Source: Verrucomicrobia bacterium LW23 (GTDB lineage: Bacteria > Verrucomicrobiota > Verrucomicrobiia > Methylacidiphilales > UBA1321). From it: DNA of 64,000 nucleotides. The notes under the pieces were generated by a model that worked only from the letters and a program-made list of their open reading frames with translations, was not told where the DNA came from and made no database searches. This document shows, piece after piece, positions 1 to 64,000 of this stretch; the stretch's first letter is position 1; every line of letters begins with the position of its first letter. The position numbers and the translations under genes were made by a program. Where the stretch lies: contig QAZA01000001.1 of the NCBI GenBank assembly GCA_003054695.1, positions 62,001 to 126,000 on the forward strand, in the 5' to 3' direction.

Positions 1-89
1 TCCGTCTGCTGGAGCAGATCGGCGTAGGCGATTGCTGAGCAGATCGCGTCCGTGTCCGGGTTTTTGTGGCCGATGACGTAGGTGGGCAT
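1..89 (-). CDS. ppaC: Manganese-dependent inorganic pyrophosphatase, N-terminal fragment
   Basis: Partial gene entering from the left edge; its start codon is the complement of 87-89 and 29 codons are visible. The first residues translate as MPTYVIGHKNPDTDAICSAI, followed by AYADLLQQ. GHKNPDTDAICSAIAYA is the N-terminal metal-binding motif of DHH-family (family II) inorganic pyrophosphatases, which hydrolyse cytosolic pyrophosphate to two phosphates and so pull biosynthetic reactions forward. The His and two Asp residues of the motif bind manganese. No Shine-Dalgarno sequence precedes the ATG. Whether the protein carries the regulatory CBS domains found in some members cannot be seen. The family call is firm because this motif is highly specific. 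Confidence 0.85.
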   Translation of the reverse strand, partial: MPTYVIGHKNPDTDAICSAIAYADLLQQT

Positions 90-272
90 ATCGAAAGCGA
101 AAGCGAAGGAGGTATGAAAGGTATAAACCGGTAATAAAGTTATGCCAACCGGTTGTAATAGTGCAAGGGGAAATGTTGCGCCGTTGCTGGATAGGCGGCG
201 AGTGAAGTAGTGTAGCGCAAAATCGCTTTTATGGGTAACACAATTTCATCTCGTCCGGAAGATGGAAATCCG

Positions 273-641
273 ATGAGGATTTGGGACGTGCCGACGCTGT
301 GGCGGATGGCGGAAGATCTTCCCACAGAAGTGGTTGCGCTTGCGGATCTGGCCGATATCGACCGCGTGGCCTGGTACGGCGGCGACAAGCACCACGGGAG
401 ATTGACTGTGCGACAATTTGCGCAGCACATGCGCCGCGTGGCGGAAGCGGATATGTCCCGGCCGATCCTCCTGGCCCCGGATGGCTGGGTGCTGGACGGC
501 TACCACCGCCTGGCCCGCGCGCTGGCGGAGGGCCGCGCATCGCTGCCCGCCAAACGCCTGCACACGCTGCCGGAGCCGCTACGCAGCGTGGCGATGGAGG
601 AGTATATCTGGCGGACTTATTTTGGCGGAGACACGCGATAG
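273..641 (+). CDS. ParB-like domain small protein, hypothetical
   Basis: A 122-residue protein beginning MRIWDVPTLWRMAEDLP. The core, ILLAPDGWVLDGYHRLARAL at about residues 71-90, matches the ParB/sulfiredoxin-like fold, in which a loop of the form DGxHR follows a beta-strand. It is too short for a chromosome-partition ParB, which also needs a helix-turn-helix and a dimer domain. It is better regarded as a stand-alone ParB-like domain of unknown substrate. I prefer the start at 273 over the upstream in-frame ATG at 231 because a GGAA stretch precedes 273 and the conserved part begins there. The divergent neighbour is the pyrophosphatase and nothing else suggests a role. Confidence 0.6.
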   Translation: MRIWDVPTLWRMAEDLPTEVVALADLADIDRVAWYGGDKHHGRLTVRQFAQHMRRVAEADMSRPILLAPDGWVLDGYHRLARALAEGRASLPAKRLHTLPEPLRSVAMEEYIWRTYFGGDTR

Positions 642-686
642 AAGTGACTAAATCGCGAATGTGGCGCTTTGCGTAAAGCTGAGTGC

Positions 687-1067
687 TCAGGGCTTAGAGG
701 CTTCAACTTCGTGGAGCGTTTCACCCGGCCAGACGCCATTGACCCACCGGAATGCGCAGCTGTTGCCCATCAGGCCGACGAAGAAGCATAACGTATACTC
801 GCCGAGCGCGATGTCTTTATGGGAAAGAGCAATGCCCACCCGGTAAACGACGATTCCAACAATTACGGGAACCAAAATAAAGTATGGAACCGGCCGCCTG
901 CCGGTGAATCGGGCGTACGCAATCGGGAGGCTTGCGGTTGACGCAAATACGAAGGTGGCAAGCAGTAGCGTTATCCAGCTGAAACTCTGTAGCGGCTTCT
1001 CTCCCATTAGGGCGAGCAGCAGAAACATGGCTGCCAGGGAGATAATGAAGCGGAGCAGGTATTTCAT
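687..1067 (-). CDS. Hypothetical small integral membrane protein
   Basis: A 126-residue protein starting MKYLLRFIISLAAMFLLLAL. Four hydrophobic stretches are visible: about residues 5-20, 30-50, 58-80 and 92-110. They are separated by short basic loops such as ARFTGRR. I do not recognise a family. The longer reading from 1139 adds 24 polar residues (MTREMKERGTARRANH...) that look unlike a membrane-protein N-terminus, so the internal Met at 1067 is the likelier start. It ends convergently with the ParB-like gene and lies downstream of the AraC gene on the same strand. Confidence 0.5.
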   Translation of the reverse strand: MKYLLRFIISLAAMFLLLALMGEKPLQSFSWITLLLATFVFASTASLPIAYARFTGRRPVPYFILVPVIVGIVVYRVGIALSHKDIALGEYTLCFFVGLMGNSCAFRWVNGVWPGETLHEVEASKP

Positions 1068-1149
1068 GAAAGGCTTACGGGTATAGAAGGCATGGTTTGC
1101 TCTTCGCGCCGTTCCCCTTTCCTTCATCTCCCTCGTCAAGGCCTAACGC

Positions 1150-2154
1150 CTACCCTGAAATTCCCATCGCGGCGCGATCGAGGAAGGCGGCGGGGGAGGA
1201 GCCGGTGCGCTCGCGGCGCTCCTTGTAGCGGGCGATGAGGGCTTTGGCGCTGGGGAAGAGGACGGGACAGCAGCCGAGCTCCTGGCAGAAGGCTTTGGAG
1301 AAGTGGCTGAGGCTGGAGTAGCCGACTTCGAGCGCGGCTTCGGTGACGTTGTGCTTGCCGCTCAGCAGCAGCTCCGCGGCGCGATCCATGCGCACGCGGC
1401 GCAGGTATTGCGGGATGGTCATGCCCATCTCGCGGGAGAAGGTGCGGCTGAGGTAGAAGGGGGAGCAGCCGACGCGCGCGCCGAGCTGTTCGATGTCCGG
1501 CGGCTCCGAGAGGTTGGCGTTGAGAATGGCCAGGGCGCGCTCCACGCGCTCGCGGGCCACGCGCTTTTGGCGCTGGCAGAAAAGTTCCTCGCCCTTGGGC
1601 TGGAAGACGATCTGCGCCAGCAGCTCCAGGGCCTTGCTCTGGTACCAGATGGGGAAGGCCATTGGCGAGACGGGCGGGTTGCTGAGGCTGGCGGCCAGGT
1701 TTTGCTGGGCCATGCTCATCGGGCCCACGGGGCCGGCAAAGTGAGAGGAGCCGCGGCGCCCCATCCAGGCGCGCACGCTGGGGCGCAGGGCTTCGGCCAT
1801 GGGCTCCAGGTGGGTGGCCACGTAGCCGCGGGAGAGCTCGACGGTGATGAAGGAGTGGCGGCCGGCCTCGCGGGTGGCGCTCAGCGCCTCATTGCCGCTG
1901 CAGTAGAAGCCTAGTGTGTTGGAGTTGAAGACGGACTCGGCGGCGCGATCGCGCACCACGCCGGTGCCGCTGGTGTTCAGGCACACTTCCATGGAGTCGG
2001 CGCGGAAGGTGCTGGCCCAGTCCACGTTTTCCTTGCTCACAAAGTCGTGGATCTCGACGCTCCAGCCGGCGTCGGCGTAATTTCCGCACAGCCGGCGCCA
2101 GCCTCCTTCGTAGGGGCGGAATGCGGCGTGGGAGGAATCAACGAGCGACTTCAT
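1150..2154 (-). CDS. AraC/XylS-family transcriptional regulator
   Basis: A 334-residue regulator. The C-terminal hundred residues carry the double helix-turn-helix of the AraC family: IEQLGARVGCSPFYLSRTFS, then VTEAALEVGYSSLSHFSKAF. The N-terminal 200 residues form a ligand-sensing domain without an obvious cupin motif. They resemble the PchR-like group that responds to siderophores or other iron compounds, where such regulators normally sit beside a TonB-dependent receptor. None is visible here, so the target is unknown. Two 17-bp palindromes with the TTGAGA-N5-TCTCAA form lie 140-210 bp upstream of the start, which suggests iron-responsive or auto-regulated expression. The DNA-binding domain is certain; the iron link is inference. 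Confidence 0.85.
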   Translation of the reverse strand: MKSLVDSSHAAFRPYEGGWRRLCGNYADAGWSVEIHDFVSKENVDWASTFRADSMEVCLNTSGTGVVRDRAAESVFNSNTLGFYCSGNEALSATREAGRHSFITVELSRGYVATHLEPMAEALRPSVRAWMGRRGSSHFAGPVGPMSMAQQNLAASLSNPPVSPMAFPIWYQSKALELLAQIVFQPKGEELFCQRQKRVARERVERALAILNANLSEPPDIEQLGARVGCSPFYLSRTFSREMGMTIPQYLRRVRMDRAAELLLSGKHNVTEAALEVGYSSLSHFSKAFCQELGCCPVLFPSAKALIARYKERRERTGSSPAAFLDRAAMGISG

Positions 2155-2296
2155 GGGCGGGCGGTACGTCGGGGGCCCGCCGTGGCGGGTGGCCGGGGGC
2201 GGGCGCGTGCGTGAGGCTAAGGGTTAGGGAGGGGGGAAAGTGGTAAGGGCAGGGGAGGGGGAACCAGCAGTGCGAAGGGGCCTCTGCCGATTGATA

Positions 2297-2313
2297 TTGA
2301 GACTTATTCTCAA
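2297..2313. promoter_or_regulatory. Palindromic operator 1 upstream of the AraC gene (iron-box-like)
   Basis: Perfect inverted repeat TTGAGA-CTTAT-TCTCAA. It has the spacing and TGAGA/TCTCA half-sites seen in Fur- or PchR-type operators. It sits 143 bp upstream of the AraC start codon on the minus strand. A near-identical second copy is centred 48 bp further out. Confidence 0.5.
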
Positions 2314-2344
2314 CACTTCCGGGATTCGGTCTCAGAAGCTGCCC

Positions 2345-2361
2345 TTGAGAATAGATCTCAG
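2345..2361. promoter_or_regulatory. Palindromic operator 2 upstream of the AraC gene
   Basis: TTGAGA-ATAGA-TCTCAG, the same half-sites and the same 5-bp spacer as the copy at 2297-2313, with one mismatch in the outer base. The duplication with fixed geometry supports a real protein-binding site. The remainder of the 383-bp gap 2155-2537 shows no gene. Confidence 0.5.
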
Positions 2362-2537
2362 CTAGTTCGTGTCAATGTGAAATTACCGTGACAATCGCTT
2401 TTGTTTACCAATACAAACGGTCCTTGGGAGTTTTGCGTTGCATCGCAGGGACTTCCGTTGCGTCGTTATGCAAATGTATTCACACGCCGTCGCCCCTCGC
2501 GTTTGCCCGCGCTTCTCACACGTAACCCGTTGCTCCG

Positions 2538-2744
2538 CTAATTCTTCTGCATGGTGACAAGAATCGCGACACCCACCGCAAACGCGACGCTTGCCGTGAT
2601 GTATTTCCAGTCGTGTGCAAAGGCCAGCGTGTGCACGGCCCACGTCCCCAGCTTCTCCGCCCACATCTGGGATTTGAGATTGGCGAATGCGATAAACCCC
2701 GCTATCGCGAGAAAAATCAGGCCGGCCATTAACTGGAAGTTCAT
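2538..2744 (-). CDS. Small two-span membrane protein, hypothetical
   Basis: A 68-residue protein with two hydrophobic segments, about residues 4-21 (LMAGLIFLAIAGFIAFANL) and 47-64 (YITASVAFAVGVAILVTM). They are joined by a Trp- and Lys-containing loop, and the protein ends QKN. The pattern and charge distribution look like a genuine small membrane protein rather than a chance frame. No family is recognised and no clear ribosome-binding site precedes the ATG. It lies alone between the AraC promoter region and the divergent DUF2752 gene; the 261 bp from 2745 to 3005 hold no convincing signals. Confidence 0.5.
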   Translation of the reverse strand: MNFQLMAGLIFLAIAGFIAFANLKSQMWAEKLGTWAVHTLAFAHDWKYITASVAFAVGVAILVTMQKN

Positions 2745-3005
2745 GATAGAGAATGAGTTGAATGAAAGGGTGTAGCGAATGTGCCGTACACGTATTGAAT
2801 GAGACCGGAGCGCGGATTGGTAGGACTGCGGCGAATGTACTTAATGTTCTGAACAAAGACAATCGCGGACAACCAGGACAAACAAGCAATTTTCGCGCCC
2901 ACTCCCGCCTCCTCTCCACAGGCAGGCGCCGTCCGCATGTTGGCGGCGTGCCGTGCGAAATAGATTCGCCTCTCCCTCGCATGTCTGCAACAATGCCCCA
3001 GCTGC

Positions 3006-3671
3006 ATGATTACCCCGCCGCCAGTCCCACGCCCCGCCGCCTCCGGCCCGCCCCCGCTGCCCATGCAGGCGGCAGCGCCGCACCACGGCGTCAGCCCCGC
3101 CGAGCGCGCGGCCGATGAAGCGCGCACCGTGGGCTACGCCATGGCGATGACCGGCGGCTTTTTCCTGCTGGTGGCCGCGTTTGTCGATTTTTCCTCCGCG
3201 GGCCTGCCCTCTATCTGCACCTTTTACCTGGCCACGGGGCTGCCCTGCGGCGGCTGCGGCCTCTCGCGCTCCTGCAGCGCGCTGGTGCGCGGGCGGCTGG
3301 TGGAGGCCTGGGAGTATAACCCGTTCGGCTACTTTTTTATGGCGTGCTTTATCGTGGCGCTGGTGGGCGGCGTGCTTACGGCGCGCCGGCCGGAGCTGAA
3401 AAGCTTTGTGCTGCCCAGCGGCCGTTTTGTGCTGCGCATGGCGGTGATTGTCAGCCTGACGCTGGTGGGCTATGGCATGTGGCGCATTTACGACCTGGTG
3501 GGGTGGGCGGGCATGAGCGAGCGCATGCGCGGCAGATTTTCCCTTACCGGCGCGGCCTCCTCACTCCCGCCCGTGGTGCTGCGCCATGGGGATAAGTCCA
3601 TCCGCCCGCCCGGACCCGGGGCGCAGCCTCCCGCGGCCGGCAAAGCTTCGCCGCAGCCTCCCCAAAAATAG
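3006..3671 (+). CDS. DUF2752-family membrane protein
   Basis: A 221-residue protein. The signature is [20 protein letters not shown] at about residues 72-91, the Cys-rich motif of the DUF2752 family, here followed by the usual [17 protein letters not shown]. Hydrophobic spans flank it at about residues 43-64, 108-127 and 140-160. The N-terminus is Pro/Ala-rich and the C-terminal 50 residues are Pro/Gly-rich and probably disordered. The family is widespread in bacteria as a small inner-membrane protein without a settled function. The exact start is uncertain, since several in-frame Met codons lie in the first 48 residues. It is followed, after a 200-bp gap, by the EF-P gene on the same strand. 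Confidence 0.75.
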
Positions 3672-3873
3672 CTTGACACACAGGGCGGCGGCGCGGAGAC
3701 TGGTCAGCTCGCAATCGCCTGCGCGCCCGGCTTTCGAATGCCGTTCCGCGCTGCCCCATCTCGCTGAGGGACCGGGCAGCTTCGCACGAATGGAAGTCGT
3801 ACCGCCCGTCATCCGCTGCCAGCCTGCCAGGCCGATCGATCGCCCCAGCTCAGCCCCACGAACAGCCATTTTT

Positions 3874-4431
3874 ATGCCGAACGCAAACGAAGTAGGAAAA
3901 GGACAGGCCATCAAGTTCAACACCGACATCTGCATGGTGTTGGAGTCCCAGCACCGCACACCCGGCAACCTGCGCGCCTTTGTGCAAATGACCCTGCGCA
4001 GCCTGCGCACCGGCAAATCCTTTGTGCAGCGCTTCAACTCCAACGACGCCCTGCAGCTCGTCCCCATCAGCCGCAAAAAGTACGAGTTTAGCTACAAGGA
4101 CGGCACCGGCTACAATTTCATCGACCCGCTCACCTACGACACCCTGACGCTCCAGGAAGAATTTGTCGGCAAGGTGAAGGATTATCTCACCGAAAATCAG
4201 GCCGTCGATATCGTGTTTACCGACGAAAAGCCGGCGGAAATCGAGCTGCCCTCCGTCGTCACGCTGAAGGTTGTCGAGAGCGCTGATGGCGTCAAGGGCG
4301 ACTCCGCCAACAACGTGCAGAAGCCCGCCGTCCTCGAGACCGGCCTGAGCATCCAGGTCCCCCTCTTCATCAAGGAAGGCGAACTCGTCCGCATCGGCAC
4401 CGCCGACGGCAAGTACCTCGGCCGCGCTTAA
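3874..4431 (+). CDS. efp: Translation elongation factor P, Asn at the tip position
   Basis: A 185-residue protein with the three-domain EF-P layout and the usual C-terminal signature ([16 protein letters not shown]). EF-P binds between the ribosomal P and E sites and rescues ribosomes stalled on consecutive prolines. The reading frame runs upstream to 3586, but [16 protein letters not shown] at 3874 is the conserved N-terminus. The loop that reaches the peptidyl-transferase centre reads [10 protein letters not shown]. Aligned with the E. coli loop KPGKGQAF, the lysine that is beta-lysylated is replaced by Asn32. This means the protein is neither a standard Lys (EpmA) nor an Arg (EarP-rhamnosylated) type. 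A clear terminator follows the stop codon. Confidence 0.93.
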
Positions 4432-4463
4432 TTGCGGGGAGAGGAGTGTTGAGTCTTTACAAG

Positions 4464-4505
4464 CAGCCGGATGTCCCAGAAGGGGCATTCGGCTGTTTTG
4501 TTTTA
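4464..4505 (+). terminator. Rho-independent terminator of efp
   Basis: A 10-bp stem, CAGCCGGATG (4464-4473) pairing with CATTCGGCTG (4486-4495), closes a 12-nt loop and is followed by a T-rich run (TTTTGTTTTAT). It begins 33 bp after the efp stop codon. Confidence 0.85.
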
Positions 4506-4551
4506 TGGCTGGCGAGAAGTTTTCTCAAGTAAAGTAGCAAAACTCTCTCTG

Positions 4552-4694
4552 TTCCCCCCTTCGCGCCCTTTGCGTCCTTCGCGCCCTTTGCGCGAAATAG
4601 CCCAGCGCGTGGCAGCACTTTAAGGTGCGGCACTACGAATGGCATATTTTCGCGCAAAGGGCGCGAAGGACGCAAAGGGCGCGAAGGGGGGGAA
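4552..4694. repeat. Long hairpin repeat of the AKGAKDAKGAKG type
   Basis: Left arm 4552-4599 (48 nt) is the reverse complement of right arm 4645-4694 (50 nt) except for one extra C and one extra A. They enclose a 45-nt loop. Each arm is built from alternating GGGCGCGAAGG and GACGCAAA units, so a frame through it reads AKGAKDAKGAKGG. The element fills the gap between the efp terminator and the 3' end of the pseudouridine synthase gene. Peptides of this form recur in spurious annotations from several phyla, which fits an interspersed repeat and not a gene. Confidence 0.8.
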
Positions 4695-4743
4695 TCGAGA
4701 GCGAGAGAGGTTTGAAAACGAGATAGCCTTTTGGGGTTTTCCG

Positions 4744-5850
4744 TTAGCGTTTGCCTTTTCCCCTGCGCTTGGCCTGAGCAGTCTCGTCCCCTCGCGCCAC
4801 GCGCTTGCGGGGCGGGCGTTCGGGTGGTGGGGAGGCGGGGGAGGGGGCGTTGACTTCAACTGCGGTATTTTGCCCTTTGCTTTGGGATGTCTTATCCGTC
4901 TCAGCGGCGGGCTTCGCTTTTTCCCCCGGCAGCGCGCCGCCCAGCATCCCCTTCAGCTCCGGCGGCAGGGGGGTGCTGAACTCCATGCGCTCCTCCGTGA
5001 CGGGGTGGCGGAAGCGGAGGGTGCAGGAGTGCAGGGCCAGGCGGCGCGCTTTATCGGCGGCGTGGCCGTATTTGGGGTCGCCCAGGATGGACCAGCCCGC
5101 CTCGGAGAGGTGCACGCGGATCTGGTGGCGGCGGCCGGTGCGCAGCGTAAGCTCAAGCAGCGCGCGTATGCCTTTGCGGTGCAGTACCTTATAGTGCGTG
5201 AGGGCGTGGCGGGTGCGCGGGCTGGGCTTGGCGGTTTTAACACGGTACGGGTTGGATTCATCCAGGTAGCTCTCAAAGGTGCCCGTATCCTCAGCCGGCG
5301 GCTGCGGCGCTGGCGGCGGAGCGGCTTCCACCACCGCAAAGTATTGCTTATCAACGCGTTCCCAATCGTCCTGAAGCGTCCGCTTGGCTTTTTCCGTCTT
5401 CGCAAACACCATCAGGCCGGAGGTCTCGCGATCGAGCCGGTGCACAATCCACACCCGTTCGCGCTCGCGCGCGGTGCGGCCCGCCTTTTCGCGCAGGTAC
5501 TCGTTCAGCAGCCAGTAGACGGTTTTCTCGCGCTCCTCCTCGTTGGCGATACTGAGCAGGCCCGACGGCTTCTCAATCACAAGTATCGCGTCGTCCTCGT
5601 GCCGAATGGTGATTTTGCCGCCGCGCGCGCCCTGTAACACGCTCTGCGGCGCGGCGTTACGATCGGTCCGCACCTCCACCACGTCGCCCGGCTTAAGCGG
5701 GTGATTGTACTGCGTTACGGCTTTGCCATTCACGGCCACGGCACTGTTTTTAAGCCACACACGCACCTGCTTCTTCTTCACGTCGGCCCATTCGGCAAAC
5801 ATAAGATCCAGAAGCTCAGCGGGTTGCGTAACAGTAATGGGGGCGGGCAT
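4744..5850 (-). CDS. RluA-family 23S rRNA/tRNA pseudouridine synthase
   Basis: A 368-residue enzyme that isomerises specific uridines in structured RNA to pseudouridine. An N-terminal S4-like RNA-binding region (about 1-70; RVWLKNSAVAVNGKAV) precedes the catalytic domain. That domain contains HRLDRETSGLMVFAKT with the catalytic Asp140, and later RTGRRHQIRVHL and GDPKYG, all standard RluA-family motifs. An insertion rich in Pro (APPPAPQPPAE) lies mid-domain. The last 75 residues are a basic Pro/Lys/Arg tail that is probably disordered and may aid RNA binding. Which uridine it modifies (RluC, RluD or TruC type) cannot be told. Its start is 30 bp from the divergent DUF72 gene. Confidence 0.9.
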   Translation of the reverse strand: MPAPITVTQPAELLDLMFAEWADVKKKQVRVWLKNSAVAVNGKAVTQYNHPLKPGDVVEVRTDRNAAPQSVLQGARGGKITIRHEDDAILVIEKPSGLLSIANEEEREKTVYWLLNEYLREKAGRTARERERVWIVHRLDRETSGLMVFAKTEKAKRTLQDDWERVDKQYFAVVEAAPPPAPQPPAEDTGTFESYLDESNPYRVKTAKPSPRTRHALTHYKVLHRKGIRALLELTLRTGRRHQIRVHLSEAGWSILGDPKYGHAADKARRLALHSCTLRFRHPVTEERMEFSTPLPPELKGMLGGALPGEKAKPAAETDKTSQSKGQNTAVEVNAPSPASPPPERPPRKRVARGDETAQAKRRGKGKR

Positions 5851-5880
5851 AGAGGCGGGGCAAAGGGAGGAAGTCGCATC

Positions 5881-6942
5881 ATGCTAACGCCTAAGGCGCG
5901 CGTTGACCAGCCGCGCGTTTTGGCGGAGAATCGGGAACGCATGGATCTCTTCAGCCACATCGATAACCCATTCCCGCTAAGCAAGATGCGTGCACGGCTG
6001 GAGGAGCTTGCGGCGCGTGGCGTGTACGTGGGCACCAGCAGCTGGAAGTACGAGGGCTGGCTGGGCACGCTGTACGACGAGCATCGCTACACCACGCGCA
6101 AGCGCTTCTCGCAGAAGAGGTTTGAGGATGAGTGCCTGGGCGAGTATGCCGAAACCTTCCGCACGGTGTGCGTGGACGCCGGCTACTACGCCTTCCCCAC
6201 GCACGACGGCCTCGCCAAACTGGCCGCGGCGGTTCCGCAGGGCTTTCGCTTTGCCTTTAAGGTGACGGACGACGTGACCATTCGACATTTTCCCTCGCTG
6301 CCCCGCTTTGGCATGCGCGCGGGCATGGTGAATGCGCATTATCTTGATGCCGAGCTGTTTACGGAGCGCTTTCTGGGCCCGTGCGAGGCGTTTCGCGACA
6401 AAATCGGCCCGCTGATGTTTGAGTTCAGCGCCATGCCGGAGGACTACGCCCGCGGCGGCGCGTTTGTCGAGGAGTTCGACGCGTTTCTCGGCAAGCTGCC
6501 GCGCGGCTGGATGTACGGCGCGGAGATCCGCAACGCGTCGCTGCTTCGCCCCGACTATTTCGCCATGCTGGCCCGGCACAACGTGGCGCACGTGTTCAAC
6601 TCCTGGACACGCATGCCCCCCGTTGTGGAACAACTGACAATGCCCGGCGCGTGCGACACGGCGGACTTTACCGCCGCGCGTTTCCTCCTGCGCCCTGGCC
6701 GCACCTACGCCCAGGCCGTCGAGAAGTTTTCCCCCTACCGGGATACGGGCGAGGTGTACGAGCAGGGCCGCCAGGGCATCCGCGAGATCATCGACCTGGG
6801 CCAGACGCTCGGTCAGGCCGCCGGCGCGGCTCCCAGCGGCCCCGCCGACAAGCGCAAGCCGCGTTTCTTGTTCATTAACAACAGGTTAGAGGGCAGCGCT
6901 TTGAAAACGGTGCTGGCGACGATTCTGGATCAGCCGTTCTAA
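5881..6942 (+). CDS. DUF72 (YecE-like) TIM-barrel protein
   Basis: A 353-residue member of the DUF72/YecE family, recognisable from YVGTSSWKYEGWLGTLYDE near the N-terminus, the FRFAFKVTDDVT strand-loop, the GAEIRNASLL segment and the terminal FINNRLEGSALKT. The family forms a TIM-like barrel whose biochemical role is still unclear. The frame is open from 5701, but the ATG at 5881 is preceded by GGGAGGA about 8 bp upstream, one of the few good Shine-Dalgarno sites in the window, and this decides the start. It is divergent from the pseudouridine synthase gene. Confidence 0.85.
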   Translation: MLTPKARVDQPRVLAENRERMDLFSHIDNPFPLSKMRARLEELAARGVYVGTSSWKYEGWLGTLYDEHRYTTRKRFSQKRFEDECLGEYAETFRTVCVDAGYYAFPTHDGLAKLAAAVPQGFRFAFKVTDDVTIRHFPSLPRFGMRAGMVNAHYLDAELFTERFLGPCEAFRDKIGPLMFEFSAMPEDYARGGAFVEEFDAFLGKLPRGWMYGAEIRNASLLRPDYFAMLARHNVAHVFNSWTRMPPVVEQLTMPGACDTADFTAARFLLRPGRTYAQAVEKFSPYRDTGEVYEQGRQGIREIIDLGQTLGQAAGAAPSGPADKRKPRFLFINNRLEGSALKTVLATILDQPF

Positions 6943-6965
6943 CCGCCGGCACGCCGCCAGATGGG

Positions 6966-7457
6966 TCAGGGGCGTACAAAAAAGGTATCGGCGGGGTAGG
7001 GGGATGGGGATGCGGCGGCGGGTTCGCCTGCTGCTTCCGGTGAGTCCTCAAAACTGGGGAAGTCGTTGGTCTCAAAGCGTTGGTGCCAGTTCTCCGCGCT
7101 GTTTACGAGATCCTCCAGCACGCCCGCCAGGGTAATGCCGTCGAGCTTGTCGATCGGCAGCAGGCTTTGCAGGTAAATTTCGCCGTCGTCGCTTTCCATG
7201 GCCAGGGAGATGCAGCCGCCCGTTCCTCGGCCAAACAGGCTGGCGTCCAGCAGCATGCGCAGGAAGGAGGCGCCGGCTTTGTCGGGCACTTTGCCGGCCA
7301 GGCTGTACAGGATGAGCGTTTTGCCATCCTGCGCCAGCTCGATGGTGACGCTGAGTTTCTGGTCGAACACGAGGCGGCAAACGCCGCGCTCGTTGAGACG
7401 CAGGTTGCTGAGTCCCATGTGGTTACCGAGTTCCGCAAGAAGCTGGGAGAGGTTCAT
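6966..7457 (-). CDS. CesT/Tir-type type III secretion chaperone-like protein
   Basis: A 163-residue acidic protein beginning MNLSQLLAELGNHMGLSNL. The layout is that of class I type III secretion chaperones: an amphipathic first helix, then strands (CRLVFDQKLSVTIEL, KTLILYSLAG), then a second helix (ASFLRMLLDASLFG), a long strand (GGCISLAMESDDGEIYLQ) and a C-terminal helix (GVLEDLVNSAENW). Such chaperones dimerise and keep effectors unfolded for export. No other secretion gene lies in the window, so it is an orphan here. The last 35 residues are Pro/Ala/Ser-rich. The longer frame from 7526 adds 23 residues that do not resemble the family. It is divergent from the Nudix gene. Confidence 0.65.
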   Translation of the reverse strand: MNLSQLLAELGNHMGLSNLRLNERGVCRLVFDQKLSVTIELAQDGKTLILYSLAGKVPDKAGASFLRMLLDASLFGRGTGGCISLAMESDDGEIYLQSLLPIDKLDGITLAGVLEDLVNSAENWHQRFETNDFPSFEDSPEAAGEPAAASPSPYPADTFFVRP

Positions 7458-7808
7458 AAAAGGGAGGGGGAGGATCTGGGTTGCCGGGCAGGGCGTGTTG
7501 TCGGAAATCTTGCGAAAGAATCTCAATAAGGTATCTTCACTAGGCGCGTAGTCGTGACTATTTTTGTGCTGGAACGAATATGGGCTTGCCTGATTGTGAC
7601 GAAGTGGGCAAATGAAAGCACTTTTTTATTCATTCTCAAAAAAACAGGCCGATAAGCATTGGCTTCTTTAGCTGCGCGATTGCTGTGCCGATATTTTTAG
7701 TGCGCCTAAGCATCTCTGATTCAGAGCCCCTTTTGCCGTGATGGCATAGAAGGTGCTGAACCTGTCACTTTAACCTGTCGTATTCACCATCACTCCTATT
7801 CAAGCACA
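7458..7808. other. Intergenic gap between chaperone-like and Nudix genes
   Basis: 351 bp without a supported gene. The middle part is AT-richer than its neighbours (several T and A runs around 7615-7660), as expected for divergent promoters, but I cannot assign -35/-10 pairs with confidence. Confidence 0.4.
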
Positions 7809-8480
7809 TTGCCGAACGATCGTAAATACAAGCTGATCAAGCCAAAGCTCAAGACCAAGTCCAAGGCTAAAGCCGGCAGCAACGTCAAGTCCAAGCCCAA
7901 GAAGCTGCCAGCGTCCACGCGAGGCGCCGGTACTGTTGCTCCAGTGTCCACTCTCCTGGGCACAACGGGTGGCGCCGCCATGGACGGCGTGATGGTACAC
8001 CCGCACGTTACTCCGCGGCCCCGCGCGCCGCGGCTGAATAAAGAGGTGGCCGTGATGGCGTGGATTGAAGACGCCTATGGCGACCTGCTGATGGTGAAGC
8101 AAAAGGCCAAGCGAGGTAAGCCCGGCCTGTGGAGCTTCCCCGGCGGCAAGGTGGCGCAGGGCGAGTCGCTGCGGTCCTCGCTGGAGCGCGAGTTGATGGA
8201 AGAGATTGGCGTGGAGGTAGATGTGGCGACGCCGCTGGACGTGTTCGACCGGCCGGACCGCAGTGCGTTTACCATGCTGTTCCGCGTCATCCTCAAGCGC
8301 GGCCTGGCGCCGCGGCCTATGGCGGAGATCGACAAGGCGGTCTTCCGCAAGTCGTTGCCCATCAACTCCACGCCGTCGGCGCAATACTTCTGGCAACGCG
8401 CCCAGTTCAGCTTCGAGCCGCTCCACGTCTTCGATCTTCGCCCCAACGTGCCCCAGGCCCTTGGCGCGGAGGAGGAGTAG
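7809..8480 (+). CDS. Nudix hydrolase
   Basis: The Nudix box G-x5-E-x7-RELxEExGV is complete: GGKVAQGESLRSSLERELME, then EIGVEV. It is preceded by the usual LWSFPGGK strand. Nudix enzymes cleave nucleoside diphosphates linked to another moiety; the substrate cannot be predicted here. The frame opens with a TTG at 7809, giving 223 residues with a Lys-rich, probably disordered N-terminal tail. An ATG at 7980 would give 166 residues starting MDGVMVHPH just before the domain. Neither has a good ribosome-binding site, so the start is open. Confidence 0.8.
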   Translation: MPNDRKYKLIKPKLKTKSKAKAGSNVKSKPKKLPASTRGAGTVAPVSTLLGTTGGAAMDGVMVHPHVTPRPRAPRLNKEVAVMAWIEDAYGDLLMVKQKAKRGKPGLWSFPGGKVAQGESLRSSLERELMEEIGVEVDVATPLDVFDRPDRSAFTMLFRVILKRGLAPRPMAEIDKAVFRKSLPINSTPSAQYFWQRAQFSFEPLHVFDLRPNVPQALGAEEE

Positions 8481-8620
8481 GCGGCCCGGCCAGGATCGGT
8501 ACTACGGGGTGCTGAGCAGATCTGAGAAAGTGCTTTGCGGAGGCATAGCACTCCGAGAACGTCACGGCTCCGCCGATCTCGGAGCTTGGCGAATTCGCGA
8601 CAAGCTATCTGGAAAATGCA

Positions 8621-11600
8621 CTAGCGTGCGCCGGGCGCTCCCACGATGACGCTTTCGCCTCCGCCGTGGCGGGCGTTGATGGCGCGGTCGTACATCGCTT
8701 CGGCGCTAAGCGGGGGTACGGCGTAGGTGCCTGCGTTGGTGGCGCGGATTTTGTAGACGAAGGTGCGCAGCGTTGTATCCAGGCTTGCGTATAGCACGAT
8801 GCGGTCCTCGCGAATGTCCACATAGGCGGGCTTGAGCGGCGTGGGCTTCGGGCCGGCAGGCACCGGCGCGGGCGCGTTGGTGGCGCCGGGGGCGGGGGCT
8901 GGGTGGAACATTGCCGCCGGTACTTGTGTTTCGACGTATCCGTCGCCGTCCGGGCCGCGAATCGTCTCCGGCACCACCTCAAAGCCGGCGGGCAGCAGGT
9001 CGAGAATCGCCACGTTGTCCAGCCACGCGGCCCCGGCTCCGGGTTGCACGCGCGCCGTTATGCGGACGTAGAGCTCCTTGCCCACCTCCACGTTTGGCGC
9101 TTGCGCACCTGGTGCGCGGTTGGCGATCGGGCCGGCAGGCTTGCCGTCTTCGGCGAGAAACGCGCGGCTGATTTCGATGCCGTTGGCGATCTCCGGCAAC
9201 GGTTTGCCCGTGGCGGAGGCGCTGGCCGTGGCGGGGCGATCGAACCCGGCCGTGAGTACCTGGTAGTAGGTGGTGACGCCATCGGCGACCCGGCCCGGCA
9301 AGATACGCGCCGCTGTGGCCTGGGGCGAGAAGGTGGCCGTTGCAACTGCGCCGTCCGTTTTTGTTGCGGGCTCGCGTGGCGAGCCGCCGGCGATGACCTC
9401 CTGGATGCTGACGACGCGGAGCATGCGTGTGCGGTCCGTGGCAGAGCCGTTGCCCTTGCCGCCGGCGTTGCCCAGCTGCGTCGGGTTGGCCATGGCCTCA
9501 AAGGCAAGCACGGCCCAGGCGGCGGTTTGTGTGGTGATTTCCTTGCCGGCAGTGGCCGCCAGCGCTTCCACTTCTTCGTCTCGAATGCGGCCGATCTCCT
9601 CCGGCAAATGCCTGCAGATGAGGAAGATGCGTTGCAAACGATCATCCGCCTGGCGCGTGTAGCCTCCCGCGCGATCTTCGCCGCCCCGCTTACGCTTCTT
9701 GCCGCCGGCGCGGGCGTCCGCTTCGGCTTTCGCCACGGCGCGCTCATACTCGTCGACGTACTGCTTTGCGCTCTTACCGTCGCGCAGCATGGCGTAGCTG
9801 GCGGCCATGTAGATGCCGGCGATGTCCGTACGCCACGCCGCGGGGGCAGAGGGAGCAGGCGGGGACGGGGGAGGCGTCAGCGCGTCGAGGCGAGTGCGCA
9901 GTTGCTCCAGGTAGGAGGTGGTGACGACGCCGTTGCGTGTGAGCACGTAGACGGCCATGGCTTGCAGGCGCGCCTGGCCCACGGTGTTGGGCGTGGTTTC
10001 CAGGGCTTTGCGCAGGTATTCCAGGGCATCCTTCTGAAGCTGGGCGGGGATGGCGGTCTGGCGATCGGCCGCTTCGGTGAGGAAAAGCGCGGCATATATT
10101 GTGGGGTAATCGTCCCACGATACGGTGCTGTTCTCGCTGATGGGCTCCGCGCGCCACAGGCCGATTTTGCCGTTGGACGACTGGCGGCTGCGCAGCGTGG
10201 CCGCTATCGCGCGCACGGTCTCCGCCGCCTGCGTGGGGCTTGGCGCGCCGGGCGCGGTGATGAGGCTCTTTCTGGAATAGCCCGCGAGCACGACCAGGGC
10301 CATGCCGCGCGAGGTTATCTGCTCGCTGCACTGGTGCGGGTAATCCTTCAGCCACTCGGTAAGGCCGCGCGTAAGGGCCAGGGGCAGCGACGACGCGTCG
10401 GCTTCCGCCCGCGCAAACTCGGGGTACAGCCTGCGATTCAGCGCGATGTCCAGAGGCTTCGGGCCCCGCGCGGTGCCGGAGGTGATCTCCGTGCGGAAAG
10501 GCGCGGCGGGGCGGATGCTCAGGCTGGTCTCGCGGGTGCGCAGCACCGGCTCGGCGCCAGGCGCTGCGGATCTCCCGCCGGCGGTGATGGCGAGGGTGGC
10601 ATTGCCCAGGGCGTCAAGGGCGCGGCAGGTAAATACTACCGTGCGCTCTCGGCCTTCGGGGATGGCCACTTCGGCGTCCGGCGCCTTCGCAATCTCCAGC
10701 GCGGGCTTGCCGCCGGCGCCCGGTTTGGCTTCGGCGCGGAAGCTGATCTTCGCATCCGGGCCGCTGCCTTCGACGTAATTCATCAGCGTCACGGGCACCT
10801 CAAACACGTCGCCTGGCGCGGCAAACATGGGGGCGCTTGGCTGGATGACCACGGGCGAGCGGGCCGTCACTTTGGCTTCGGCGCAGCCTGCGGCGTCGGG
10901 GCTCACGGCCACGGCCATCACGCGCAGCTTGCCGTTGAAGTAGCCGGGGATGCGATATTTCATCTCCCGCACGTCGGTGCCTGCCTCGATGATGCCGGAC
11001 CAGAACACGACGGGCGGTTCGTCCTTGCGCTTGAAGGGGTTGAGGTTGGCGGCGAGCAGGCCGGCGCCTTCGCCACCGCCGGCGGCGGCTACGTCGCGGC
11101 TTATGGTGTACTCGGGCAGGATAAGGTCGAGGATCTGCTCCGTCACCATTTGCAGGGCGCGCTTGCGGTAAAACCAGTCCAGCGGCTTAGGTAGCTGGTA
11201 CTTAGCCACTTGCAGAATGCCCTCGTCCACCGCGTACACCACAAGGCGTGTGGGGCGGCTGGCGCTGTAGCGGATGGTCAGGTCCTCGCCGGGGCGGGCT
11301 TTCTCGGGTACGTCCAGCTTTACGTGTGTGGTGCGGGCGTCGCGGTTGATGCGGAAGGGGACGATGGCGGTGCTGAGGGGGCTAGTGTACAGCTCGCGGC
11401 TGTCCAGCGCGCGCACAAAGGAGATATTGACGTACGCGTTGCCCTCCAGACCGGCCGGCACGCGGATCTTTTGCACGCTGCTGTTGGTCTCCGCGCGGAA
11501 CCACTGCGTGGCGTAGACTTTGTCGCGCTCGATGGTGATGAGGCCGCTGCCGGTGTAGGGCGCGGTGATGGAGATCTCGATCTCCTCGCCCGGCGCAAAC

Positions 11601-14600
11601 TCCACCTTCGGGATGGCGGCCTTCAGCTCGGCGTTGCGTTCCATGGAGCGCTCCAGGTTGGCTTTGCCGGCCACGGTAAAGCGGATGACCGCGACGTTAT
11701 GGCCGTCCTTGTCCTTAAGCTCCGCCACAAAATTGCCGGGCGTGGCGGTGGGGACGAGCCAATCCGTACCGGCGGGGCCGGTGGCGGAGGTGGCGGTGCC
11801 GAGCGTAACGGTGGTGCTGGCGACTTCGCGTTCTTTCTGCACGCTTTGGTAGGCGTGCTTGCCGTTGTCGCCCAGGGTGAGGACAGAGACGTAGTACTGC
11901 TCCTTTACCACCATGGTCAGCTCGCCGGGTGCCACGGGTTTGAGGTCCGGGCCTACGGCAATGAGGTTGACTTTGCAGGCCGTGCCCTGCTTCACGTAGT
12001 CCAGCGAGGCCTCCGGCTTGTAGCCGACGACCCAGTCCAGGCTGGAGACGAGGATGCTGCCGCCATCGCTGACGCCGCGGCCGCTGCCTTTCTCCTGGCC
12101 GCGCGCCACATAGGTCATGCGGAAGGCGCTGCGTTCAAACTTCTCCAGGTGGGGATCGAGCACCGCTTTGCCCTGGGTGTCGGTCGTCGTCTCGGCCATG
12201 TCCTCCTGCACGGGGCGGCGCGGGGCGGTGTCATCGCGCAGGGGATCGAAGAAGAGGTAGTCCTCGTACTGGGGGAAGACGAACTCCGCGGGGTGCAGCG
12301 TCAGCTGGCCGGTTACCGTGTTGCCCTCGGCGGGGCCGCCGGTCAGGTGCTCCAGTTCCACGTCGATTTTGAGGCCGTTGGGCGAAGCAGCGGAGGTGGG
12401 CTGCACCCAGCCGGCGGTGGGCGGGACGCTGAGTTTGGCGCGGATCTTCATGCGATCCGGCAGGAACTCCTCCACGCGCGCCGTGCAGCCGCCGATGAAG
12501 TAGCCGCGGCCTTTTTTGGCGATGGTGTAGAGGCCGATGTTGTAGGTGCCGGTCGGCGAGGTCTCCGGCACAGCTACGGAGCGATCGAAAAAGCCGTCGC
12601 CGGGCACGTTAAAGCGCTCCTCCACCAGGGAGTTGCCGCGCGGATCCATGATGACCAGCTCCAGCGGGGTGCCGTCGAGTTTGCCCTGCCAGTCCTGCTG
12701 CTTGACGGAAAAGGCGAGCTTCATCGTATCTCCCGGGCGGTAGATGCCGCGATCCGTAAAGGCGAACGCGGTGAGCTGCGAGGGCGACGAGATGCGCACG
12801 CCGCCAACATCGAAGCGCGAGTCGTTGACCCGGCGATCGGCCGAGCGGAAGGGGATGAAGCTGATGTCATCCTCCAGACGCGCCACGATGGCGATGGGCA
12901 GGCGCTCATGCTTAAGCCCCGCGATGACGGGGAGCGACGCGCGGCCATCCGCATTGGTGGTAGCCGTGGCGACGGGGACGCCGTTGACGCCGATGACCTC
13001 GACCGTAACGCCGGCAACAGGCTTGCCGCTCTGGATGGACTGCACGAAGATGTCGCGCGACATATCGGCGTTATGCTTCACGATCATGCCGAGATCCGTA
13101 ACGATGATGAAGCGGCGATCGGAGAGGAGGTTGGGCTCCGCCTTCTGCTCTTCGCGGCGATCGCGCGAGGACCACTTGCGGTTGCGCTCGCGGAACGCCG
13201 TCTCGTCGTCGCGCTCCATCTCCACTGGGGAGAGGCGGTTGTCCTCGCCCCAGGCGTCGTCCATGTCGGAGCGCTCGGAGTCTTCGCCATCGCCGGTCGA
13301 TTCTTCGGAGGATTCCCCTTCGCCTTCTCCTGCTCCTCCCCCCTCCGCACGCTTTGCGCGCTCGCGAACCTCCGCAACGCGCAGGAAAAAGATGCCGCGG
13401 CGCGTCTGCAGGCGCGGATCACCCGTGCCGGGCGTGCCCATGCGAGAAGCAGGCAGAGGAGACGGCGCGCGCAGATATTCCGTAAAGTCGATCGACCCAT
13501 AAGCCGGCTTGCTCGGGTCTGGCTGCGTCAGATCCTCCTCGCGCTCAAACACTTCGGTAAGGCTGTCCTCGCCAAAGCGGTAGGTCTCGAAAGACAGATC
13601 GGCCATGTCGCCGGACGTCTGGCTGAGCAGATGGTGGATTTGCGCGGGCGTGAGGCGGCCGATGCGGTACTTCAGCTTCTTGACGGCGCGGGCCATCACG
13701 CCGATTTTGCGCTCGCCACCCAGGGCCAGCAGGCTGCCGGGATGCATAAGCGACAGGTGGCGCGGCCAGGCCGGCATGGCGGCGGCGCCCTTAAAGTCGT
13801 CCTTTAGCACCACACGGCCGGGGCCGGGCATGCCGCCGCCGATTTTTACCCACAGGTAGCGGCCCTCCGGCACGTCCGAGAGGCGGAAGACATGTACCGT
13901 ATCGCGCTCCTTGTCGCTGGGGATTGGCGTTGCGGTGAGCTGCGGTGCGGCGTCCACAACGCGCGCGTCGATGGCTTCCGCGTCGCTGCTCCAGTCAAAG
14001 TCTTCTGCCGCAGCGGTCTCCGACTCGGCGTCCGCACCGTGGCCGTTTGTCGCGCTGGCTCCCATGCCTGGCGCGGGGGGCTGCGCGTCCTTCCCCTTAA
14101 CGGCGGGCAACTTCGGGCGATCCTTGGGCAGCAGGCGCACCTGCAGGTAGCGGGCCACGTCGTCGGCGCGGGTGGAGACGGTCGTCTCGACAATCAGCAC
14201 CTGCTGCGGCGTGCCGTCGGCGCCGGTGATGATCTCCGGCTTGACTGCGCCAATGCGCATCAGGCGCGTCACGTCGGGGATGGCCACGGATGTCTCCAGC
14301 GGCTTCTCCAGCGCGCCCCTATCGCCGCGGCCGCTGCCCAGGGCCGATTCGGTCCCCTCCTTAAGCCGCACGACGGCAAAGGCGGTTTCCTTCGGCAGCG
14401 TCAGCGGCGCGGACAGTAATGTTGCCTCCATGCCATGCGGCTTTACCTTAAAGCTGAACAGCGGCTCACCCGGGGCGGCGTCGGGGAAGAGGTTCTCCTT
14501 GCCCTGCGTTTTCAGCTCCGTGCGCTTCATCAGCTCGTCCAGCGTTACGGGATAGTTGAACTTGTACGTGACGGCCACGCGACGCACGTCGGTGTCGGTC

Positions 14601-15286
14601 GGGTCGATGTAAATCTCCTGGCCGGAGGCAGTTGCGGTAAGGCGTGGCGCCTCGAACGTTACCGTAATGTCGGGCGGAAAGGAGATTTTCGGCGCCAGCA
14701 TGCTTTTGCGGATGACGGCGTGGTACTTCTCGCCCGGCTTCCATAACTGGCCGGCGTCGGGCGTAAAGTCCAGGCGATTGTCGGACGTCCAGCGCCACTT
14801 GCCTTTGACGGCCGGGACGATTCCGAGGAAGTCGCCCGGGAGGTCCTTGTTCATGTCGTCCACGCGGGCCACGGGCTGATCGAACTTCAGCATCCAGCTG
14901 TGCGCCACCGGCTTGCCTTCGATCAGCGTGGGCGCTGCGGGGGTGGAGGCCTTTACCTTAACCCACGGCACCTTAGGCGGGGGCGGCCGATGGCACAGCA
15001 GCGCGATAACGCCCCAGACCGCCAATCCCACCATCACCCCCAACACCAACGCCCGCAACGGGTTGCGCCGCGCGAGAGAAGCACCGCGCTGCGCCCAGAC
15101 CGGCGGCGTCCAGCTGCCAAATACGGCAAGAAGGAAAGCGCCAAGCGCCATGAAAAGGCCGCCGCGCCTGGGATAGGCGGGGGGAGGCTCAGGCATGGGA
15201 GCGGGCGTTGCGTGTGTCGACGGCGCCGCGTCGGCGGGGTTGGGCTGAGGCTGGCCCTCAGGCGGGGAGTCGGGCGATGCATTCAT
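8621..15286 (-). CDS. Alpha-2-macroglobulin family protein (bacterial, thioester-containing)
   Basis: A 2221-residue protein, longer than the roughly 1500-1700 residues of E. coli YfhM. Bacterial alpha-2-macroglobulins trap attacking proteases in the periplasm through a reactive thioester. The thioester motif CSEQ is present at residues 1653-1656 within DYPHQCSEQITSRG. The bait/MG region includes the typical FTDRGIYRPGDTMKLAF and GLYTIAKKGRGYF. The N-terminus has two hydrophobic stretches (about 43-58 and 79-97) and no lipobox Cys, so it looks membrane-anchored and not a lipoprotein. A strongly acidic Ser/Glu/Asp stretch (EESTGDGEDSERSDMDDAWG) lies near residue 660. The usual partner, penicillin-binding protein 1C, is not adjacent. 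Long antisense frames across this gene are codon-bias shadows. Confidence 0.92.
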   Translation of the reverse strand: MNASPDSPPEGQPQPNPADAAPSTHATPAPMPEPPPAYPRRGGLFMALGAFLLAVFGSWTPPVWAQRGASLARRNPLRALVLGVMVGLAVWGVIALLCHRPPPPKVPWVKVKASTPAAPTLIEGKPVAHSWMLKFDQPVARVDDMNKDLPGDFLGIVPAVKGKWRWTSDNRLDFTPDAGQLWKPGEKYHAVIRKSMLAPKISFPPDITVTFEAPRLTATASGQEIYIDPTDTDVRRVAVTYKFNYPVTLDELMKRTELKTQGKENLFPDAAPGEPLFSFKVKPHGMEATLLSAPLTLPKETAFAVVRLKEGTESALGSGRGDRGALEKPLETSVAIPDVTRLMRIGAVKPEIITGADGTPQQVLIVETTVSTRADDVARYLQVRLLPKDRPKLPAVKGKDAQPPAPGMGASATNGHGADAESETAAAEDFDWSSDAEAIDARVVDAAPQLTATPIPSDKERDTVHVFRLSDVPEGRYLWVKIGGGMPGPGRVVLKDDFKGAAAMPAWPRHLSLMHPGSLLALGGERKIGVMARAVKKLKYRIGRLTPAQIHHLLSQTSGDMADLSFETYRFGEDSLTEVFEREEDLTQPDPSKPAYGSIDFTEYLRAPSPLPASRMGTPGTGDPRLQTRRGIFFLRVAEVRERAKRAEGGGAGEGEGESSEESTGDGEDSERSDMDDAWGEDNRLSPVEMERDDETAFRERNRKWSSRDRREEQKAEPNLLSDRRFIIVTDLGMIVKHNADMSRDIFVQSIQSGKPVAGVTVEVIGVNGVPVATATTNADGRASLPVIAGLKHERLPIAIVARLEDDISFIPFRSADRRVNDSRFDVGGVRISSPSQLTAFAFTDRGIYRPGDTMKLAFSVKQQDWQGKLDGTPLELVIMDPRGNSLVEERFNVPGDGFFDRSVAVPETSPTGTYNIGLYTIAKKGRGYFIGGCTARVEEFLPDRMKIRAKLSVPPTAGWVQPTSAASPNGLKIDVELEHLTGGPAEGNTVTGQLTLHPAEFVFPQYEDYLFFDPLRDDTAPRRPVQEDMAETTTDTQGKAVLDPHLEKFERSAFRMTYVARGQEKGSGRGVSDGGSILVSSLDWVVGYKPEASLDYVKQGTACKVNLIAVGPDLKPVAPGELTMVVKEQYYVSVLTLGDNGKHAYQSVQKEREVASTTVTLGTATSATGPAGTDWLVPTATPGNFVAELKDKDGHNVAVIRFTVAGKANLERSMERNAELKAAIPKVEFAPGEEIEISITAPYTGSGLITIERDKVYATQWFRAETNSSVQKIRVPAGLEGNAYVNISFVRALDSRELYTSPLSTAIVPFRINRDARTTHVKLDVPEKARPGEDLTIRYSASRPTRLVVYAVDEGILQVAKYQLPKPLDWFYRKRALQMVTEQILDLILPEYTISRDVAAAGGGEGAGLLAANLNPFKRKDEPPVVFWSGIIEAGTDVREMKYRIPGYFNGKLRVMAVAVSPDAAGCAEAKVTARSPVVIQPSAPMFAAPGDVFEVPVTLMNYVEGSGPDAKISFRAEAKPGAGGKPALEIAKAPDAEVAIPEGRERTVVFTCRALDALGNATLAITAGGRSAAPGAEPVLRTRETSLSIRPAAPFRTEITSGTARGPKPLDIALNRRLYPEFARAEADASSLPLALTRGLTEWLKDYPHQCSEQITSRGMALVVLAGYSRKSLITAPGAPSPTQAAETVRAIAATLRSRQSSNGKIGLWRAEPISENSTVSWDDYPTIYAALFLTEAADRQTAIPAQLQKDALEYLRKALETTPNTVGQARLQAMAVYVLTRNGVVTTSYLEQLRTRLDALTPPPSPPAPSAPAAWRTDIAGIYMAASYAMLRDGKSAKQYVDEYERAVAKAEADARAGGKKRKRGGEDRAGGYTRQADDRLQRIFLICRHLPEEIGRIRDEEVEALAATAGKEITTQTAAWAVLAFEAMANPTQLGNAGGKGNGSATDRTRMLRVVSIQEVIAGGSPREPATKTDGAVATATFSPQATAARILPGRVADGVTTYYQVLTAGFDRPATASASATGKPLPEIANGIEISRAFLAEDGKPAGPIANRAPGAQAPNVEVGKELYVRITARVQPGAGAAWLDNVAILDLLPAGFEVVPETIRGPDGDGYVETQVPAAMFHPAPAPGATNAPAPVPAGPKPTPLKPAYVDIREDRIVLYASLDTTLRTFVYKIRATNAGTYAVPPLSAEAMYDRAINARHGGGESVIVGAPGAR

Positions 15287-15668
15287 GGCAGTGGCAGGGT
15301 CGGATTACGAAAGGAAAAGAAAGTGTGGGCTATAGAATCGGATTCGCGTGCAGGCAAAGATCTATTGCGGAAATAAAAATTTATAATCGTGCAAGAAATG
15401 TAAGAAGCCCCGTCCGCGCGGCGAAGGGACGAGGGTGCGGCAACGAAAACACGATCAGCGGGCCGAAACTTGGTGCGATTGACAACATCAACGCCTGCAA
15501 AAGTAATGCTTCTTGTAAAGATTGTGTAACAGAACTCCGCTACACGCATAGCAGACGCCATGCGGCCGAAAATCTGCTTAATACTTTTACGCTTAGCGAA
15601 TAAATATTGCCTGAGCGACAAGCATTTCTCCATGGACATCCGGCCGCGCCTTCGCGAGACTTTCCGCC
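15287..15668. other. Intergenic gap upstream of the alpha-2-macroglobulin gene
   Basis: 382 bp, divergent promoter region, clearly less GC-rich than the flanking genes (for example around 15355-15400 and 15500-15620). No gene, repeat or clear operator is visible. Confidence 0.4.
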
Positions 15669-16400
15669 ATGAAAGCCGTTATCCTCGCCGCGGGCAAAGG
15701 TACCCGCATGAAAGAACTTACCGCCAGCCAGCCCAAACCCATGGTGCCGGTGCGCGGCAAGCCTGTCCTGCAATGGATTATTGAAGGACTGCGCGACCAC
15801 GCCGGCGTTACCAACGTGTTTTTAGTTGTTGGCTACCAGGGAGATGTCATCCGCAACTACTTTGGCGACGGCGATGCCTTTGGCGTGAACATTGAGTACG
15901 GCGAGCAGGAAGTGCAAAACGGCACCGGCAAAGCCCCCGAAGTAGCCCGCGACTGGGTGGCCCGCGACAATTTTCTGCTGACCTATGGCGATATCTTCCT
16001 GCCCGACCCCGCCGCCTACGCCATTATTGCAGCCGCATGGCAGGAGACAGACGACGCACTGGTGACTGTGAAAACCGCCGCGGATCTGAGCAAATTCGGC
16101 GCCGTGTTCCTGGATCTGCACGACTACATGACGGACCTTGTGGAGAAAGGCAATTTCCCCAAAACACCCAACAACGCCTACGCTAATGTAGGTATCTATA
16201 TCTTTACGCCACGCCTCTTTACCTATACGTCCGAGCTCACCCTCTCCCCGCGCGGCGAGTACGAACTGACCGACGCCCTGCGCGCCATGATCGACGACTC
16301 CGCCAAAATCCGCGGCGTGCGGATGAAGGGCGAATGGGTAGACGTGCGCGACCCGGAAATCGTCGCCGAGCTGAACGCCGGCGCGGCATCGGCAAGCTAA
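15669..16400 (+). CDS. Sugar-phosphate nucleotidylyltransferase
   Basis: A 243-residue enzyme of the NTP_transferase family, which joins a sugar-1-phosphate to a nucleotide for cell-surface glycan synthesis. The N-terminus MKAVILAAGKGTRMKELTAS is the nucleotide-binding signature, followed by PKPMVPVRGKPVLQW. A metal-binding region, LLTYGDIFL, lies near residue 100, and GEYELTDALRAM near the C-terminus is typical of the glucose- or mannose-1-phosphate group. No left-handed beta-helix acyltransferase domain follows, so it is a single-domain enzyme. The base and sugar cannot be told from sequence alone. It stands alone, convergent with the next gene. Confidence 0.85.
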   Translation: MKAVILAAGKGTRMKELTASQPKPMVPVRGKPVLQWIIEGLRDHAGVTNVFLVVGYQGDVIRNYFGDGDAFGVNIEYGEQEVQNGTGKAPEVARDWVARDNFLLTYGDIFLPDPAAYAIIAAAWQETDDALVTVKTAADLSKFGAVFLDLHDYMTDLVEKGNFPKTPNNAYANVGIYIFTPRLFTYTSELTLSPRGEYELTDALRAMIDDSAKIRGVRMKGEWVDVRDPEIVAELNAGAASAS

Positions 16401-16424
16401 TCACCACGGGCCGACGCCGCAGGA

Positions 16425-16457
16425 TATACCCGGGTATACGCGAGCTTTTTGGGGCTC
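16425..16457. terminator. Possible bidirectional terminator between convergent genes
   Basis: A perfect 14-bp palindrome (TATACCCGGGTATA, 16425-16438) is followed by a weak GAGC/GCTC hairpin with a T5 run (16442-16457). It lies in the 64-bp gap between two convergent stop codons. The position is suggestive but the second stem is short. Confidence 0.35.
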
Positions 16458-16464
16458 CGGCAAG

Positions 16465-17157
16465 TTAATCCGCCTGCCTGGCCCGCCCGCCCGGCGATGA
16501 AGCAGCGGTGTCGACCGACATCCGCGCCACCCAGGCGCGCACGGTTGCCGCCTCCTCGCCGCGGAGCAGGGGCGGGCGGCACAGAACGTCGCGCAGCGCC
16601 TCCACGGTACGGCGCGCCGTTTCCGCATATAGCGCGGCCAGGCGCTCGGCGCGCGTGCCTGTGCCAGCGGAGGCCACCCACATCAGCAGGCTGGGCACCA
16701 GGACGGTGCGGGTGCGGGGCCAGCCGCTGAGCATCAGGTTCCACGGCTCGGCATCCGGGCCGGATTGATCGCCGCCGGCGCGGATATCGGTGCGCAGCAG
16801 CACGCAGGGGATATCGGCCGCCTTGGCCAGCATAAACTCCGCAACGGTGCCGCTGTCCAGCTCCAGGCCATCAAACTGCAGCACGAGGGCGTCCGCCCCC
16901 AGCACGGCGGCGATGTCGGTATTGCGGATATCCACCGGCGACGGCTGCGCGGGAAAGGGCAGCTCCTGCGGCAACACACAGCGAATGGCGCGCCCCTCCG
17001 TCGCCGCCGCCGCCGCCTCGATCGCCTCCGCCAGCTCTACGTTGCCGGAAACCTCGCGCACATTAAACAGAGTGCCCGCCAGGTACACACGCGCCGGCGC
17101 GGGCGCACTGGAGACGGGGGAAGCATCGACAGGTGAGGGGATAGGAGCGAGGGCCAT
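16465..17157 (-). CDS. Nucleoside 2-deoxyribosyltransferase-like protein
   Basis: About 230 residues. The features that place it are VYLAGTLFN near the N-terminus and LELDSGTVAEFMLAKAADIP in the middle, matching the family pattern in which an Asp and Glu (usually DSGTAFE) bind the ribose. VLLRTDIR follows as the next strand. The family exchanges bases between deoxyribonucleosides or hydrolyses them; members outside the classical group are often of unknown substrate. The first 20 residues are Pro/Ala-rich. I chose the Met at 17157 over that at 17196, but neither has a ribosome-binding site. Confidence 0.65.
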   Translation of the reverse strand: MALAPIPSPVDASPVSSAPAPARVYLAGTLFNVREVSGNVELAEAIEAAAAATEGRAIRCVLPQELPFPAQPSPVDIRNTDIAAVLGADALVLQFDGLELDSGTVAEFMLAKAADIPCVLLRTDIRAGGDQSGPDAEPWNLMLSGWPRTRTVLVPSLLMWVASAGTGTRAERLAALYAETARRTVEALRDVLCRPPLLRGEEAATVRAWVARMSVDTAASSPGGRARQAD

Positions 17158-17535
17158 GCGCGTCAAGACTACCAGAGCGCCATGGTGAACGGTCAATAGC
17201 CAGGCATAGGCAAACCGAATGTGCTAGAGAGCCTGGACATTTGCTTCATCGCCGTTGTGTAGGGGATGATGAGGCGGTCGTCCTGGTCAATGCCGCCCAT
17301 GCCCGGGCCGGAGCCGCGTCTCGAAACGTGGTCTGGCGGCACGCTGCAGGTCCGCGTCCGGGGGAGGCGCTGAAGTGGAAACAGCCCGCAGGCAAGCAAC
17401 CCTTTTCGAGAGCGTACTTTCCTGTAATCCTCCGATGCTTCGCCGGAAAGGTGGCTCAATTTGCCGCTCATAGGCCAATGGAACCGTTCATCCCAAAAGT
17501 TCTGCGCTTCGGTGTCAGACAGTGCAAGCTGATGC
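17158..17535. other. Intergenic gap at the edge of the lower-GC block
   Basis: 378 bp between the deoxyribosyltransferase-like start and the desaturase start. A 117-codon minus-strand frame (17193-17546) crosses it and overlaps the desaturase start. Its composition does not look like a conserved protein, so I leave it uncalled. Base composition shifts towards AT from about 17530 onward. Confidence 0.35.
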
Positions 17536-18549
17536 ATGTCGAACAACTCATCTCATTTGCAAACGGACATATGTTTGAAAAAGGTGAGAACGGGCAAGGA
17601 CCTTATTCTGGCGACGAAACCTTTTGCTGTAGACGATGCCTTGACAAGCTGGTGGGTGATTCTTTCCACTGTATTTTTATACCTTACCGCTGTTGTTATT
17701 GTGCTGCGCACCGTTCAGCTGCCCATCCAGCTGTTGTTCAGCGTGTTGACTGGACTTCTTATCGTAAGACTCTTTGTCATCAACCATGACCTGCAGCACC
17801 AGACGCTCCTGCCTAAATCCTGGCTGGCAGGCGTCGTCATGCGGGTGATGGGAATATGGTTGCTCAGCCCCACCAGCATCTGGAAAAGTTCACATAATCA
17901 CCATCACAAGCATAATTCCAGGATGCGAGGATCTCAAATCGGTTCATTTCCGGTGATGACTAAAGAACTTTTTGAGGCGTCGTCCAGGGCGGTGCAGCGA
18001 CAGTATTTGTTGATGCGCCATCCACTTACTATCCTGTTTGGTTATATCTCCGCATTTCTCCTGGGGATGTGTTTGTTTCCTTTCGTGTCAAAGCCACGGG
18101 AGCATTTTGATTGCTTCATTGCTTTGGCCGCTCACTTTGCATTCGGTGCTTTTCTCATCTGCGTCTTCGGCTGGTCGACGTGGATGTATGCACAGGTGTT
18201 TCCGTGTTTTATAGCTTATGGTTTGGGAGCTTATCTGTTTTACGCGCAGCATAATTTTCCTGGTGTCACGTTTCTGGACGGCCAGGGATGGACGTATGAA
18301 AAAGCGGCTATGGAATCCTCCAGTTATATGAAGATGGGTCTAGTTATGGCATGGTTTACAGGAAACATCGGCTACCATCACATCCACCATCTCAATGCGC
18401 ATATCCCTTTTTATCGTCTTCCGGAGGTATGGAGGAAGGTGCCGGAATTGCAAAGAGCCAGGACAACATCGCTGCATCCCTATGATATAATCCGATGTTT
18501 GCGCCTTAAAGTGTGGGACGCAAAGGCGCAGAAAATGGTGGCGCTCTAA
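17536..18549 (+). CDS. Membrane fatty-acid desaturase
   Basis: A 337-residue integral membrane di-iron desaturase. The three histidine clusters are visible: HDLQHQ (about residue 84), HNHHHKHN (about 120) and GYHHIHHL (about 280). They are separated by four to five hydrophobic spans. Such enzymes introduce double bases of unsaturation, that is cis double bonds, into membrane acyl chains, commonly in response to cold or membrane stress. The gene is visibly less GC-rich than those before it, a possible sign of transfer. It ends 47 bp before LpxD on the same strand, so the two are probably co-transcribed. No ribosome-binding site supports the ATG at 17536, but the next in-frame Met would remove conserved sequence. 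Confidence 0.87.
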   Translation: MSNNSSHLQTDICLKKVRTGKDLILATKPFAVDDALTSWWVILSTVFLYLTAVVIVLRTVQLPIQLLFSVLTGLLIVRLFVINHDLQHQTLLPKSWLAGVVMRVMGIWLLSPTSIWKSSHNHHHKHNSRMRGSQIGSFPVMTKELFEASSRAVQRQYLLMRHPLTILFGYISAFLLGMCLFPFVSKPREHFDCFIALAAHFAFGAFLICVFGWSTWMYAQVFPCFIAYGLGAYLFYAQHNFPGVTFLDGQGWTYEKAAMESSSYMKMGLVMAWFTGNIGYHHIHHLNAHIPFYRLPEVWRKVPELQRARTTSLHPYDIIRCLRLKVWDAKAQKMVAL

Positions 18550-18596
18550 AGCTTTTCAGAAAGTCAGTCCTTAACACTTACCGGTTGCCGCTAATT

Positions 18597-19616
18597 ATGT
18601 TTACAGTTCTGGATATCGCGAAAGCCATTGATGGCAAAGTTATCGGTGACGAAGCAATCGAGATCGTTGGGATCGCGTCCATAGACCAGGCGAGCGAAGG
18701 CGACCTTACTTTTGCCGAGGCCGAGCCGTATCTCACGGCAAGTGCGGAGGGTAACGCCAGCGCAATCATCGTCCCTTCAGGCTTTACCCGGTCGTCAAAG
18801 ACGCTCATCCAGGTGCGGAATCCCCGCGTCGCCATTGCCATAGCGCTGTCGCTTCTCTATCCGACGGAGACGCTGCCACCCGGCATTCATCCCAGCGCGA
18901 TGATTGATACCACGGCCTACATCGATCCCAGCGCTCACATAGGGCCGCACTGCGTGATTGGGAGGGACGTCCACCTCGGTGCGCGTACCGTCCTGATGGG
19001 AGGAAACCATATCGGCGCCGCAAGCGTCCTGAGGAGTGACGTTTGCCTGCACCCCAACGTCGTGGTTTACGCGAGGACGCGAATTGGGTATCGAGTCACC
19101 ATCCATGCCGGTACGACGATCGGCTCCGATGGATATGGCTATGTATTCGACCAGGGGCGACATCGGAAAGTGCCTCAGATTGGGCACGTGGTGATTGGCG
19201 ATGATGTTGAAATCGGGGCAAACGCGGCGATTGACCGGGGAGCGCTTGGCGCCACTGTCATCGGCGCGGGCACCAAGATCGATAACCTGGTTCATGTCGC
19301 ACACAACGTCACGATGGGACGGCACTGCCTTGTCCTGGGGCAAGTTGGCTTTGCCGGCAGCACCCAGTTGGGAGATTACGTTGTGGTTGCATCGCAGTCC
19401 GGCATCTCGGGGCATCTCAAACTGGGAGATCGATCCACTGTTGGAGCAAAGTCCGGCGTTATGCGCGACGTTCCGGAAGGCGAAACCGTCCTTGGTCACC
19501 CCGCTGTTTCGGCCATCCAGGCAAAGCGTCAATGGGTCGCCACGGCGCAACTGCCTGCCGCCATGCGTAGGCTCGGTGCGTTAGAAAAGGGAGTGGCCAA
19601 AAATGATAAGGGTTGA
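18597..19616 (+). CDS. lpxD: UDP-3-O-acylglucosamine N-acyltransferase
   Basis: A 339-residue enzyme that adds the N-linked acyl chain to UDP-3-O-acyl-glucosamine in lipid A synthesis. The N-terminal LpxD domain (MFTVLDIAKAIDGKVIGDEA) precedes a left-handed beta-helix built from hexapeptide repeats such as IDPSAHIGPHCVIG. The catalytic histidine region reads IDNLVHVAHNVTMG. The frame is open upstream from 18513, but MFTVLDIAKA at 18597 is the conserved start. It lies outside the usual bamA-lpxD-fabZ-lpxA cluster and directly after a desaturase. It may therefore be a second copy dedicated to remodelled lipid A, though a single dispersed copy cannot be excluded. Confidence 0.92.
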   Translation: MFTVLDIAKAIDGKVIGDEAIEIVGIASIDQASEGDLTFAEAEPYLTASAEGNASAIIVPSGFTRSSKTLIQVRNPRVAIAIALSLLYPTETLPPGIHPSAMIDTTAYIDPSAHIGPHCVIGRDVHLGARTVLMGGNHIGAASVLRSDVCLHPNVVVYARTRIGYRVTIHAGTTIGSDGYGYVFDQGRHRKVPQIGHVVIGDDVEIGANAAIDRGALGATVIGAGTKIDNLVHVAHNVTMGRHCLVLGQVGFAGSTQLGDYVVVASQSGISGHLKLGDRSTVGAKSGVMRDVPEGETVLGHPAVSAIQAKRQWVATAQLPAAMRRLGALEKGVAKNDKG

Positions 19617-19737
19617 CAGCTTTCAGGATAATGGTGCAGTGTACTCGAAAGGGTTTCGGATCTGCCTGGATTCCGGAAGTCAGTGGTGGAGGTAGGGTCG
19701 CCTCTGTATGGCATTGCCATGCTTGTGAGGACCCAAA

Positions 19738-20217
19738 ATGACCCTATTTTCTGCCCTTTGCCTTTGTTTTTCGGGTGTTATCATCTCCTTTGCGGCGGGT
19801 GTCTATGCAAAAGGGCTGGCTGGTTCGGATAAGGATTATGTTGCGTCGCTGAATCGGCATTATCCGTCATTCATATTGTTGTTTGGAATTTTTGCGTTCT
19901 GTGTTTGCGCAATCGGAGTAACCTCCTTAGCAAAAGCATTTCATGGGAGTGCTGTGCCTTTTTCCGAGATTTGGATCGCGACGGGAGGTTTTGTTGTATG
20001 GATTGTTGCGACTTACCTGGGATGGCGATTGTCGGCAACTGAACGAACGGGAAAAGTTCTCGTACTATCCGCTACATTTTTAGGCATCTCATGGTGGGCG
20101 ACGAAGGAAGGTGAGCTTTCGAGTGACGCCCTCTTCCTATTAGTGGGATTTGTTATCTGGGCTCCCGTTTATCTGTTTGTAGGAAGCGGCGCAGGCTCTT
20201 CGAAAGCCGCACGCTAA
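19738..20217 (+). CDS. Hypothetical four-span membrane protein
   Basis: A 159-residue protein with hydrophobic spans at about residues 4-24, 43-65, 80-98 and 108-150, the last long enough for two spans. It is preceded by GAGGA about 7 bp upstream of the ATG, so the start is well supported. No family is recognised. It lies between lpxD and the Mrp operon on the same strand, 62 bp before mrpA, and shares the lower GC content of this block. It could be a small accessory of either neighbour, but the sequence gives no direct evidence. Confidence 0.6.
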   Translation: MTLFSALCLCFSGVIISFAAGVYAKGLAGSDKDYVASLNRHYPSFILLFGIFAFCVCAIGVTSLAKAFHGSAVPFSEIWIATGGFVVWIVATYLGWRLSATERTGKVLVLSATFLGISWWATKEGELSSDALFLLVGFVIWAPVYLFVGSGAGSSKAAR

Positions 20218-20278
20218 AGTTGGTAAATGTCATATACAGGTTGCGCAGGCAAGTTTTGCGTCACTGTCGTGGATTGTT

Positions 20279-23041
20279 ATGGAATTTTTTCTGATTGGTC
20301 TTGTTGCTATCGGTGTTGGGACTGTCATCTGGCCCTATGTTGCCAAGACGTCCGCACCCTGGGCAGGCTGGCTTTCCGCGGTTGCGCCGGCCGCCATTTT
20401 TCTGTGGTTGCTTACACAGGCGGGGCCGATCGCGAAGGGGGAGATTCCTTCCTGGTCTGGGCAATGGGTTCCGCAACTGAATGTTGCGCTCTCATTCAGG
20501 CTTGATGGTCTGGGGCTTCTCCTTTCCCTGCTCATTAGCGGGATAGGCTTTTTGATCCTCATCTATGGGGGTGCTTATCTTAAAGGCTCGCCGCATGCAG
20601 TTCCCTTTTTTGTGTATATCCAGCTTTTTATGCTGGCGATGCTGGGTGTTGCCTCGTCTGGCCATTTGCTTGTGCTCTTTATATTCTGGGAACTTACAAG
20701 TCTTGCGAGTTATCTTCTGATTGGATTGTCTCATAGCGAGCTGAAGGCACGTAAGGCAGCGCTTCGTGCGTTGTTCGTTACCGGGGCGGGTGGCCTTGCT
20801 CTCATGGCGGGGATTCTGTTGCTGGGACTGGCTGGCGGTAGCTTCGATCTCCATATTTTGCAGCAGAATGGGGATGCGGTGCGGAACAGTCCTCTCTATC
20901 CGGCCATCTTTGTCCTGGTGATTTTCGGCACCTTCACAAAATCCGCGCAGGTGCCGTTCCACTTCTGGCTTCCCGATGCGATGGCGGCTCCCACTCCCGT
21001 CAGTGCCTATCTCCATTCCGCAACGATGGTGAAAGCGGGCATTTTTCTTCTGGCCAAGCTGTTCCCTGTTCTTGGTGGGACAGCGGTCTGGCACGATACG
21101 CTGACCCTGACGGGCGCTGCGACGATGCTGCTTGGCGCCGTACTGGCACTCGCACAGACGGATTTAAAGCGCTTGCTTGCCTACTCGACCATGAGCGCGC
21201 TTGGCACGCTGGTGATGTTGCTGGGCATTGGTACTGAGCTTGCAGTGACGGCCGCAATGCTCTTTCTGGTCGTCCATGCCTTGTATAAGGCGCCCCTCTT
21301 CATGATAGCCGGCGTTGTCGACAAAGCGGCGGGTACGCGTGACATCACTCAGCTGGATGGGCTGGGCTGCCAGATGCCTTTCCTGGCCGGTGCGGCAGCG
21401 CTGGCCGCATTCTCGATGTCGGGTATTCCGCCCTTTATCGGCTTTATAGGAAAGGAACTGCTGTACGAAGCGGAGATCAATGCGGGCGGATATGCCGTCC
21501 TGGTCACGTGCCTGGGCTTTGCGGCTAATGCGATTAATGTTACAGTGGCATTGAAAGTCGGTATCTCCCCTTTTCGTCATCGCGGACGTTTGCGTGAGAT
21601 TAACCCCAAGGCGCGAAATCTGACGCTTTTGATCGGCCCCATTCTGCTTGCCGTGGCCGGGACGATAGTGGGAATCTTTCCCGCCATTCTTGGCGATGGC
21701 CTTATCCATGCTGCTGTACGGGATGTGACTCGTCATGAGCCGCATGTTCATCTGAAGCTGTGGCACGGTTTCAACTGGGTACTTGCGCTTAGCGCGGTGA
21801 CTGTCGCCGTGGGAGTCATTCTCTATATATTCCGTGATACAGTACGTGCGCTTGCCCGTGTGGCGGTGCATTGCTTCCCCGCCACGGCGTCGGAGATGTT
21901 TGACGCTACTCTGGCCGCCATCATTCGCCTTTCCGCATCCATTACCCGGTGGATTCAGCATGGAAATCTTCGGCTTTATGTCGCCGTGGTTCTCGTCTGT
22001 CTGTGCGGGCTGGTCATTGCTGCGCTGGCCTCCACGCCATGGACGCTGGCGGTACCGGGCAGCGCGGTTCGCCTGGTCCCGATGGGAATCGCGCTTTTGA
22101 TTGTCGTTTCCGGAATTACGGCCATCCAGTCCCACAGCACGGTGATGGCAGTGCTCGCCATGGGGGGCGTGGGCCTTGGCGTGGCCTTGTTGTTTGCTTT
22201 CTTTGGCGCTCCCGATCTTGCGTTGACCCAGTTGCTGGTGGAGATCCTCACGCTTGTGCTTTGCGCTCTGGTGTTTCGCCAGCTGCCAGCCATTCGGGCC
22301 ATCTCTTCTGCTTCCGAGAGGAATATTGATCTGATCCTCTCTGCTGTTGCGGGGGCTGCCGTTACGATTGCCCTGCTTGCGGTGCGGTCCGCTCCCGCGC
22401 TGGATTCAGGCCGGGTGTCGGCGGATATGGCGGCGAAAAGCCTCCCTGAGGCGAACGGCATGAACGTCGTCAATGTAATCCTGGTCGATTTCCGGGCGTT
22501 AGATACGCTGGGCGAGATTGCTGTGCTGGCAATCGCGGGCATGGGTGTCGCCGCGCTGCTCCTCGGTTCGGGACGGCGCGATTTGCGCGCGGAGCTGGCA
22601 ATTGCGACGCCTCTGTTCCGAACGTCCGTTACGTGGCTTACGCCGCTGCTGCTGTTTATGTCTGTCGTCCTGCTTTTCCGCGGGCACAATGAGCCGGGAG
22701 GAGGGTTTACCGGCGGACTCCTCGCCGCATCGGCGCTTCTCCTCAAGAGGCTGGCCGAATCCGATCGCCCGCTCCATGGCAATCGGACGCCATTGCTTCT
22801 TATCGCCGGCGGTTTATCTGCGGCCGCTATCAGCGCCGTACCAGCGCTGTTCTTCCAGAAGACGTTCATGAGCGGGTTCTGGCTGGAGGGATCTGTCTGG
22901 CTGCCGTTTGTTGGCAAAACCAAGTTTGGAACTCCATTCCTGTTTGATGTCGGCGTCTATTTCGTCGTGATCGGCGTCTGCCTGCTGATCCTGACCCGCC
23001 TGCTGCGAACCGAAGAACCCAGGAAAGTCCGGGTTGCCTGA
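20279..23041 (+). CDS. mrpA: Mrp-type Na+/H+ antiporter, fused subunits A and B
   Basis: A 920-residue inner-membrane protein. The first 500 residues are the NuoL-like proton channel of MrpA, including GTFTKSAQVPFHFWLPDAM near residue 220 and LHSATMVKAGIFLL. Residues about 600-780 are the MbhD/MbhE-like middle part (FGAPDLALTQLLVEILTLVL). From about residue 780 the sequence is MrpB (SVTWLTPLLLFMSVVLLFRG, then HNEPGGGFTGGLLAASALLL). The fusion of A and B, as in PhaAB-type systems, explains the absence of a separate mrpB. The complex uses the proton gradient to expel Na+ and so supports alkali and salt tolerance. It is the first gene of a tight operon running to 25833. Confidence 0.95.
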   Translation: MEFFLIGLVAIGVGTVIWPYVAKTSAPWAGWLSAVAPAAIFLWLLTQAGPIAKGEIPSWSGQWVPQLNVALSFRLDGLGLLLSLLISGIGFLILIYGGAYLKGSPHAVPFFVYIQLFMLAMLGVASSGHLLVLFIFWELTSLASYLLIGLSHSELKARKAALRALFVTGAGGLALMAGILLLGLAGGSFDLHILQQNGDAVRNSPLYPAIFVLVIFGTFTKSAQVPFHFWLPDAMAAPTPVSAYLHSATMVKAGIFLLAKLFPVLGGTAVWHDTLTLTGAATMLLGAVLALAQTDLKRLLAYSTMSALGTLVMLLGIGTELAVTAAMLFLVVHALYKAPLFMIAGVVDKAAGTRDITQLDGLGCQMPFLAGAAALAAFSMSGIPPFIGFIGKELLYEAEINAGGYAVLVTCLGFAANAINVTVALKVGISPFRHRGRLREINPKARNLTLLIGPILLAVAGTIVGIFPAILGDGLIHAAVRDVTRHEPHVHLKLWHGFNWVLALSAVTVAVGVILYIFRDTVRALARVAVHCFPATASEMFDATLAAIIRLSASITRWIQHGNLRLYVAVVLVCLCGLVIAALASTPWTLAVPGSAVRLVPMGIALLIVVSGITAIQSHSTVMAVLAMGGVGLGVALLFAFFGAPDLALTQLLVEILTLVLCALVFRQLPAIRAISSASERNIDLILSAVAGAAVTIALLAVRSAPALDSGRVSADMAAKSLPEANGMNVVNVILVDFRALDTLGEIAVLAIAGMGVAALLLGSGRRDLRAELAIATPLFRTSVTWLTPLLLFMSVVLLFRGHNEPGGGFTGGLLAASALLLKRLAESDRPLHGNRTPLLLIAGGLSAAAISAVPALFFQKTFMSGFWLEGSVWLPFVGKTKFGTPFLFDVGVYFVVIGVCLLILTRLLRTEEPRKVRVA

Positions 23042-23066
23042 TCTCCTTTTCCCTGCTCTCCCGTTT

Positions 23067-23414
23067 ATGGAAACACTCATTATTCTTCTCGCCGGATTTC
23101 TGTTTGCGTGCGGATTCTTCCTTATCCTGCGACGCAACATCACTCAGGTGCTGATCGGAGTCCTCTTTCTCAGCCAGGCGGCCAATCTTGCGATTCTGGC
23201 GGTCTCCGGGCTGGGCACTGGAATTTCCGCCATCGTTCAGAATGGCGCCGCAAGCCCGCCGTCGGGACATGCAGACCCGCTGCCCCAGGCCCTCATTCTT
23301 ACCGCCATCGTCATTGGTTTTGGCGTGTTCTCCTTTGCCGTTGTCTTGCTTAAGAAGGCCTTTCGTGACCTGGGCACTGACGATACCGACCACCTCAATA
23401 AGGCGGATTTTTGA
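23067..23414 (+). CDS. mrpC: Mrp antiporter subunit C (NuoK-like)
   Basis: A 115-residue protein with three transmembrane segments, homologous to NuoK: METLIILLAGFLFACGFFL, then LRRNITQVLIGVLFLSQAAN and DPLPQALILTAIVIGFG. The last is a family hallmark. It starts 25 bp after the stop of the A-B fusion; the alternative start at 23034 would add residues overlapping that gene and lacks family similarity. Subunit C is a small membrane component of the antiporter. The gap to mrpD is only 4 bp. Confidence 0.93.
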   Translation: METLIILLAGFLFACGFFLILRRNITQVLIGVLFLSQAANLAILAVSGLGTGISAIVQNGAASPPSGHADPLPQALILTAIVIGFGVFSFAVVLLKKAFRDLGTDDTDHLNKADF

Positions 23415-23418
23415 TCCC

Positions 23419-24885
23419 ATGTCCCGATTCCCTCTCTACATCTTTCTCCTGATTCCCCTTTCGGCGGCGATCACCCTGATCCTGTTGCAGGGCCGGGCTG
23501 TCGCGCAGAGATGGGTCTCAGTCTCCTCTGCCGCACTGCTGAGCGCGACCGGCTTCCTGCTCATTGAAACGGTAAGGGCGTCAGGTCCCGTAATCCTCGA
23601 CGCTGGCGGCTGGGCTGCGCCGGTTGGCATACGTCTGCAGGCGGACATGCTTTCGGCCATGATGGTCACCATTACCGGGATTGTCGGGTTCTGCGGCGCA
23701 TTACACGCAATTGCGGAGGTGCCCGCTAACGAAGAACGCCGCGGCTTTCATGCTTTCTATCAGTTCCTGCTGTTTGGTGTCTGCGGAGCGTTTCTTACCA
23801 ACGATATCTTCAACCTCTACGTCTGGTTTGAGGTTATGCTGCTGTCATCTTTCGTCCTCATCGCCCTGGGGGGTAAGAAAGCGCAAACAGAAGGAGCGGT
23901 TAAATACGTCGTTCTCAACATCGTCGCCTCTCTGATCTTCCTGCTGGGAGCCGGTATGATTTACGCCACCTTCGGCACGCTGAATTTTACGGACATTGGA
24001 GAGAGAATTGCAAGGGGAGAGGGTTCACAGGTCGGCACCCGGCTTTCCGCTGTTTTCCTGCTGCTGGCCTTTTCCGCAAAAGCTGGAGTTTTTCCGCTCT
24101 ATGCCTGGCTGCCTTCCTCTTACCATACCCCTGGGCACACGATTTCCGCCGTTTTTGCGGGGCTCCTTACCAAGGTAGGCATCTACGCCCTGATCCGCAC
24201 CTTCACGACCGCTTTTCAGTCGGAGCAGGATTTCATCTTTCCGTTGCTCTTGTGGGTTTCTCTTTTCACCATGGTAACCGGAGTGCTGGGAGCAGCGAGC
24301 CAGTTCCATACCCGGCGCATCCTCTCCTTTCACATCATCAGCCAGATTGGCTACATGACGCTCGGCCTTGCCCTTGGCACGGAAGGGGCGCTCATGGCGA
24401 CCATCTTCTACGTCATCCACCACATCCTGGTGAAGACCAACCTCTTTTTCGCTGCCGCGGCCATCGATCGGACGGGGGGAGGCGAAGACTTAAACCACAC
24501 AGGGGGGCTCTACCGAAGCGCGCCCTGGCTCGCCGGCCTGTTTCTGGTTTCAGCGCTATCACTGGGCGGCATTCCGCCGCTGTCCGGCTTCTGGGCCAAG
24601 CTGGCTCTTATCAAGGAGACCCTGGGAATGGGAGCATGGATTGCGGCCGGCATCGCCCTTGCCGTTGGCCTGCTCACGCTCTTTTCCATGACCAAAATCT
24701 GGTCCGAAGCTTTCTGGAAAGATCGACCGGAGGATACCGCACCAGCACGCGCCCTCCATTGGGGGCATGTGGTTCCAATGATCATCCTGGCCACGGCAAC
24801 GCTGATCCTCACGTTTTACCCCACCTATCTGCTGGAGCTGTCCCAGATCGCCGCGCGCCAACTCTTTATCCCGGCACGTCTATGA
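23419..24885 (+). CDS. mrpD: Mrp antiporter subunit D (NuoN/M-like)
   Basis: A 488-residue multi-spanning protein homologous to the antiporter-like subunits of complex I. Characteristic segments are NLYVWFEVMLLSSFVLIALG, AVFLLLAFSAKAGVFPLYAW and YHTPGHTISAVFAGLLTKVG. The Lys in AFSAKAGVFP and the Glu in WFEVML are the expected proton-path residues. The frame is open further upstream inside mrpC, but MSRFPLYIFLLIP at 23419 matches the family start. Its stop overlaps the mrpE start by 4 bp (ATGA), indicating translational coupling. Confidence 0.95.
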   Translation: MSRFPLYIFLLIPLSAAITLILLQGRAVAQRWVSVSSAALLSATGFLLIETVRASGPVILDAGGWAAPVGIRLQADMLSAMMVTITGIVGFCGALHAIAEVPANEERRGFHAFYQFLLFGVCGAFLTNDIFNLYVWFEVMLLSSFVLIALGGKKAQTEGAVKYVVLNIVASLIFLLGAGMIYATFGTLNFTDIGERIARGEGSQVGTRLSAVFLLLAFSAKAGVFPLYAWLPSSYHTPGHTISAVFAGLLTKVGIYALIRTFTTAFQSEQDFIFPLLLWVSLFTMVTGVLGAASQFHTRRILSFHIISQIGYMTLGLALGTEGALMATIFYVIHHILVKTNLFFAAAAIDRTGGGEDLNHTGGLYRSAPWLAGLFLVSALSLGGIPPLSGFWAKLALIKETLGMGAWIAAGIALAVGLLTLFSMTKIWSEAFWKDRPEDTAPARALHWGHVVPMIILATATLILTFYPTYLLELSQIAARQLFIPARL

Positions 24886-25238
24886 AGTCCCTCCTCCGTC
24901 GCACACTACTCCGTTTACCAAACCTGATCGTTTTCCTGCCCATCTACCTGCGCGAGATGACCCTGTCGAATCTTCGCGTTGCAGTTGATGCGCTGCGCCC
25001 CCGGCAGCACTTTACGCCAGGTTTTGTGCAGATCAACCTGCGTGGCTACGACGCCATCCAGCGTTGGGAAGCAGCATGCCTCATCTCCATGACCCCGGGT
25101 ACCCTCTCCCTCGATCTCGAAGAAGACTCCGATCTCATGCTGGTGCATTGCCTTTATCTGGAAAATCCGGATCAAACGCGTGCGGAACTGGAAACACTGC
25201 TTCGCCATGCTCTCGGCAACCCGGAACCAGCACTATGA
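24882..25238 (+). CDS. mrpE: Mrp antiporter subunit E
   Basis: A 118-residue protein of the MrpE/PhaE family. An N-terminal hydrophobic segment (LPNLIVFLPIYLREMTLSNL) is followed by a cytosolic domain with SMTPGTLSLDLEEDSDLMLV and a C-terminal HCLYLENPD. SxTPGT is the family signature. It overlaps mrpD and mrpF by 4 bp each. The length is shorter than the roughly 160 residues of the Bacillus protein, whose extra N-terminal span is absent here. Confidence 0.9.
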   Translation: MKSLLRRTLLRLPNLIVFLPIYLREMTLSNLRVAVDALRPRQHFTPGFVQINLRGYDAIQRWEAACLISMTPGTLSLDLEEDSDLMLVHCLYLENPDQTRAELETLLRHALGNPEPAL

Positions 25239-25540
25239 TACCCGGCTACGTCCTTACCATCTTTGAAGTTGTCCTCTTCATTTCGATGTCACTGTGCATC
25301 GCACGCATGATTATCGGCCCCGCCGCTGCGGATCGCATGGTGGCAATCGATCTACTGGGACTCCTTGTTGCCGTCCTCATGATGTCGCATGCCATCCGAG
25401 TGAAAGAAGAAGCCGTCCTGGACATCGTCCTCGTCTTTTCCATCGTCGCCTTCTTTGGCACCAGCGCCCTGGCCAAATATTTGCAGACGGATGCCGAAGC
25501 CCAGCCCCAACCTCAACCCCCCAACCAACGCAAAGAATGA
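25235..25540 (+). CDS. mrpF: Mrp antiporter subunit F
   Basis: A 101-residue three-span membrane protein. RMIIGPAAADRMVAIDLLGL is the MrpF signature (RxxxGPxxxDRxVAxD), followed by VLDIVLVFSIVAFFGTSALA. The Asp of the DR motif is conserved. The last 15 residues are a Pro/Gln-rich tail of low complexity. It overlaps mrpE by ATGA and mrpG by ATGA. Confidence 0.92.
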   Translation: MIPGYVLTIFEVVLFISMSLCIARMIIGPAAADRMVAIDLLGLLVAVLMMSHAIRVKEEAVLDIVLVFSIVAFFGTSALAKYLQTDAEAQPQPQPPNQRKE

Positions 25541-25833
25541 GCATCACCATTACCATTTTCCTGCTTCTCGGCGCCTTCTTTTCGCTCGTGTCTGCCCTGG
25601 GAGTGTTCCGGTTCACGGACTTCTACGCCCGAATCCACGCCGCCACCAAGGCAAGCACGTTCGGCCTGGGCTTCACCGCCATCGCCGCCGGGCTGGCGCT
25701 GGGGACGCTGTCCGCATGGCTAAAAGTTCTGGCCACCATCGCCTTCCTCTTCATCACCCTGCCCATAGCCGCCCATCTCCTGGGCAGATCCGTACGCACA
25801 AGGGAGGAGCATCAGAAATCCAGACATGGATAA
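25537..25833 (+). CDS. mrpG: Mrp antiporter subunit G
   Basis: A 98-residue protein with three hydrophobic spans. LVSALGVFRFTDFYARIHAA followed by TKASTFG is the MrpG/PhaG signature (GxxRxPDxYxRxHAATK). This completes the set A/B-C-D-E-F-G, so the antiporter should be functional. The stop codon is 30 bp before the FIST-cyclase gene on the same strand, with no terminator between. Confidence 0.93.
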   Translation: MSITITIFLLLGAFFSLVSALGVFRFTDFYARIHAATKASTFGLGFTAIAAGLALGTLSAWLKVLATIAFLFITLPIAAHLLGRSVRTREEHQKSRHG

Positions 25834-25863
25834 AACGCTTGGACATATGCGAACCTTCTCCGT

Positions 25864-27840
25864 ATGAAACCGATCGTAATCCACGCGAAGACTCCCGCCG
25901 AGCTCGAGGAACGCCTGGCCAGGCACACAAGCAGCGGCCATCGCTACAGCCTGGCGATCACCTTCGCCGCCGACAGCCTGATCGAGCCGGCTCTGCTGGA
26001 GCCCTTTGCGAAACGCGGCATTGCCGTGTTTGGCGGCGCCAGCGAGGAAGAAATCGCCGGGGGTGATCTCTCGCGCGGGTCGCTGGCGGCCATGTTGCTG
26101 GACATTGATCCGGAGCTCTTTCGCCTGGAGATATTTCCGCAAGGAGAAGGCCGCGAGCTGGGCGGATGTATCGCCCGGCGGGCGCGGGAACATTTTTCCA
26201 ACCCGGTGGTCCTGATGCTGGTGGGCGGCGCTGGGTTGACGATCGACGTGGATGAGTTGCTGGCCGGCATGTTCGCCGCAGAACCCGGTCTGCCGACCTT
26301 CGGAGGGCTGACCAGTTCTGACAGGTTCCAGATGACCCCGCCCATTTTCAGTGCCACCGCCATTCATGAGCAGGGCGTCAATGTCCTGTACTTCGACAAC
26401 GACTCCATTGATTTGCGCGGGGTGGCCATCAGCGGCTGGAAGGAAATCGGCACGCCCAAGCGGATCACGCGCGCGGAGGGCAACGTGGTCTTTGAAATCG
26501 AAAACGAGCCGGCCGCCGATTTCTACAAGCGCTATTTCAAGGTCAAGCCCGGAGAGTTCGACGAAATCCTGGAAGTCAGCGAGTACCCGCTGCTGCTGGA
26601 ACGAGCAGATGGCAGCAAAGCCATGCGCACCGCCATCCAGGTCGAAGGGCGCCAGCGCGCGGTGCACTTTGGCGGCAATATCCCTCAGGGCGCACTGGTT
26701 CGATTTTGTTCGCCCAACATCGTCGAAACTATCAAGCACACCGTGGAGCAGCTGCAAGCCTTTCGCTCGGGAACGCTGGAGACGCCCGTGACTGGCGATG
26801 CCGTAGACCTGGCTTCGGTCGACGCGGTCATCCTCTTCGACTGCGCGATTCGCTCGCGCTCTTTCGGGCCCTACATGAGCAGGGAGATCCAGGTGATCCG
26901 CAAACTCTGGGACGTACCGCTGGTGGGCTTCTCGTCGTGGGGTGAGATCGGCAATATGCCGGGAAGGCCCTGCGGCTTGCACAACACGGTCATCTCCACC
27001 GTGCTCATCCGCGAGAAGGGCAGGCAGGCCGACGGCCGACCGCCCGTCGAATACACGGACGAACAGGTCGAGCACCTGATCGACGACTTTGCAGCCGGCG
27101 CCACGGTCGAAAGCCTCAAGCGAGATCTGACCCAGATCCGTAAGCAGAAGACCATGCTTTCGCACTTCCTGCATCTTACCTACGACGATCTGGAACGCGA
27201 ACGCCAACGCTCGGACGAACTCCTCCGCAACATCCTGCCTGCGCCGGTAGCTGATCGCCTGAAAGGCGGCGAACGCACCATCGCCGACTCAGTTGACGCC
27301 GCGACGATTCTTTTCGCGGACATCGTCGGCTTTACGGTGCTCTCCAGTCGCATGAGCGCGAGCGAACTGGTGCAGATTCTCAACCAGCTGTTTTCATTGT
27401 TCGACGAACTCGCGCACGAATGCGGTGTCGAAAAAATCAAAACGATCGGAGACGCCTATATGGCGGTGGCCGGTGTGCCCGAACCGCATGAGGATCATGC
27501 CGAGCGCGCCCTGCGTCTGGCGCTCGGCCTGCTCACGATTATTCAGAACTTTAATGAAGCCAACGGCACCGAACTGGACCTGCGCATCGGACTCAACACG
27601 GGACCGGTGGTGGCCGGCGTCATCGGCAAACGCAAGTTCAGCTACGATCTCTGGGGCGACGCGGTCAATACCGCCAGCCGCATGGAATCGCACGGCCTGC
27701 CCGGACGCATTCATCTCAGTGAATCGACATACCGCTTGCTCGAGCACGCGCATACGTTCGAAAGTCGCGGCAAAATCGAAATCAAGGACAAAGGAGGGAT
27801 GAATACCTATCTCTATTCCCATTCCAATGCCGGTCAATAA
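25864..27840 (+). CDS. FIST-domain class III adenylate cyclase
   Basis: A 658-residue cytosolic sensor enzyme. Residues about 30-225 form a FIST_N domain and 230-380 a FIST_C domain, including FGGLTSSDRFQ and VGFSSWGEIGNM. FIST domains are predicted small-ligand sensors. A helical linker (about 420-470; RKQKTMLSHFLHLTYDDLER) leads to a catalytic domain at 475-655. There the metal-binding Asp residues are in ATILFADIVGFT (about 480) and KTIGDAYMAV (about 528), with YDLWGDAVNTASRME supplying the Asp, Asn and Arg of an adenylate cyclase. All key residues are present. Placement 30 bp behind mrpG suggests co-transcription with the Na+/H+ antiporter. The ligand and any regulatory link are inference. 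Confidence 0.9.
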   Translation: MKPIVIHAKTPAELEERLARHTSSGHRYSLAITFAADSLIEPALLEPFAKRGIAVFGGASEEEIAGGDLSRGSLAAMLLDIDPELFRLEIFPQGEGRELGGCIARRAREHFSNPVVLMLVGGAGLTIDVDELLAGMFAAEPGLPTFGGLTSSDRFQMTPPIFSATAIHEQGVNVLYFDNDSIDLRGVAISGWKEIGTPKRITRAEGNVVFEIENEPAADFYKRYFKVKPGEFDEILEVSEYPLLLERADGSKAMRTAIQVEGRQRAVHFGGNIPQGALVRFCSPNIVETIKHTVEQLQAFRSGTLETPVTGDAVDLASVDAVILFDCAIRSRSFGPYMSREIQVIRKLWDVPLVGFSSWGEIGNMPGRPCGLHNTVISTVLIREKGRQADGRPPVEYTDEQVEHLIDDFAAGATVESLKRDLTQIRKQKTMLSHFLHLTYDDLERERQRSDELLRNILPAPVADRLKGGERTIADSVDAATILFADIVGFTVLSSRMSASELVQILNQLFSLFDELAHECGVEKIKTIGDAYMAVAGVPEPHEDHAERALRLALGLLTIIQNFNEANGTELDLRIGLNTGPVVAGVIGKRKFSYDLWGDAVNTASRMESHGLPGRIHLSESTYRLLEHAHTFESRGKIEIKDKGGMNTYLYSHSNAGQ

Positions 27841-27844
27841 ATAT

Positions 27845-27864
27845 CCCCGCCCCAGGGAGCGGGG
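27845..27864. terminator. Hairpin between convergent genes
   Basis: CCCCGC (27845-27850) pairs with GCGGGG (27859-27864) around an 8-nt loop, in the 33-bp gap between the stop codons of the FIST-cyclase and the oxidoreductase. It is likely to act in both directions; T runs are weak. Confidence 0.5.
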
Positions 27865-27873
27865 TATCGGAGA

Positions 27874-28827
27874 TTAAAATCCGCTCAGGACAACTTTACC
27901 CCTTACGCCACCTGCTTCGACGTGAGCGTGCGCCGCGCCGGCTTGCGAGAGCGGGAACTTTGAATCGATCACCGGAATGAACGCTCCCTTCTCCGCCAGC
28001 TCGGCGATCGCACGGAGCTTGTCCGCATCGGGCGCTGCAAAAACAAAATCATACCGGAGGTTGCGGCCCCACGCGGCGAGCAGGTTCTGAGGCTTAGCCG
28101 TGTCGACAATCGTCACGAGCCGCCCGCGATCAGCCAACGCTCTGGGTGCCTGGCTCAGCGTGTCTCCGCCCACCGTGTCGAAAACCACGTCTGCTCCACG
28201 GCCTTTGGTAAGGTCAAGAACCGCGTCAATCCAGTCGGTGGTCCGGTAGTCGATGGTCTCGGCAGCTCCAAGCGAACGCACAAGTGCCTCATTATCAGGC
28301 CGGCAGGTCGTCACAACCCGGGCACCGGCAATCCGGGCGAGTTGAATGGCAAGGCTGCCTACACCGCCTGCACCTGCGTGGATTACGATCGTCTCGCCCG
28401 GCTTCAATGCGGCCCGCTCGTGCAGCGCCGTCCAGGACGTCGTCGCCGCCAGCGGAAGTGCGGCCGCCTCCTCGTGGCTGAGTCGAGCCGGCTTGCGGAC
28501 CACGAACTGGGCATCCACAACGTGCATTTCCGCATAAGTTCCGCTCCCGTCAAAGATGGGCGCAAAATAAAAGATCTCATCACCTGCTTTCCACCCGCTG
28601 ACCATGGAACCAACCTCAACAACCTGACCACTCACATCATTACCGATGATGGTGGGTAACGCGATCTGATCGCGGTAATCTCCACGACGCGTCTGAATAT
28701 CGAGGGGATTTACCGATGTCGCCCGGACTCTCACCGCAAGTTGCGTGGGGCCAGGCCGAACGTCCGCTGCGTCCCGGACATTAAAATGTTCGATTCCACC
28801 AAAACCGGTGAGTTGAATAGCTCTCAT
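27874..28827 (-). CDS. Zinc-free NADPH:quinone reductase-like alcohol dehydrogenase
   Basis: A 317-residue medium-chain dehydrogenase of the quinone oxidoreductase group. Segments are ATSVNPLDIQTRRGDYRDQI, GNDVSGQVVEVGSMVSGWKA and the NADPH-binding IHAGAGGVGSLAIQLA. The Cys and His ligands of zinc-dependent members are absent. The reaction is probably NADPH-dependent reduction of a quinone or an activated double bond. The frame extends to 28917, but MRAIQLTGFGG at 28827 is the family start. It is divergent from an HxlR regulator, a common arrangement in which the regulator controls a detoxifying reductase in response to electrophiles. Confidence 0.87.
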   Translation of the reverse strand: MRAIQLTGFGGIEHFNVRDAADVRPGPTQLAVRVRATSVNPLDIQTRRGDYRDQIALPTIIGNDVSGQVVEVGSMVSGWKAGDEIFYFAPIFDGSGTYAEMHVVDAQFVVRKPARLSHEEAAALPLAATTSWTALHERAALKPGETIVIHAGAGGVGSLAIQLARIAGARVVTTCRPDNEALVRSLGAAETIDYRTTDWIDAVLDLTKGRGADVVFDTVGGDTLSQAPRALADRGRLVTIVDTAKPQNLLAAWGRNLRYDFVFAAPDADKLRAIAELAEKGAFIPVIDSKFPLSQAGAAHAHVEAGGVRGKVVLSGF

Positions 28828-28858
28828 TAAGCACGTACATAATCTCAGAACAAACACT

Positions 28859-28870
28859 CCCACAAGTGGG
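28859..28870. promoter_or_regulatory. Candidate HxlR operator
   Basis: Perfect palindrome CCCAC-AA-GTGGG flanked on both sides by CACT, centred in the 69-bp gap between the divergent oxidoreductase and HxlR start codons. The location suits an operator that controls both genes. Confidence 0.5.
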
Positions 28871-28896
28871 CACTTATTTATTACCCAGGAACAAAT

Positions 28897-29301
28897 ATGA
28901 GCAAAATAGTGAATCACAAGGAGATGCAGTCGACGGAAACTTTTCCCTTCGCATTACATATTTGCCGCAACGTCATAGGTTGCAAGTGGACGTTGCTGCT
29001 CTTATGGGATATTGCGGCGGGAAACAACCGGCCAGGTACCCTGCGGCGCGGGCAACGTTCCCTCTCTGTTCGCGTGCTCAATGACCACCTCCGCCGCCTC
29101 CTCGGGGCCGATCTCATCTCACGGGTCAGTTATCCGGAGACGCCCCCCCGCGTGGAGTACAGCCTTACAGACCGCGGCAATCGTCTGCTCCAAATCATCC
29201 GTGAGATCGAACGCCTTGATAATGCTGAAAGCTGCCGCGATACCCCCGATGAGAAAAAACGCGGGAAGGTAGAATTGTCCCCGCTTCCCTCAAGATTATA
29301 A
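28897..29301 (+). CDS. HxlR-family transcriptional regulator
   Basis: A 134-residue winged-helix protein. CRNVIGCKWTLLLLWDIAAG at about residues 24-43, with the conserved Cys at the start of the helix, then LSVRVLNDHLRRLLGADLIS and VEYSLTDRGNRL, form the HxlR domain. Many members sense aldehydes, quinones or diamide through this N-terminal Cys. AGGA lies 7 bp before the ATG. The C-terminal 25 residues are charged and beyond the domain. It is divergent from the quinone-reductase gene, its likely target. Confidence 0.87.
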   Translation: MSKIVNHKEMQSTETFPFALHICRNVIGCKWTLLLLWDIAAGNNRPGTLRRGQRSLSVRVLNDHLRRLLGADLISRVSYPETPPRVEYSLTDRGNRLLQIIREIERLDNAESCRDTPDEKKRGKVELSPLPSRL

Positions 29302-29492
29302 ATCGAAATGTAAACGACCAAGACCAAATCGCACGGTTACCGGGGAGAAATCCCCCTTGCTTTTGAGCCCGTGCCGGGTTGGGCTCGCGGTCGTCGATTT
29401 ATTAGCCCACAGCCGGTTTAATACCGCGAAGCTTGCTTCGTCTGCCTTCGATATGTTGGCAGATCGACCCTTCGAGCTGCCCCATCTGAATG

Positions 29493-29520
29493 CCTCGGAG
29501 CTCTGCTCCGAGGTTCTTTA
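29493..29520. terminator. Hairpin terminator between HxlR and flavoprotein genes
   Basis: CCTCGGAGC (29493-29501) pairs perfectly with GCTCCGAGG (29505-29513) around a 3-nt loop and is followed by TTCTTTA. It lies between convergent stop codons. A smaller hairpin (GCGAAGC-TT-GCTTCG) lies about 65 bp upstream. Confidence 0.6.
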
Positions 29521-29538
29521 CTGTTGGCGCCAATCGCT

Positions 29539-30543
29539 TCATCTCAACATTTTTGCGAGCACAGCGCCCGCGGCCAGTCCCGAGAGAGCGGCACCTTCTA
29601 CGCGCGGCCCGCCAAAGGCATCGCCGGCTAAAACCAGGGGAGCCGGGGACGCCACTGCCACGCACCTCTCGGGATACGTTTGCTTCGGCAGGCTGTATCG
29701 CCAACGGTGAAGCTGGGTCTCCAGCACCGGGCTCCCCAGCCACGGCGCGGCGGCCTCCAGGAGGGTTGCTGTGATTTCTTCTGCGGAAGATTCCCAGTTG
29801 GCTTCGCTGTAGCCTGCACTGGCGTGAAGCGTAAGTGCCGCATGGTCACTCCCGGAAATGCCCTTCTTCCCGTTGTCCGCCATCCAGGACAATGGACCGC
29901 CTGCGAGCCACATTCCGCCGGGTTCGGGGATGGCACTACTGGGACGTTCCAGGCGGGCCAACAAGGCAAGGCATGGGGAGTATTGAATCTGTTCAAGCTC
30001 GGCTTTGATCGTATCCGGCAATGCAGCGTGAACTGTGTTTAACAGCGCAAGGCTTTGTGGAACCGGGGCGGTCAGCAGCAGCGCCCGGGCAAAAATGCGA
30101 TCTCCGGCTTCCGTTGTCGCCAGCCACACGCTGTCTCGAACCTCAAGGCGAGCAATTCGTGTGTCGAGACGAACGGGCAGAGACCTTGCAACGTCCTTGG
30201 CCATGGCCGTCATGCCGGTCGTCCCCACGTAGCGTGCCTTACCATCCGACTTCAGCGTGCCGTCCTGCAGGCGGAATCCATGAGCCCATGGCCTTACGAT
30301 TCCAGCGAGCTTCCAATCATCAACGATGGCGCTAAACTGAGGTTCCGTTACCGTAAAGTATTGAGCGCCATGGTCCACAACAACGCCGGAGCCCATCCGC
30401 CGCGTAGCGAGGCGCCCGCCCACCCCACGCGCTTTATCCACCACCAGGAGGTTGGCTCCGCCGGAGTGTAAGGTCTTTGCAGCCAACAGCCCGCTTATTC
30501 CGGCACCAACGATAAGCACGTCACGTATTTCTTCAGTCTTCAT
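29539..30543 (-). CDS. FAD-dependent NAD(P)-type oxidoreductase, renalase-like
   Basis: A 334-residue flavoprotein. The N-terminal dinucleotide-binding fold reads VLIVGAGISGLLAAKTLHSG and is followed by VVDKARGVGGRLATRR, the second FAD contact of the amine-oxidase/renalase group. VVDHGAQYFTV is also typical. Near the C-terminus VLAGDAFGGPRVEGAALSG closes the FAD site. The substrate is unknown. The start is 12 bp downstream of the SRPBCC gene, so the two form an operon. Homologues of this pair are often found near photolyase genes in other bacteria, though none is present here. Confidence 0.83.
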   Translation of the reverse strand: MKTEEIRDVLIVGAGISGLLAAKTLHSGGANLLVVDKARGVGGRLATRRMGSGVVVDHGAQYFTVTEPQFSAIVDDWKLAGIVRPWAHGFRLQDGTLKSDGKARYVGTTGMTAMAKDVARSLPVRLDTRIARLEVRDSVWLATTEAGDRIFARALLLTAPVPQSLALLNTVHAALPDTIKAELEQIQYSPCLALLARLERPSSAIPEPGGMWLAGGPLSWMADNGKKGISGSDHAALTLHASAGYSEANWESSAEEITATLLEAAAPWLGSPVLETQLHRWRYSLPKQTYPERCVAVASPAPLVLAGDAFGGPRVEGAALSGLAAGAVLAKMLR

Positions 30544-30555
30544 TCTGCGATCCGA

Positions 30556-31002
30556 TTACTCAGGAAACAACTCGAGCAGGCGCTTTTGGCGGTACTCAAA
30601 AATGGCATCAACGTCGCGGCGAACAAACAGCCAGTTTATCAACGCTCCGCCCCAGGGGTGGTAGCGGACGTAATCCTTACAGCGCGTCCCCGTGCCGTCC
30701 GCCTCGAACGTGTGGGTGTGATGCCAAAGCCTGTACGGGCCCCATAACTGCACGTCGATAAAGCGGTGAGGCGGATCCCATTCCGCGATCTCCGTTCGCC
30801 AGCGAATCGGAATTCCATGGATTCGGATCCTGTAATCGATCAGCGTGCCAGCCTTCATCTCAATCGGCTCGGGAGTGAGCACTTCGAAGTGAAGCCAGGG
30901 CGGCGTAATTTGCTGCAGATTTCGGGCCTCGCTGAAGAACGGAAATATCTCATCCAACGCGCGAGGTAACCACAGGTCCGTTTGCAGAGTATATTCTTTC
31001 AT
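30556..31002 (-). CDS. SRPBCC (polyketide cyclase-like) ligand-binding protein
   Basis: A 148-residue protein beginning MKEYTLQTDLWLPRALDEIF. PFFSEARNLQQITPPWLHFE and IPIRWRTEIAEWDPPHRFID are typical of the SRPBCC cyclase/dehydrase superfamily, a hydrophobic-pocket fold that binds lipids or polyketides. The frame is open to 31251, but the upstream part is read through intergenic DNA and an adjoining pseudogene, so the Met at 31002 is preferred. It is the first gene of a two-gene operon with the renalase-like flavoprotein. Confidence 0.8.
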   Translation of the reverse strand: MKEYTLQTDLWLPRALDEIFPFFSEARNLQQITPPWLHFEVLTPEPIEMKAGTLIDYRIRIHGIPIRWRTEIAEWDPPHRFIDVQLWGPYRLWHHTHTFEADGTGTRCKDYVRYHPWGGALINWLFVRRDVDAIFEYRQKRLLELFPE

Positions 31003-31120
31003 AGGAAGCTCGTCCCGCTCTAGCCTCAGAAGGGAATCGAAAAGTCTCACTGCCTGGCTTTGTCTGCTTCTTTTTCGCTGAAGCAGCCGGCGCTGTCGAG
31101 ACAGCAGATACTTAAGGAAC

Positions 31121-31640
31121 TCAGATTTTGTGAATTCGCGGGCGGCACAGCGCCGTCTCCGGCACCGGCTCCATCCACATTGTCTGCCAGATACCCGTGG
31201 TGCGCGTGTAGAGGCAGCCGTGATTCCCGAACTTTTGCGACTGCTTGCCACGCGGCTGGGGATCCTCTGCGTTATCGCGAGCCCGCACCACGATTGTCAC
31301 CGTTTCACCCGGCCTGGCGATACCGCGAAGATTGCACGAGAACGGAGTGAAGCCGCCGCGATGATGCCCCGCCTCCACGCCGTTCACCCACACGGTGGCG
31401 TCGTAATCCACCGCCTGAAAATGCAAAAGCACATCGCGTCCCGCCCACTCCCGGCGGATTTGATCCAGAGATGCTCAAGGAAATTGCCGCAAGGCTTGGT
31501 TAGCAGGCCATTTTCTCATCGGGATTCAGGGAAATGGGCGGTCGCGCTCACCGCTTTCGGCGCGACCGGCCATTGGGCTGAGCAGCGAGCCCCCCTTGCA
31601 CAAGATTTCCACTTTCAGGTCCCATCACCACCTTCCTGCG
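31121..31640 (-). pseudogene. Remnant of a glycoside hydrolase family 2 gene (N-terminal part)
   Basis: The 31121-31432 frame reads LLHFQAVDYDATVWVNGVEA, then GHHRGGFTPFSCNLRG and GIWQTMWMEPVPET. This is the sugar-binding jelly-roll domain of family 2 beta-galactosidases/beta-glucuronidases. It stops soon after; the immunoglobulin-like and catalytic domains (another 450 or more residues) are missing. Upstream, weak similarity continues (REWAGRDV, and RPFP before an in-frame stop) with stops and frame shifts, so the left boundary is approximate. It is a decayed gene lying between the OprB porin and the SRPBCC gene. Confidence 0.7.
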
Positions 31641-31699
31641 ACTCCCATTCCGTTCCAAAATCGCCATTTCCCACCGAAGTTTCCGGGCTGCGGCCGTGG

Positions 31700-33142
31700 T
31701 CAGAACTTTAGCCCGAACTGCGTGCCGATAACGACAGCGTCCGGGATGTTTCCCGTGCCGCCAGGGCGGATCACGTATTGTACATCCGGCTGAAAGTAGG
31801 ACCACGGGGTAAGCTGGATGCGGTAGCCCCACTCGGCCACCATTTCCTCCTGCGGGCGGCCGTTGCCGGCGGCCTGTTGCGCGGTTGCGTAGTCGCGGCT
31901 GAACGAGCCGTAGGTGAAGCCGAAGATGGCCATGTCATTGTCCCGCCCCGGGATGAGGCCGCGGTAGAGCAACCCCATGCTGCTCTGGAGAGGCACGATG
32001 GCGATGCAGGGCTGAGGTGCATAAGTCAGCGTGGTGAAGGCGGTAAGCCCCTGCGCGCTGCCGGGTTCTTCCTGCCACAGCATCTGGTCCGCATGCAGAT
32101 AAAAGCCGAAGCTGTCCGATTGCGGCGTCGTCGATCCGAAACGCGGGTAATCGTACGAGGACCACCAGGCGCCGGCGAAATAGTGCCCCTTAAGGCCCGT
32201 GCCCCCGTTGCGCTCGCGATCGTTGACGCGGCGAGTGGCCGTGCTTTTGGGATCAGACGCGGCTTTGGGATCCGGTGCGCCGGACGGAGCGGATTCCGGC
32301 TTGTTGAACTCCGTGGTAAATCCGGCCTGGTTAAGCCAGAGGAATCCGTCCGTGTTGCGGATCGCCATGTCCAGGCCGTTGCGGTTGGGATTGAACATGT
32401 CATCGGAAACCTGATACGCGCCGCTCATGATGTAAGTGTTGGGCGTCGGCTCTATCCGCAGCCGGCCTCCCCAGACGGGGAACGGGTAGGCGGAGAAACG
32501 GGTATCGAACAACGCCGCGCGGATGTTGCCATCAATCGCATTGTTGAGATAGAGGCCGTAGAGCGGCGACGTGGCAAAGTCATCGCCCGCGGAGAGGCGA
32601 CCCATCTTGAACGCCACCCTGTCGTCCAGCAGCTTTTGCTCCAGCGTAATCTGATAGAGGAAGATATTCTGGCCGCCCACAAGCTGCATGACATCGTACT
32701 GGCTGCCAATGCTCGGCGTAATGCTTTCTCCATCGCGGTTGACACCGCTGAGCATGAATGTGGCGCCCTGCCAGCCCGTAAGCTTCTGCAGGTCCAGTGT
32801 TACCCCGAAGTAAAAGTCATCCGCATACGCGGCGCGCCGGCTTGTCCCGCCCGAAACATTGCCCGCGACAATCGCGTTGTAGTAGGCGAAGAAGTCGACG
32901 CCCCGGTCATGCAGCCGGTCGCGAGCACCGCCCCAGTTTCCCGTGGCGTAGTCGCCCTCCAGCCAGGACTTTGACGGGAAAGACGCGGCGGCCGGGCTTT
33001 CCTGGCCGTTCTTCGCTGGGGGTCCGGCATTTGCCGCGGAGAGCGAGAAGGCACAAACCGCGGTGATTGCAAAGATATGAATAATCGCTTTAACGCTTTT
33101 GCAAACGCATTTCAGCACTGGCGAAGTGGTGGTGGAGTTCAT
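31700..33142 (-). CDS. OprB-family carbohydrate porin
   Basis: A 480-residue outer-membrane protein. The first 39 residues form a signal peptide (IIHIFAITAVCAFSLSAANA). The OprB hallmark WLEGDYATGNWGGARDRLHD follows directly, then LDLQKLTGWQGATFMLSG and the C-terminal VIGTQFGLKF. The final Phe is the usual signal for outer-membrane insertion. OprB porins pass monosaccharides. It is the last gene of the fructose operon (119 bp after fruK), so fructose is the probable substrate. An internal low-complexity loop (SAPSGAPDPKAASDPKSTA) is probably surface exposed. Confidence 0.9.
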   Translation of the reverse strand: MNSTTTSPVLKCVCKSVKAIIHIFAITAVCAFSLSAANAGPPAKNGQESPAAASFPSKSWLEGDYATGNWGGARDRLHDRGVDFFAYYNAIVAGNVSGGTSRRAAYADDFYFGVTLDLQKLTGWQGATFMLSGVNRDGESITPSIGSQYDVMQLVGGQNIFLYQITLEQKLLDDRVAFKMGRLSAGDDFATSPLYGLYLNNAIDGNIRAALFDTRFSAYPFPVWGGRLRIEPTPNTYIMSGAYQVSDDMFNPNRNGLDMAIRNTDGFLWLNQAGFTTEFNKPESAPSGAPDPKAASDPKSTATRRVNDRERNGGTGLKGHYFAGAWWSSYDYPRFGSTTPQSDSFGFYLHADQMLWQEEPGSAQGLTAFTTLTYAPQPCIAIVPLQSSMGLLYRGLIPGRDNDMAIFGFTYGSFSRDYATAQQAAGNGRPQEEMVAEWGYRIQLTPWSYFQPDVQYVIRPGGTGNIPDAVVIGTQFGLKF

Positions 33143-33261
33143 GGGAAAGGGGAAACTATCTGATGATTAGCCCGGATATTTCATGAGGGAGGGCCGAGAT
33201 ACGGTGGATTGGTACAGCGCAGCGCTACTGATGAAGGATGAAGGCAGAATATCAGCTCAGC

Positions 33262-34335
33262 TCACACTGCTGGCAGCTCGATGGAAGCCGCGGAGCCGGC
33301 CGGACGGACACAGACGCTTGCCGCGAATTCCGCGACAACGTCGGCAGACGAAAGGCCGGAGTGGCCGTGCGTCAGGACATCGAGCGAAAAGGCGGTGGCT
33401 CGCCGTGCCGTGTCCTCCGGGGAGAGATCGCACAGGCGACTGCTGAGCCAGCCCGCCACCATCGCGTCGCCGGCGCCAACCGTGCTGAGCACGCGCACGC
33501 GGGGCGGCACGGCAAGCAGCGCCTCACAAGAGAGCGCGGATTCGGAATGGCGCAGTGCGCCGCCGGGCTCCGTCAAGGTGCCATCAGGTCGGGCGGCATC
33601 CTCAGCCTCTCCGGGAACTTGCCCGTGCCGCACAAAGCAGGCGCCCTTTTCGCCCATGGAGACGACGACATGGGGAATGCCGTACAAAGCGGCCAGACCG
33701 CACGCGGCGTTCCTGACTTCGGCCACTGATTGCAACGGTGTGTCCAGCACACTTTCGAGTTCGTGGACATTGGGCTTGATCATGTCCGGCCGCGAGCTCA
33801 AAGCCAGGCGCAATGCCTTGCCGCTGGCGTCCAGGGCAACGCGGCGGCCGCGGGCTTTCAGCCGGGCGATCAGATCAGCGTAAAACATCGGGGGCACGCC
33901 GGGCGGGAGGCTGCCGGCGATCAGAAACCACTCGGCGTCGAGGAAGTCCATCTGCGCCAGCAGGGCTGATATGTCAGCTTCCGATGGGGCAAGGCCGGGG
34001 AAGTTGATGTCCGTTGTTTCGCTGCGCGTGGCGTCCGAGATTTTAATCCCGAAGCGCGTTGCTCCGGAAACGCGGGTCATGAAATCCGCAATTTCCCTGC
34101 GTCGGAAGAGATCCTCAAAAATAGCGGCGTTGTCCCGTCCCAGGAAACCCGCCGCAGCCACACGGTGCCCGGCGTCGGCCAGGGCGGCAGCCACGTTCAC
34201 GCCCTTGCCGCCCGCCGCCGACCGGGAGCCTGCCACGCGGTTAACCGCCCCCGCGGTGAAGTCGGGGATGTCCACGGTGAGATCGACCGCCGGATTGAGC
34301 GTAATGGTCACAACGTCGTATGAGGACATAGTCAT
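33262..34335 (-). CDS. fruK: 1-phosphofructokinase
   Basis: A 357-residue PfkB-family kinase that phosphorylates fructose-1-phosphate to fructose-1,6-bisphosphate. The N-terminus VVTITLNPAVDLTVDIPDF and SAAGGKGVNVAAALADAGHR are characteristic. The C-terminal STVGAGDAMVAGWLSS holds the catalytic Asp in the GAGD motif. It is somewhat longer than the roughly 310 residues of E. coli FruK because of an insertion around residues 240-262 (EAEDAARPDGTLTEPGGAL). It lies between the fused phosphotransferase protein and the porin. Either MTMSS (34335) or MSS (34329) could be the start. Confidence 0.93.
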   Translation of the reverse strand: MTMSSYDVVTITLNPAVDLTVDIPDFTAGAVNRVAGSRSAAGGKGVNVAAALADAGHRVAAAGFLGRDNAAIFEDLFRRREIADFMTRVSGATRFGIKISDATRSETTDINFPGLAPSEADISALLAQMDFLDAEWFLIAGSLPPGVPPMFYADLIARLKARGRRVALDASGKALRLALSSRPDMIKPNVHELESVLDTPLQSVAEVRNAACGLAALYGIPHVVVSMGEKGACFVRHGQVPGEAEDAARPDGTLTEPGGALRHSESALSCEALLAVPPRVRVLSTVGAGDAMVAGWLSSRLCDLSPEDTARRATAFSLDVLTHGHSGLSSADVVAEFAASVCVRPAGSAASIELPAV

Positions 34336-34408
34336 AGGTTCGATCAGGGAAGGGGAGAGCTGTTGAGAGGAGCTGTCTTGAGAATCGCATCACATCGTCA
34401 TTATCTGC

Positions 34409-36979
34409 TCAGCCTGGCAGCAGCTGGCGAACTTCCATAGCAGTGCAGCACGCCAGCGCCTTGCCTGCCAGCTCCCGGGCGCGCGACTGGGAAACGCCGC
34501 GCAAGGCGGCCTTGACGGAAGGGATCGACGGCAGGCTCATGCTCAGCTCGGATACGCCCAGGCCGGAGAGAATAACGGCACCGAGGGGATCCCCCGCCAC
34601 GCCGCCGCACACGCCCACCCATTTGCCGTGCTTTTCCGCACCGCGCACGGTCATGTCCACCATACGCAGCACGGCCGGGTGCAGGCCGTCGACGTTCTTG
34701 CCCAGGGAGGCGTGAAGGCGGTCCATGGCCATGGTGTATTGGGTCAGGTCGTTGGTGCCGATAGAGAAGAAGTCGACCTCGCGGGCAAATTCGTCGGCCA
34801 TCAGCACGGTGGAGGGTACTTCGACCATAATGCCGATCTCCACGGGCGCGGCGCCAGTCTCGAGGCGCACCTGTTCGGCCAGTTCGCGGGCGGCCCGCAG
34901 GTCTTCCAGCGTGGTAATCATGGGGAACATGATGCGAACCGGGCCAAGCGCCGAGGCGCGGTAGATGGCACGCAGTTGCGGCAGAAAGATCTCCGGCTGG
35001 CGCAGGCACAGGCGAATGCCGCGCACGCCGAGGAACGGGTTGTCCTCCCTGGGCAGCGAGATGTAGGACGCCATCTTGTCGCCGCCGATATCGAGCGTGC
35101 GGAGGATGAGCGGCAGTCCGTGCAGCGCGCGGATCATCCCGGCGTAGGCTTCGTACTGCTCGTCCTCGCTGGGCGGAGTGTCGCGGCCCAGGAAGAGGAA
35201 CTCGGTGCGCATCAGGCCCACGCCCTCGGCGCCCATCTCCACCGCGGCGGCCGCTTCCGCCACTTTGCCGATATTTGCGGAGACTTCCACGCGATGGCCG
35301 TCGGTCATCAGAGCTGGCTCGAAGCGCCGCTGGAACTCTACGTTGCGGCGCTCCCGCAACGTGGCGTGGAAGGCGCGGGCGGAGTCCAGGTCCTCGCGGG
35401 ACGGTTCCGTGAAGAGCAGCCCGGCTGTGGCTTCGAGAATACATTCTTCTCCATCGGCGATCTCAAGGACCGACGCGCCCGCCCCGACAACGGCGGGGAT
35501 ATCGAGCGAACGCGCGATGATAGCTGTATGCGAGGTGGGACCGCCGGACGCGGTGCACAACCCGGCAATGCGCGTCGGGTCGAGCCGGGCTGTGTCGGAC
35601 GGCGACAAATCATCGGCAACAAGGATGACCGGTCCGTCCGATAGATCGGCAAGCTCCGCCAGGCGGTCTCCGGAGGCCGCTGCCTGGGATCCGCCCGCAC
35701 CGGACAGGAGGCGCAGCACGCGCTGGCCGACGTCGTGCAGATCGGCGGCGCGCTCGGCAAGACGCTCGTTTTCAATGTGTTGCAGCTCTTCCACCCTCTT
35801 GCCGATGACGCTTTGCCATGACCAGGCGGCGCTGTGGCCGGCGTCGATCAGCATCAGCACTTCAGCGGCCAGCTCTTCGTCGTTGAGCAGAGCCAGATGG
35901 GCGCGAAAGATCCCCGCTTCGGCCTTGCCCGCGCGATGCTGCACGGAGTCATGGATCCGCGTAATCTGCAGTCCTGCCTCGGCCACCGCCTGGCGGAAGG
36001 CCAGCTCTTCCTTGCCGGTCTCGCCGGGGCAGTCCTTCACCACGATGCGAGCCGTCTGGTACTGGAAGACGCGCGCCACGGCAATGCCGGGGCTGGCCGA
36101 TACTCCGCCGATGCGATGCCCCTCGGAGACCGGGTGCCAGACGAGCTCCGGCGCCTGCTCCTGGGCGCCATCGCTATCGCCGTTGCCGGCCGTCCGTGCA
36201 CCTTTTCCCTCGGGATGCCCGCCGTCCACCTCATCGCCCAGGCCGCCCTTTACGGCTGCCACAAGCGCGTCAAGGGCAGCGGCGGCGTCCGGTCCGGCGG
36301 CACTGATGCGGATGATGCCTCCGCAGGCAACGCCAAGCTTGAGAAGAGAAGCCATGGATTTGCCATTGGCCGTCCTGGCGCCGAAAGCCACGTTGATTTC
36401 CGACTCAAACGATCGGGCCAGATCAGAAAAGAGCGTGGCGGGTCGCGCGTGGAGCCCGGCATTGCCGGCAACAGCTACCTCGCGAGAAAGGGCCGTCGCT
36501 CCTTCATGGGCGATGGCGCCGCCTTCTGCGCTCACGGCCTTCTCATCGCGGCGCGTGAGGCCGGCGATGATCTCGGCAGGGTCGGACGCATGCGCAAGGC
36601 GTTCAGCGGAGGCGGGATCGTCCAGCACATCCGTCAGCGCGGAAAGGATGCCGATATGCTCATCCGACAGCGCCGCGATGCCCACCACCAGCCGCACGGT
36701 CTGGCCCGGATTCCACTCCACACCGCCCGGCACCTGCACCACGGAGACGGCGGTGCGGTTGATCAGCGCGCGGTCCTGCTGCAGGCCGTGCGGGATGGCG
36801 ATGCCGTTTCCCAGGTAAGTATTGGCCTGACGCTCGCGGCCCAGCATGCTCTCCACGTAACCCGGCTTAATGGCGCCGCTTTCCACAAGCACCTTGCCGG
36901 CGGCGCGGATGGCATCCTCTTTGGTGGGGCTGGCGGCGCGAAGCCGGATATTCTGGGGAGTGAGAGCGATCATCGCCAT
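34409..36979 (-). CDS. fruB: Fructose PTS multiphosphoryl transfer protein (EIIA-HPr-EI)
   Basis: About 856 residues combining three phosphotransferase proteins in the order EIIA-Fru, HPr, enzyme I. EIIA has its phospho-His in NGIAIPHGLQ (His64). HPr has NAGLHARPA (His177). Enzyme I has GGPTSHTAIIARS (His484), with the later PEP-binding EFLFLGRD and GVCGGVAGDPLGAVILSGLG. The phosphate passes from PEP to EI, HPr, EIIA and then FruA. All active-site His residues are intact, so the chain is complete without a separate ptsHI. Three Met codons (36994, 36979, 36973) are possible starts. It is 71 bp downstream of fruA. Confidence 0.93.
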   Translation of the reverse strand: MAMIALTPQNIRLRAASPTKEDAIRAAGKVLVESGAIKPGYVESMLGRERQANTYLGNGIAIPHGLQQDRALINRTAVSVVQVPGGVEWNPGQTVRLVVGIAALSDEHIGILSALTDVLDDPASAERLAHASDPAEIIAGLTRRDEKAVSAEGGAIAHEGATALSREVAVAGNAGLHARPATLFSDLARSFESEINVAFGARTANGKSMASLLKLGVACGGIIRISAAGPDAAAALDALVAAVKGGLGDEVDGGHPEGKGARTAGNGDSDGAQEQAPELVWHPVSEGHRIGGVSASPGIAVARVFQYQTARIVVKDCPGETGKEELAFRQAVAEAGLQITRIHDSVQHRAGKAEAGIFRAHLALLNDEELAAEVLMLIDAGHSAAWSWQSVIGKRVEELQHIENERLAERAADLHDVGQRVLRLLSGAGGSQAAASGDRLAELADLSDGPVILVADDLSPSDTARLDPTRIAGLCTASGGPTSHTAIIARSLDIPAVVGAGASVLEIADGEECILEATAGLLFTEPSREDLDSARAFHATLRERRNVEFQRRFEPALMTDGHRVEVSANIGKVAEAAAAVEMGAEGVGLMRTEFLFLGRDTPPSEDEQYEAYAGMIRALHGLPLILRTLDIGGDKMASYISLPREDNPFLGVRGIRLCLRQPEIFLPQLRAIYRASALGPVRIMFPMITTLEDLRAARELAEQVRLETGAAPVEIGIMVEVPSTVLMADEFAREVDFFSIGTNDLTQYTMAMDRLHASLGKNVDGLHPAVLRMVDMTVRGAEKHGKWVGVCGGVAGDPLGAVILSGLGVSELSMSLPSIPSVKAALRGVSQSRARELAGKALACCTAMEVRQLLPG

Positions 36980-37050
36980 GGGATTGAGAGTCAAAAGGTT
37001 GGAAGTAACGTGGGATAAACAGAAAGTGTTTCGGCCGGATATGTCGGCAG

Positions 37051-38928
37051 TTACGCAGCGAGCTTCGCTGGCGCGCCGGGCTCCACGGCCAACGGGCGGC
37101 GCACCACCGCAATCACCGCCACCGTCACCGCGGTGCCCGCCGCCAGAGCGGCCAGGAAAACGCCCAGCCCCTGCACGGCCCCGGGAATCAGCGCGGCGAA
37201 GAGACCTCCGTGCGGCACCATCATCTGCACGCCCAACGCCATGGAAAGGCCGCCCGCCACGGCGGATCCGGCCATCAGCGCCGGAATAACCCTCAGCGGA
37301 TCTTTTGCCGCGTAGGGAATCGCGCCTTCGGTGATGAGCGAAAGCCCCAGCACCAGGGCCGCGTTGCCCGCCTCGCGCTCTTCGTCATCAAAGCGGCCGG
37401 GCATGAGCTTGGAGGCGACGCCCATCGCCAGTGCGGGAGTCATTCCGGCGGCCATCACCGCGGCCATCGGGCCGTACACCTGGCTGGCGAGTAGCCCGAC
37501 GCTAAAGGTGTAGGCGGCCTTGTTCACCGGCCCGCCCATGTCGAACGCCATCATCGCTCCGAGAATGACGCCCAGCAGCAGCGCGTTGGCGCCGCGCATG
37601 GAGTTAAGCCACGCGGACAACCCTTCCATCACCTCCCGTACCGGCGGCCCCACCACATAAATCATCAGCAGGCCGATGGTGACTGTTGAGACAAAAGGCA
37701 GGATCAGCACCGGCTTCAGTCCTTCCAGCGTGGCCGGAAGACTCAGTTTCTCCGCCAGGAACGCGGTGAAATAACCGGCCAGAAAGCCCGCCGCGATGCC
37801 ACCGAGGAATCCGGCGCCCATCGTATGTGCCAGCATGCCGCCCACCAGGCCGGGCGCTATGCCCGGGCGATCCGCGATGGAGTAGGAGATAAACGCCGCG
37901 AAAACCGCCACAAAGAGCTGGAACGCTGTTCCTCCGCCGATCTGGCTGAGCGCCGCGGCCAGAGTGCCCTGCTGCTGTCCCGCGTAAATGCCGCCCAGGG
38001 CAAATGCCAGCGCAATCGACAGTCCGCCGGCCGTCACCAGCGGCAACATGTAGGAGACCCCCGTCATCAGGTGCTTGTAAGGGCCTGTACGCGCGTTCGC
38101 CCGAGCTGCTTTCCTTTGCTCAACGATACTCGCCAGTGAGCCGCCGGACGTGGAGGACGACAAGGCGATATCGGTCGCGGTTACGCCGGGCTCAGGGAGC
38201 GGAAGCGCCAGCGCGTTCTCGATCGCCGCCTTTCCGGCGCGCATGGCCTCCTTGGTGCTGATCATATGCAGGCGTTTGCCGGCAAAGCGAGAGAGGTCGA
38301 CCTTTGTTTCGGCCGCGATCACCACGGCGTCTGCCAGGGCAACATCCTGCTCCGTAAGCTGGTTCTTTGCGCCAACGGAGCCCTGTGTCTCCACCTTGAT
38401 CTGGTGTCCGAGCGCTTTCGCGGCCTTCTGCAGCGCCTCCGCCGCCATGAAGGTGTGGGCGATGCCCGTCGGGCAGGCGGTGATTGCCACGAGGCGCCGG
38501 ATCGCATGGGCATCGGCCGGGGCTTGCGTTGCCGGGAAAGTCGAAGCTACTTCCAGCCCTCTGGCTGTTGCAGTTTCGAAAGATTTCGAAACCGATTCTT
38601 CTTTCATCCCTTTCGTATCCGTCACGGACGAAGTCAGCCTCAGCGCGGAGCCTATTACCTCGCGCGTGTGTCGAATCACCTCGCTCAGCGGACTGCGATA
38701 CACCGGTTTGTCCGCAAAGCGGCTGTGTCCGCCATCGCCGCCGCCGTTCTCCGTGACAATGACGACGTCCGCCTCGGCAATGGCCTTTTCGCTAAACGGC
38801 GGCGCTCCGTCCAGATCGAGGGTAAGCGCGCAGCCCATTTGCGGAGCGGTGGCGCGCAGAGCTTCGGCGGCAAGGCGGACGTGGGCGGGACTGCCGGAGG
38901 CGCGGATAACAGCAACGATTTTGTTCAT
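37051..38928 (-). CDS. fruA: Fructose PTS permease EIIB'BC
   Basis: A 625-residue inner-membrane permease that takes up fructose and delivers fructose-1-phosphate. An N-terminal EIIB'-like domain (MNKIVAVIRASGSPAHVRLA), which lacks the active Cys, is followed by a functional EIIB with ITACPTGIAHTFMAAEAL (Cys152). The EIIC membrane domain runs from about residue 275 to the end. GALRLTSS and AFDMGGPVNKAAYTF are typical of FruA. AAGG lies upstream of the ATG at 38928; the frame continues to 39393 only as an antisense shadow of the regulator. It is the first gene of the operon, divergent from the DeoR-type gene. Confidence 0.93.
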   Translation of the reverse strand: MNKIVAVIRASGSPAHVRLAAEALRATAPQMGCALTLDLDGAPPFSEKAIAEADVVIVTENGGGDGGHSRFADKPVYRSPLSEVIRHTREVIGSALRLTSSVTDTKGMKEESVSKSFETATARGLEVASTFPATQAPADAHAIRRLVAITACPTGIAHTFMAAEALQKAAKALGHQIKVETQGSVGAKNQLTEQDVALADAVVIAAETKVDLSRFAGKRLHMISTKEAMRAGKAAIENALALPLPEPGVTATDIALSSSTSGGSLASIVEQRKAARANARTGPYKHLMTGVSYMLPLVTAGGLSIALAFALGGIYAGQQQGTLAAALSQIGGGTAFQLFVAVFAAFISYSIADRPGIAPGLVGGMLAHTMGAGFLGGIAAGFLAGYFTAFLAEKLSLPATLEGLKPVLILPFVSTVTIGLLMIYVVGPPVREVMEGLSAWLNSMRGANALLLGVILGAMMAFDMGGPVNKAAYTFSVGLLASQVYGPMAAVMAAGMTPALAMGVASKLMPGRFDDEEREAGNAALVLGLSLITEGAIPYAAKDPLRVIPALMAGSAVAGGLSMALGVQMMVPHGGLFAALIPGAVQGLGVFLAALAAGTAVTVAVIAVVRRPLAVEPGAPAKLAA

Positions 38929-38954
38929 GGGAGCCTTTTCGAAATCTATTCTTA

Positions 38955-38998
38955 ACTTACGAAAACTTACGAAAATGGCAATAAGAATTTTCCGAAAA
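38955..38998. promoter_or_regulatory. Tandem operator repeats between fruA and its regulator
   Basis: Two exact 10-bp copies of ACTTACGAAA lie head to tail (38955-38964, 38965-38974), one helical turn apart. A related TTTTCCGAAAA follows at 38988-38998, and TTTTCGAAAT lies just outside. DeoR-family repressors often bind such short direct repeats, and the site lies in the divergent fruA-regulator gap. Confidence 0.6.
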
Positions 38999-39058
38999 CC
39001 CGCAATAATCGCATTTTTGCTTTCGCTGCCTTTTGTTCCATGCAGTATCCTTCTCCCC

Positions 39059-39856
39059 ATGACATCCGCCGACTCGCCCATGATTGCCCAGCGCCGCCGC
39101 CATATCGTCGCCTGGGTGCGCGACCACGGCTCCGCACGCGTCGCGGATCTGTCGCGCCAGTTCGGCGTCTCGGAGGTCACCATCCGTAACGACCTGGCAA
39201 GGCTGGAAGACGAGGGGCTGCTCATCCGCGACCGAGGCGGCGCCATTCCGGCGGCGGAGGCGCGCCCCGTCACCTCCCTGCTGCAGGTGGACAAACGCTC
39301 GGCCATCCGTGTCGACGAAAAGAAGCGAATCGCCGCCTCCGCGGCGCGCCTGGTGCGGCCCGGCGACACCATCATTATGGACGCGGGCACCACCGTGGTG
39401 GAGATGACGCCTCACCTGGCTGCCGTGCCGGATATCACCGTCGTCACCAACGCGCTGAACGTGGCCCTCCAGGTCAGCGCCGCCACCGCGGGAACCTCGG
39501 CGCGAGTGCTGTTGCTGGGCGGTTTCGTCAACCGCAGCTCCAGCAGCACGCTCGGCTCATTCGCGGAGCGCGCGCTTGCCGAGCTGCGCGTGGACAAACT
39601 CTTCCTCGGCACGCAGGCCTTCGATCGCACCCACGGCCTCACGGACACCACCATGGAAATCGCCGAAATCAAGCGCGCCATGATCCGCTCCGCCCGCGAA
39701 GTCATCCTGCTCGCCGACTCCGCCAAATGGGCCAGCGCCGGCTTCATCAAGGTCGCCCCGCTCAGCGCCGTGCACAAGCTGTGCACCGATTCTGCTCTCC
39801 CCGAGGATGCCCAGTCCGCGCTGAGACAGCTTGGGGTTGAGTTGATGCTCAGCTGA
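39059..39856 (+). CDS. DeoR-family repressor of the fructose operon
   Basis: A 265-residue regulator. The N-terminal HTH (ARVADLSRQFGVSEVTIRND, then LARLEDEGLLIRDRGGAIPA) is the DeoR signature. The rest is a sugar-phosphate isomerase-like sensor domain with DAGTTVVEMTPHL and VVTNALNVALQV; the DeoR effector site sits in this loop. Fructose-1-phosphate is the likely ligand given the divergent fructose operon. The ATG at 39059 is favoured over an upstream frame from 38150 that runs antisense to fruA. Confidence 0.88.
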   Translation: MTSADSPMIAQRRRHIVAWVRDHGSARVADLSRQFGVSEVTIRNDLARLEDEGLLIRDRGGAIPAAEARPVTSLLQVDKRSAIRVDEKKRIAASAARLVRPGDTIIMDAGTTVVEMTPHLAAVPDITVVTNALNVALQVSAATAGTSARVLLLGGFVNRSSSSTLGSFAERALAELRVDKLFLGTQAFDRTHGLTDTTMEIAEIKRAMIRSAREVILLADSAKWASAGFIKVAPLSAVHKLCTDSALPEDAQSALRQLGVELMLS

Positions 39857-39887
39857 TATAGCAGCAGTTTTGTCTTTATCCCGCACG

Positions 39888-39937
39888 TCGTGCGATTCAG
39901 CCGGCGCCTGAGAAGGGAATAATTCGAATGTCGACAG
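39888..39937. repeat. Dispersed repeat motif, copy 1
   Basis: GTCGTGCGATTC (39888-39899) and TCGAATGTCGACAG (39924-39937) are 24 bp apart. The same two blocks recur at 56157-56186 in the same order, 4 bp apart, and GAATGTCGACAGCCT recurs at 45474. Function unknown; it may mark a repeat family. The rest of the 39857-40146 gap is AT-rich. Confidence 0.5.
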
Positions 39938-40028
39938 CCTCCAAATCAGCGTCCTTCCGTTATTCAAGAGGCCTCGGCCCACCCAGAGGTCTCGATGGCA
40001 GTGGATGTGTGCCAGGTGTTGAGATTTA

Positions 40029-40042
40029 CGCACAATTGTGCG
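40029..40042. promoter_or_regulatory. Palindrome upstream of the exoprotein gene
   Basis: Perfect 14-bp palindrome CGCACAATTGTGCG, followed 12 bp later by the half-site-like ACAATTTTGCAC. It lies 105 bp upstream of the exoprotein ATG, in an AT-rich stretch, and is a candidate operator for that gene. Confidence 0.4.
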
Positions 40043-40146
40043 GTAGTGTTTACAATTTTGCACTAAAAGATGCTTGGTAGTAGCACTATTTTCTGGTACT
40101 ATTAGTTAATCGGTCCTCGTCTCCATGCTGTTTTCAGAATCATTTT

Positions 40147-43100
40147 ATGAAGTTCTCGCGCAACTCGTTCGCTTTCAGATTAGTCGGTGCCTGGTGCTTG
40201 TTCTTGGTGGCTCTGCCTCCACACTTGCTGCCGCTTGCTGCAAATCCATCCGGCGGGACGGTGGTGGGGGGCGGGGCGACGATCAGCGGCGGGCCGGGGA
40301 ATGTGTCCGTGAATCAGAGCAGCCGGCGGGCGGTGATCAACTGGCGTGAGTTTTCCATTCAGCATCGGGAGACGACGACTTTTGTTCAGCCGGACAGCTC
40401 GTCGGCCACACTGAACCGGGTTACGGGCGGCCATGCATCTCAGATCAATGGCACGCTGAATGCCAATGGCAAAGTGTATCTGGTGAATCCCCAGGGCGTT
40501 GTGATTGGCAGGACGGGGCGTGTGAACACCGGCGGGGGATTTACCGCGTCCACACTGGATGTCTCGGACCAGGAGTTTCTGGCGGGCAAGGGGATGACGT
40601 TCAAGGGCAGATCCTCGGCTTCCGTCGTCAACCAGGGCAAGATTCGCGCGGCGGACGGGGATGTGATGCTGATTGCCCGACAGGTGGAGAATCAGGGGCG
40701 CATCAGCGCGCGCAAGGGCGAGGTGCACCTTGCGGGCGGCTCGGAAGTTCTGGTGCAGCCTTCGGGCACGCAGGGGCAGCGGGTGTTCATCAAGAGCGGG
40801 CCGGGTTCTGTGGCCAACTCCGGCAGCATCCGCGCCACGGCTGTGGAGCTCCGCGCTGCGGGCGGCAATGAATACGCGTTGGCTGTCAATAACAGCGGCG
40901 TTATCCGTGCGACGGGTGTGGACCGCAGCGGTGGGCGCATTGTCTTGAAGGCGGAGGGTGGCTCCGGCGTCAGCGGAACGGGGCGGGTCCGAAACTCCGG
41001 CCGGCTGGTGGCAAGCGGCAGGGCTCCCGGCAAAAACGGCGGCTCCGTTGTTATTACCGGCACAGATGTGCAGCTTACAAGCTCTTCCCGCATCGAGGCG
41101 GATGGAGGCGCGGGAGCGAAGGGCGGCACTGTGCTGGTGGGTGGCGGTTATCAGGGCAAGGATGCCTCGGTAGACAACGCCCTGACGACAACGGTGGACG
41201 CTGGCTCTGTTATCTCCGCCAACGGTGGGACCAAGGGCGGCACGGTGGTGCTGTGGAGTGATCATCAGACGCTGTTTTCCGGCGAGATCCTGGCACGCGG
41301 GCCGGGGCATGCAAACTCTGGTGGTCTCGTGGAAGTGAGCTCGAAGAGCGATCTGGGCTTCCGTGGCTGGGTAGACACGGCGGGCGGCTTGCTGCTGCTG
41401 GATCCTGCGACTCTCAACATCGTTACCGGTGGTGGAAGCAATCCTGCGGGCTCCACGCTTGATCCTGTCGAACTGGCTTCTCTTCTGAACTTCAACAACG
41501 TTACGTTGCAGGCGACAACCTCGATTACGGTGACGAATGCGGTAGACGCGACCGCTAACTCGAATAGCAACATTGTCACGGCGAACAACCTGGTTTTTGA
41601 CACGCCGCTGCTGGATTTATATGCGCCGATCACGCTCAAGGCCGGCGCGGCCGTAAGCGGAACTTCTCTGCTCACGACTGTGAATGTTTATGCCGGGGGT
41701 AATCCGCAAAATGGTATAGACGCGGTGTTCTCCGGCGGCACCGTTAACCTCAGCAGCACTGTATTTACGGGCCAGTACTCGATCAACAAGGCGCTGACTC
41801 TTAAGGGTACAAGCAACACGGGCACGCAGCTGGATGGTGGCGGTGCGGGCTCGGTCCTGACGATTAACCCTGGCGCTGGTCAGTCCGTCAACATTAGAGA
41901 TCTTGCGATCTCTAACGGCCGTGCCTTTTCAGGCGGCGGTGCTAATGTGCGAAGCGGCACCGTTGTGTTTAACGGAGTCATCGTTTCCAACAACGTGAGC
42001 ACCAACAGCGGTGGCTCAGGTGAGTTTGGCGGTGGCATGCTGATTGCGGGCGGCGCGAGTGTTACCATAAACAATTCCACCATACGAGGTAACACCGCGA
42101 GATATGGATCTGCCCTTGACAACTACGGTACGCTCTCGGTCATAAGCAGCCTGATTGCGGATAACGTCGCATCCTCCAGCGGCGGTCTCTATAACAACCC
42201 GGGCGCCACTGCCTACGTTATCAATAGCACTATCGCCGGAAACAGGTCGAACGGCATTGGCAGCGGACTGGATAACGATGGAGGCAACCTCGAAGTGGAG
42301 AGCTCCACCATTTCCCAGAACCAGGGCGCCACGGGCGGCGGCATTTACTCAGGTGGCGGCACGTTCACGATCAACAACTCAATTGTCTCCGGCAATACGG
42401 CGACGACCGGACCCGATGTCCGAATCGTTGGCGGCACCGTTACAGCCTCCTATAACATTATTGGCAATTCCACCAGCTCCAATTTTCCCACGGGCAATAA
42501 CAACCTGCTGGATATCGACCCGAAGCTTGCCCCGCTGGCGGACTACGGCGGGCCTACGCTAACCTATGGCCTGCTGGTGGGCAGCCCCGCGCTTAACTCA
42601 GGTTTGACCTCGCTGCCCCTTGATCAGCGCGGAATTGCCCGGCCCCAGGGCGCGGCCAAAGACAGAGGCGCGTTTGAAGCGCGCACCCAGGGTACCTTTA
42701 CCTGGACGGTGAGGACCACCGCTGACTACGGCCCAGCCGCAACTCCCGTACCCCACAGCCTGCGCATGGGCCTGTCGGACCTGGTGGAAAAGCCGGCCAC
42801 CATTGCGTTTAACATCCCCTTAGGCATGGTATCCGGCGGCGTGTGGACGATCACCGCTGCCAGCGGTGCCTCCAGCTTTACGGCAGGATTTGGCGTCACC
42901 ATCGACGGCACGACGCAGCCGGGATGGACCGCCGCGGGCGGCCCGCTGATTATTATCAGCGGCGCCAATACTGTCAGGCCCATGACTGTCAACACCGCAA
43001 ATCCGGTTACGCTGAAAGGCCTCGGCCTGACGCAGGGCCTCGCGAACTCGGGCGGCGGCGGCGGCGGACTGCTTCTTTCCAGCGGAAGCAATGTCACCGT

Positions 43101-45381
43101 TGCCAACTCGCACATCTTCAACAACGCCGTTACGGGAAGCGGCAATGCCGGCGGCGGTATCAACGCCACGTTCGCCACGCTGACGCTTACCGACTCCGAG
43201 GTTTACGGAAACACATCCTCTACCAGCTCCGGAGGTGGCCTTTATCTTTATGGCTCCACAGTCACGATTACAGGATCATCCGTCTACGACAACACATCCT
43301 TTAACTATGGCGGCGGTCTGGAAATCGTAGCGTCACCGCTGGTCAATATCACGAACACCACCATCACCGGCAACCAGAGCCAGTACGGCGGCGGCATTGA
43401 CACTGACGGCAGCAATCTCAACCTTCTGTATAACACAATTGCCGGAAATCGCGCGGTGGGCGATTCCAGAGGCGGCGGCGTCTATGTCTACTCCGGCGCG
43501 GTGGTTCTCAAAAGCAACATTATCGCCGGCAACACGGGCAATGCAGACGTGGATGGCAGCCTCGCTGATCTTGGGGGAAATCTCATTGGCAATGGCGATG
43601 GCAGCCTGAGCTGGAGCCTCTCCACGCTGGTCGGCACCACAGCGTCTCCCCTTGATCCGCTGCTGGCCCCCCTGGGCAACTACGGCGGCCCCACCAAAAC
43701 CATGGCGCTGCTGCCGGGCAGCCTCGCGCTGGACGCCGCCATCGCCAGCGGCGCGCCCTCTGTGGATCAGCGTGGAGTTACCCGCACCGGCAGCATCGAT
43801 ATCGGCGCTTACGAGTCGCGCGGCTTTACCTACTCCGTCATAAGCGGCAATAGCCAGGCGGCGGTCATCACCTCCGCATTTGCTTCACCCCTTGTAGTGG
43901 GCGTTACCGCTCTGGACCCGCTCCTTACCAACCTGTCCGGCGGAATCGTCACCCTCAACGTCCCCGGCTCCGGCGCCAGCGCCACGGGCACGCTCACCGA
44001 GACCATTGGCGCGGGAAACCACGCCTCTTTCTCGCTCAGCGCCAATGGCACCGCGGGCTCCTACAATGTGGCTGTCGCAGCGTCTCCCGGCACGACTTTC
44101 TCGCTGACTAACGACAAGATGACCCTTGTCATCACGCCGACAAGCGGCCAGTCCAAAACGTATTACTCGGCGGACCCCGCAAGCCTCGGCACCTCCTACA
44201 CCATCACCTCGGGCTCCCTGGTAAGCGGAGACACCCTGAGCGGCCTGCTCGCCCGCCAAACCGGTGAGAATGTGGGAAATTACACCATCCTGATCGGTTC
44301 CCTCGCCATCACCAACCCTGCGTCGGCCGGCAATTATAACGTTATCCTGAATTCCTCTCCTGTTACTTTTGCCATCCTGCAGGCATCTGTCGTGGTTACG
44401 CCGGACAGCAATCAGTCCAAAGCGTATGGAGATATGGATCCCGTGCTTACCTATACAGCGCCATTGTTTGGCTCCGATACCCTCTCCGGAGCGCCAAGCC
44501 GCCTCCCGGGCGAGAGCGTGGGCGAATACCAGATCATGCTCGGTACCCTCAACAACCCTAACTACATCCTGACGCTGAATCCGACCGCGGTGAATTTCTC
44601 CATCAGCCCGCGGGCGATCACGATCACTCCAAACTCCGGGCAGTTGAAGATCTATGGAGACGTGGACCCCGCATTCACCTACTCGATAACATCTGGGACG
44701 CTGGTAGGAAACGACTCCCTGACAGGTGCGCTTTCGCGCCAGTCCGGCGTAAACGTAGGCCTCTATCAACTCCTGCTCGGCACCCTGGCCAATCCCAACT
44801 ACGCCTTAACGCTGAATCCGACCCCCGTCTACTTCTCCATCGCGCCGCGTCCCATCACCATAACACCTCTTTCGGGACAGGAAAAGCCGTTCGGCGAGCG
44901 GGACCCCGTCTTCGCCTACTCCATCACCTCAGGCAATCTCGTAGCCGCAGATACCCTGACCGGAGCCCTGTCCCGCGTTCCCGGAGAGCTTGCGGGTTCC
45001 TACGCTCTTTTGCCCGGCACCCTTACGGCTGGAACCAATTACCTCACCACATTCACCAACGGCGTCCTCTTCACCATCATGCCAGGAGCACCTGCACCTG
45101 CACCTGCACCCGCACCTGCGCCTGCACCTGCGCCTGCACCTGCGCCTGCACCTGCACCTGCTCCCGTCCCCGTGGCTCCACCTGATAACACGATGCCCTT
45201 GATCACCTTCATGCCCCAGTTTGATGCAACACGCGGACGCAATAACGAAGACGAGCGTTACTATCTCCACAACGACAGTGCCCCCCACAAACCCGGCGTC
45301 TACTATCAGAACGCGCCCGACTCCACTCCCACAGGAGCTATGATCCACACCTCCAGCTACGATCTCTTTACGCCTCGTTAA
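40147..45381 (+). CDS. Two-partner-secretion exoprotein with beta-helix and MBG domains
   Basis: A 1744-residue surface or secreted protein. A signal peptide (about 1-33; LVGAWCLFLVALPPHLLPLA) is followed by a TPS domain (about 33-280) with NANGKVYLVNPQGVVIGRTG, which recruits a TpsB outer-membrane transporter. Residues about 520-1280 are Gly/Asn/Ser-rich beta-helix repeats with a choice-of-anchor-Q-like pattern. From about 1325 to 1645 there are four MBG domains, each with a motif like ITITPNSGQLKIYGDVDPAF (starts about 1325, 1416, 1492, 1571). A Pro-Ala run then leads to a charged 60-residue tail. The layout suggests an adhesin or large surface fibre. No TpsB gene lies nearby, and the C-terminus has no autotransporter barrel. 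Confidence 0.88.
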   Translation: MKFSRNSFAFRLVGAWCLFLVALPPHLLPLAANPSGGTVVGGGATISGGPGNVSVNQSSRRAVINWREFSIQHRETTTFVQPDSSSATLNRVTGGHASQINGTLNANGKVYLVNPQGVVIGRTGRVNTGGGFTASTLDVSDQEFLAGKGMTFKGRSSASVVNQGKIRAADGDVMLIARQVENQGRISARKGEVHLAGGSEVLVQPSGTQGQRVFIKSGPGSVANSGSIRATAVELRAAGGNEYALAVNNSGVIRATGVDRSGGRIVLKAEGGSGVSGTGRVRNSGRLVASGRAPGKNGGSVVITGTDVQLTSSSRIEADGGAGAKGGTVLVGGGYQGKDASVDNALTTTVDAGSVISANGGTKGGTVVLWSDHQTLFSGEILARGPGHANSGGLVEVSSKSDLGFRGWVDTAGGLLLLDPATLNIVTGGGSNPAGSTLDPVELASLLNFNNVTLQATTSITVTNAVDATANSNSNIVTANNLVFDTPLLDLYAPITLKAGAAVSGTSLLTTVNVYAGGNPQNGIDAVFSGGTVNLSSTVFTGQYSINKALTLKGTSNTGTQLDGGGAGSVLTINPGAGQSVNIRDLAISNGRAFSGGGANVRSGTVVFNGVIVSNNVSTNSGGSGEFGGGMLIAGGASVTINNSTIRGNTARYGSALDNYGTLSVISSLIADNVASSSGGLYNNPGATAYVINSTIAGNRSNGIGSGLDNDGGNLEVESSTISQNQGATGGGIYSGGGTFTINNSIVSGNTATTGPDVRIVGGTVTASYNIIGNSTSSNFPTGNNNLLDIDPKLAPLADYGGPTLTYGLLVGSPALNSGLTSLPLDQRGIARPQGAAKDRGAFEARTQGTFTWTVRTTADYGPAATPVPHSLRMGLSDLVEKPATIAFNIPLGMVSGGVWTITAASGASSFTAGFGVTIDGTTQPGWTAAGGPLIIISGANTVRPMTVNTANPVTLKGLGLTQGLANSGGGGGGLLLSSGSNVTVANSHIFNNAVTGSGNAGGGINATFATLTLTDSEVYGNTSSTSSGGGLYLYGSTVTITGSSVYDNTSFNYGGGLEIVASPLVNITNTTITGNQSQYGGGIDTDGSNLNLLYNTIAGNRAVGDSRGGGVYVYSGAVVLKSNIIAGNTGNADVDGSLADLGGNLIGNGDGSLSWSLSTLVGTTASPLDPLLAPLGNYGGPTKTMALLPGSLALDAAIASGAPSVDQRGVTRTGSIDIGAYESRGFTYSVISGNSQAAVITSAFASPLVVGVTALDPLLTNLSGGIVTLNVPGSGASATGTLTETIGAGNHASFSLSANGTAGSYNVAVAASPGTTFSLTNDKMTLVITPTSGQSKTYYSADPASLGTSYTITSGSLVSGDTLSGLLARQTGENVGNYTILIGSLAITNPASAGNYNVILNSSPVTFAILQASVVVTPDSNQSKAYGDMDPVLTYTAPLFGSDTLSGAPSRLPGESVGEYQIMLGTLNNPNYILTLNPTAVNFSISPRAITITPNSGQLKIYGDVDPAFTYSITSGTLVGNDSLTGALSRQSGVNVGLYQLLLGTLANPNYALTLNPTPVYFSIAPRPITITPLSGQEKPFGERDPVFAYSITSGNLVAADTLTGALSRVPGELAGSYALLPGTLTAGTNYLTTFTNGVLFTIMPGAPAPAPAPAPAPAPAPAPAPAPAPAPVPVAPPDNTMPLITFMPQFDATRGRNNEDERYYLHNDSAPHKPGVYYQNAPDSTPTGAMIHTSSYDLFTPR
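45088..45163 (+). repeat. Hexanucleotide repeat encoding a Pro-Ala linker
   Basis: Tandem GCACCT/GCGCCT units inside the exoprotein gene encode alternating Ala-Pro. Because the unit is 6 bp, copy-number change would lengthen or shorten the linker without breaking the frame. Confidence 0.8.
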
Positions 45382-45502
45382 TGGGAGGGGGAGGAGGCCC
45401 CCGTGCAGGCACTGGTCGAGTGACAAGGGCCAGTGAAGGCGTTTACTCAACTGACCACAGATGGGGGGGGATATGAATGTCGACAGCCTCTTACTCCCTC
45501 TA

Positions 45503-45529
45503 CGCCCTCTTCGCCCTCTTCGCCCTCTT
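45503..45529. repeat. Tandem 9-bp repeat at the 3' end of the PilT-like gene
   Basis: Three copies of CGCCCTCTT, immediately beyond the PilT-like stop codon (45533). On the minus strand it reads as AAGAGGGCG, similar in style to the GAAGG units of the 4552-4694 hairpin. Confidence 0.6.
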
Positions 45530-45532
45530 TGC

Positions 45533-46603
45533 CTACCGCGACGACATGGCGCCGCTGGTGATGCCACGCAGGGCGCGGCTGAAGTTTTGCTGGCTGCCGG
45601 CGGCTTTCAGGCCGGTGTCCTCGCTAATGACGCCGCGGCGCACCAGGTCGACGATGCTGTGGAGCATATCGCGGTTGCGGGGGTTATCGCTGCGCTGCAT
45701 AAAGTCGGCGATTTCGCGGATGCGGCCTTCGAGGATCCATTTGCGGGTGGCGGCCTCATTCTCGACGTGCTCGCAGGCCAGCATCTGGCCGCCTTGCATG
45801 CTGGGCAGCAGGCGCTGACTGAGCACGCCCACCAGCTGGCGCGCCAGCACGTGCACGGCGCCGTCGCGTTCCGTGGTGGGGAAAAGGCGCAGCAGGCGCT
45901 CGATCGTCTCGATGACATCCACGCTGTGCAGGGTGGCCAGGACGAGGTGGCCGGTTTCGGCCGCCTGCAGGGCGGTGGTGGCGGTAATGGAATCGCGGAT
46001 TTCGCCAACGAAGATGATGTCCGGGCTTTGGCGCAGGGCGCGGCGCAGGCCTTCGGCAAAGGTGTCGGTGTCGTTGCCTACTTCGCGCTGGGTAAACAGG
46101 CAGCCGCGCGGGGTAAAGAGGTACTCGATGGGGTCCTCAATCGTGACGACATGGCGCGAGGCGCGCTGGTTGAGCCACTCGATGGCTGCGGCAAGCGTGG
46201 TGCTTTTGCCGCTGCCGGTCGGCCCCGTCACCAGCACCAGCCCGGCTCGCCGGCCCACCCAGGATGTAAGTAACGGCACCGGCACGCCGAGCGTCTCTAT
46301 TCCCGGGATCTCCGTGCGGATATGCCGTAGCACAGCTCCGCGGCGGCCCATGGAGCGGAAGAGGTTGACGCGAAAGCGGGACTGATCGCTGGCCACATAG
46401 CTGGTGTCAAAGTCGTACGCGCGCTCGGCCCCGCCGCAGTGGACCCAGAAGCGGGTCATGTCGGCGCTGTCCACCGGGTTCTCTCCCACAATGCGCAGCT
46501 CGCCGTTCAGGCGGATTTGCGGGATGGCACCTTCCAGCAAAAAAAGGTCGGAGGCGCCGTGCTGCCGGGCGACAAGGCACAGATTATCAAAAAATTCGAG
46601 CAT
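45533..46603 (-). CDS. PilT/PilU-family type IV pilus retraction ATPase
   Basis: A 356-residue hexameric AAA-type secretion ATPase. GPTGSGKST (Walker A, about residues 126-134), the Asp box in VVTIEDPIEYLF, RALRQSPDIIFVGEIRDSIT (Walker B) and the His box TGHLVLATLHSVDVIETIER are all intact. It powers disassembly of the pilus at the inner membrane and drives twitching. The N-terminal LLEGAIPQIRLNGELRI is the usual PilT-type PAS-like module. Whether it is PilT or an accessory PilU-type ATPase cannot be resolved. It is divergent by 135 bp from a class III adenylate cyclase; no other pilus gene is present. Confidence 0.9.
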   Translation of the reverse strand: MLEFFDNLCLVARQHGASDLFLLEGAIPQIRLNGELRIVGENPVDSADMTRFWVHCGGAERAYDFDTSYVASDQSRFRVNLFRSMGRRGAVLRHIRTEIPGIETLGVPVPLLTSWVGRRAGLVLVTGPTGSGKSTTLAAAIEWLNQRASRHVVTIEDPIEYLFTPRGCLFTQREVGNDTDTFAEGLRRALRQSPDIIFVGEIRDSITATTALQAAETGHLVLATLHSVDVIETIERLLRLFPTTERDGAVHVLARQLVGVLSQRLLPSMQGGQMLACEHVENEAATRKWILEGRIREIADFMQRSDNPRNRDMLHSIVDLVRRGVISEDTGLKAAGSQQNFSRALRGITSGAMSSR

Positions 46604-46738
46604 AGCGAAGCCGATTATGTTATTAACCGGTGTTACCAGCGCGAGGCTGGCTTCTATTTATTCTGATTCGCCTTCAGCCCACGACCGGCCCGCGCGGCGC
46701 GGCGTGACAGTTGCCAGCGAATCTACACAGGATATTAG

Positions 46739-48820
46739 GTGACGAACGCTACTCCAGACAAGCCCGAACCTGACGCGAACGTGGGCAAACGCATGCTCGC
46801 GGCTATTCTGTTTACCGACGTGGTGAACTATGCCGGGCGCATGTCGCAGGACGAGGAGGCGACGCTGCAGCTGGTGCAGCGCGACATCGCGTGGATTACC
46901 CAGCAGGTGGATCGCCATGAGGGCCGCGTGCTGAAGAACACAGGCGACGGCCTGCTTATCTGCTTTACCAGTGTGCACGAGTGCATGAACTGCGCGCTCG
47001 CCATTCAGGACCGCCTCGATGACATTGTGCGGCACAACCCCAGCCACCGCGCCCTGCAGCACCGCATGGCCGTGCACGTGGGCGATGTGTTTTTTATGCA
47101 CAACGACATTATGGGGGATGGCGTGAATGTGGCGGCGCGGCTGCTGCAGGAGGGCTCGCCGAACAGCATTATTCTCTCGCAAACCGTATTTGAGCTGGTG
47201 AAGGGCGCGCTGAGCGTGCCGCTGGCGTATCTCGGCGCGCGCCAGCTGAAGCATATTCCGCTGCCCATGGCGGTGTACCAGATTTCCCCGCGCAGTGCGC
47301 TAAAGAAGAGCGCCAGCCAGCGTATTGTTCCGCCAGGCGCCGGGGCCGGCAACCCCATTGCCCCGCCGGGCTCCGCCGCCGGAATCGGCGTGGCCGGACT
47401 GGGCGCGCGCCGCATGGCCGCCGCCGCCCGTGAGGAGGACGAAAGCGCCTGGACCTCGCAGCTGCCGGAGATTCGCCCCAACCCGCGCGATTTTGGTGTG
47501 CGCCTGGCCGATACGCAGTGCGATGCGGCGGCGGCAGCCGCGGCGCATGCGCTGGACATGGAAAGCGACGCCGTGCACGCGGGTGAAGGCGCTGGCGCCG
47601 GTACAAGCGCAAGTGCAAGTGCGTATGACGCAGGTGCTTATGAGGAAGGCTCTACGGCTCCCGGCGACGCGTCGGCGTACGGGGAGCAGGAGACGCATGC
47701 GGGCGATGACGCGGATGCCCCCGCCTACGATGCCGCCTGGCACGCACAGCACGCGCACATCGGCATCCCCAACCCGCACCTCGCTAATTCCGGCTGGCAC
47801 GGTGCGGAGAGCGCGGAGTCGGAGGGAGCGGGCGATGTTGGCCCGGGCGCGGCGCCACAATCCCGCAGGCCGGCGCTGGTACCGGTGGAGAAGCTGGTGA
47901 TTCGCTCACCCATCCCCGCTAACGCCGGGGTGGCGCCGCAGTTGCATGCGGAGATTCAGCAGCTGCATGTGGGCCGCGTTGTCTCGCAGGCGCCGTACCG
48001 GTTTCTCTTTGAGCTGGCGTGCGGGCTTATGTCGGAGCGCGGGCGCTTTCTGGAGGCACGCATGGAGGAGGGGTGGATACGCGCCATGTGGCCACACGCC
48101 GGCTCACCCGCTCAGCCCGCCGCAAACGTGCGGCCCCCCGCCTTGCCCGGCAGCGCAAGCGCGGGACCTGCCACCGCGGCCGCATCCGCACCGGCCCTGC
48201 CATCGCGCTACGCCGTGCATCCGCAGGCCGGGGAGCCTGTCGCAGGGCCCGACGCCGAGGCCGGCGCGGGCGCCATCGCAAAGGGCTCCGCGCCCGCCCG
48301 CCCGCCGCGCCGTCGCATGGTGGAGCAACGGGGCGGCCCGATGATCCCCGAGAGCGAAGCGATCGCCGCCGAAGCCGCAAGGGAAGCCGCCGAAGAAGCG
48401 CGCCGCCACCCGATGAGCAATTTCCTCAAATCCCTGCCGCGCCTCGTCAAGGACATAACCGACCGGGTAAGCGCCGCTGCGGCGGCGGCCGGCGCCGGCG
48501 GCAAGCCCGACGTGCGGCCCGTGCCCGCGTCCAACGAGACATACGTGGAGATCCGCTTTCACTCCACCTCGGCCCGCAGCACACTCATCGACATCGAGCC
48601 CGACGGCAAACCGATGCCCGCCACCACGCAGCCGCCCGGCACCGCCATCCCCGCCGCCCAAGCCCGGGACGAAGCGCGCCGCCTCACCACCGTCTCGCAA
48701 ATCACTGAAGCGCTCTGCGCCACCCCCCACCCCGTCCCCCCGCAATACCAGCTCCCCGATCCCCATGCCCCTCGCGCCCCCACGTTCGCCGTCCGCAAGG
48801 GGGAGGGGAGGGCAGGGTAA
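46739..48820 (+). CDS. Class III adenylate cyclase with long low-complexity C-terminal region
   Basis: A 693-residue protein starting with GTG. The catalytic domain is at the N-terminus (about residues 18-185). The metal-binding Asp pair is in LFTDVVNYAGRM (about 25) and NTGDGLLICF (about 68), the base-selecting Lys precedes it (VLKNTGDG) and IMGDGVNVAARLLQ supplies the transition-state Asn and Arg. This set points to ATP as substrate. Residues about 195-690 are Ala/Pro/Glu-rich and probably disordered, except for a conserved-looking island near 400-440 (QAPYRFLFELACGLMSERG). The second messenger cAMP and the adjacent divergent PilT-like ATPase suggest a link to motility, but this is inference. 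Confidence 0.83.
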   Translation: MTNATPDKPEPDANVGKRMLAAILFTDVVNYAGRMSQDEEATLQLVQRDIAWITQQVDRHEGRVLKNTGDGLLICFTSVHECMNCALAIQDRLDDIVRHNPSHRALQHRMAVHVGDVFFMHNDIMGDGVNVAARLLQEGSPNSIILSQTVFELVKGALSVPLAYLGARQLKHIPLPMAVYQISPRSALKKSASQRIVPPGAGAGNPIAPPGSAAGIGVAGLGARRMAAAAREEDESAWTSQLPEIRPNPRDFGVRLADTQCDAAAAAAAHALDMESDAVHAGEGAGAGTSASASAYDAGAYEEGSTAPGDASAYGEQETHAGDDADAPAYDAAWHAQHAHIGIPNPHLANSGWHGAESAESEGAGDVGPGAAPQSRRPALVPVEKLVIRSPIPANAGVAPQLHAEIQQLHVGRVVSQAPYRFLFELACGLMSERGRFLEARMEEGWIRAMWPHAGSPAQPAANVRPPALPGSASAGPATAAASAPALPSRYAVHPQAGEPVAGPDAEAGAGAIAKGSAPARPPRRRMVEQRGGPMIPESEAIAAEAAREAAEEARRHPMSNFLKSLPRLVKDITDRVSAAAAAAGAGGKPDVRPVPASNETYVEIRFHSTSARSTLIDIEPDGKPMPATTQPPGTAIPAAQARDEARRLTTVSQITEALCATPHPVPPQYQLPDPHAPRAPTFAVRKGEGRAG

Positions 48821-49163
48821 AGGGCATTATTTGACCACGAATGACACGAATCGTGCAGGGGAGGGGATGAAATGGGGACGAAATGGGGGGATGAAGGGAC
48901 TCCTCCAGTGGCCTGCTCTAACATTCTGCCGTTGCGTGCGTTACGTATCCGCCGCAGCGACCGTTGCGTGAAGATCCGTCATCGTATTGCCACGGATAAG
49001 CAACGCACGCAATGAGGGAGGATGCCAGGCAGGCTCGTTCCACCCAGGCTCACTTGCTGTCGCGCCCCCTGCGCGTCAGAGCATTTCGCCTTGTGTGCGC
49101 CTTTACTAAAGCCGCGCTGTAGGCTCCGGCCGATTGGACAGCCTGGTGCGGGTTGCGTATGCG
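48821..49163. other. Intergenic gap between cyclase and argB, with repeats
   Basis: 343 bp between convergent stop codons. It contains ACCACGAATGACACGAAT near 48833, a member of the CCACGGATAACACGGAT repeat type also seen at 56066-56131. It also holds a 19-bp imperfect inverted repeat. No gene is supported. Confidence 0.5.
48932..49012. repeat. Inverted repeat with GCGTGCGTT arms
   Basis: TTGCGTGCGTTACGTATCC (48932-48950) and GGATAAGCAACGCACGCAA (48994-49012) pair at 17 of 19 positions with a 43-nt loop. A partial CCGTTGCGTG copy lies inside the loop. It may be a bidirectional terminator or another repeat. Confidence 0.55.
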
Positions 49164-50039
49164 CTAATCTTTGGTGATTTCCGTGCCGATGCCGGCGTCG
49201 GTGAAGATTTCGAGGAGGAGGGAGTGGGGGATGCGACCGTCGAGGAAGTGGACTTTTTTGACGCCGCTTTCCAGGGCTTCGATGGCGCTGTCGACCTTGG
49301 GGATCATGCCGCCGTCGATGATGCCTTCTTTTTTGAGGCGGTCGATTTGCGCGATGGTGAGGTGGGAGATCGTGCTGTCGGGTTGTTTGGGATCGCGCAT
49401 CACGCCGTTGACGTCGGACAGGTAGATGATTTTGAAGGCGTTGAGGGCCTGGGCGATTTCGCCGGCGGCGACGTCGGCGTTGATGTTGTAGAGGTTGCCC
49501 TGGTCGTCGCTGCCGATGGGGGAGATGACGGGCATTTCTTCGTGGGCGATGGCTTCAAGCAGGGGCTGGGTGTGGACGCCGATGATGTCGCCGACGTATC
49601 CGAGGTCGACCTCTTGCTGGGTTTTCGCTTGCACGTAGCGCATTTTGCGCGCTTTGAGGACGTGTTTGCCGTTGAAGCCGGTGGCTTTGCCGCCGGCGTT
49701 GCGGATGTTTTGGACGATGCTGGGGTTGATCTCGCTGCTGAGCGTTTGGTCGATGAGATCGATCTGGGCCAGGTCGGTCACTCGCATGCCGTCGATAAAC
49801 TGGGCTTGTACGCCGCGCTCCTTCATGGCGCGGGTGATGGCTTTGCCGCCGCCGTGGACGAGGACGGGGTTGATGCCGACGGCTTCGAGAAAGACGATGT
49901 CGCGCAGCACGCGCTCGACGATCTCGTCATTGTCCATGGCGGCGCCGCCGTATTTGATGACCATGGTTTGGCCGCGGAAGCGCTGGATGTAGGGGAGCGC
50001 TTCGATGAGTGCTTCAGCCTTGATCTGATCTTTGTTCAT
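49164..50039 (-). CDS. argB: Acetylglutamate kinase
   Basis: A 291-residue enzyme that phosphorylates N-acetylglutamate, the second step of arginine synthesis. MVIKYGGAAMDNDEIVERVL and GINPVLVHGGGKAITRAM are the nucleotide- and substrate-binding glycine-rich loops. GYVGDIIGV, LYNINADVAAGEIAQAL and DGGMIPKVDSAIEAL are further family signatures. Length and motifs are as usual. An N-terminal extension characteristic of arginine-inhibited hexameric forms (QIKAEALIEALPYIQRF) is present. It stands alone, with no other arginine gene in the window. Confidence 0.95.
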   Translation of the reverse strand: MNKDQIKAEALIEALPYIQRFRGQTMVIKYGGAAMDNDEIVERVLRDIVFLEAVGINPVLVHGGGKAITRAMKERGVQAQFIDGMRVTDLAQIDLIDQTLSSEINPSIVQNIRNAGGKATGFNGKHVLKARKMRYVQAKTQQEVDLGYVGDIIGVHTQPLLEAIAHEEMPVISPIGSDDQGNLYNINADVAAGEIAQALNAFKIIYLSDVNGVMRDPKQPDSTISHLTIAQIDRLKKEGIIDGGMIPKVDSAIEALESGVKKVHFLDGRIPHSLLLEIFTDAGIGTEITKD

Positions 50040-50303
50040 GTGGTGCGGTGCGGCGGGGGATGTGCGTGCGTGCTTGCTTGCGTTGGGGGGGGGCGATGCG
50101 GTTGGGCTGAGCCGTCTGGCAAAGGGCCAAGGTTTACGCGAGGCGGGGCGGTTAGGCGAGCGGAAAATGGCTGCGTTGTGGTGGGCTTTGTGTCGGGAAT
50201 GTCACTTTTTGCGGGGAGGAGGGGGTGCGTTGGCGTGGAGAGGGAAGAGGGGCGGAAGTTCGGCGTTGCAGGGGCGGTGGGCTTGCAGCATAGTGGGCGT
50301 TGC

Positions 50304-50945
50304 ATGAATCGAGCGTTTTTTGTGGGCTTTGTGGCGCGGGTGATGGGCTGTTTTTTCGCGGGCGCGTTCCTTACGGGGGCGGTGGCTGCCGAGGTTGTGG
50401 AGGCTGGGGCGGGGAAAAAGTCGACCAGGCCACCGTATGAGGTACCGCAGCAGTTTGCGGTGGAGTTTGTGAACCATCACCTGCGCGGCATGTTTGTGGC
50501 GGCGTTTAGTGATGTGAACAAGCGGCGCGCGGAGTGGGGACAGCGCGGCGCGGGGGACACGGTGACGTGGATCCGCAACGGGAGTGTGTGCTACCACGTG
50601 TTTATGCCGTCAAAGCCGGGGGAGCGGGGTACGTATACGTCGGGCATGGGGAGCTTCCACAACACGCCGCTGAACCTGATTTTTCCCGTGGGCACGTGGG
50701 AGAAAATCGGGACGGAAAAGGTGGGCGGGGTGCTGGCGGACAAGTACCGGCTGACGAATATCAGGAATCAGCACAAGAATATTGTCGGCACGTACTGGAT
50801 CGATCCGGCGACGCGCGTGCCGATTCGCTTTACAGTTGCGCCGGAGAAGGGCGGGCGCCGCAATGTGTTTGAGCGCACCCGCTTTGAGATTGGGCCGCAG
50901 GCGGACGTGCTGTTCCGGCCGCCGGCGGGCTATGTGCGGAAGTAG
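50304..50945 (+). CDS. Secreted hypothetical protein
   Basis: A 213-residue protein. The first 29 residues are a signal peptide (FFVGFVARVMGCFFAGAFLTGAVAA read in part). The rest has alternating strands such as VTWIRNGSVCYHVFMPSKPG and IVGTYWIDPATRVPIRFTVA, and ends in FRPPAGYVRK. The pattern of strand pairs and the PAGYxK end recalls LolA-like or DUF4412-type periplasmic proteins, but the resemblance is weak and no function is assigned. The ATG at 50304 is chosen because the signal peptide begins there; the longer frame is an antisense shadow of argB. Confidence 0.65.
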   Translation: MNRAFFVGFVARVMGCFFAGAFLTGAVAAEVVEAGAGKKSTRPPYEVPQQFAVEFVNHHLRGMFVAAFSDVNKRRAEWGQRGAGDTVTWIRNGSVCYHVFMPSKPGERGTYTSGMGSFHNTPLNLIFPVGTWEKIGTEKVGGVLADKYRLTNIRNQHKNIVGTYWIDPATRVPIRFTVAPEKGGRRNVFERTRFEIGPQADVLFRPPAGYVRK

Positions 50946-51644
50946 GTAAGTAAAGACGATGTGAACTGTCGCGCAGTTAAGTCGTTGTGAGGCTGTCGAT
51001 TTTGTTGGCTTCCGCCCGAAATTTCCGCATTCTGCGTCCCCCCTTGGCGAAACTTTCCGTCCTTGGCGATACTATCTGTCGTATATCTACGGTTTTTTTT
51101 GCAGATAACATCGCCAGGGACGGAAAGTTTCGCCAAGGGGGAAGCGGGAACCACATGCCGACACGGGCTAAGCCGGACCGATTCAGATGTGAGCAGCCGA
51201 TTGGCGCAAGATCCTGGCCTCCAAGCCATTCCGAACTCCTCAACGCATGACCATGGGGATACGCCTCGTCGTTCGTAACGTCTTGGAGGCTCAAGCTTTC
51301 GCCCCACTGGACTGCTCCGAGCTGAATCGTTCCAGCCAAGCATTTTGCAGTTAGCGTGTCGCGAGTTTGCCCAGCTTCGAGAACGGCGGAGGCCGTTCCG
51401 TGACATAGCCCGGGGTTGCCAGGAGCATTCTGGATGCGAGGACTACCCCGGGTAGGCTGGTGGAGTCAGGAAACCCCACGCGAAGCGTTCTCGTGTCGAA
51501 CCCTTCGCGCTCGTTCCTTGCACGGGCCATGTTCAGAGCCGGAGTCCTTCGAAATCTGCACCGTACGGAAGCCGCGCTAACTAAAGGGCGACATCCACCA
51601 AGGGCGGACAGGTGGACGCCTGGAACTCGCCAGCACAGCAGCTG
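50946..51644. other. Intergenic region with hairpins
   Basis: 699 bp without a supported gene. It includes the 32-bp-arm hairpin 51039-51141, a perfect GAACGGC/GCCGTTC stem at 51381-51398 and a CCCGGGGT/ACCCCGGG pair at 51409-51452. The frames here (for example 50930-51406) show no conserved protein features. It reads as accumulated repeat DNA. Confidence 0.5.
51039..51141. repeat. Long hairpin repeat with TTGGCGAAACTTTCCG arms
   Basis: Left arm 51039-51070 and right arm 51110-51141 match as reverse complements at 31 of 32 positions, with a 39-nt loop. Each arm itself contains TTGGCGA twice. It has the same style as the hairpins at 4552-4694 and 56066-56131 but an unrelated sequence. Confidence 0.85.
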
Positions 51645-52160
51645 TTACGGCGCTTTGGCGCGGGCCACGCCTACTTTGCCGTGCTTGACGGCGACGTACG
51701 TCTTGCCGGGCTTTGCGGTTACGGCGTAGAAGGTGCCGCGGGCGGCGGCGACGCCCTGGGCGGTCTGGACGCGGAAGTCGGCGGGCTGCATCAGTTTGCT
51801 ATTGATGAGCGTGCTGACGGTGCCGTCTTTGAGCTCCACGCTGGCTTTGCGGCTGGTGACTTGCTGGCCGGCCTGGTCCAGCTCCGCCTGGGTGATGACC
51901 AGGGTGGTGCTGTTGGACAGGCGGATGGCGCAGCCGGGGACGGGGACGAGAATCGCGATGCCGTCGGCGCCGGTGCGGACGGTGGAGCCAACTTCCACCT
52001 TGCTGCCGGCTTTGAGAGGGCCGAAGGTTGTCGAGTTGGGCGGGGCTACTTCGACGGTGCCGCTGACGCTGGTGACGGTGGCTTTGGTGGGCGCCGCAAA
52101 AAGGGCGGTCGGCGCCAGCAGGGCGAGCATCACGGCAAGGAGCAGAGAGCGGGGCATCAT
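51645..52160 (-). CDS. Secreted FecR-domain protein
   Basis: A 171-residue protein with a signal peptide (LLLAVMLALLAPTALFA) and a FecR domain: VTSVSGTVEVAPPNSTTFGP, KVEVGSTVRTGADGIAILVP and DFRVQTAQGVAAARGTFYAV. Classical FecR proteins transmit iron signals to a sigma factor, but in Verrucomicrobiota many FecR-domain proteins are free secreted proteins, as here. No sigma factor or receptor is adjacent. Two consecutive Met codons (52160, 52157) are alternative starts; the longer frame to 52292 has no signal peptide. Confidence 0.8.
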   Translation of the reverse strand: MMPRSLLLAVMLALLAPTALFAAPTKATVTSVSGTVEVAPPNSTTFGPLKAGSKVEVGSTVRTGADGIAILVPVPGCAIRLSNSTTLVITQAELDQAGQQVTSRKASVELKDGTVSTLINSKLMQPADFRVQTAQGVAAARGTFYAVTAKPGKTYVAVKHGKVGVARAKAP

Positions 52161-52576
52161 ATAAAGAGGGGAGGTGATGGGCGCCGGGGTGTGGAAAGCA
52201 GCAGGCGCGCCGCGTCGTCGGCACAGAGGATAGGAAGAAAGCGTTGCGGTTGGCAAACTTATTTCACCGCGATTTATCTTGTTTGTGCACAAAGATTTAG
52301 CGCGGTTATTCCCTATGTCGCGACAGCCTCGCGAGCCTGGAAGCGGTAGCCCGTGTGGTACGCATCACCACAGCGCGGCGGCGTATTGTTTGGACGAGCG
52401 GGCCGCGCAAGCTTGCAGCGGGGCAGCGAGGCATGCCCCCCGGGTGCCAGCCGTCCGCCCGCCAACGCTGATACAATGCGATCGGTGAACCTCGAAAAGG
52501 TTCCATCGTCTAGCCCAACCCAGCCCAGGGCTCTCCGAGTACAGGTAGGGAACCCTCGGTAAGGACTTCAACCGCT
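52161..52576. other. Intergenic gap with a palindrome and a repeat fragment
   Basis: 416 bp between the FecR protein start and the GH78 stop. A perfect TTTGTGCACAAA palindrome lies at 52282-52293, about 120 bp upstream of the FecR start. GAACCTCGAAAAGGTTC (52487-52503) followed by CTAGCCCA and CCCAGGG is a fragment of the large repeat at 59706-59927. Confidence 0.5.
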
Positions 52577-55036
52577 CTACTGACTCCGAAAGCGTGTTTC
52601 CCCTGCCCCCAGCGCAGTGGGCGCGGGGGAGGTGGGGAGCCAAAGCTCGCCGGTGACGCCCGCGGGCAGGCGGATGAAGCCTTCAAAGCGATCGCCTTCG
52701 GTGCTCAGTTCGAGGAGAATCTCGCCGTCCGGGTGGGGTAGCGCTACTTCCACGTGCGGCATCGGCAGCGGCGCGGGGCGGAACTCTACCGTGGCGAAGC
52801 CGGGCGAGCCCGGACGCAGGCCCAGCAGCGAGCGCACAAGATGATAATGCGGGTGCGAGCTCCAGCCGTGGCAGTCCGAGCGCGTCGGCTCCGGTTGCTC
52901 CGGCACTGTCAGCATGCCGTTGGCCGTGTAGTCCAGCCACGGCTGAATCCGTTGCCAGATGGCATCACGAAAGCCGCCGGCCGTCGCCAGCGCCTCCAGC
53001 ACGTAGTGGCAGAAGGACACGGTGGCCGGCGTCAGCTTTCGTTCCGCTTCCGCACCGGCCCTGGCCCGTGCGCCTGCGTCCGCCAGCGCGGCGGCCAGCC
53101 GGGCGGCGCGGCCTGGCGGTAAGCCGCCGGCCAGCAGGGCGGCAGCCTGCGTATGCTCGGAGAAGAGGGTGCGCTCTGTGGTGTCGGAGTACAGGCCGCG
53201 TTGTTCGTCCCAAAACACCTCGGCCGCGGCGACAAGCTCGGTTGCCCGGCGCAGCCAGCGCGCGGCGGGTTCGGGCTCGCCGGCGTACTGCTCCATCTGC
53301 GCGGCGCGGCGCAGGGTCCAGGCCAAAATCCAGTGAAACAGCGCGCTTGCGCCCTCGGGACCGGTGGGGGGCTCGCCTCCATTCCAGCCCCGCACCCAGT
53401 CCGCAAAGCGCCAGCCAAACGGCGCGCGGGCCAGGCCGTCGTTGGGCCCCAGCTCGGCCAGCCAGTAGTCGAGGATGGCGCGCATGCCCGGCACGATGGC
53501 GGCGACAAACGCCCGGTCGCGCCGCCACATCATGTAGTCATGCGCAATGCCAATCCAGTGCAGGGAGTAGAGCGGCAGCACCACCGAGTTGCGGGAGGGC
53601 CACTGCGCGCGGATCAGGCCGCACGGCAGCCGCGATGCGTCAAAATCGGCCAGCGCCTTGCGCACCAGGCGCGCGTCCGGCGACATGGTGTAGAGAGCCA
53701 GCGCCACCTGCGGAACATCACCAATCCACGACATCTGCTCGTAAAACGGCCCGTCGATAATCGCATCGTGCGATGACGCGAGCACCGTTTTGCGGCACGC
53801 CGCCAGCACGGCGTTCACCTGGGGAAGCCTTGTCGCCACCCGGCCGGTAACGGGCAGGGGATACTCTGCGCTGTTTAGCTCAAGGCTCTCCAGCACAAGC
53901 TCTTGCGACTGCGTTGCGACACAGATCTCCACATAGCGGCCGGTGCGGATAAACGGGGGCCGGAAAGCGCAACCCTTGCTGCCGTCCGGCTCAAAGCGAT
54001 CGCCCACGCCCACAAACCACTTGCCCTGCACGGCCGCGCGGTCCCCTTTGTGCGGAGACTCCGCGCCCTCAAACAGGGACTCCGCAAAGTGGATGCGCAC
54101 CGAAGCGCCGGCGCCCGCCGAGACGGCCAGCTCAGGCAGCACGCACGCGTAGTCGCGCAGATCCACAATAACGCGCCGCGCCGTGTGGGGCGGCACGGTA
54201 AGCGGGGAGTCCCCCGCCAGCCAGCGCTGCCATGCCGCATGCTCGGCCGGCGCGTCGTTCGCGGAATCCACCGGGCCCCTGGTGACCGCGGAGACATGCC
54301 GCACCCAACCGCCCGCGTGGGGCGTCTCCGCCGCGACAGGCAGCGTGGCCGGCGTCAGCAAATGCATGCGCGGGTGCCGGGTGCGGATGCCTGCGCTGGA
54401 GCCGGGATGCAGCGCCACCGCCGCCGTCCACTCGCCCTCGTCGCCCGGCGCGCCGGCGTTGTGTGCACCGCCCCGCAGCACGGTATTCCAGCCCACGCTG
54501 AAGAACTCGCCCGGAAACGGCTTCTCGTAGCCCAGCGGCGGGAGAACGCGCGCCTGCCATGGCGCCTTGCCGGTATCGAGGGCGATGCTTTCGTTTCGCT
54601 CGCCGGTCCCGGCTCCATTCACGGTTTCGGCAGCCAGCAAAAAGCCGGGCTGCAGGCTCAGCTGCGAGCGCAGGCCCAGCACGCCGTGCGCCTGCACAAC
54701 AGCGGTCACCACGTGGCGCCCGGGGCTCGCGCTCCAGTCGTAGGAGTCAAAGTACCAGCGCTCCAGAGTGCCGCGCTCGCTCCCCCAGCCCGCGCGGGCG
54801 CCGTCGATATAGAGCTCGTACCGTTCATCGCCCGCCACGTGCAGCCGCACCTCCGTCGCCGCAGCGATCTCCACCACGCAGCGGAAGGCAATCCGGCACG
54901 GCGCCGCCGGCTGCGATGCATGGGTAATCCACGATGCGCGCCAGAAGCCCCGCTCGATCCAGCCGCGCTCACGCTCCGCCTCCAGAAACGGAAGCTCCTT
55001 AAGGATAACGCGTTGCACGGGGGCGGATGGACTCAT
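52577..55036 (-). CDS. Alpha-L-rhamnosidase-like glycoside hydrolase (GH78-type)
   Basis: An 819-residue protein. An N-terminal jelly-roll region (ERGFWRASWIT, then EVRLHVAGDERYELYIDGAR) is followed by a six-hairpin (alpha/alpha)6 catalytic barrel. Its markers are IIDGPFYEQMSWIGDVPQVA, WIGIAHDYMMWRRDRAFVAA and SFCHYVLEALATAGGFRDAI, with GWSSHPHYHLV near the C-terminus. GH78 enzymes remove terminal alpha-L-rhamnose from plant or bacterial glycans. I see the expected acidic residue in DGPFYEQ but cannot confirm the general acid. No signal peptide is seen. The Met at 55036 is preferred to 55156 because the jelly-roll starts soon after. Confidence 0.8.
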   Translation of the reverse strand: MSPSAPVQRVILKELPFLEAERERGWIERGFWRASWITHASQPAAPCRIAFRCVVEIAAATEVRLHVAGDERYELYIDGARAGWGSERGTLERWYFDSYDWSASPGRHVVTAVVQAHGVLGLRSQLSLQPGFLLAAETVNGAGTGERNESIALDTGKAPWQARVLPPLGYEKPFPGEFFSVGWNTVLRGGAHNAGAPGDEGEWTAAVALHPGSSAGIRTRHPRMHLLTPATLPVAAETPHAGGWVRHVSAVTRGPVDSANDAPAEHAAWQRWLAGDSPLTVPPHTARRVIVDLRDYACVLPELAVSAGAGASVRIHFAESLFEGAESPHKGDRAAVQGKWFVGVGDRFEPDGSKGCAFRPPFIRTGRYVEICVATQSQELVLESLELNSAEYPLPVTGRVATRLPQVNAVLAACRKTVLASSHDAIIDGPFYEQMSWIGDVPQVALALYTMSPDARLVRKALADFDASRLPCGLIRAQWPSRNSVVLPLYSLHWIGIAHDYMMWRRDRAFVAAIVPGMRAILDYWLAELGPNDGLARAPFGWRFADWVRGWNGGEPPTGPEGASALFHWILAWTLRRAAQMEQYAGEPEPAARWLRRATELVAAAEVFWDEQRGLYSDTTERTLFSEHTQAAALLAGGLPPGRAARLAAALADAGARARAGAEAERKLTPATVSFCHYVLEALATAGGFRDAIWQRIQPWLDYTANGMLTVPEQPEPTRSDCHGWSSHPHYHLVRSLLGLRPGSPGFATVEFRPAPLPMPHVEVALPHPDGEILLELSTEGDRFEGFIRLPAGVTGELWLPTSPAPTALGAGETRFRSQ

Positions 55037-55265
55037 GGGAAGGGGGTGAGAGGGGGTTCGGAGGTCGCCGCTTTCCGAGGGCGCCCTGGCTGCACTCGGG
55101 GAGTCCCGGACCCGGATATGCAGTCTCTTCGAGGGTCTCAGATCTGCGGATTGCACGTGTACTTAAACCACTCTAGGCGAATCACTTCGGACGTTATGAT
55201 GCGCGGAGTGTAGTGGGTTGCGGAGGCGGATGGCAACGCAACAATCGCACTTCAGCAGAAATATA

Positions 55266-55294
55266 TTGACTAAGCAGTCAGTCATTGGTATCCT
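55266..55294 (+). promoter_or_regulatory. Promoter with overlapping TetR operator
   Basis: TTGACT (55266-55271), a 17-bp spacer and TATCCT (55289-55294) form a plausible sigma-70 promoter. The palindrome TGACT-AAGC-AGTCA (55267-55280) overlaps the -35 region and fits autorepression by the TetR protein. Transcription would start at about the ATG, so the mRNA may be leaderless. Confidence 0.55.
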
Positions 55295-55300
55295 CTGGAA

Positions 55301-55867
55301 ATGATGGCCCGGCCCAAAAGCAACGACAAACGCAGAGCAATCCTGGACGCGGCAACGCGCGTGATTGCGGCGCAGGGCCTGAGCGCACCCACCGCCACCC
55401 TTGCGCGAGAGGCCGGCATCTCCAATGGCTCGCTCTTTACCTATTTTGCCACCAAATCGGAGCTGCTGAACCAGCTGTACGTGGAGCTGAAGACCGAAAT
55501 GGCGGCTGCGCTGCACGGGTTTCCGGCCGAGGCGCCGCTGCGCGAGCAGGTGCTTTATGTGTGGACTAACTGGATGCGCTGGGCCACCACCCACCCCGAT
55601 AAACGTCGCGCTCTGGCCTTGCTCGCCGTTTCCGACGACATTACGCCGGAGACGCGCGCCGTGGCCAACAGGCTGATGGCCGGAGTAACCGGCCTGATGG
55701 AACGGGTGCGCGCCGGCGGCCCTCTCCGGGAAGCACCGATGCCTTTTGTAGGCGCGATGCTGACCTCCCTTGCGGAGACGACGATGGACTTTATGATTCA
55801 CGATCCGCCGAACGCCGCGCAGCACTGCGCCGTGGGATTTGAGACGGCCTGGCGGGCGATCGGGTAG
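55301..55867 (+). CDS. TetR-family transcriptional regulator
   Basis: A 188-residue repressor. The N-terminal HTH reads KRRAILDAATRVIAAQGLSA followed by TLAREAGISNGSLFTYFATK, the TetR signature. The remaining 130 residues are a helical ligand-binding domain. A palindromic operator overlaps its promoter, so it is probably autoregulated. The nearest downstream gene, 386 bp away on the same strand, is a short-chain dehydrogenase; divergently upstream, 265 bp away, is the GH78 gene. Either could be a target. Start Met at 55301 or 55304. Confidence 0.88.
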   Translation: MMARPKSNDKRRAILDAATRVIAAQGLSAPTATLAREAGISNGSLFTYFATKSELLNQLYVELKTEMAAALHGFPAEAPLREQVLYVWTNWMRWATTHPDKRRALALLAVSDDITPETRAVANRLMAGVTGLMERVRAGGPLREAPMPFVGAMLTSLAETTMDFMIHDPPNAAQHCAVGFETAWRAIG

Positions 55868-56253
55868 ACGGGATTCGGCCGGGGAGCATCTCGCCATTGG
55901 ATGGGCGGAAGGGACGGAAAAGCGGGACTGTGACCAGCCACTAATCGTCCTGCAAAGGATCAGAGGTTAAGCGCGGCGGGTTAATGAGTGGGTGGACAGT
56001 CAAATAAATGGAGGCTTTGAGGCTCGCGACATTCGACTACCCAGGAGACCACTCCCTCTCTGCGTAATCCGTGTTTTCCGTGGTTAACAACTCCCCTGTG
56101 AACTGAAAGTTAACCACGGATAACACGGATTGCACGGAGGGGGGCGGCGAGATCCTGTCGTGCGATTCGAGCTCGAATGTCGACAGTGCAAGGCATCCAT
56201 CCTCACACAAATGCTCGAACAACATGAAAAACACAAACCTCAAGGAGATCGAT
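55868..56253. other. Intergenic gap with hairpin repeat
   Basis: 386 bp between TetR and the dehydrogenase. It holds the hairpin at 56066-56131 and dispersed repeat motif copy 2 (GTCGTGCGATTC at 56157-56168, TCGAATGTCGACAG at 56173-56186). No gene is supported. Confidence 0.5.
56066..56131. repeat. Hairpin repeat of the CCACGGATAACACGGATT type
   Basis: Left arm 56066-56088 and right arm 56109-56131 match as reverse complements at 22 of 23 positions with a 20-nt loop. The frame through it reads SVLSVVNF and LLTTENTDYAE, a peptide seen in spurious annotations of many genomes. Confidence 0.8.
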
Positions 56254-57249
56254 ATGGCACCGAATGACATGAACAGCGCATCACTCAACCGGGGGCGGAT
56301 GGAAGCCCGCGCCGGGACGGAGCGCATCCCCGCCAACTGGACGGCGGCGGACATCCCCTCGCAACGCGGCCGGGTCGCGCTTGTCACCGGCACGGGGGGC
56401 ATTGGCTGGGAGACGGCGCTGGGGCTGGCGCGTGCGGGCGCGGAGGTGATTATTGCCGGGCGCAACGCATGCAAGGGGGCGGAGGCTGTGGTGAGGATTC
56501 GCCGCGAAGCGCCGCAGGCCCTGGTGGCGTTTGAGCAGGTTGACCTTGCGAGCCTGGCCTCCGTGGCTGCACTGGGCGCACGCCTGCGAGGCGAGCGGGA
56601 ATGTCTGCACGTGCTGATTAACAATGCGGCCGTGATGAACCCGCCCGTGCGCCAGGAAACAGCGGACCGTCTGGAGCTGCAGTTTGGCACCAACTACCTG
56701 GGCCACTATGCCCTTACCGCCGCCCTTATGCCGTTGCTGCGCAAGGGGATGGACGCGCGGGTCGTTACCCTGTCCAGCATTGCGGCAAGGGACGGCGCGC
56801 TTCGGTTCGAGGATCTGCAGGCGCAACGCGGCTACTCGCCCATGCGCGCCTACAGCCAGTCCAAGCTGGCCTGCCTGATGTTTGCGCTGGAGCTGCAGCG
56901 ACGCAGCGAGGCGGGCGGCTGGGGGTTAGCCAGTATCGCTGCGCACCCGGGCATTGCGCGTACCGATTTGCTGCACAACGCGCCGGGCCGTTGGAGTGCC
57001 GCCGGGCTGGCGCGCACGTTGCTGTGGTTCCTGTTTCAGCCGGCGGCCCAGGGCGCCCTGCCCGGGCTCTTTGCCGCGACATCCCCCCTGGCGCAGCCGG
57101 GCGGATACTACGGCCCCGCATCCCTCTTCGAGACGCGCGGCGCCCCGGCTGTGGCGAGCATTCCCCGCCAGGCGCTGGACGAAGCAGCGGCGCGGCGCCT
57201 GTGGGATGTCTCCGCGCGCCTGGCAGGGGTTACACCGGGGGCTGGCTAA
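56254..57249 (+). CDS. Short-chain dehydrogenase/reductase
   Basis: A 331-residue SDR enzyme. TGTGGIG (about residues 45-51) is the NAD(P)-binding glycine motif, NNAAVMN the second family motif and YSQSK (Tyr near 200) the catalytic YxxxK, preceded by LSSIAA with the Ser. The layout, with an N-terminal extension of about 40 residues and a C-terminal extension, matches the oxidoreductase/retinol dehydrogenase-like subgroup. AAGGAG lies 7 bp before the ATG at 56254 and decides the start over 56224. The substrate is unknown. It may be controlled by the upstream TetR gene. Confidence 0.87.
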   Translation: MAPNDMNSASLNRGRMEARAGTERIPANWTAADIPSQRGRVALVTGTGGIGWETALGLARAGAEVIIAGRNACKGAEAVVRIRREAPQALVAFEQVDLASLASVAALGARLRGERECLHVLINNAAVMNPPVRQETADRLELQFGTNYLGHYALTAALMPLLRKGMDARVVTLSSIAARDGALRFEDLQAQRGYSPMRAYSQSKLACLMFALELQRRSEAGGWGLASIAAHPGIARTDLLHNAPGRWSAAGLARTLLWFLFQPAAQGALPGLFAATSPLAQPGGYYGPASLFETRGAPAVASIPRQALDEAAARRLWDVSARLAGVTPGAG

Positions 57250-57257
57250 GCGCCGAT

Positions 57258-58334
57258 TTACTCGGACTTGAGCGAGGCCATGTCGATGGAGAAGCGGTAC
57301 TTGATGTCGCCTTTGAGGAGGCGCTCGTAGGCTTCGTTGATCTTCTGGATCGGGATGATCTCCACATCGGCGGTGATGTTGTGCTGACCGCAGAAGTCGA
57401 GCATCTCCTGCGTCTCCGCGATGCTGCCGATGGGGGAGCCGGCCAGGCTTTTGCGGCCAAACAGCAGGGAGAACGCGGAGACGGAGAGGGGCTTCTCGGG
57501 AGCGCCCAGCATGCACATGGTGCCCTCAGGCTTCAGCAGGCGCAGCAGGGCGTTGATGTCGTGGTCGGCGGAGACGGCGTCGAGGATGAAGTCGAACGTG
57601 TAGGTGTGTTTTGCCACTTCGTCAGCGTTGCGGGAGATCACGACCTCGTGAGCGCCGAGGCGCATGGCGTCCTCCACCTTGCCGGGCGAGGTGGTGAAGA
57701 CAACCACGTGCGCGCCCATGGCGCGGGCAAACTTGACGCCCATGTGGCCCAGGCCGCCAATGCCGACGACACCCACCTTTTTGCCGGGGCCCACCTTCCA
57801 GTGGCGCAGCGGGGAGTAGGTGGTGATGCCGGCGCACAGAAGCGGTGCGGCTGCGGCCAGCGGCAGATTGGCGGGCATGCGCAGGGCAAAGTGCTCATCC
57901 ACCACAATGCTCTCCGAGTAGCCGCCGTAGGTGGGCCCGCCGATGATCGGCTCCATGCTGCCGTAGGTCCACACGGTGGTGGGGGAGAATTGCTCGTTGC
58001 CGGCTTTACAGTAGGGGCAGTTGGCGATATCGCCGCCGACCATGCAGCCGACGCCGACGAGATCGCCCACCTTGTGCTTGCTGGCGGAGGAGCCGACTTT
58101 GCGGATACGCCCGACAATCTCGTGGCCGGGCACCGCCGGATAAGTGGCGGGCATGGCGTCGCTCCACTCATTGCGGACGAAGTGGAGATCCGAGTGGCAG
58201 ACGCCGCAGAAGAGAATCTCGATCTCGACATCGCGGTCGCCCACCTCGCGGCGCTTGATGGTATCCGCGGCCATGGGGGAGGTTGCGCTGGAGGCAGAGA
58301 ATGCTTTGCAGGAGTAGGATCTGGATGTGGACAT
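57258..58334 (-). CDS. Zinc-type alcohol dehydrogenase, cinnamyl alcohol dehydrogenase-like
   Basis: A 358-residue medium-chain dehydrogenase of the YahK/CAD group, which reduces aldehydes to alcohols with NADPH. The catalytic zinc ligands are intact: Cys46 in LFCGVCHSDL, His71-Glu72 in PGHEIVG and a later Cys in LLCAGITTYS. GVVGIGGLGHMGVKFARAMG binds the coenzyme. The structural-zinc lobe is degenerate: only NCPYC remains, and two of the usual four Cys are replaced. The start at 58334 removes a 10-residue upstream extension. It is downstream of an AraC regulator on the same strand, a likely controller. Confidence 0.87.
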   Translation of the reverse strand: MSTSRSYSCKAFSASSATSPMAADTIKRREVGDRDVEIEILFCGVCHSDLHFVRNEWSDAMPATYPAVPGHEIVGRIRKVGSSASKHKVGDLVGVGCMVGGDIANCPYCKAGNEQFSPTTVWTYGSMEPIIGGPTYGGYSESIVVDEHFALRMPANLPLAAAAPLLCAGITTYSPLRHWKVGPGKKVGVVGIGGLGHMGVKFARAMGAHVVVFTTSPGKVEDAMRLGAHEVVISRNADEVAKHTYTFDFILDAVSADHDINALLRLLKPEGTMCMLGAPEKPLSVSAFSLLFGRKSLAGSPIGSIAETQEMLDFCGQHNITADVEIIPIQKINEAYERLLKGDIKYRFSIDMASLKSE

Positions 58335-58385
58335 AAGGTGCCTGTTACGTATGGGGGGATGCACTTTGGACCGGCGCGGGGCCGG

Positions 58386-59468
58386 TCAGCTTACTTTGAC
58401 TATCGGTTGGAGAGAGGAAGCGGAGGTGTTGCGGCGGGCCGCCCGCCATTCGGCAGGCGTGGTGCCTTCCCACGATCGGAAGGCGCGGTAGAAGGAGTTG
58501 GGATCCTCAAAGCCGACGAGAAAGGCCGCCTCCACAATCTCGTTGGATTCATCGCCCAGATATTGCCGGGCCAGCTCGTGGCGAGTCTCGCTCAGCAGCC
58601 GGCGGAAGGTGCTGCCCGCGTCGGTGATGCGGCGTTGCAGCGTGCGATCGCTCATGCCCAGCTCGCGGGCTACCATCACCAGGTCCGGGCGACTGCCGGC
58701 CAGCAGACGCTTCAGCACCCAGCGAACCTGGGCGAGGATGCCGGGCTTTTGGGCTTCGGACTCCAGCTGATGCTCGAACTGCGAGGAGAGCATGTGCAGA
58801 AGCTCCTCGTTATGAGTCAGATACGGAAGCTCCAGATCGCACGCGGGCAGAATCAGCCCATCGCGCGCCGCACCGTAAAGGACGGGGCAGCCAAAGTAGT
58901 CCTCAAAACTGTTGCCGGGCTCGGCGGGGCGGATGAGCTCCACGCGCCGCGCCCGCAGCGGCGTTTTGGTGCCGCGGCGGCCCAGCTCCATCACCAGGGC
59001 AAAGGCGGAGTCGGTAAGGAGCTCCGGCACGGGCTCGCCGGCGAGCAGGGGAAAGGCGACCTCAACGCGTACCTCGCCATCGGCCGCGGGGATAAGATGG
59101 AACTCCTGCGAGCAACACAGGCGCTTGTAGCGGGCCAGCCGCTCGATGGAATCCCGAAACGTGCGGGCGTGCAGGGCGGCCAGCAGGGTGGGATGAAACT
59201 GGCTGGACTCCAGCCCGTTCACAAACTTCCAGCCCACAGTCGGGTCGCCCACCAGCTCGCGAACCGCGCGCCAGATGGCAAAGTACTGCGCCGTGGTTGC
59301 CATGCTTTCGCCACTGTACAGTGCGGCGGGCATGTTGGCCCGATGCAGCACCGCGCTCGGCGCCACGCCCAGGGACTTCAGGCCATCCCAAAACGCACAG
59401 GCCAGCCGAATGCGGTCCCGGTCCTGTGCGCTGCTTTTGGCGCGGTGCTCATGTCGTGGCGCGTTCAT
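58386..59468 (-). CDS. AraC-family regulator with arabinose-binding-like N-terminal domain
   Basis: A 360-residue regulator. The C-terminal HTH domain contains LVMVARELGMSDRTLQRRIT and VEAAFLVGFEDPNSFYRAFR followed by WEGTTPAEWR. The first 250 residues match the Arabinose_bd (DUF2865-like) sensor found in the QbdB/OruR group. Its start is directly upstream of the alcohol dehydrogenase gene in the same orientation, 51 bp from it, so it probably activates that gene in response to an aldehyde, alcohol or related compound. The inducer is not visible. Confidence 0.85.
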   Translation of the reverse strand: MNAPRHEHRAKSSAQDRDRIRLACAFWDGLKSLGVAPSAVLHRANMPAALYSGESMATTAQYFAIWRAVRELVGDPTVGWKFVNGLESSQFHPTLLAALHARTFRDSIERLARYKRLCCSQEFHLIPAADGEVRVEVAFPLLAGEPVPELLTDSAFALVMELGRRGTKTPLRARRVELIRPAEPGNSFEDYFGCPVLYGAARDGLILPACDLELPYLTHNEELLHMLSSQFEHQLESEAQKPGILAQVRWVLKRLLAGSRPDLVMVARELGMSDRTLQRRITDAGSTFRRLLSETRHELARQYLGDESNEIVEAAFLVGFEDPNSFYRAFRSWEGTTPAEWRAARRNTSASSLQPIVKVS

Positions 59469-59982
59469 GCGGTAGTTTTACCAGCATAACCCGGAACCGC
59501 CGTCTGTCACTAGCAGGACACGCCAATCGACTTGCAAAAGGCGCCAAACTTCACCGCAACCTCCGAAGCGCCACAGGCGCGAATGCCTGTGGCCCAGGGC
59601 GTGGGCCCTGGAAAGAGTCTCGTATTGAGAACGCTCCTAGTGTTTCGGCAAGGATCTATTGGAGGATAAGGGCGGTTCAAGAAGAGATCTTCGCAAGGCT
59701 CTGACAACCTCAACGAGGTTGTATAACCTAGCCCAGGGTTCCCCGAGCGAAGCGAGAGAACCCTGGGTGAAGGCGCGAAATCGAACGACCCCAACGCGGG
59801 TCGCATCCCTTTTCGACGCCGAGGGATACAACCCGCGTTGGGGTTGGTCTGAAACTGCCGCTTACCCAGGGTTCTCTCGCTTCGCTCGGGGAACCCTGGG
59901 CTAGGTTATAGAACCTCTTCGAGGTTCTCGGAGATTCCCCGTCCATGCACGTCTGATCCTAAAATAGATCTTTGCCGATGCG
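59469..59982. other. Intergenic gap holding the composite repeat
   Basis: 514 bp between the AraC gene start and the flavoprotein stop. The first part shows GCGCCAC/GTGGCCC-type small palindromes (59565-59610); from 59706 it is the large composite repeat described separately. Frames such as YNLAQGSPSEAREPWV are read from the repeat and are not genes. Confidence 0.6.
59706..59927. repeat. Nested palindromic element with 47-bp perfect arms
   Basis: Arms 59722-59768 and 59864-59910 are exact reverse complements over 47 bp and contain AACCTAGCCCAGGG and GAGCGAAGCGAGAG. Inside, 59787-59809 pairs imperfectly with 59823-59845 (ACCCCAACGCGGGT). Outside, each end carries its own palindrome: CAACCTCAACGAGGTTG on the left, GAACCTCTTCGAGGTTC on the right. 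The whole is symmetrical at three levels. A fragment of the same element is at 52487-52530. Confidence 0.88.
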
Positions 59983-61206
59983 CTAGCACACACACTCCTT
60001 GCCGCAGCAGGAGAGATCCTCCAGCCGCATCTGGTTTGCATGATAGGTGGCGGCGACGTCGTCCGGGACAGGGAGACCGAGGCGCCGGGCTACGGACTCG
60101 GCGACGATGGCGAAGCGTTGGCGGAACTTGTAGATATAGCAGAAGATGTGGTGCTCATGTCGCACCAGGGGGCCGGCAAGAAAGAGGCCGGGCGTCAGTG
60201 TCGATTCGTCATGCTCGTTTAGCAGAATGTTGCCGTCGTCCCGGTAAGCAAAGAGATGCTTCACCGGCGCTACGCCGCCGACAAAGCCCGTTGCCAGGAT
60301 GGGCTGGTGCTCGGAGAAGAAGCTCCCCTGCACCGTACACACGGTGTAGCCGCCACGCTCCCGCTTTACCTCGGTAACGCGGTGATTCGCCAGCACGCGA
60401 AGGTTGGAGCGCTCCGCCGTGACCGCGGCCAGGCGCTCCCGTGTAAACGGGGAGAGCGACCGGCTGGGATCCTGCTCCTGCGTCGCAAGTTGCTCAGCCC
60501 CATGCAACAGCGTTACGTGAACACCCCGTCGCACCAAGTGCACCGCCGCATCCACACCGCTCTCAAACGCGCCAATGACGATGCGGTCGCGACCGGGCAG
60601 CTCCTGAAAGCTGGCAATCTGGCTGTTGTGCAGGCAGTGCGCGGCCCCCGGAAACGAATGGGTGCGCGGGTACTGGAATTCGCCCGCCGCCCAGATCACA
60701 TTGTCGGCCGTGTAGACGGAGCCATCCCTGCACGTCAGCCGGAACGTGGTGCCCGGCCCGGACGGCGTAGGCGCCCGGCCGCGCGTCCCGGCTTTCTCGG
60801 GAGCCTCGACCTGCACGATGTCGATCCCCGCTTGGACCGGGAGCTGGCACTCGATGGCGGCCTGTTGTAGGTAGTGCGCGTACTGTTTGCCGGTGGGGTG
60901 CTCTGCCCCCAGAAAGTTGGCCACCGAGGTGTGCAGCATCACCGCGTTGAGGTCCAGAATGCCAAACGGAGTGGTGTTGAAGGACGGCGTAATCAGCCGC
61001 ATCTCCTTCGGCCAGCGCAGGAAGGACGCGCCGATGCAGTGGCGGTCCACAATCAGAAACTCCCCTGCCTTGTAGTCTTGCAACGCCACTCCGAGCCCCA
61101 CGCCCGCAGCGCCTGCGCCAACAACAATGGTGTTGATGTGTGTGTGATTTACCCGGCCGGGCTGAAAACTCGCCGGCCACTTCCAGGCCATTATTGCCAT
61201 ATCCAT
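59983..61206 (-). CDS. FAD/NAD(P)-dependent monooxygenase-like flavoprotein with Cys-rich tail
   Basis: A 407-residue flavoprotein. VVGAGAAGVGLGVALQ (GxGxxG at residues 30-35) is the FAD fold, and VIGAFESGVDAAVHLVRRGV the NAD(P)-binding one. LRWPKEMRLITPSF and LATGFVGG are typical of the CzcO/FMO-like group, which oxidises N- or S-containing compounds. Uniquely, the protein ends SCCGKECVC, with four Cys within eight residues (400, 401, 405, 407). This is a possible metal- or thiol-sensing tail. It is the second gene behind the L31 gene (74 bp), so it should share the metal-responsive promoter. Confidence 0.82.
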   Translation of the reverse strand: MDMAIMAWKWPASFQPGRVNHTHINTIVVGAGAAGVGLGVALQDYKAGEFLIVDRHCIGASFLRWPKEMRLITPSFNTTPFGILDLNAVMLHTSVANFLGAEHPTGKQYAHYLQQAAIECQLPVQAGIDIVQVEAPEKAGTRGRAPTPSGPGTTFRLTCRDGSVYTADNVIWAAGEFQYPRTHSFPGAAHCLHNSQIASFQELPGRDRIVIGAFESGVDAAVHLVRRGVHVTLLHGAEQLATQEQDPSRSLSPFTRERLAAVTAERSNLRVLANHRVTEVKRERGGYTVCTVQGSFFSEHQPILATGFVGGVAPVKHLFAYRDDGNILLNEHDESTLTPGLFLAGPLVRHEHHIFCYIYKFRQRFAIVAESVARRLGLPVPDDVAATYHANQMRLEDLSCCGKECVC

Positions 61207-61280
61207 CTCCTCAGCAAAATCCGTGCTTTAAATACAAGGGGGCCACGGCATTTCATGTCTACACTCGTAGTGAAACCTCT

Positions 61281-61559
61281 CTACCCGGCGTTAAGTTTCT
61301 GGCGCCGGGAGAGGGGGCTCGTCGAGCCGTAGCGTTTGGCAAACTTGTCGATGCGACCCTCTGTGTCCACAAACGACTTTTGGCCGGTGAAGAACGGATG
61401 CGAGGCCGACGAGATGCCGAGGAAAACGACGAAGTGCACAACGCCGTCGATCACCTCGGTCTGATCGGATGTCATGGTGGAGCGGGTGACGAAGCGGGCT
61501 CCGTTGGACACGTCCACAAACACGACGGGGTTAAGGGTGGGGTGAGTATTGGGTTTCAT
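61281..61559 (-). CDS. rpmE2: Ribosomal protein L31, type B (zinc-independent)
   Basis: A 92-residue ribosomal protein. MKPNTHPTLNPVVFVDVSNG, SSASHPFFTGQKSFVDTEGR and DKFAKRYG are the L31 motifs. The four Cys of the zinc-binding type A form are absent, which defines the type B paralogue. In many bacteria this paralogue is repressed by Zur and replaces the zinc-binding form when zinc is scarce, releasing zinc. Two palindromes upstream support such control here. It is slightly longer than the usual roughly 80-90 residues because of the LSRRQKLNAG tail. Confidence 0.92.
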   Translation of the reverse strand: MKPNTHPTLNPVVFVDVSNGARFVTRSTMTSDQTEVIDGVVHFVVFLGISSASHPFFTGQKSFVDTEGRIDKFAKRYGSTSPLSRRQKLNAG

Positions 61560-61598
61560 GGGCGGCGAAAGGATAGTGTGGGCGATTGAGTTAAAATA

Positions 61599-61613
61599 CG
61601 CAATAAAATTGCA
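61599..61613. promoter_or_regulatory. Palindromic operator 1 of the L31B/transporter divergent promoter
   Basis: CGCAA-TAAAA-TTGCA, half-sites separated by 5 bp. It lies 40 bp upstream of the L31B start. The matching second copy is at 61652-61666, centres 53 bp apart (about five helical turns). Zur or another Fur-family regulator is the likely binder. Confidence 0.55.
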
Positions 61614-61651
61614 TGTAGTGGCGCGATTAAGCCAAGAGCAATGTTTTTACA

Positions 61652-61666
61652 TGCAATTAACTTGCA
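61652..61666. promoter_or_regulatory. Palindromic operator 2, nearer the transporter gene
   Basis: TGCAA-TTAAC-TTGCA, the same YGCAA-N5-TTGCA pattern as operator 1. It lies 35 bp before the transporter start at 61701, where it could block transcription of that gene. Confidence 0.55.
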
Positions 61667-61700
61667 ATAAATGCGGCGTGGCGTCAAGCTTTGCTGTGCT

Positions 61701-62747
61701 ATGAGAGTCATCTTTTCCAATATGGGCAGTACGATTTTGCTCCTCGCTGCCATCCTGGCCGGGTCTCTCCTGGGTTGGTCGTCCAGCGCTACGGGGACAC
61801 AGCTGGCCGGGTATGTGGATCCGCTGATCCTCGCCCTGGTGGCCGTGCTGTTTTTTGAAGTCGACTTTACGGATTTCGCGGCCCTGAGGAACGTGGGCGG
61901 CCACTGGAAATGCCTGGCGCTTTCCTGGGCGTGCAATTTCCTCATCATTCCTCTGCTGGGCTGGGGCATTGCCAGCCTGCTGCTCAGCGGGCAGCCGTTG
62001 CTGCTTACTGGCCTGCTGATCTACTTTATGGCGCCATGCACGGACTGGTTCCTGGGCTTTACCAGGCTGGCGCGGGGCAACACGGCGCTGGGCTCGGTGC
62101 TGTTGCCCATCAACATGGTGTCGCAGCTTTTGCTTTATCCCGTATACCTGGGCTTGCTGGCGGGGCACAGCTCGGGTGCGGGCGTCATTACCATAGGGGC
62201 CACGCTGTGGCAGTGGTTTCTGGTGCCATTTGTGGGTGCGGTGGCGGGCCATTTCGTCCTGCGTGCGGCTCTTCCCGCCGTGTGGTTTGCCCGGCTGCGT
62301 GAGCTGGCGGGGCGGCTGGTGCCCGTCCTAATCGCGGCGATGGTGATATGCATTTTTGCCGCCAACATTAGCGTGATTCTGGAGCACGCCCTGGCCTTTC
62401 TGCTGATACTTCTGGCCGTATTCGCGTTTTTCGTTGTCACCTACTACCTGGCGGAAGCCGCGGCGTGGCTGGGCAGGCTGGACTATCCGGAGCGCGTGTT
62501 GCTTACCATGACCACCGCCGCACGCAACGCCCCGCTGATGCTTGGCATCACCATGGCCGCGTTGCCGGACCAGCCGCTGATCTACGCCGCGCTGGTTATC
62601 GGCATGCTGGTGGAGTTTCCCCACCTCACCGCTCTCAAGCACCTGCTGCTGCGTCGCCCCGATGCCCCGCCGCCCGCCCCCGGCCTGCCCGTGGCGGGTG
62701 AAGCATCGCGCGCCCACCCGCCCGGCAGTGTCGAAGCTATCGCGTAG
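61701..62747 (+). CDS. Bile-acid:sodium symporter/ACR3-like membrane transporter
   Basis: A 348-residue protein with about ten hydrophobic spans, starting MRVIFSNMGSTILLLAAILA. LIYFMAPCTDWFLGFTRLAR with the Cys, and GSVLLPINMVSQLLLYPVYL are typical of the bile acid/Na+ symporter (BASS) superfamily, which includes ACR3 arsenite exporters. The MAPCTDW Cys corresponds to the essential ACR3 Cys. The substrate is not certain; arsenite, or a zinc-related compound given the L31B neighbour, would both fit. The start at 61701 is preferred over 61671 because the longer form would begin inside the operator region. A 164-bp hairpin element begins 3 nt after its stop codon. Confidence 0.8.
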   Translation: MRVIFSNMGSTILLLAAILAGSLLGWSSSATGTQLAGYVDPLILALVAVLFFEVDFTDFAALRNVGGHWKCLALSWACNFLIIPLLGWGIASLLLSGQPLLLTGLLIYFMAPCTDWFLGFTRLARGNTALGSVLLPINMVSQLLLYPVYLGLLAGHSSGAGVITIGATLWQWFLVPFVGAVAGHFVLRAALPAVWFARLRELAGRLVPVLIAAMVICIFAANISVILEHALAFLLILLAVFAFFVVTYYLAEAAAWLGRLDYPERVLLTMTTAARNAPLMLGITMAALPDQPLIYAALVIGMLVEFPHLTALKHLLLRRPDAPPPAPGLPVAGEASRAHPPGSVEAIA

Positions 62748-62749
62748 TA

Positions 62750-62913
62750 AGACCAATTATCGGAATAAACCGGTACATGGGTGGAGGCGATTTTGAGATG
62801 AGGGCAAGGCGAGGCTGAGGGAGTGCATTTGAAAAATGCATGACCGAAGACTCAACGCCGCCCTCGCTCAAAAGCGTCCCGCCAATGTACCGGTTTATTC
62901 CGATAATTGGTCT
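62750..62913. repeat. 164-bp hairpin element A
   Basis: Arm X 62750-62829 (80 nt), loop 62830-62834, arm Y 62835-62913 (79 nt). The outer 29 bp pair perfectly, beginning AGACCAAT and ending ATTGGTCT. The apex carries GGGAGTGCATT on arm X and CGGTC..GCATT on arm Y. It lies between two convergent genes and begins directly after the transporter stop codon. See element B for the shared geometry. Confidence 0.9.
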
Positions 62914-62914
62914 A

Positions 62915-63078
62915 AGACCAATACGCACAGTTATTTGCTCTTTTTGCGGGCCGCTTTTGGGCTATGGCCGCACTGAAACTCCGGTCGAGCATTTTCCTAA
63001 TGCACTCCCTCCGTTTCAGCGCACCCATAGCCCAAAATCAGCTCCGCAAAAAGAGCAAATAACTGTGCGAATTGGTCT
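62915..63078. repeat. 164-bp hairpin element B, inverted relative to A
   Basis: Arm Y 62915-62993 (79 nt), loop 62994-62998, arm X 62999-63078 (80 nt). It shares with element A the length, the 8-bp ends AGACCAAT/ATTGGTCT, the 80/79 asymmetry and the apex motifs, but in the opposite orientation. The outer stem sequence is completely different from that of A, yet pairs with its own partner at 26 of 27 positions. One base separates the two elements. Confidence 0.9.
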
Positions 63079-63117
63079 AAACACGTGCGGAAAGAAGCGG
63101 CGCTCAGGCCCCGCCAG

Positions 63118-63483
63118 CTAGCAGCACGCCAGTGCCGTGCGATCGCCGGGACCGCCGGCAAACTTGGTGCGGGTGGACCACATGTTGAGGTACGTGAAGA
63201 GGATGTGCCGGGTAAAATCGGACTGCAGGCTTGCCCAGAGAAGCGGATAGTAGATGCTGTTGACAACGTCCGACTTTGCTATCGGCTTGCCCGTGGCTGT
63301 TGCCGCCGCCCACTTGCTGGTGGAGCGCTCCGTGTAAAAGCGGATCGCCTTGCCGTTGGAATCCCGAAACTGACAGGCCAGCTCATAATACATAGAGACG
63401 GGGCCGATGCTGAAGAGATAGGGAAATAAGCACGCTACAAACGCAATAAATCCATACTGTAGCATGCGAAAGAGAGAGTCCAT
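63118..63483 (-). CDS. Hypothetical single-span membrane protein
   Basis: A 121-residue protein starting MDSLFRMLQYGFIAFVACLF with one clear hydrophobic segment (about residues 8-30), then a hydrophilic domain with IRFYTERSTSKWAAAT and VVNSIYYPLLWASLQSDFTR, ending in a Cys pair. No family is recognised. Its start is 67 bp from the stop of the NuoL-like gene on the same strand. The codon pattern and stable composition suggest it is real, but this is not certain. Confidence 0.5.
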   Translation of the reverse strand: MDSLFRMLQYGFIAFVACLFPYLFSIGPVSMYYELACQFRDSNGKAIRFYTERSTSKWAAATATGKPIAKSDVVNSIYYPLLWASLQSDFTRHILFTYLNMWSTRTKFAGGPGDRTALACC

Positions 63484-63549
63484 ACACGAGAGGGTACGCC
63501 CTGTGGTGCATGGATACAATGCAGAAGATGAACTATCCGCAGCTTTTCA

Positions 63550-64000
63550 CTATCTAGCGCGCGAGACCCACAGCGCCACGGCAATAACCACCAGGCCGAC
63601 CACAAACCAGCGGAGGTGGCCGGGGAGGTAGCCGTTTTCGGCGCGGGTGGTGACAGCGCCCGAGGCACGCAGGGAGGTGCAGGAGCCGTCGAAGAGCCAC
63701 GCGTCCAGCACGCGTCGGTCCGCCACAGTGCTGACGAAACGGGCGACGAGGCGGATGGCGAAGACGACGGACTCCGCCGCAAGCAGGGCCACGCCCAGCA
63801 GCAGGATGGCGACGCCCGACGCGGCTGACCAGACGCGGCCGAGCGTGGCCTCGTAGATTTCGTCCAGGTAAAGGCGGTTGCGCAGCGCAGGCTCCAGCGG
63901 CGCAAAGGCCCGGGGGAACGTTGCACGCGAGCCGGACTGTCCCGCGGCGCCGTCTGAGGCGGTTGCCGTCGCGGGGGCGCGTTGTTTCTCACGAAAGACC
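63550..64000 (-). CDS. nuoL: NADH-quinone oxidoreductase subunit L-like protein, C-terminal part
   Basis: The open frame continues without a stop from the right edge (64000) to TAG at 63550, so the N-terminal part lies beyond the window. The visible 149 residues read NRLYLDEIYEATLGRV, then a hydrophobic span (GVAILLLGVALLAAESVVFA), ADRRVLDAWLFDG and a final span (RWFVVGLVVIAVALWVSR). FYxDEIYxxTL followed by xxxDxxVLDxxxxG is the C-terminal pattern of NuoL, the distal proton-pumping subunit of complex I. Other members of the family (Mrp or formate-hydrogenlyase subunits) lack this tail, so NuoL is favoured. Confidence 0.75.
   Translation of the reverse strand, partial: VFREKQRAPATATASDGAAGQSGSRATFPRAFAPLEPALRNRLYLDEIYEATLGRVWSAASGVAILLLGVALLAAESVVFAIRLVARFVSTVADRRVLDAWLFDGSCTSLRASGAVTTRAENGYLPGHLRWFVVGLVVIAVALWVSRAR

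Follow-up and report, generated by a model that had tools for sequence, protein, structure and literature searches.

The palindrome in the window (the whole 64,000-nucleotide stretch of Verrucomicrobia bacterium LW23 DNA that was analysed) is very probably a pair of nested non-autonomous elements, a REPIN-like inner element lying within an IS630-type MITE, each with its own proposed mechanism of spread (Table 1). We found 47-bp exact arms at 59722-59768 and 59864-59910, as in the original prediction; no perfect inverted repeat with arms within 400 bp of each other exceeded 15 bp in 20 shuffles of the window that preserved its dinucleotides. The imperfect inner repeat was likewise present (28 nt, 86% identity, with a 14-bp perfect core at 59788-59801/59831-59844), as was the small palindrome at each outer edge (ACAACCTCAACGAGGTTGT on the left and AGAACCTCTTCGAGGTTCT on the right). 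The symmetry had been described as three-level; the palindromes are indeed nested, but each 47-bp arm is a hairpin in itself (CCCAGGGTTC...GAACCCTGGG), and therefore there are more than three levels.

The predicted size of 222 bp proved too small. Flank alignment showed that the closest copies have a longer unit in common, with homology extending to the 344-bp unit of Table 1, whose ends form a second set of inverted repeats. The degraded fragment placed at 52487-52530 is real, but it is longer (52484 to about 52579) and terminates in a different inverted repeat, ...TTCAACCGCTCTA.

Table 1. Features of the nested elements and related sequences, in window coordinates.
Feature	Position	Strand	Basis or remark
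Relic of an older copy: degraded P1, REP and TIR-B-like end	52484-52579	+	Sequence
Remnant of a second MITE/REPIN family (TIR-B; REP CCCAGGGCG..GGGCCCTGG)	59562-59637	-	344-bp element inserted at the remnant's end
Left TA target-site duplication, CTAG context	59638-59639	.	
Complete 344-bp element, assigned as IS630-type MITE, 'type A'	59640-59983	+	Ten copies of equal length with the same termini and TA or TA-like flanks
Left terminal inverted repeat TIR-A	59640-59667	+	
Inner REPIN-like double-REP element (TCYGA...TCRGA)	59700-59932	+	Also in copies without TIR-A; hairpin order as around Y1 genes
P1 outer small hairpin, left (ACAACCTC-AAC-GAGGTTGT)	59704-59722	+	Second pair covaries
REP hairpin, left; AG foot 59730-59731	59732-59767	+	
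P3 inner small hairpin, left (CGACCC-CAACGC-GGGTCG)	59786-59803	+	Sequence; position matches P3 in transposase-bearing relatives
P3 inner small hairpin, right (CAACCC-GCGTTG-GGGTTG)	59829-59846	+	Sequence; position matches P3 in transposase-bearing relatives
REP hairpin, right; AG foot 59901-59902	59865-59900	-	
P1 outer small hairpin, right	59910-59928	-	
Right terminal inverted repeat TIR-A	59956-59983	-	
Right TA target-site duplication	59984-59985	.	
Solitary TIR-B end, 3 mismatches	61257-61283	-	

Three further hairpins were seen in the window. At 4554-4691, an inverted repeat that is perfect over 44 bp (CCCCCCTTCGCGCCCTTTGCGTCC...) contains direct repeats; it belongs to a different hairpin family. 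A 40-nt inverted repeat lies at 51039-51141 (CCCCCTTGGCGAAACTTTCCGTCC...), and similar sequence occurs beside other copies of the element in the genome (e.g. L005, L011, L042 and L052). The third, a 35-nt inverted repeat with CCACGGATAACACGGATTGCACGGAGG at 56054-56143, is another hairpin in the style of a dispersed repeat.

The TIR-A repeats of the outer unit read GTGYATCGGCAARGATCTATTTTAGGAT, and insertion is at TA within CTAG. Duplication of TA in CTAG is the known behaviour of IS630. Both the duplication and the CTAG preference were found for the outer element: ten copies run from GTG to CAC with a length of exactly 344 bp, and mostly have TA on both sides in a CTAG context. Short forms of 138, 157, 211, 227 and 315 bp have ends identical to those of the 344-bp form. 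One 315-bp copy is inserted in the CTAG of another copy's core and left exactly one extra TA; its flanks rejoined with one TA give CTATAACCTAGCCCAGGG, as in intact copies. The 138-bp forms were rejected as the ancestral MITE, since their single P1 is a hybrid of the left and right P1, which fits a deletion between the two.

The same genome has IS630-type genes (PF13358), with ends of the CTAGTG and CTAGAG types. The best match to TIR-A was a complete IS630 element with ends CTAGTGCTACGTCCA... (21/33 identical; L081 resembles TIR-A at 21/33 positions), and TIR-A itself was not found at any IS630 gene of the genome. L081 (C32:95-1275) is a full-length IS630 with a run of N inside and ends CTAGTGCTACGTCCAKCTTATA, and is the closest candidate relative of the parent of the MITE. 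Single TIR ends on three contigs (C10, C30 and C14) were rejected as autonomous copies, each being a short or broken form. Three IS630 ends have the sequence TAGAGCGGYTTCAATACGCTTGTATAC (TIR-B), and TIR-B matches the ends of the IS630 fragments L117-L119. Hence, judged by its TA duplication in CTAG and the IS630 genes and ends of this genome, the outer unit is probably an IS630-type MITE, the exact parent of which was not found.

The minus-strand gene at 59983-61206 (flavin-monooxygenase-like) has a TAG stop codon that consists of the right TA duplication and the first TIR base (G), and several older copies (L013, L014 and L026) likewise begin at a gene's stop codon. Since the window MITE and these older copies sit at stops, a CTAG target at a TAG stop appears to be a place where insertion does no harm.

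Within the MITE are two inverted REP palindromes with a spacer, their AG feet pointing outward, and the six hairpins of this inner element have the order P1-REP-P3...P3-REP-P1. We found that two REP families of the genome bracket a Y1_Tnp gene (C25:144734-145183 and C50:245243-245689), each in the order P1-REP-P3-gene-P3-REP-P1, with the REPs inverted, P1 outside and P3 inside. The order is identical around such genes in two genomes (G010 and G008) of another genus (g2) of the family. Gene-less units keep the P1-REP-P3 order, with a short spacer replacing the gene, as in the window element. The C25 and C50 genes are the only two of the type that were found in the genome; the REP family of the window was not found to bracket any such gene there, nor was a transposase gene found inside any copy of the window core. 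Hence, because REPs bracket a gene in the C25 and C50 families and not in the window family, we call the window element REPIN-like and gene-less, short of a full REPIN/RAYT pair. IS200 subclass-1.1-like genes (C3/C31) were considered as its partner and rejected, their flanks being without AG-foot hairpins.

The bracketed proteins are about 150 aa long, match Pfam Y1_Tnp (E 3e-25) and align with ISDra2 TnpA in the DHVH (HUH) and catalytic-tyrosine regions; their motifs are DH[VI]H, WQ and YIxNQExHH. The motifs of TnpA_Y1 subclass 1.2 have been given, with REP scored as 'no' for this subclass (Quentin et al. 2018, PMC6006769). We found these motifs (DH[IV]H, WQ and Y---Q--HH, about 148 aa, class-1 core) in the bracketed proteins, and YxxxQxxHH is present in 29/30 and 29/30 homologues. 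The bracketed genes therefore carry the signature of subclass 1.2, a placement made by motifs only.

A homologue is present in 63 of the 288 genomes of the phylum. Far control regions are more often coding than near flanks, so that near/far contrasts may be inflated in all three of the following sets: in other genomes of the phylum, 27/29 inspected loci have, no more than 300 bp from the gene, a hairpin with an AG foot and a perfect 7-bp stem, compared with 1/21 at 1000-1300 bp; in the class of Granulicella, which is an independent set and the sole out-of-sample test, as the AGCC..GG hairpin pattern was picked after viewing the loci of the phylum, an AG-footed hairpin is found near the gene in 16/30 and far from it in 1/26; and in Cyanobacteria, any GC-rich hairpin is near the gene at 17/30 loci and far from it at 2/28. 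The Granulicella-class hairpins are in one inverted orientation in 29 of 30 cases (29:1), and some of those in Cyanobacteria are repeated identically on both sides of the gene (e.g. TTAG-CCTCAGAATTCATTCTGAGG in L316). By sequence, genes of subclass 1.2 type, surveyed as REP-less, thus appear to be bracketed by REP-type hairpins in this phylum, the Granulicella class and Cyanobacteria.

In this genome there are three REP families with an outer stem common to all; the foot is CTAG in the window family, GTAG in family c and ATAG/AAAG in family b, so that GTAG/GTGG is not the rule. The pattern AGCCCAGGG...CCCTGGGT occurs without mismatch 57 times in this genome and 25-30 times in each of three others of the order, often as inverted pairs about 125-200 bp apart; the reversed control pattern had no match in the order. 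A contig scan for CCCAGGGTTC..GAACCCTGGG returned real arrays, in the PRO9 MAG, mixed with lone hairpins, the latter in Nodosilinea, Cyanobium, Granulicella (ribosomal-gene region) and Treponema. The PRO9 MAG, labelled Deltaproteobacteria (L067, L069, L072, L074, L079 and L257), has like-styled arrays (ACGCC..GGCGT, the CCCAGGGTTC hairpin and AAACCCTGAAAGGGTTT), which end in ATTAGT/ACTAAT; homologous Y1 genes are present in it, one (L257) with AG-foot hairpins.

In older diverged copies, the common part is the core plus about 25 bp, and the ends are TIR-B-like; these ends are significant in L013, L014 and L028 (p 0.015-0.03) and lost in other older copies. TIR-B also bears a second core, with P1 GAAGCGCC..GGCGC and REP CCCAGGGCGTAAGCCCTGGG. 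The core and the TIR are therefore modules in their own right. Beyond P1, significant outer inverted repeats occur in all ten type-A copies, in L125 (TIR-B), and in both genomes of the sister genus, G008 (L177 and L199: TAGAGCATTTT...) and G010 (L170-L172: other sequences); most gene-bearing copies, and REP family c, showed none. Hence, given its occurrence with these different repeats, the nesting of a REPIN in a MITE seems recurrent.

These results bear on the reading that there is a single IS630-type MITE, in which the internal palindromes arose by inverted duplication of one half, with no link to Y1 transposases. All 344 bp form a single, roughly symmetrical unit that moves as a whole, and MITEs are often near-palindromic, but we consider this reading improbable, as the core is also found with TIR-B and very diverged flanks, TIR-B bears another REP family, and Y1 genes have the P1-REP-P3 order around them with no outer TIR.

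A search with the 222 bp as query found 82 matches in the organism's own assembly (6.6 Mb, 56 contigs), with both strands of the palindrome counted; they comprise about 20 near-full-length sites and many fragments. L015 equals L014 over all 3220 bases and was counted once. The start of contig C10 corresponds to C9:145853-149072 (L014/L015), with 3220 identical bases in opposite orientation, which is an assembly overlap or a large duplication. Among 59 other genomes of the order, none had a full copy, and one had a weak 74% match to part of the 222 bp. The view that the palindrome is a dispersed element was thus upheld: the copies are many rather than single, have common termini and duplicate TA at the target, and a transposase gene is present in relatives of the inner part. 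The copies are intergenic, 12 of 20 between tandem genes; a preference for convergent genes was dropped, as just 6/20 copies lie between these.

Acido-Lenti-1 (RF01687) has been described as a candidate non-coding RNA of Acidobacteria and Lentisphaerae (Weinberg et al. 2010, PMC2864571). We found that its model consists of the REP hairpin, linker and P1 hairpin of a sister family in this genome, with 54 bits for the C25 REP+P1 unit (gathering score 37). The match at 59567-59612, in the remnant beside the element, is weak (28.8 bits against 37), and the REPIN of the window itself had no match to the model. RF01687 matches within 200 bp of Y1 genes face outward in 20/21 cases (10 upstream on the minus strand and 10 downstream on the plus strand). 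In the 288 genomes of the phylum, RF01687 is present in 55/63 with the gene and in 27/225 others (both 55, gene only 8, RNA only 27, neither 198; Fisher p 9e-30, with genomes that are not independent). Rfam microRNA matches on the element (MIR820 and MIR8788) were discarded; they are below their gathering scores and reflect just a long hairpin.

The reading that the host retains a functional RNA or bidirectional transcription terminator here, with dispersal secondary, would suit the very stable predicted fold (-184.6 kcal/mol with RNA parameters), the intergenic position of the copies, some between convergent genes, and the listing of a related unit as sRNA in Rfam. It is nevertheless quite unlikely, more so than a single MITE: the copies adjoin unrelated genes and are mostly in tandem rather than convergent settings, whole elements have TIRs and TA duplications, and the units occur as inverted pairs round a transposase gene, as the outward-facing Acido-Lenti-1 matches illustrate.

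The hairpins of the inner element are conserved by compensatory change. Among 20 distinct REPs of related genomes, the REP inner stem has four variable pairs, each altered on both sides; 97.7% of cells are paired, and the covariation score was reached by 0/500 shuffles. Of the 36 P1 hairpins in 18 copies of the window family, 21 have CG and 15 have GC as the second pair, and none is mispaired there. Several older copies have left and right REP loops that differ, each with its own stem kept. Hence, local hairpins persist, not long arm-to-arm pairing.

The idea that gene conversion or hairpin-templated repair actively holds the arms identical fits the window copy, whose arms agree perfectly over 47 bp, but is scarcely credible and is refuted for this family, in which 12 arm substitutions in ten full-length copies include none that is mirrored, and in which the loops have diverged between left and right in several older copies. 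Since no substitution was mirrored, chance survival in a fairly young copy is a likelier explanation for the perfect arms seen in the window than maintenance. The recent formation that had been suggested is only faintly indicated, as copies differ from the consensus at 11-20 of 344 positions.

For the two nested elements, we propose the following mechanism. The inner unit would represent, without the gene, a type of element that in other places has the Y1/HUH transposase of about 150 aa between its P3 hairpins. When the DNA is single-stranded (e.g. as lagging-strand template at replication), the P1, REP and P3 hairpins would fold, and the transposase would recognise the AG-footed REP and nick it by its tyrosine, as IS200/IS605 TnpA and TnpA_REP do, and then copy or move the unit. 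Since the assembly is without a cognate transposase gene for the window REP family, the inner element is presumably carried passively here. In the order of nesting we favour, the REPIN was captured by the MITE; an IS630-type DDE transposase would then cut the TIRs in trans and insert the unit at TA within CTAG, and this trans-mobilisation would have amplified the 344-bp unit.

IS630-associated MITEs (e.g. RUP, Correia-type and Nezha elements) are short and gene-less, with TIRs and TA duplication in CTAG. The window element is like them, but its middle part is a complete REPIN. REPINs/BIMEs with TnpA_REP (RAYT) of E. coli and Pseudomonas (PMC3116915, PMC2817692, PMC6006769) are similar to the inner element in the inverted REP pair about 125-200 bp apart, the short foot 5' of each hairpin, the bracketing of the gene-bearing copy by like hairpins, and the several families per genome, each with its own transposase. 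In contrast, the transposase here is of class 1 (Y...Q..HH) whereas theirs has Y..NP, the foot is NNAG (CTAG, ATAG, GTAG, TCAG) rather than strictly GT[AG]G, and the extra hairpins P1 and P3 frame each REP.

The genes resemble TnpA_Y1 subclass 1.2 in DH[VI]H, WQ, YIxNQxxHH, a length of about 150 aa and low copy number, but the survey has REP 'no' for this subclass and places it mainly in Cyanobacteria and Bacteroidetes (PMC6006769), whereas here REP-type hairpins bracket the genes. TIRtrons/TIRYT (Di Nocera et al. 2013, PMC3733652) also combine Y1 genes and inverted repeats with dispersed gene-less copies, some fused to unrelated stem-loops; they differ in being mostly of subclass 2.1 with GGGGWSAS repeats, and no surrounding IS630 MITE was reported for them. 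Acido-Lenti-1 stands without a transposase link in the text of its source that describes the motif (PMC2864571), whereas here the unit is linked to Y1 genes.

More broadly, and with confidence evenly divided, we propose that subclass 1.2 Y1 transposases of several phyla run their own P1-REP-P3 REP/REPIN system, that Acido-Lenti-1 is a terminal DNA hairpin unit of it, and that gene-less REPINs lodge repeatedly in DDE-type MITEs (with TIR-A, TIR-B or, in the sister genus, other repeats) and so gain a second, independent route of spread. A transposase group reported to be without REPs would thereby gain a clear candidate DNA partner, and the results suggest that the Acido-Lenti-1 'sRNA' of Rfam be re-read as the end of a mobile element. 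The window would hold a parasite of single-stranded DNA (HUH) nested in one of double-stranded DNA (DDE), which offers a concrete setting for the question of how orphan REPINs endure once their transposase has been lost.
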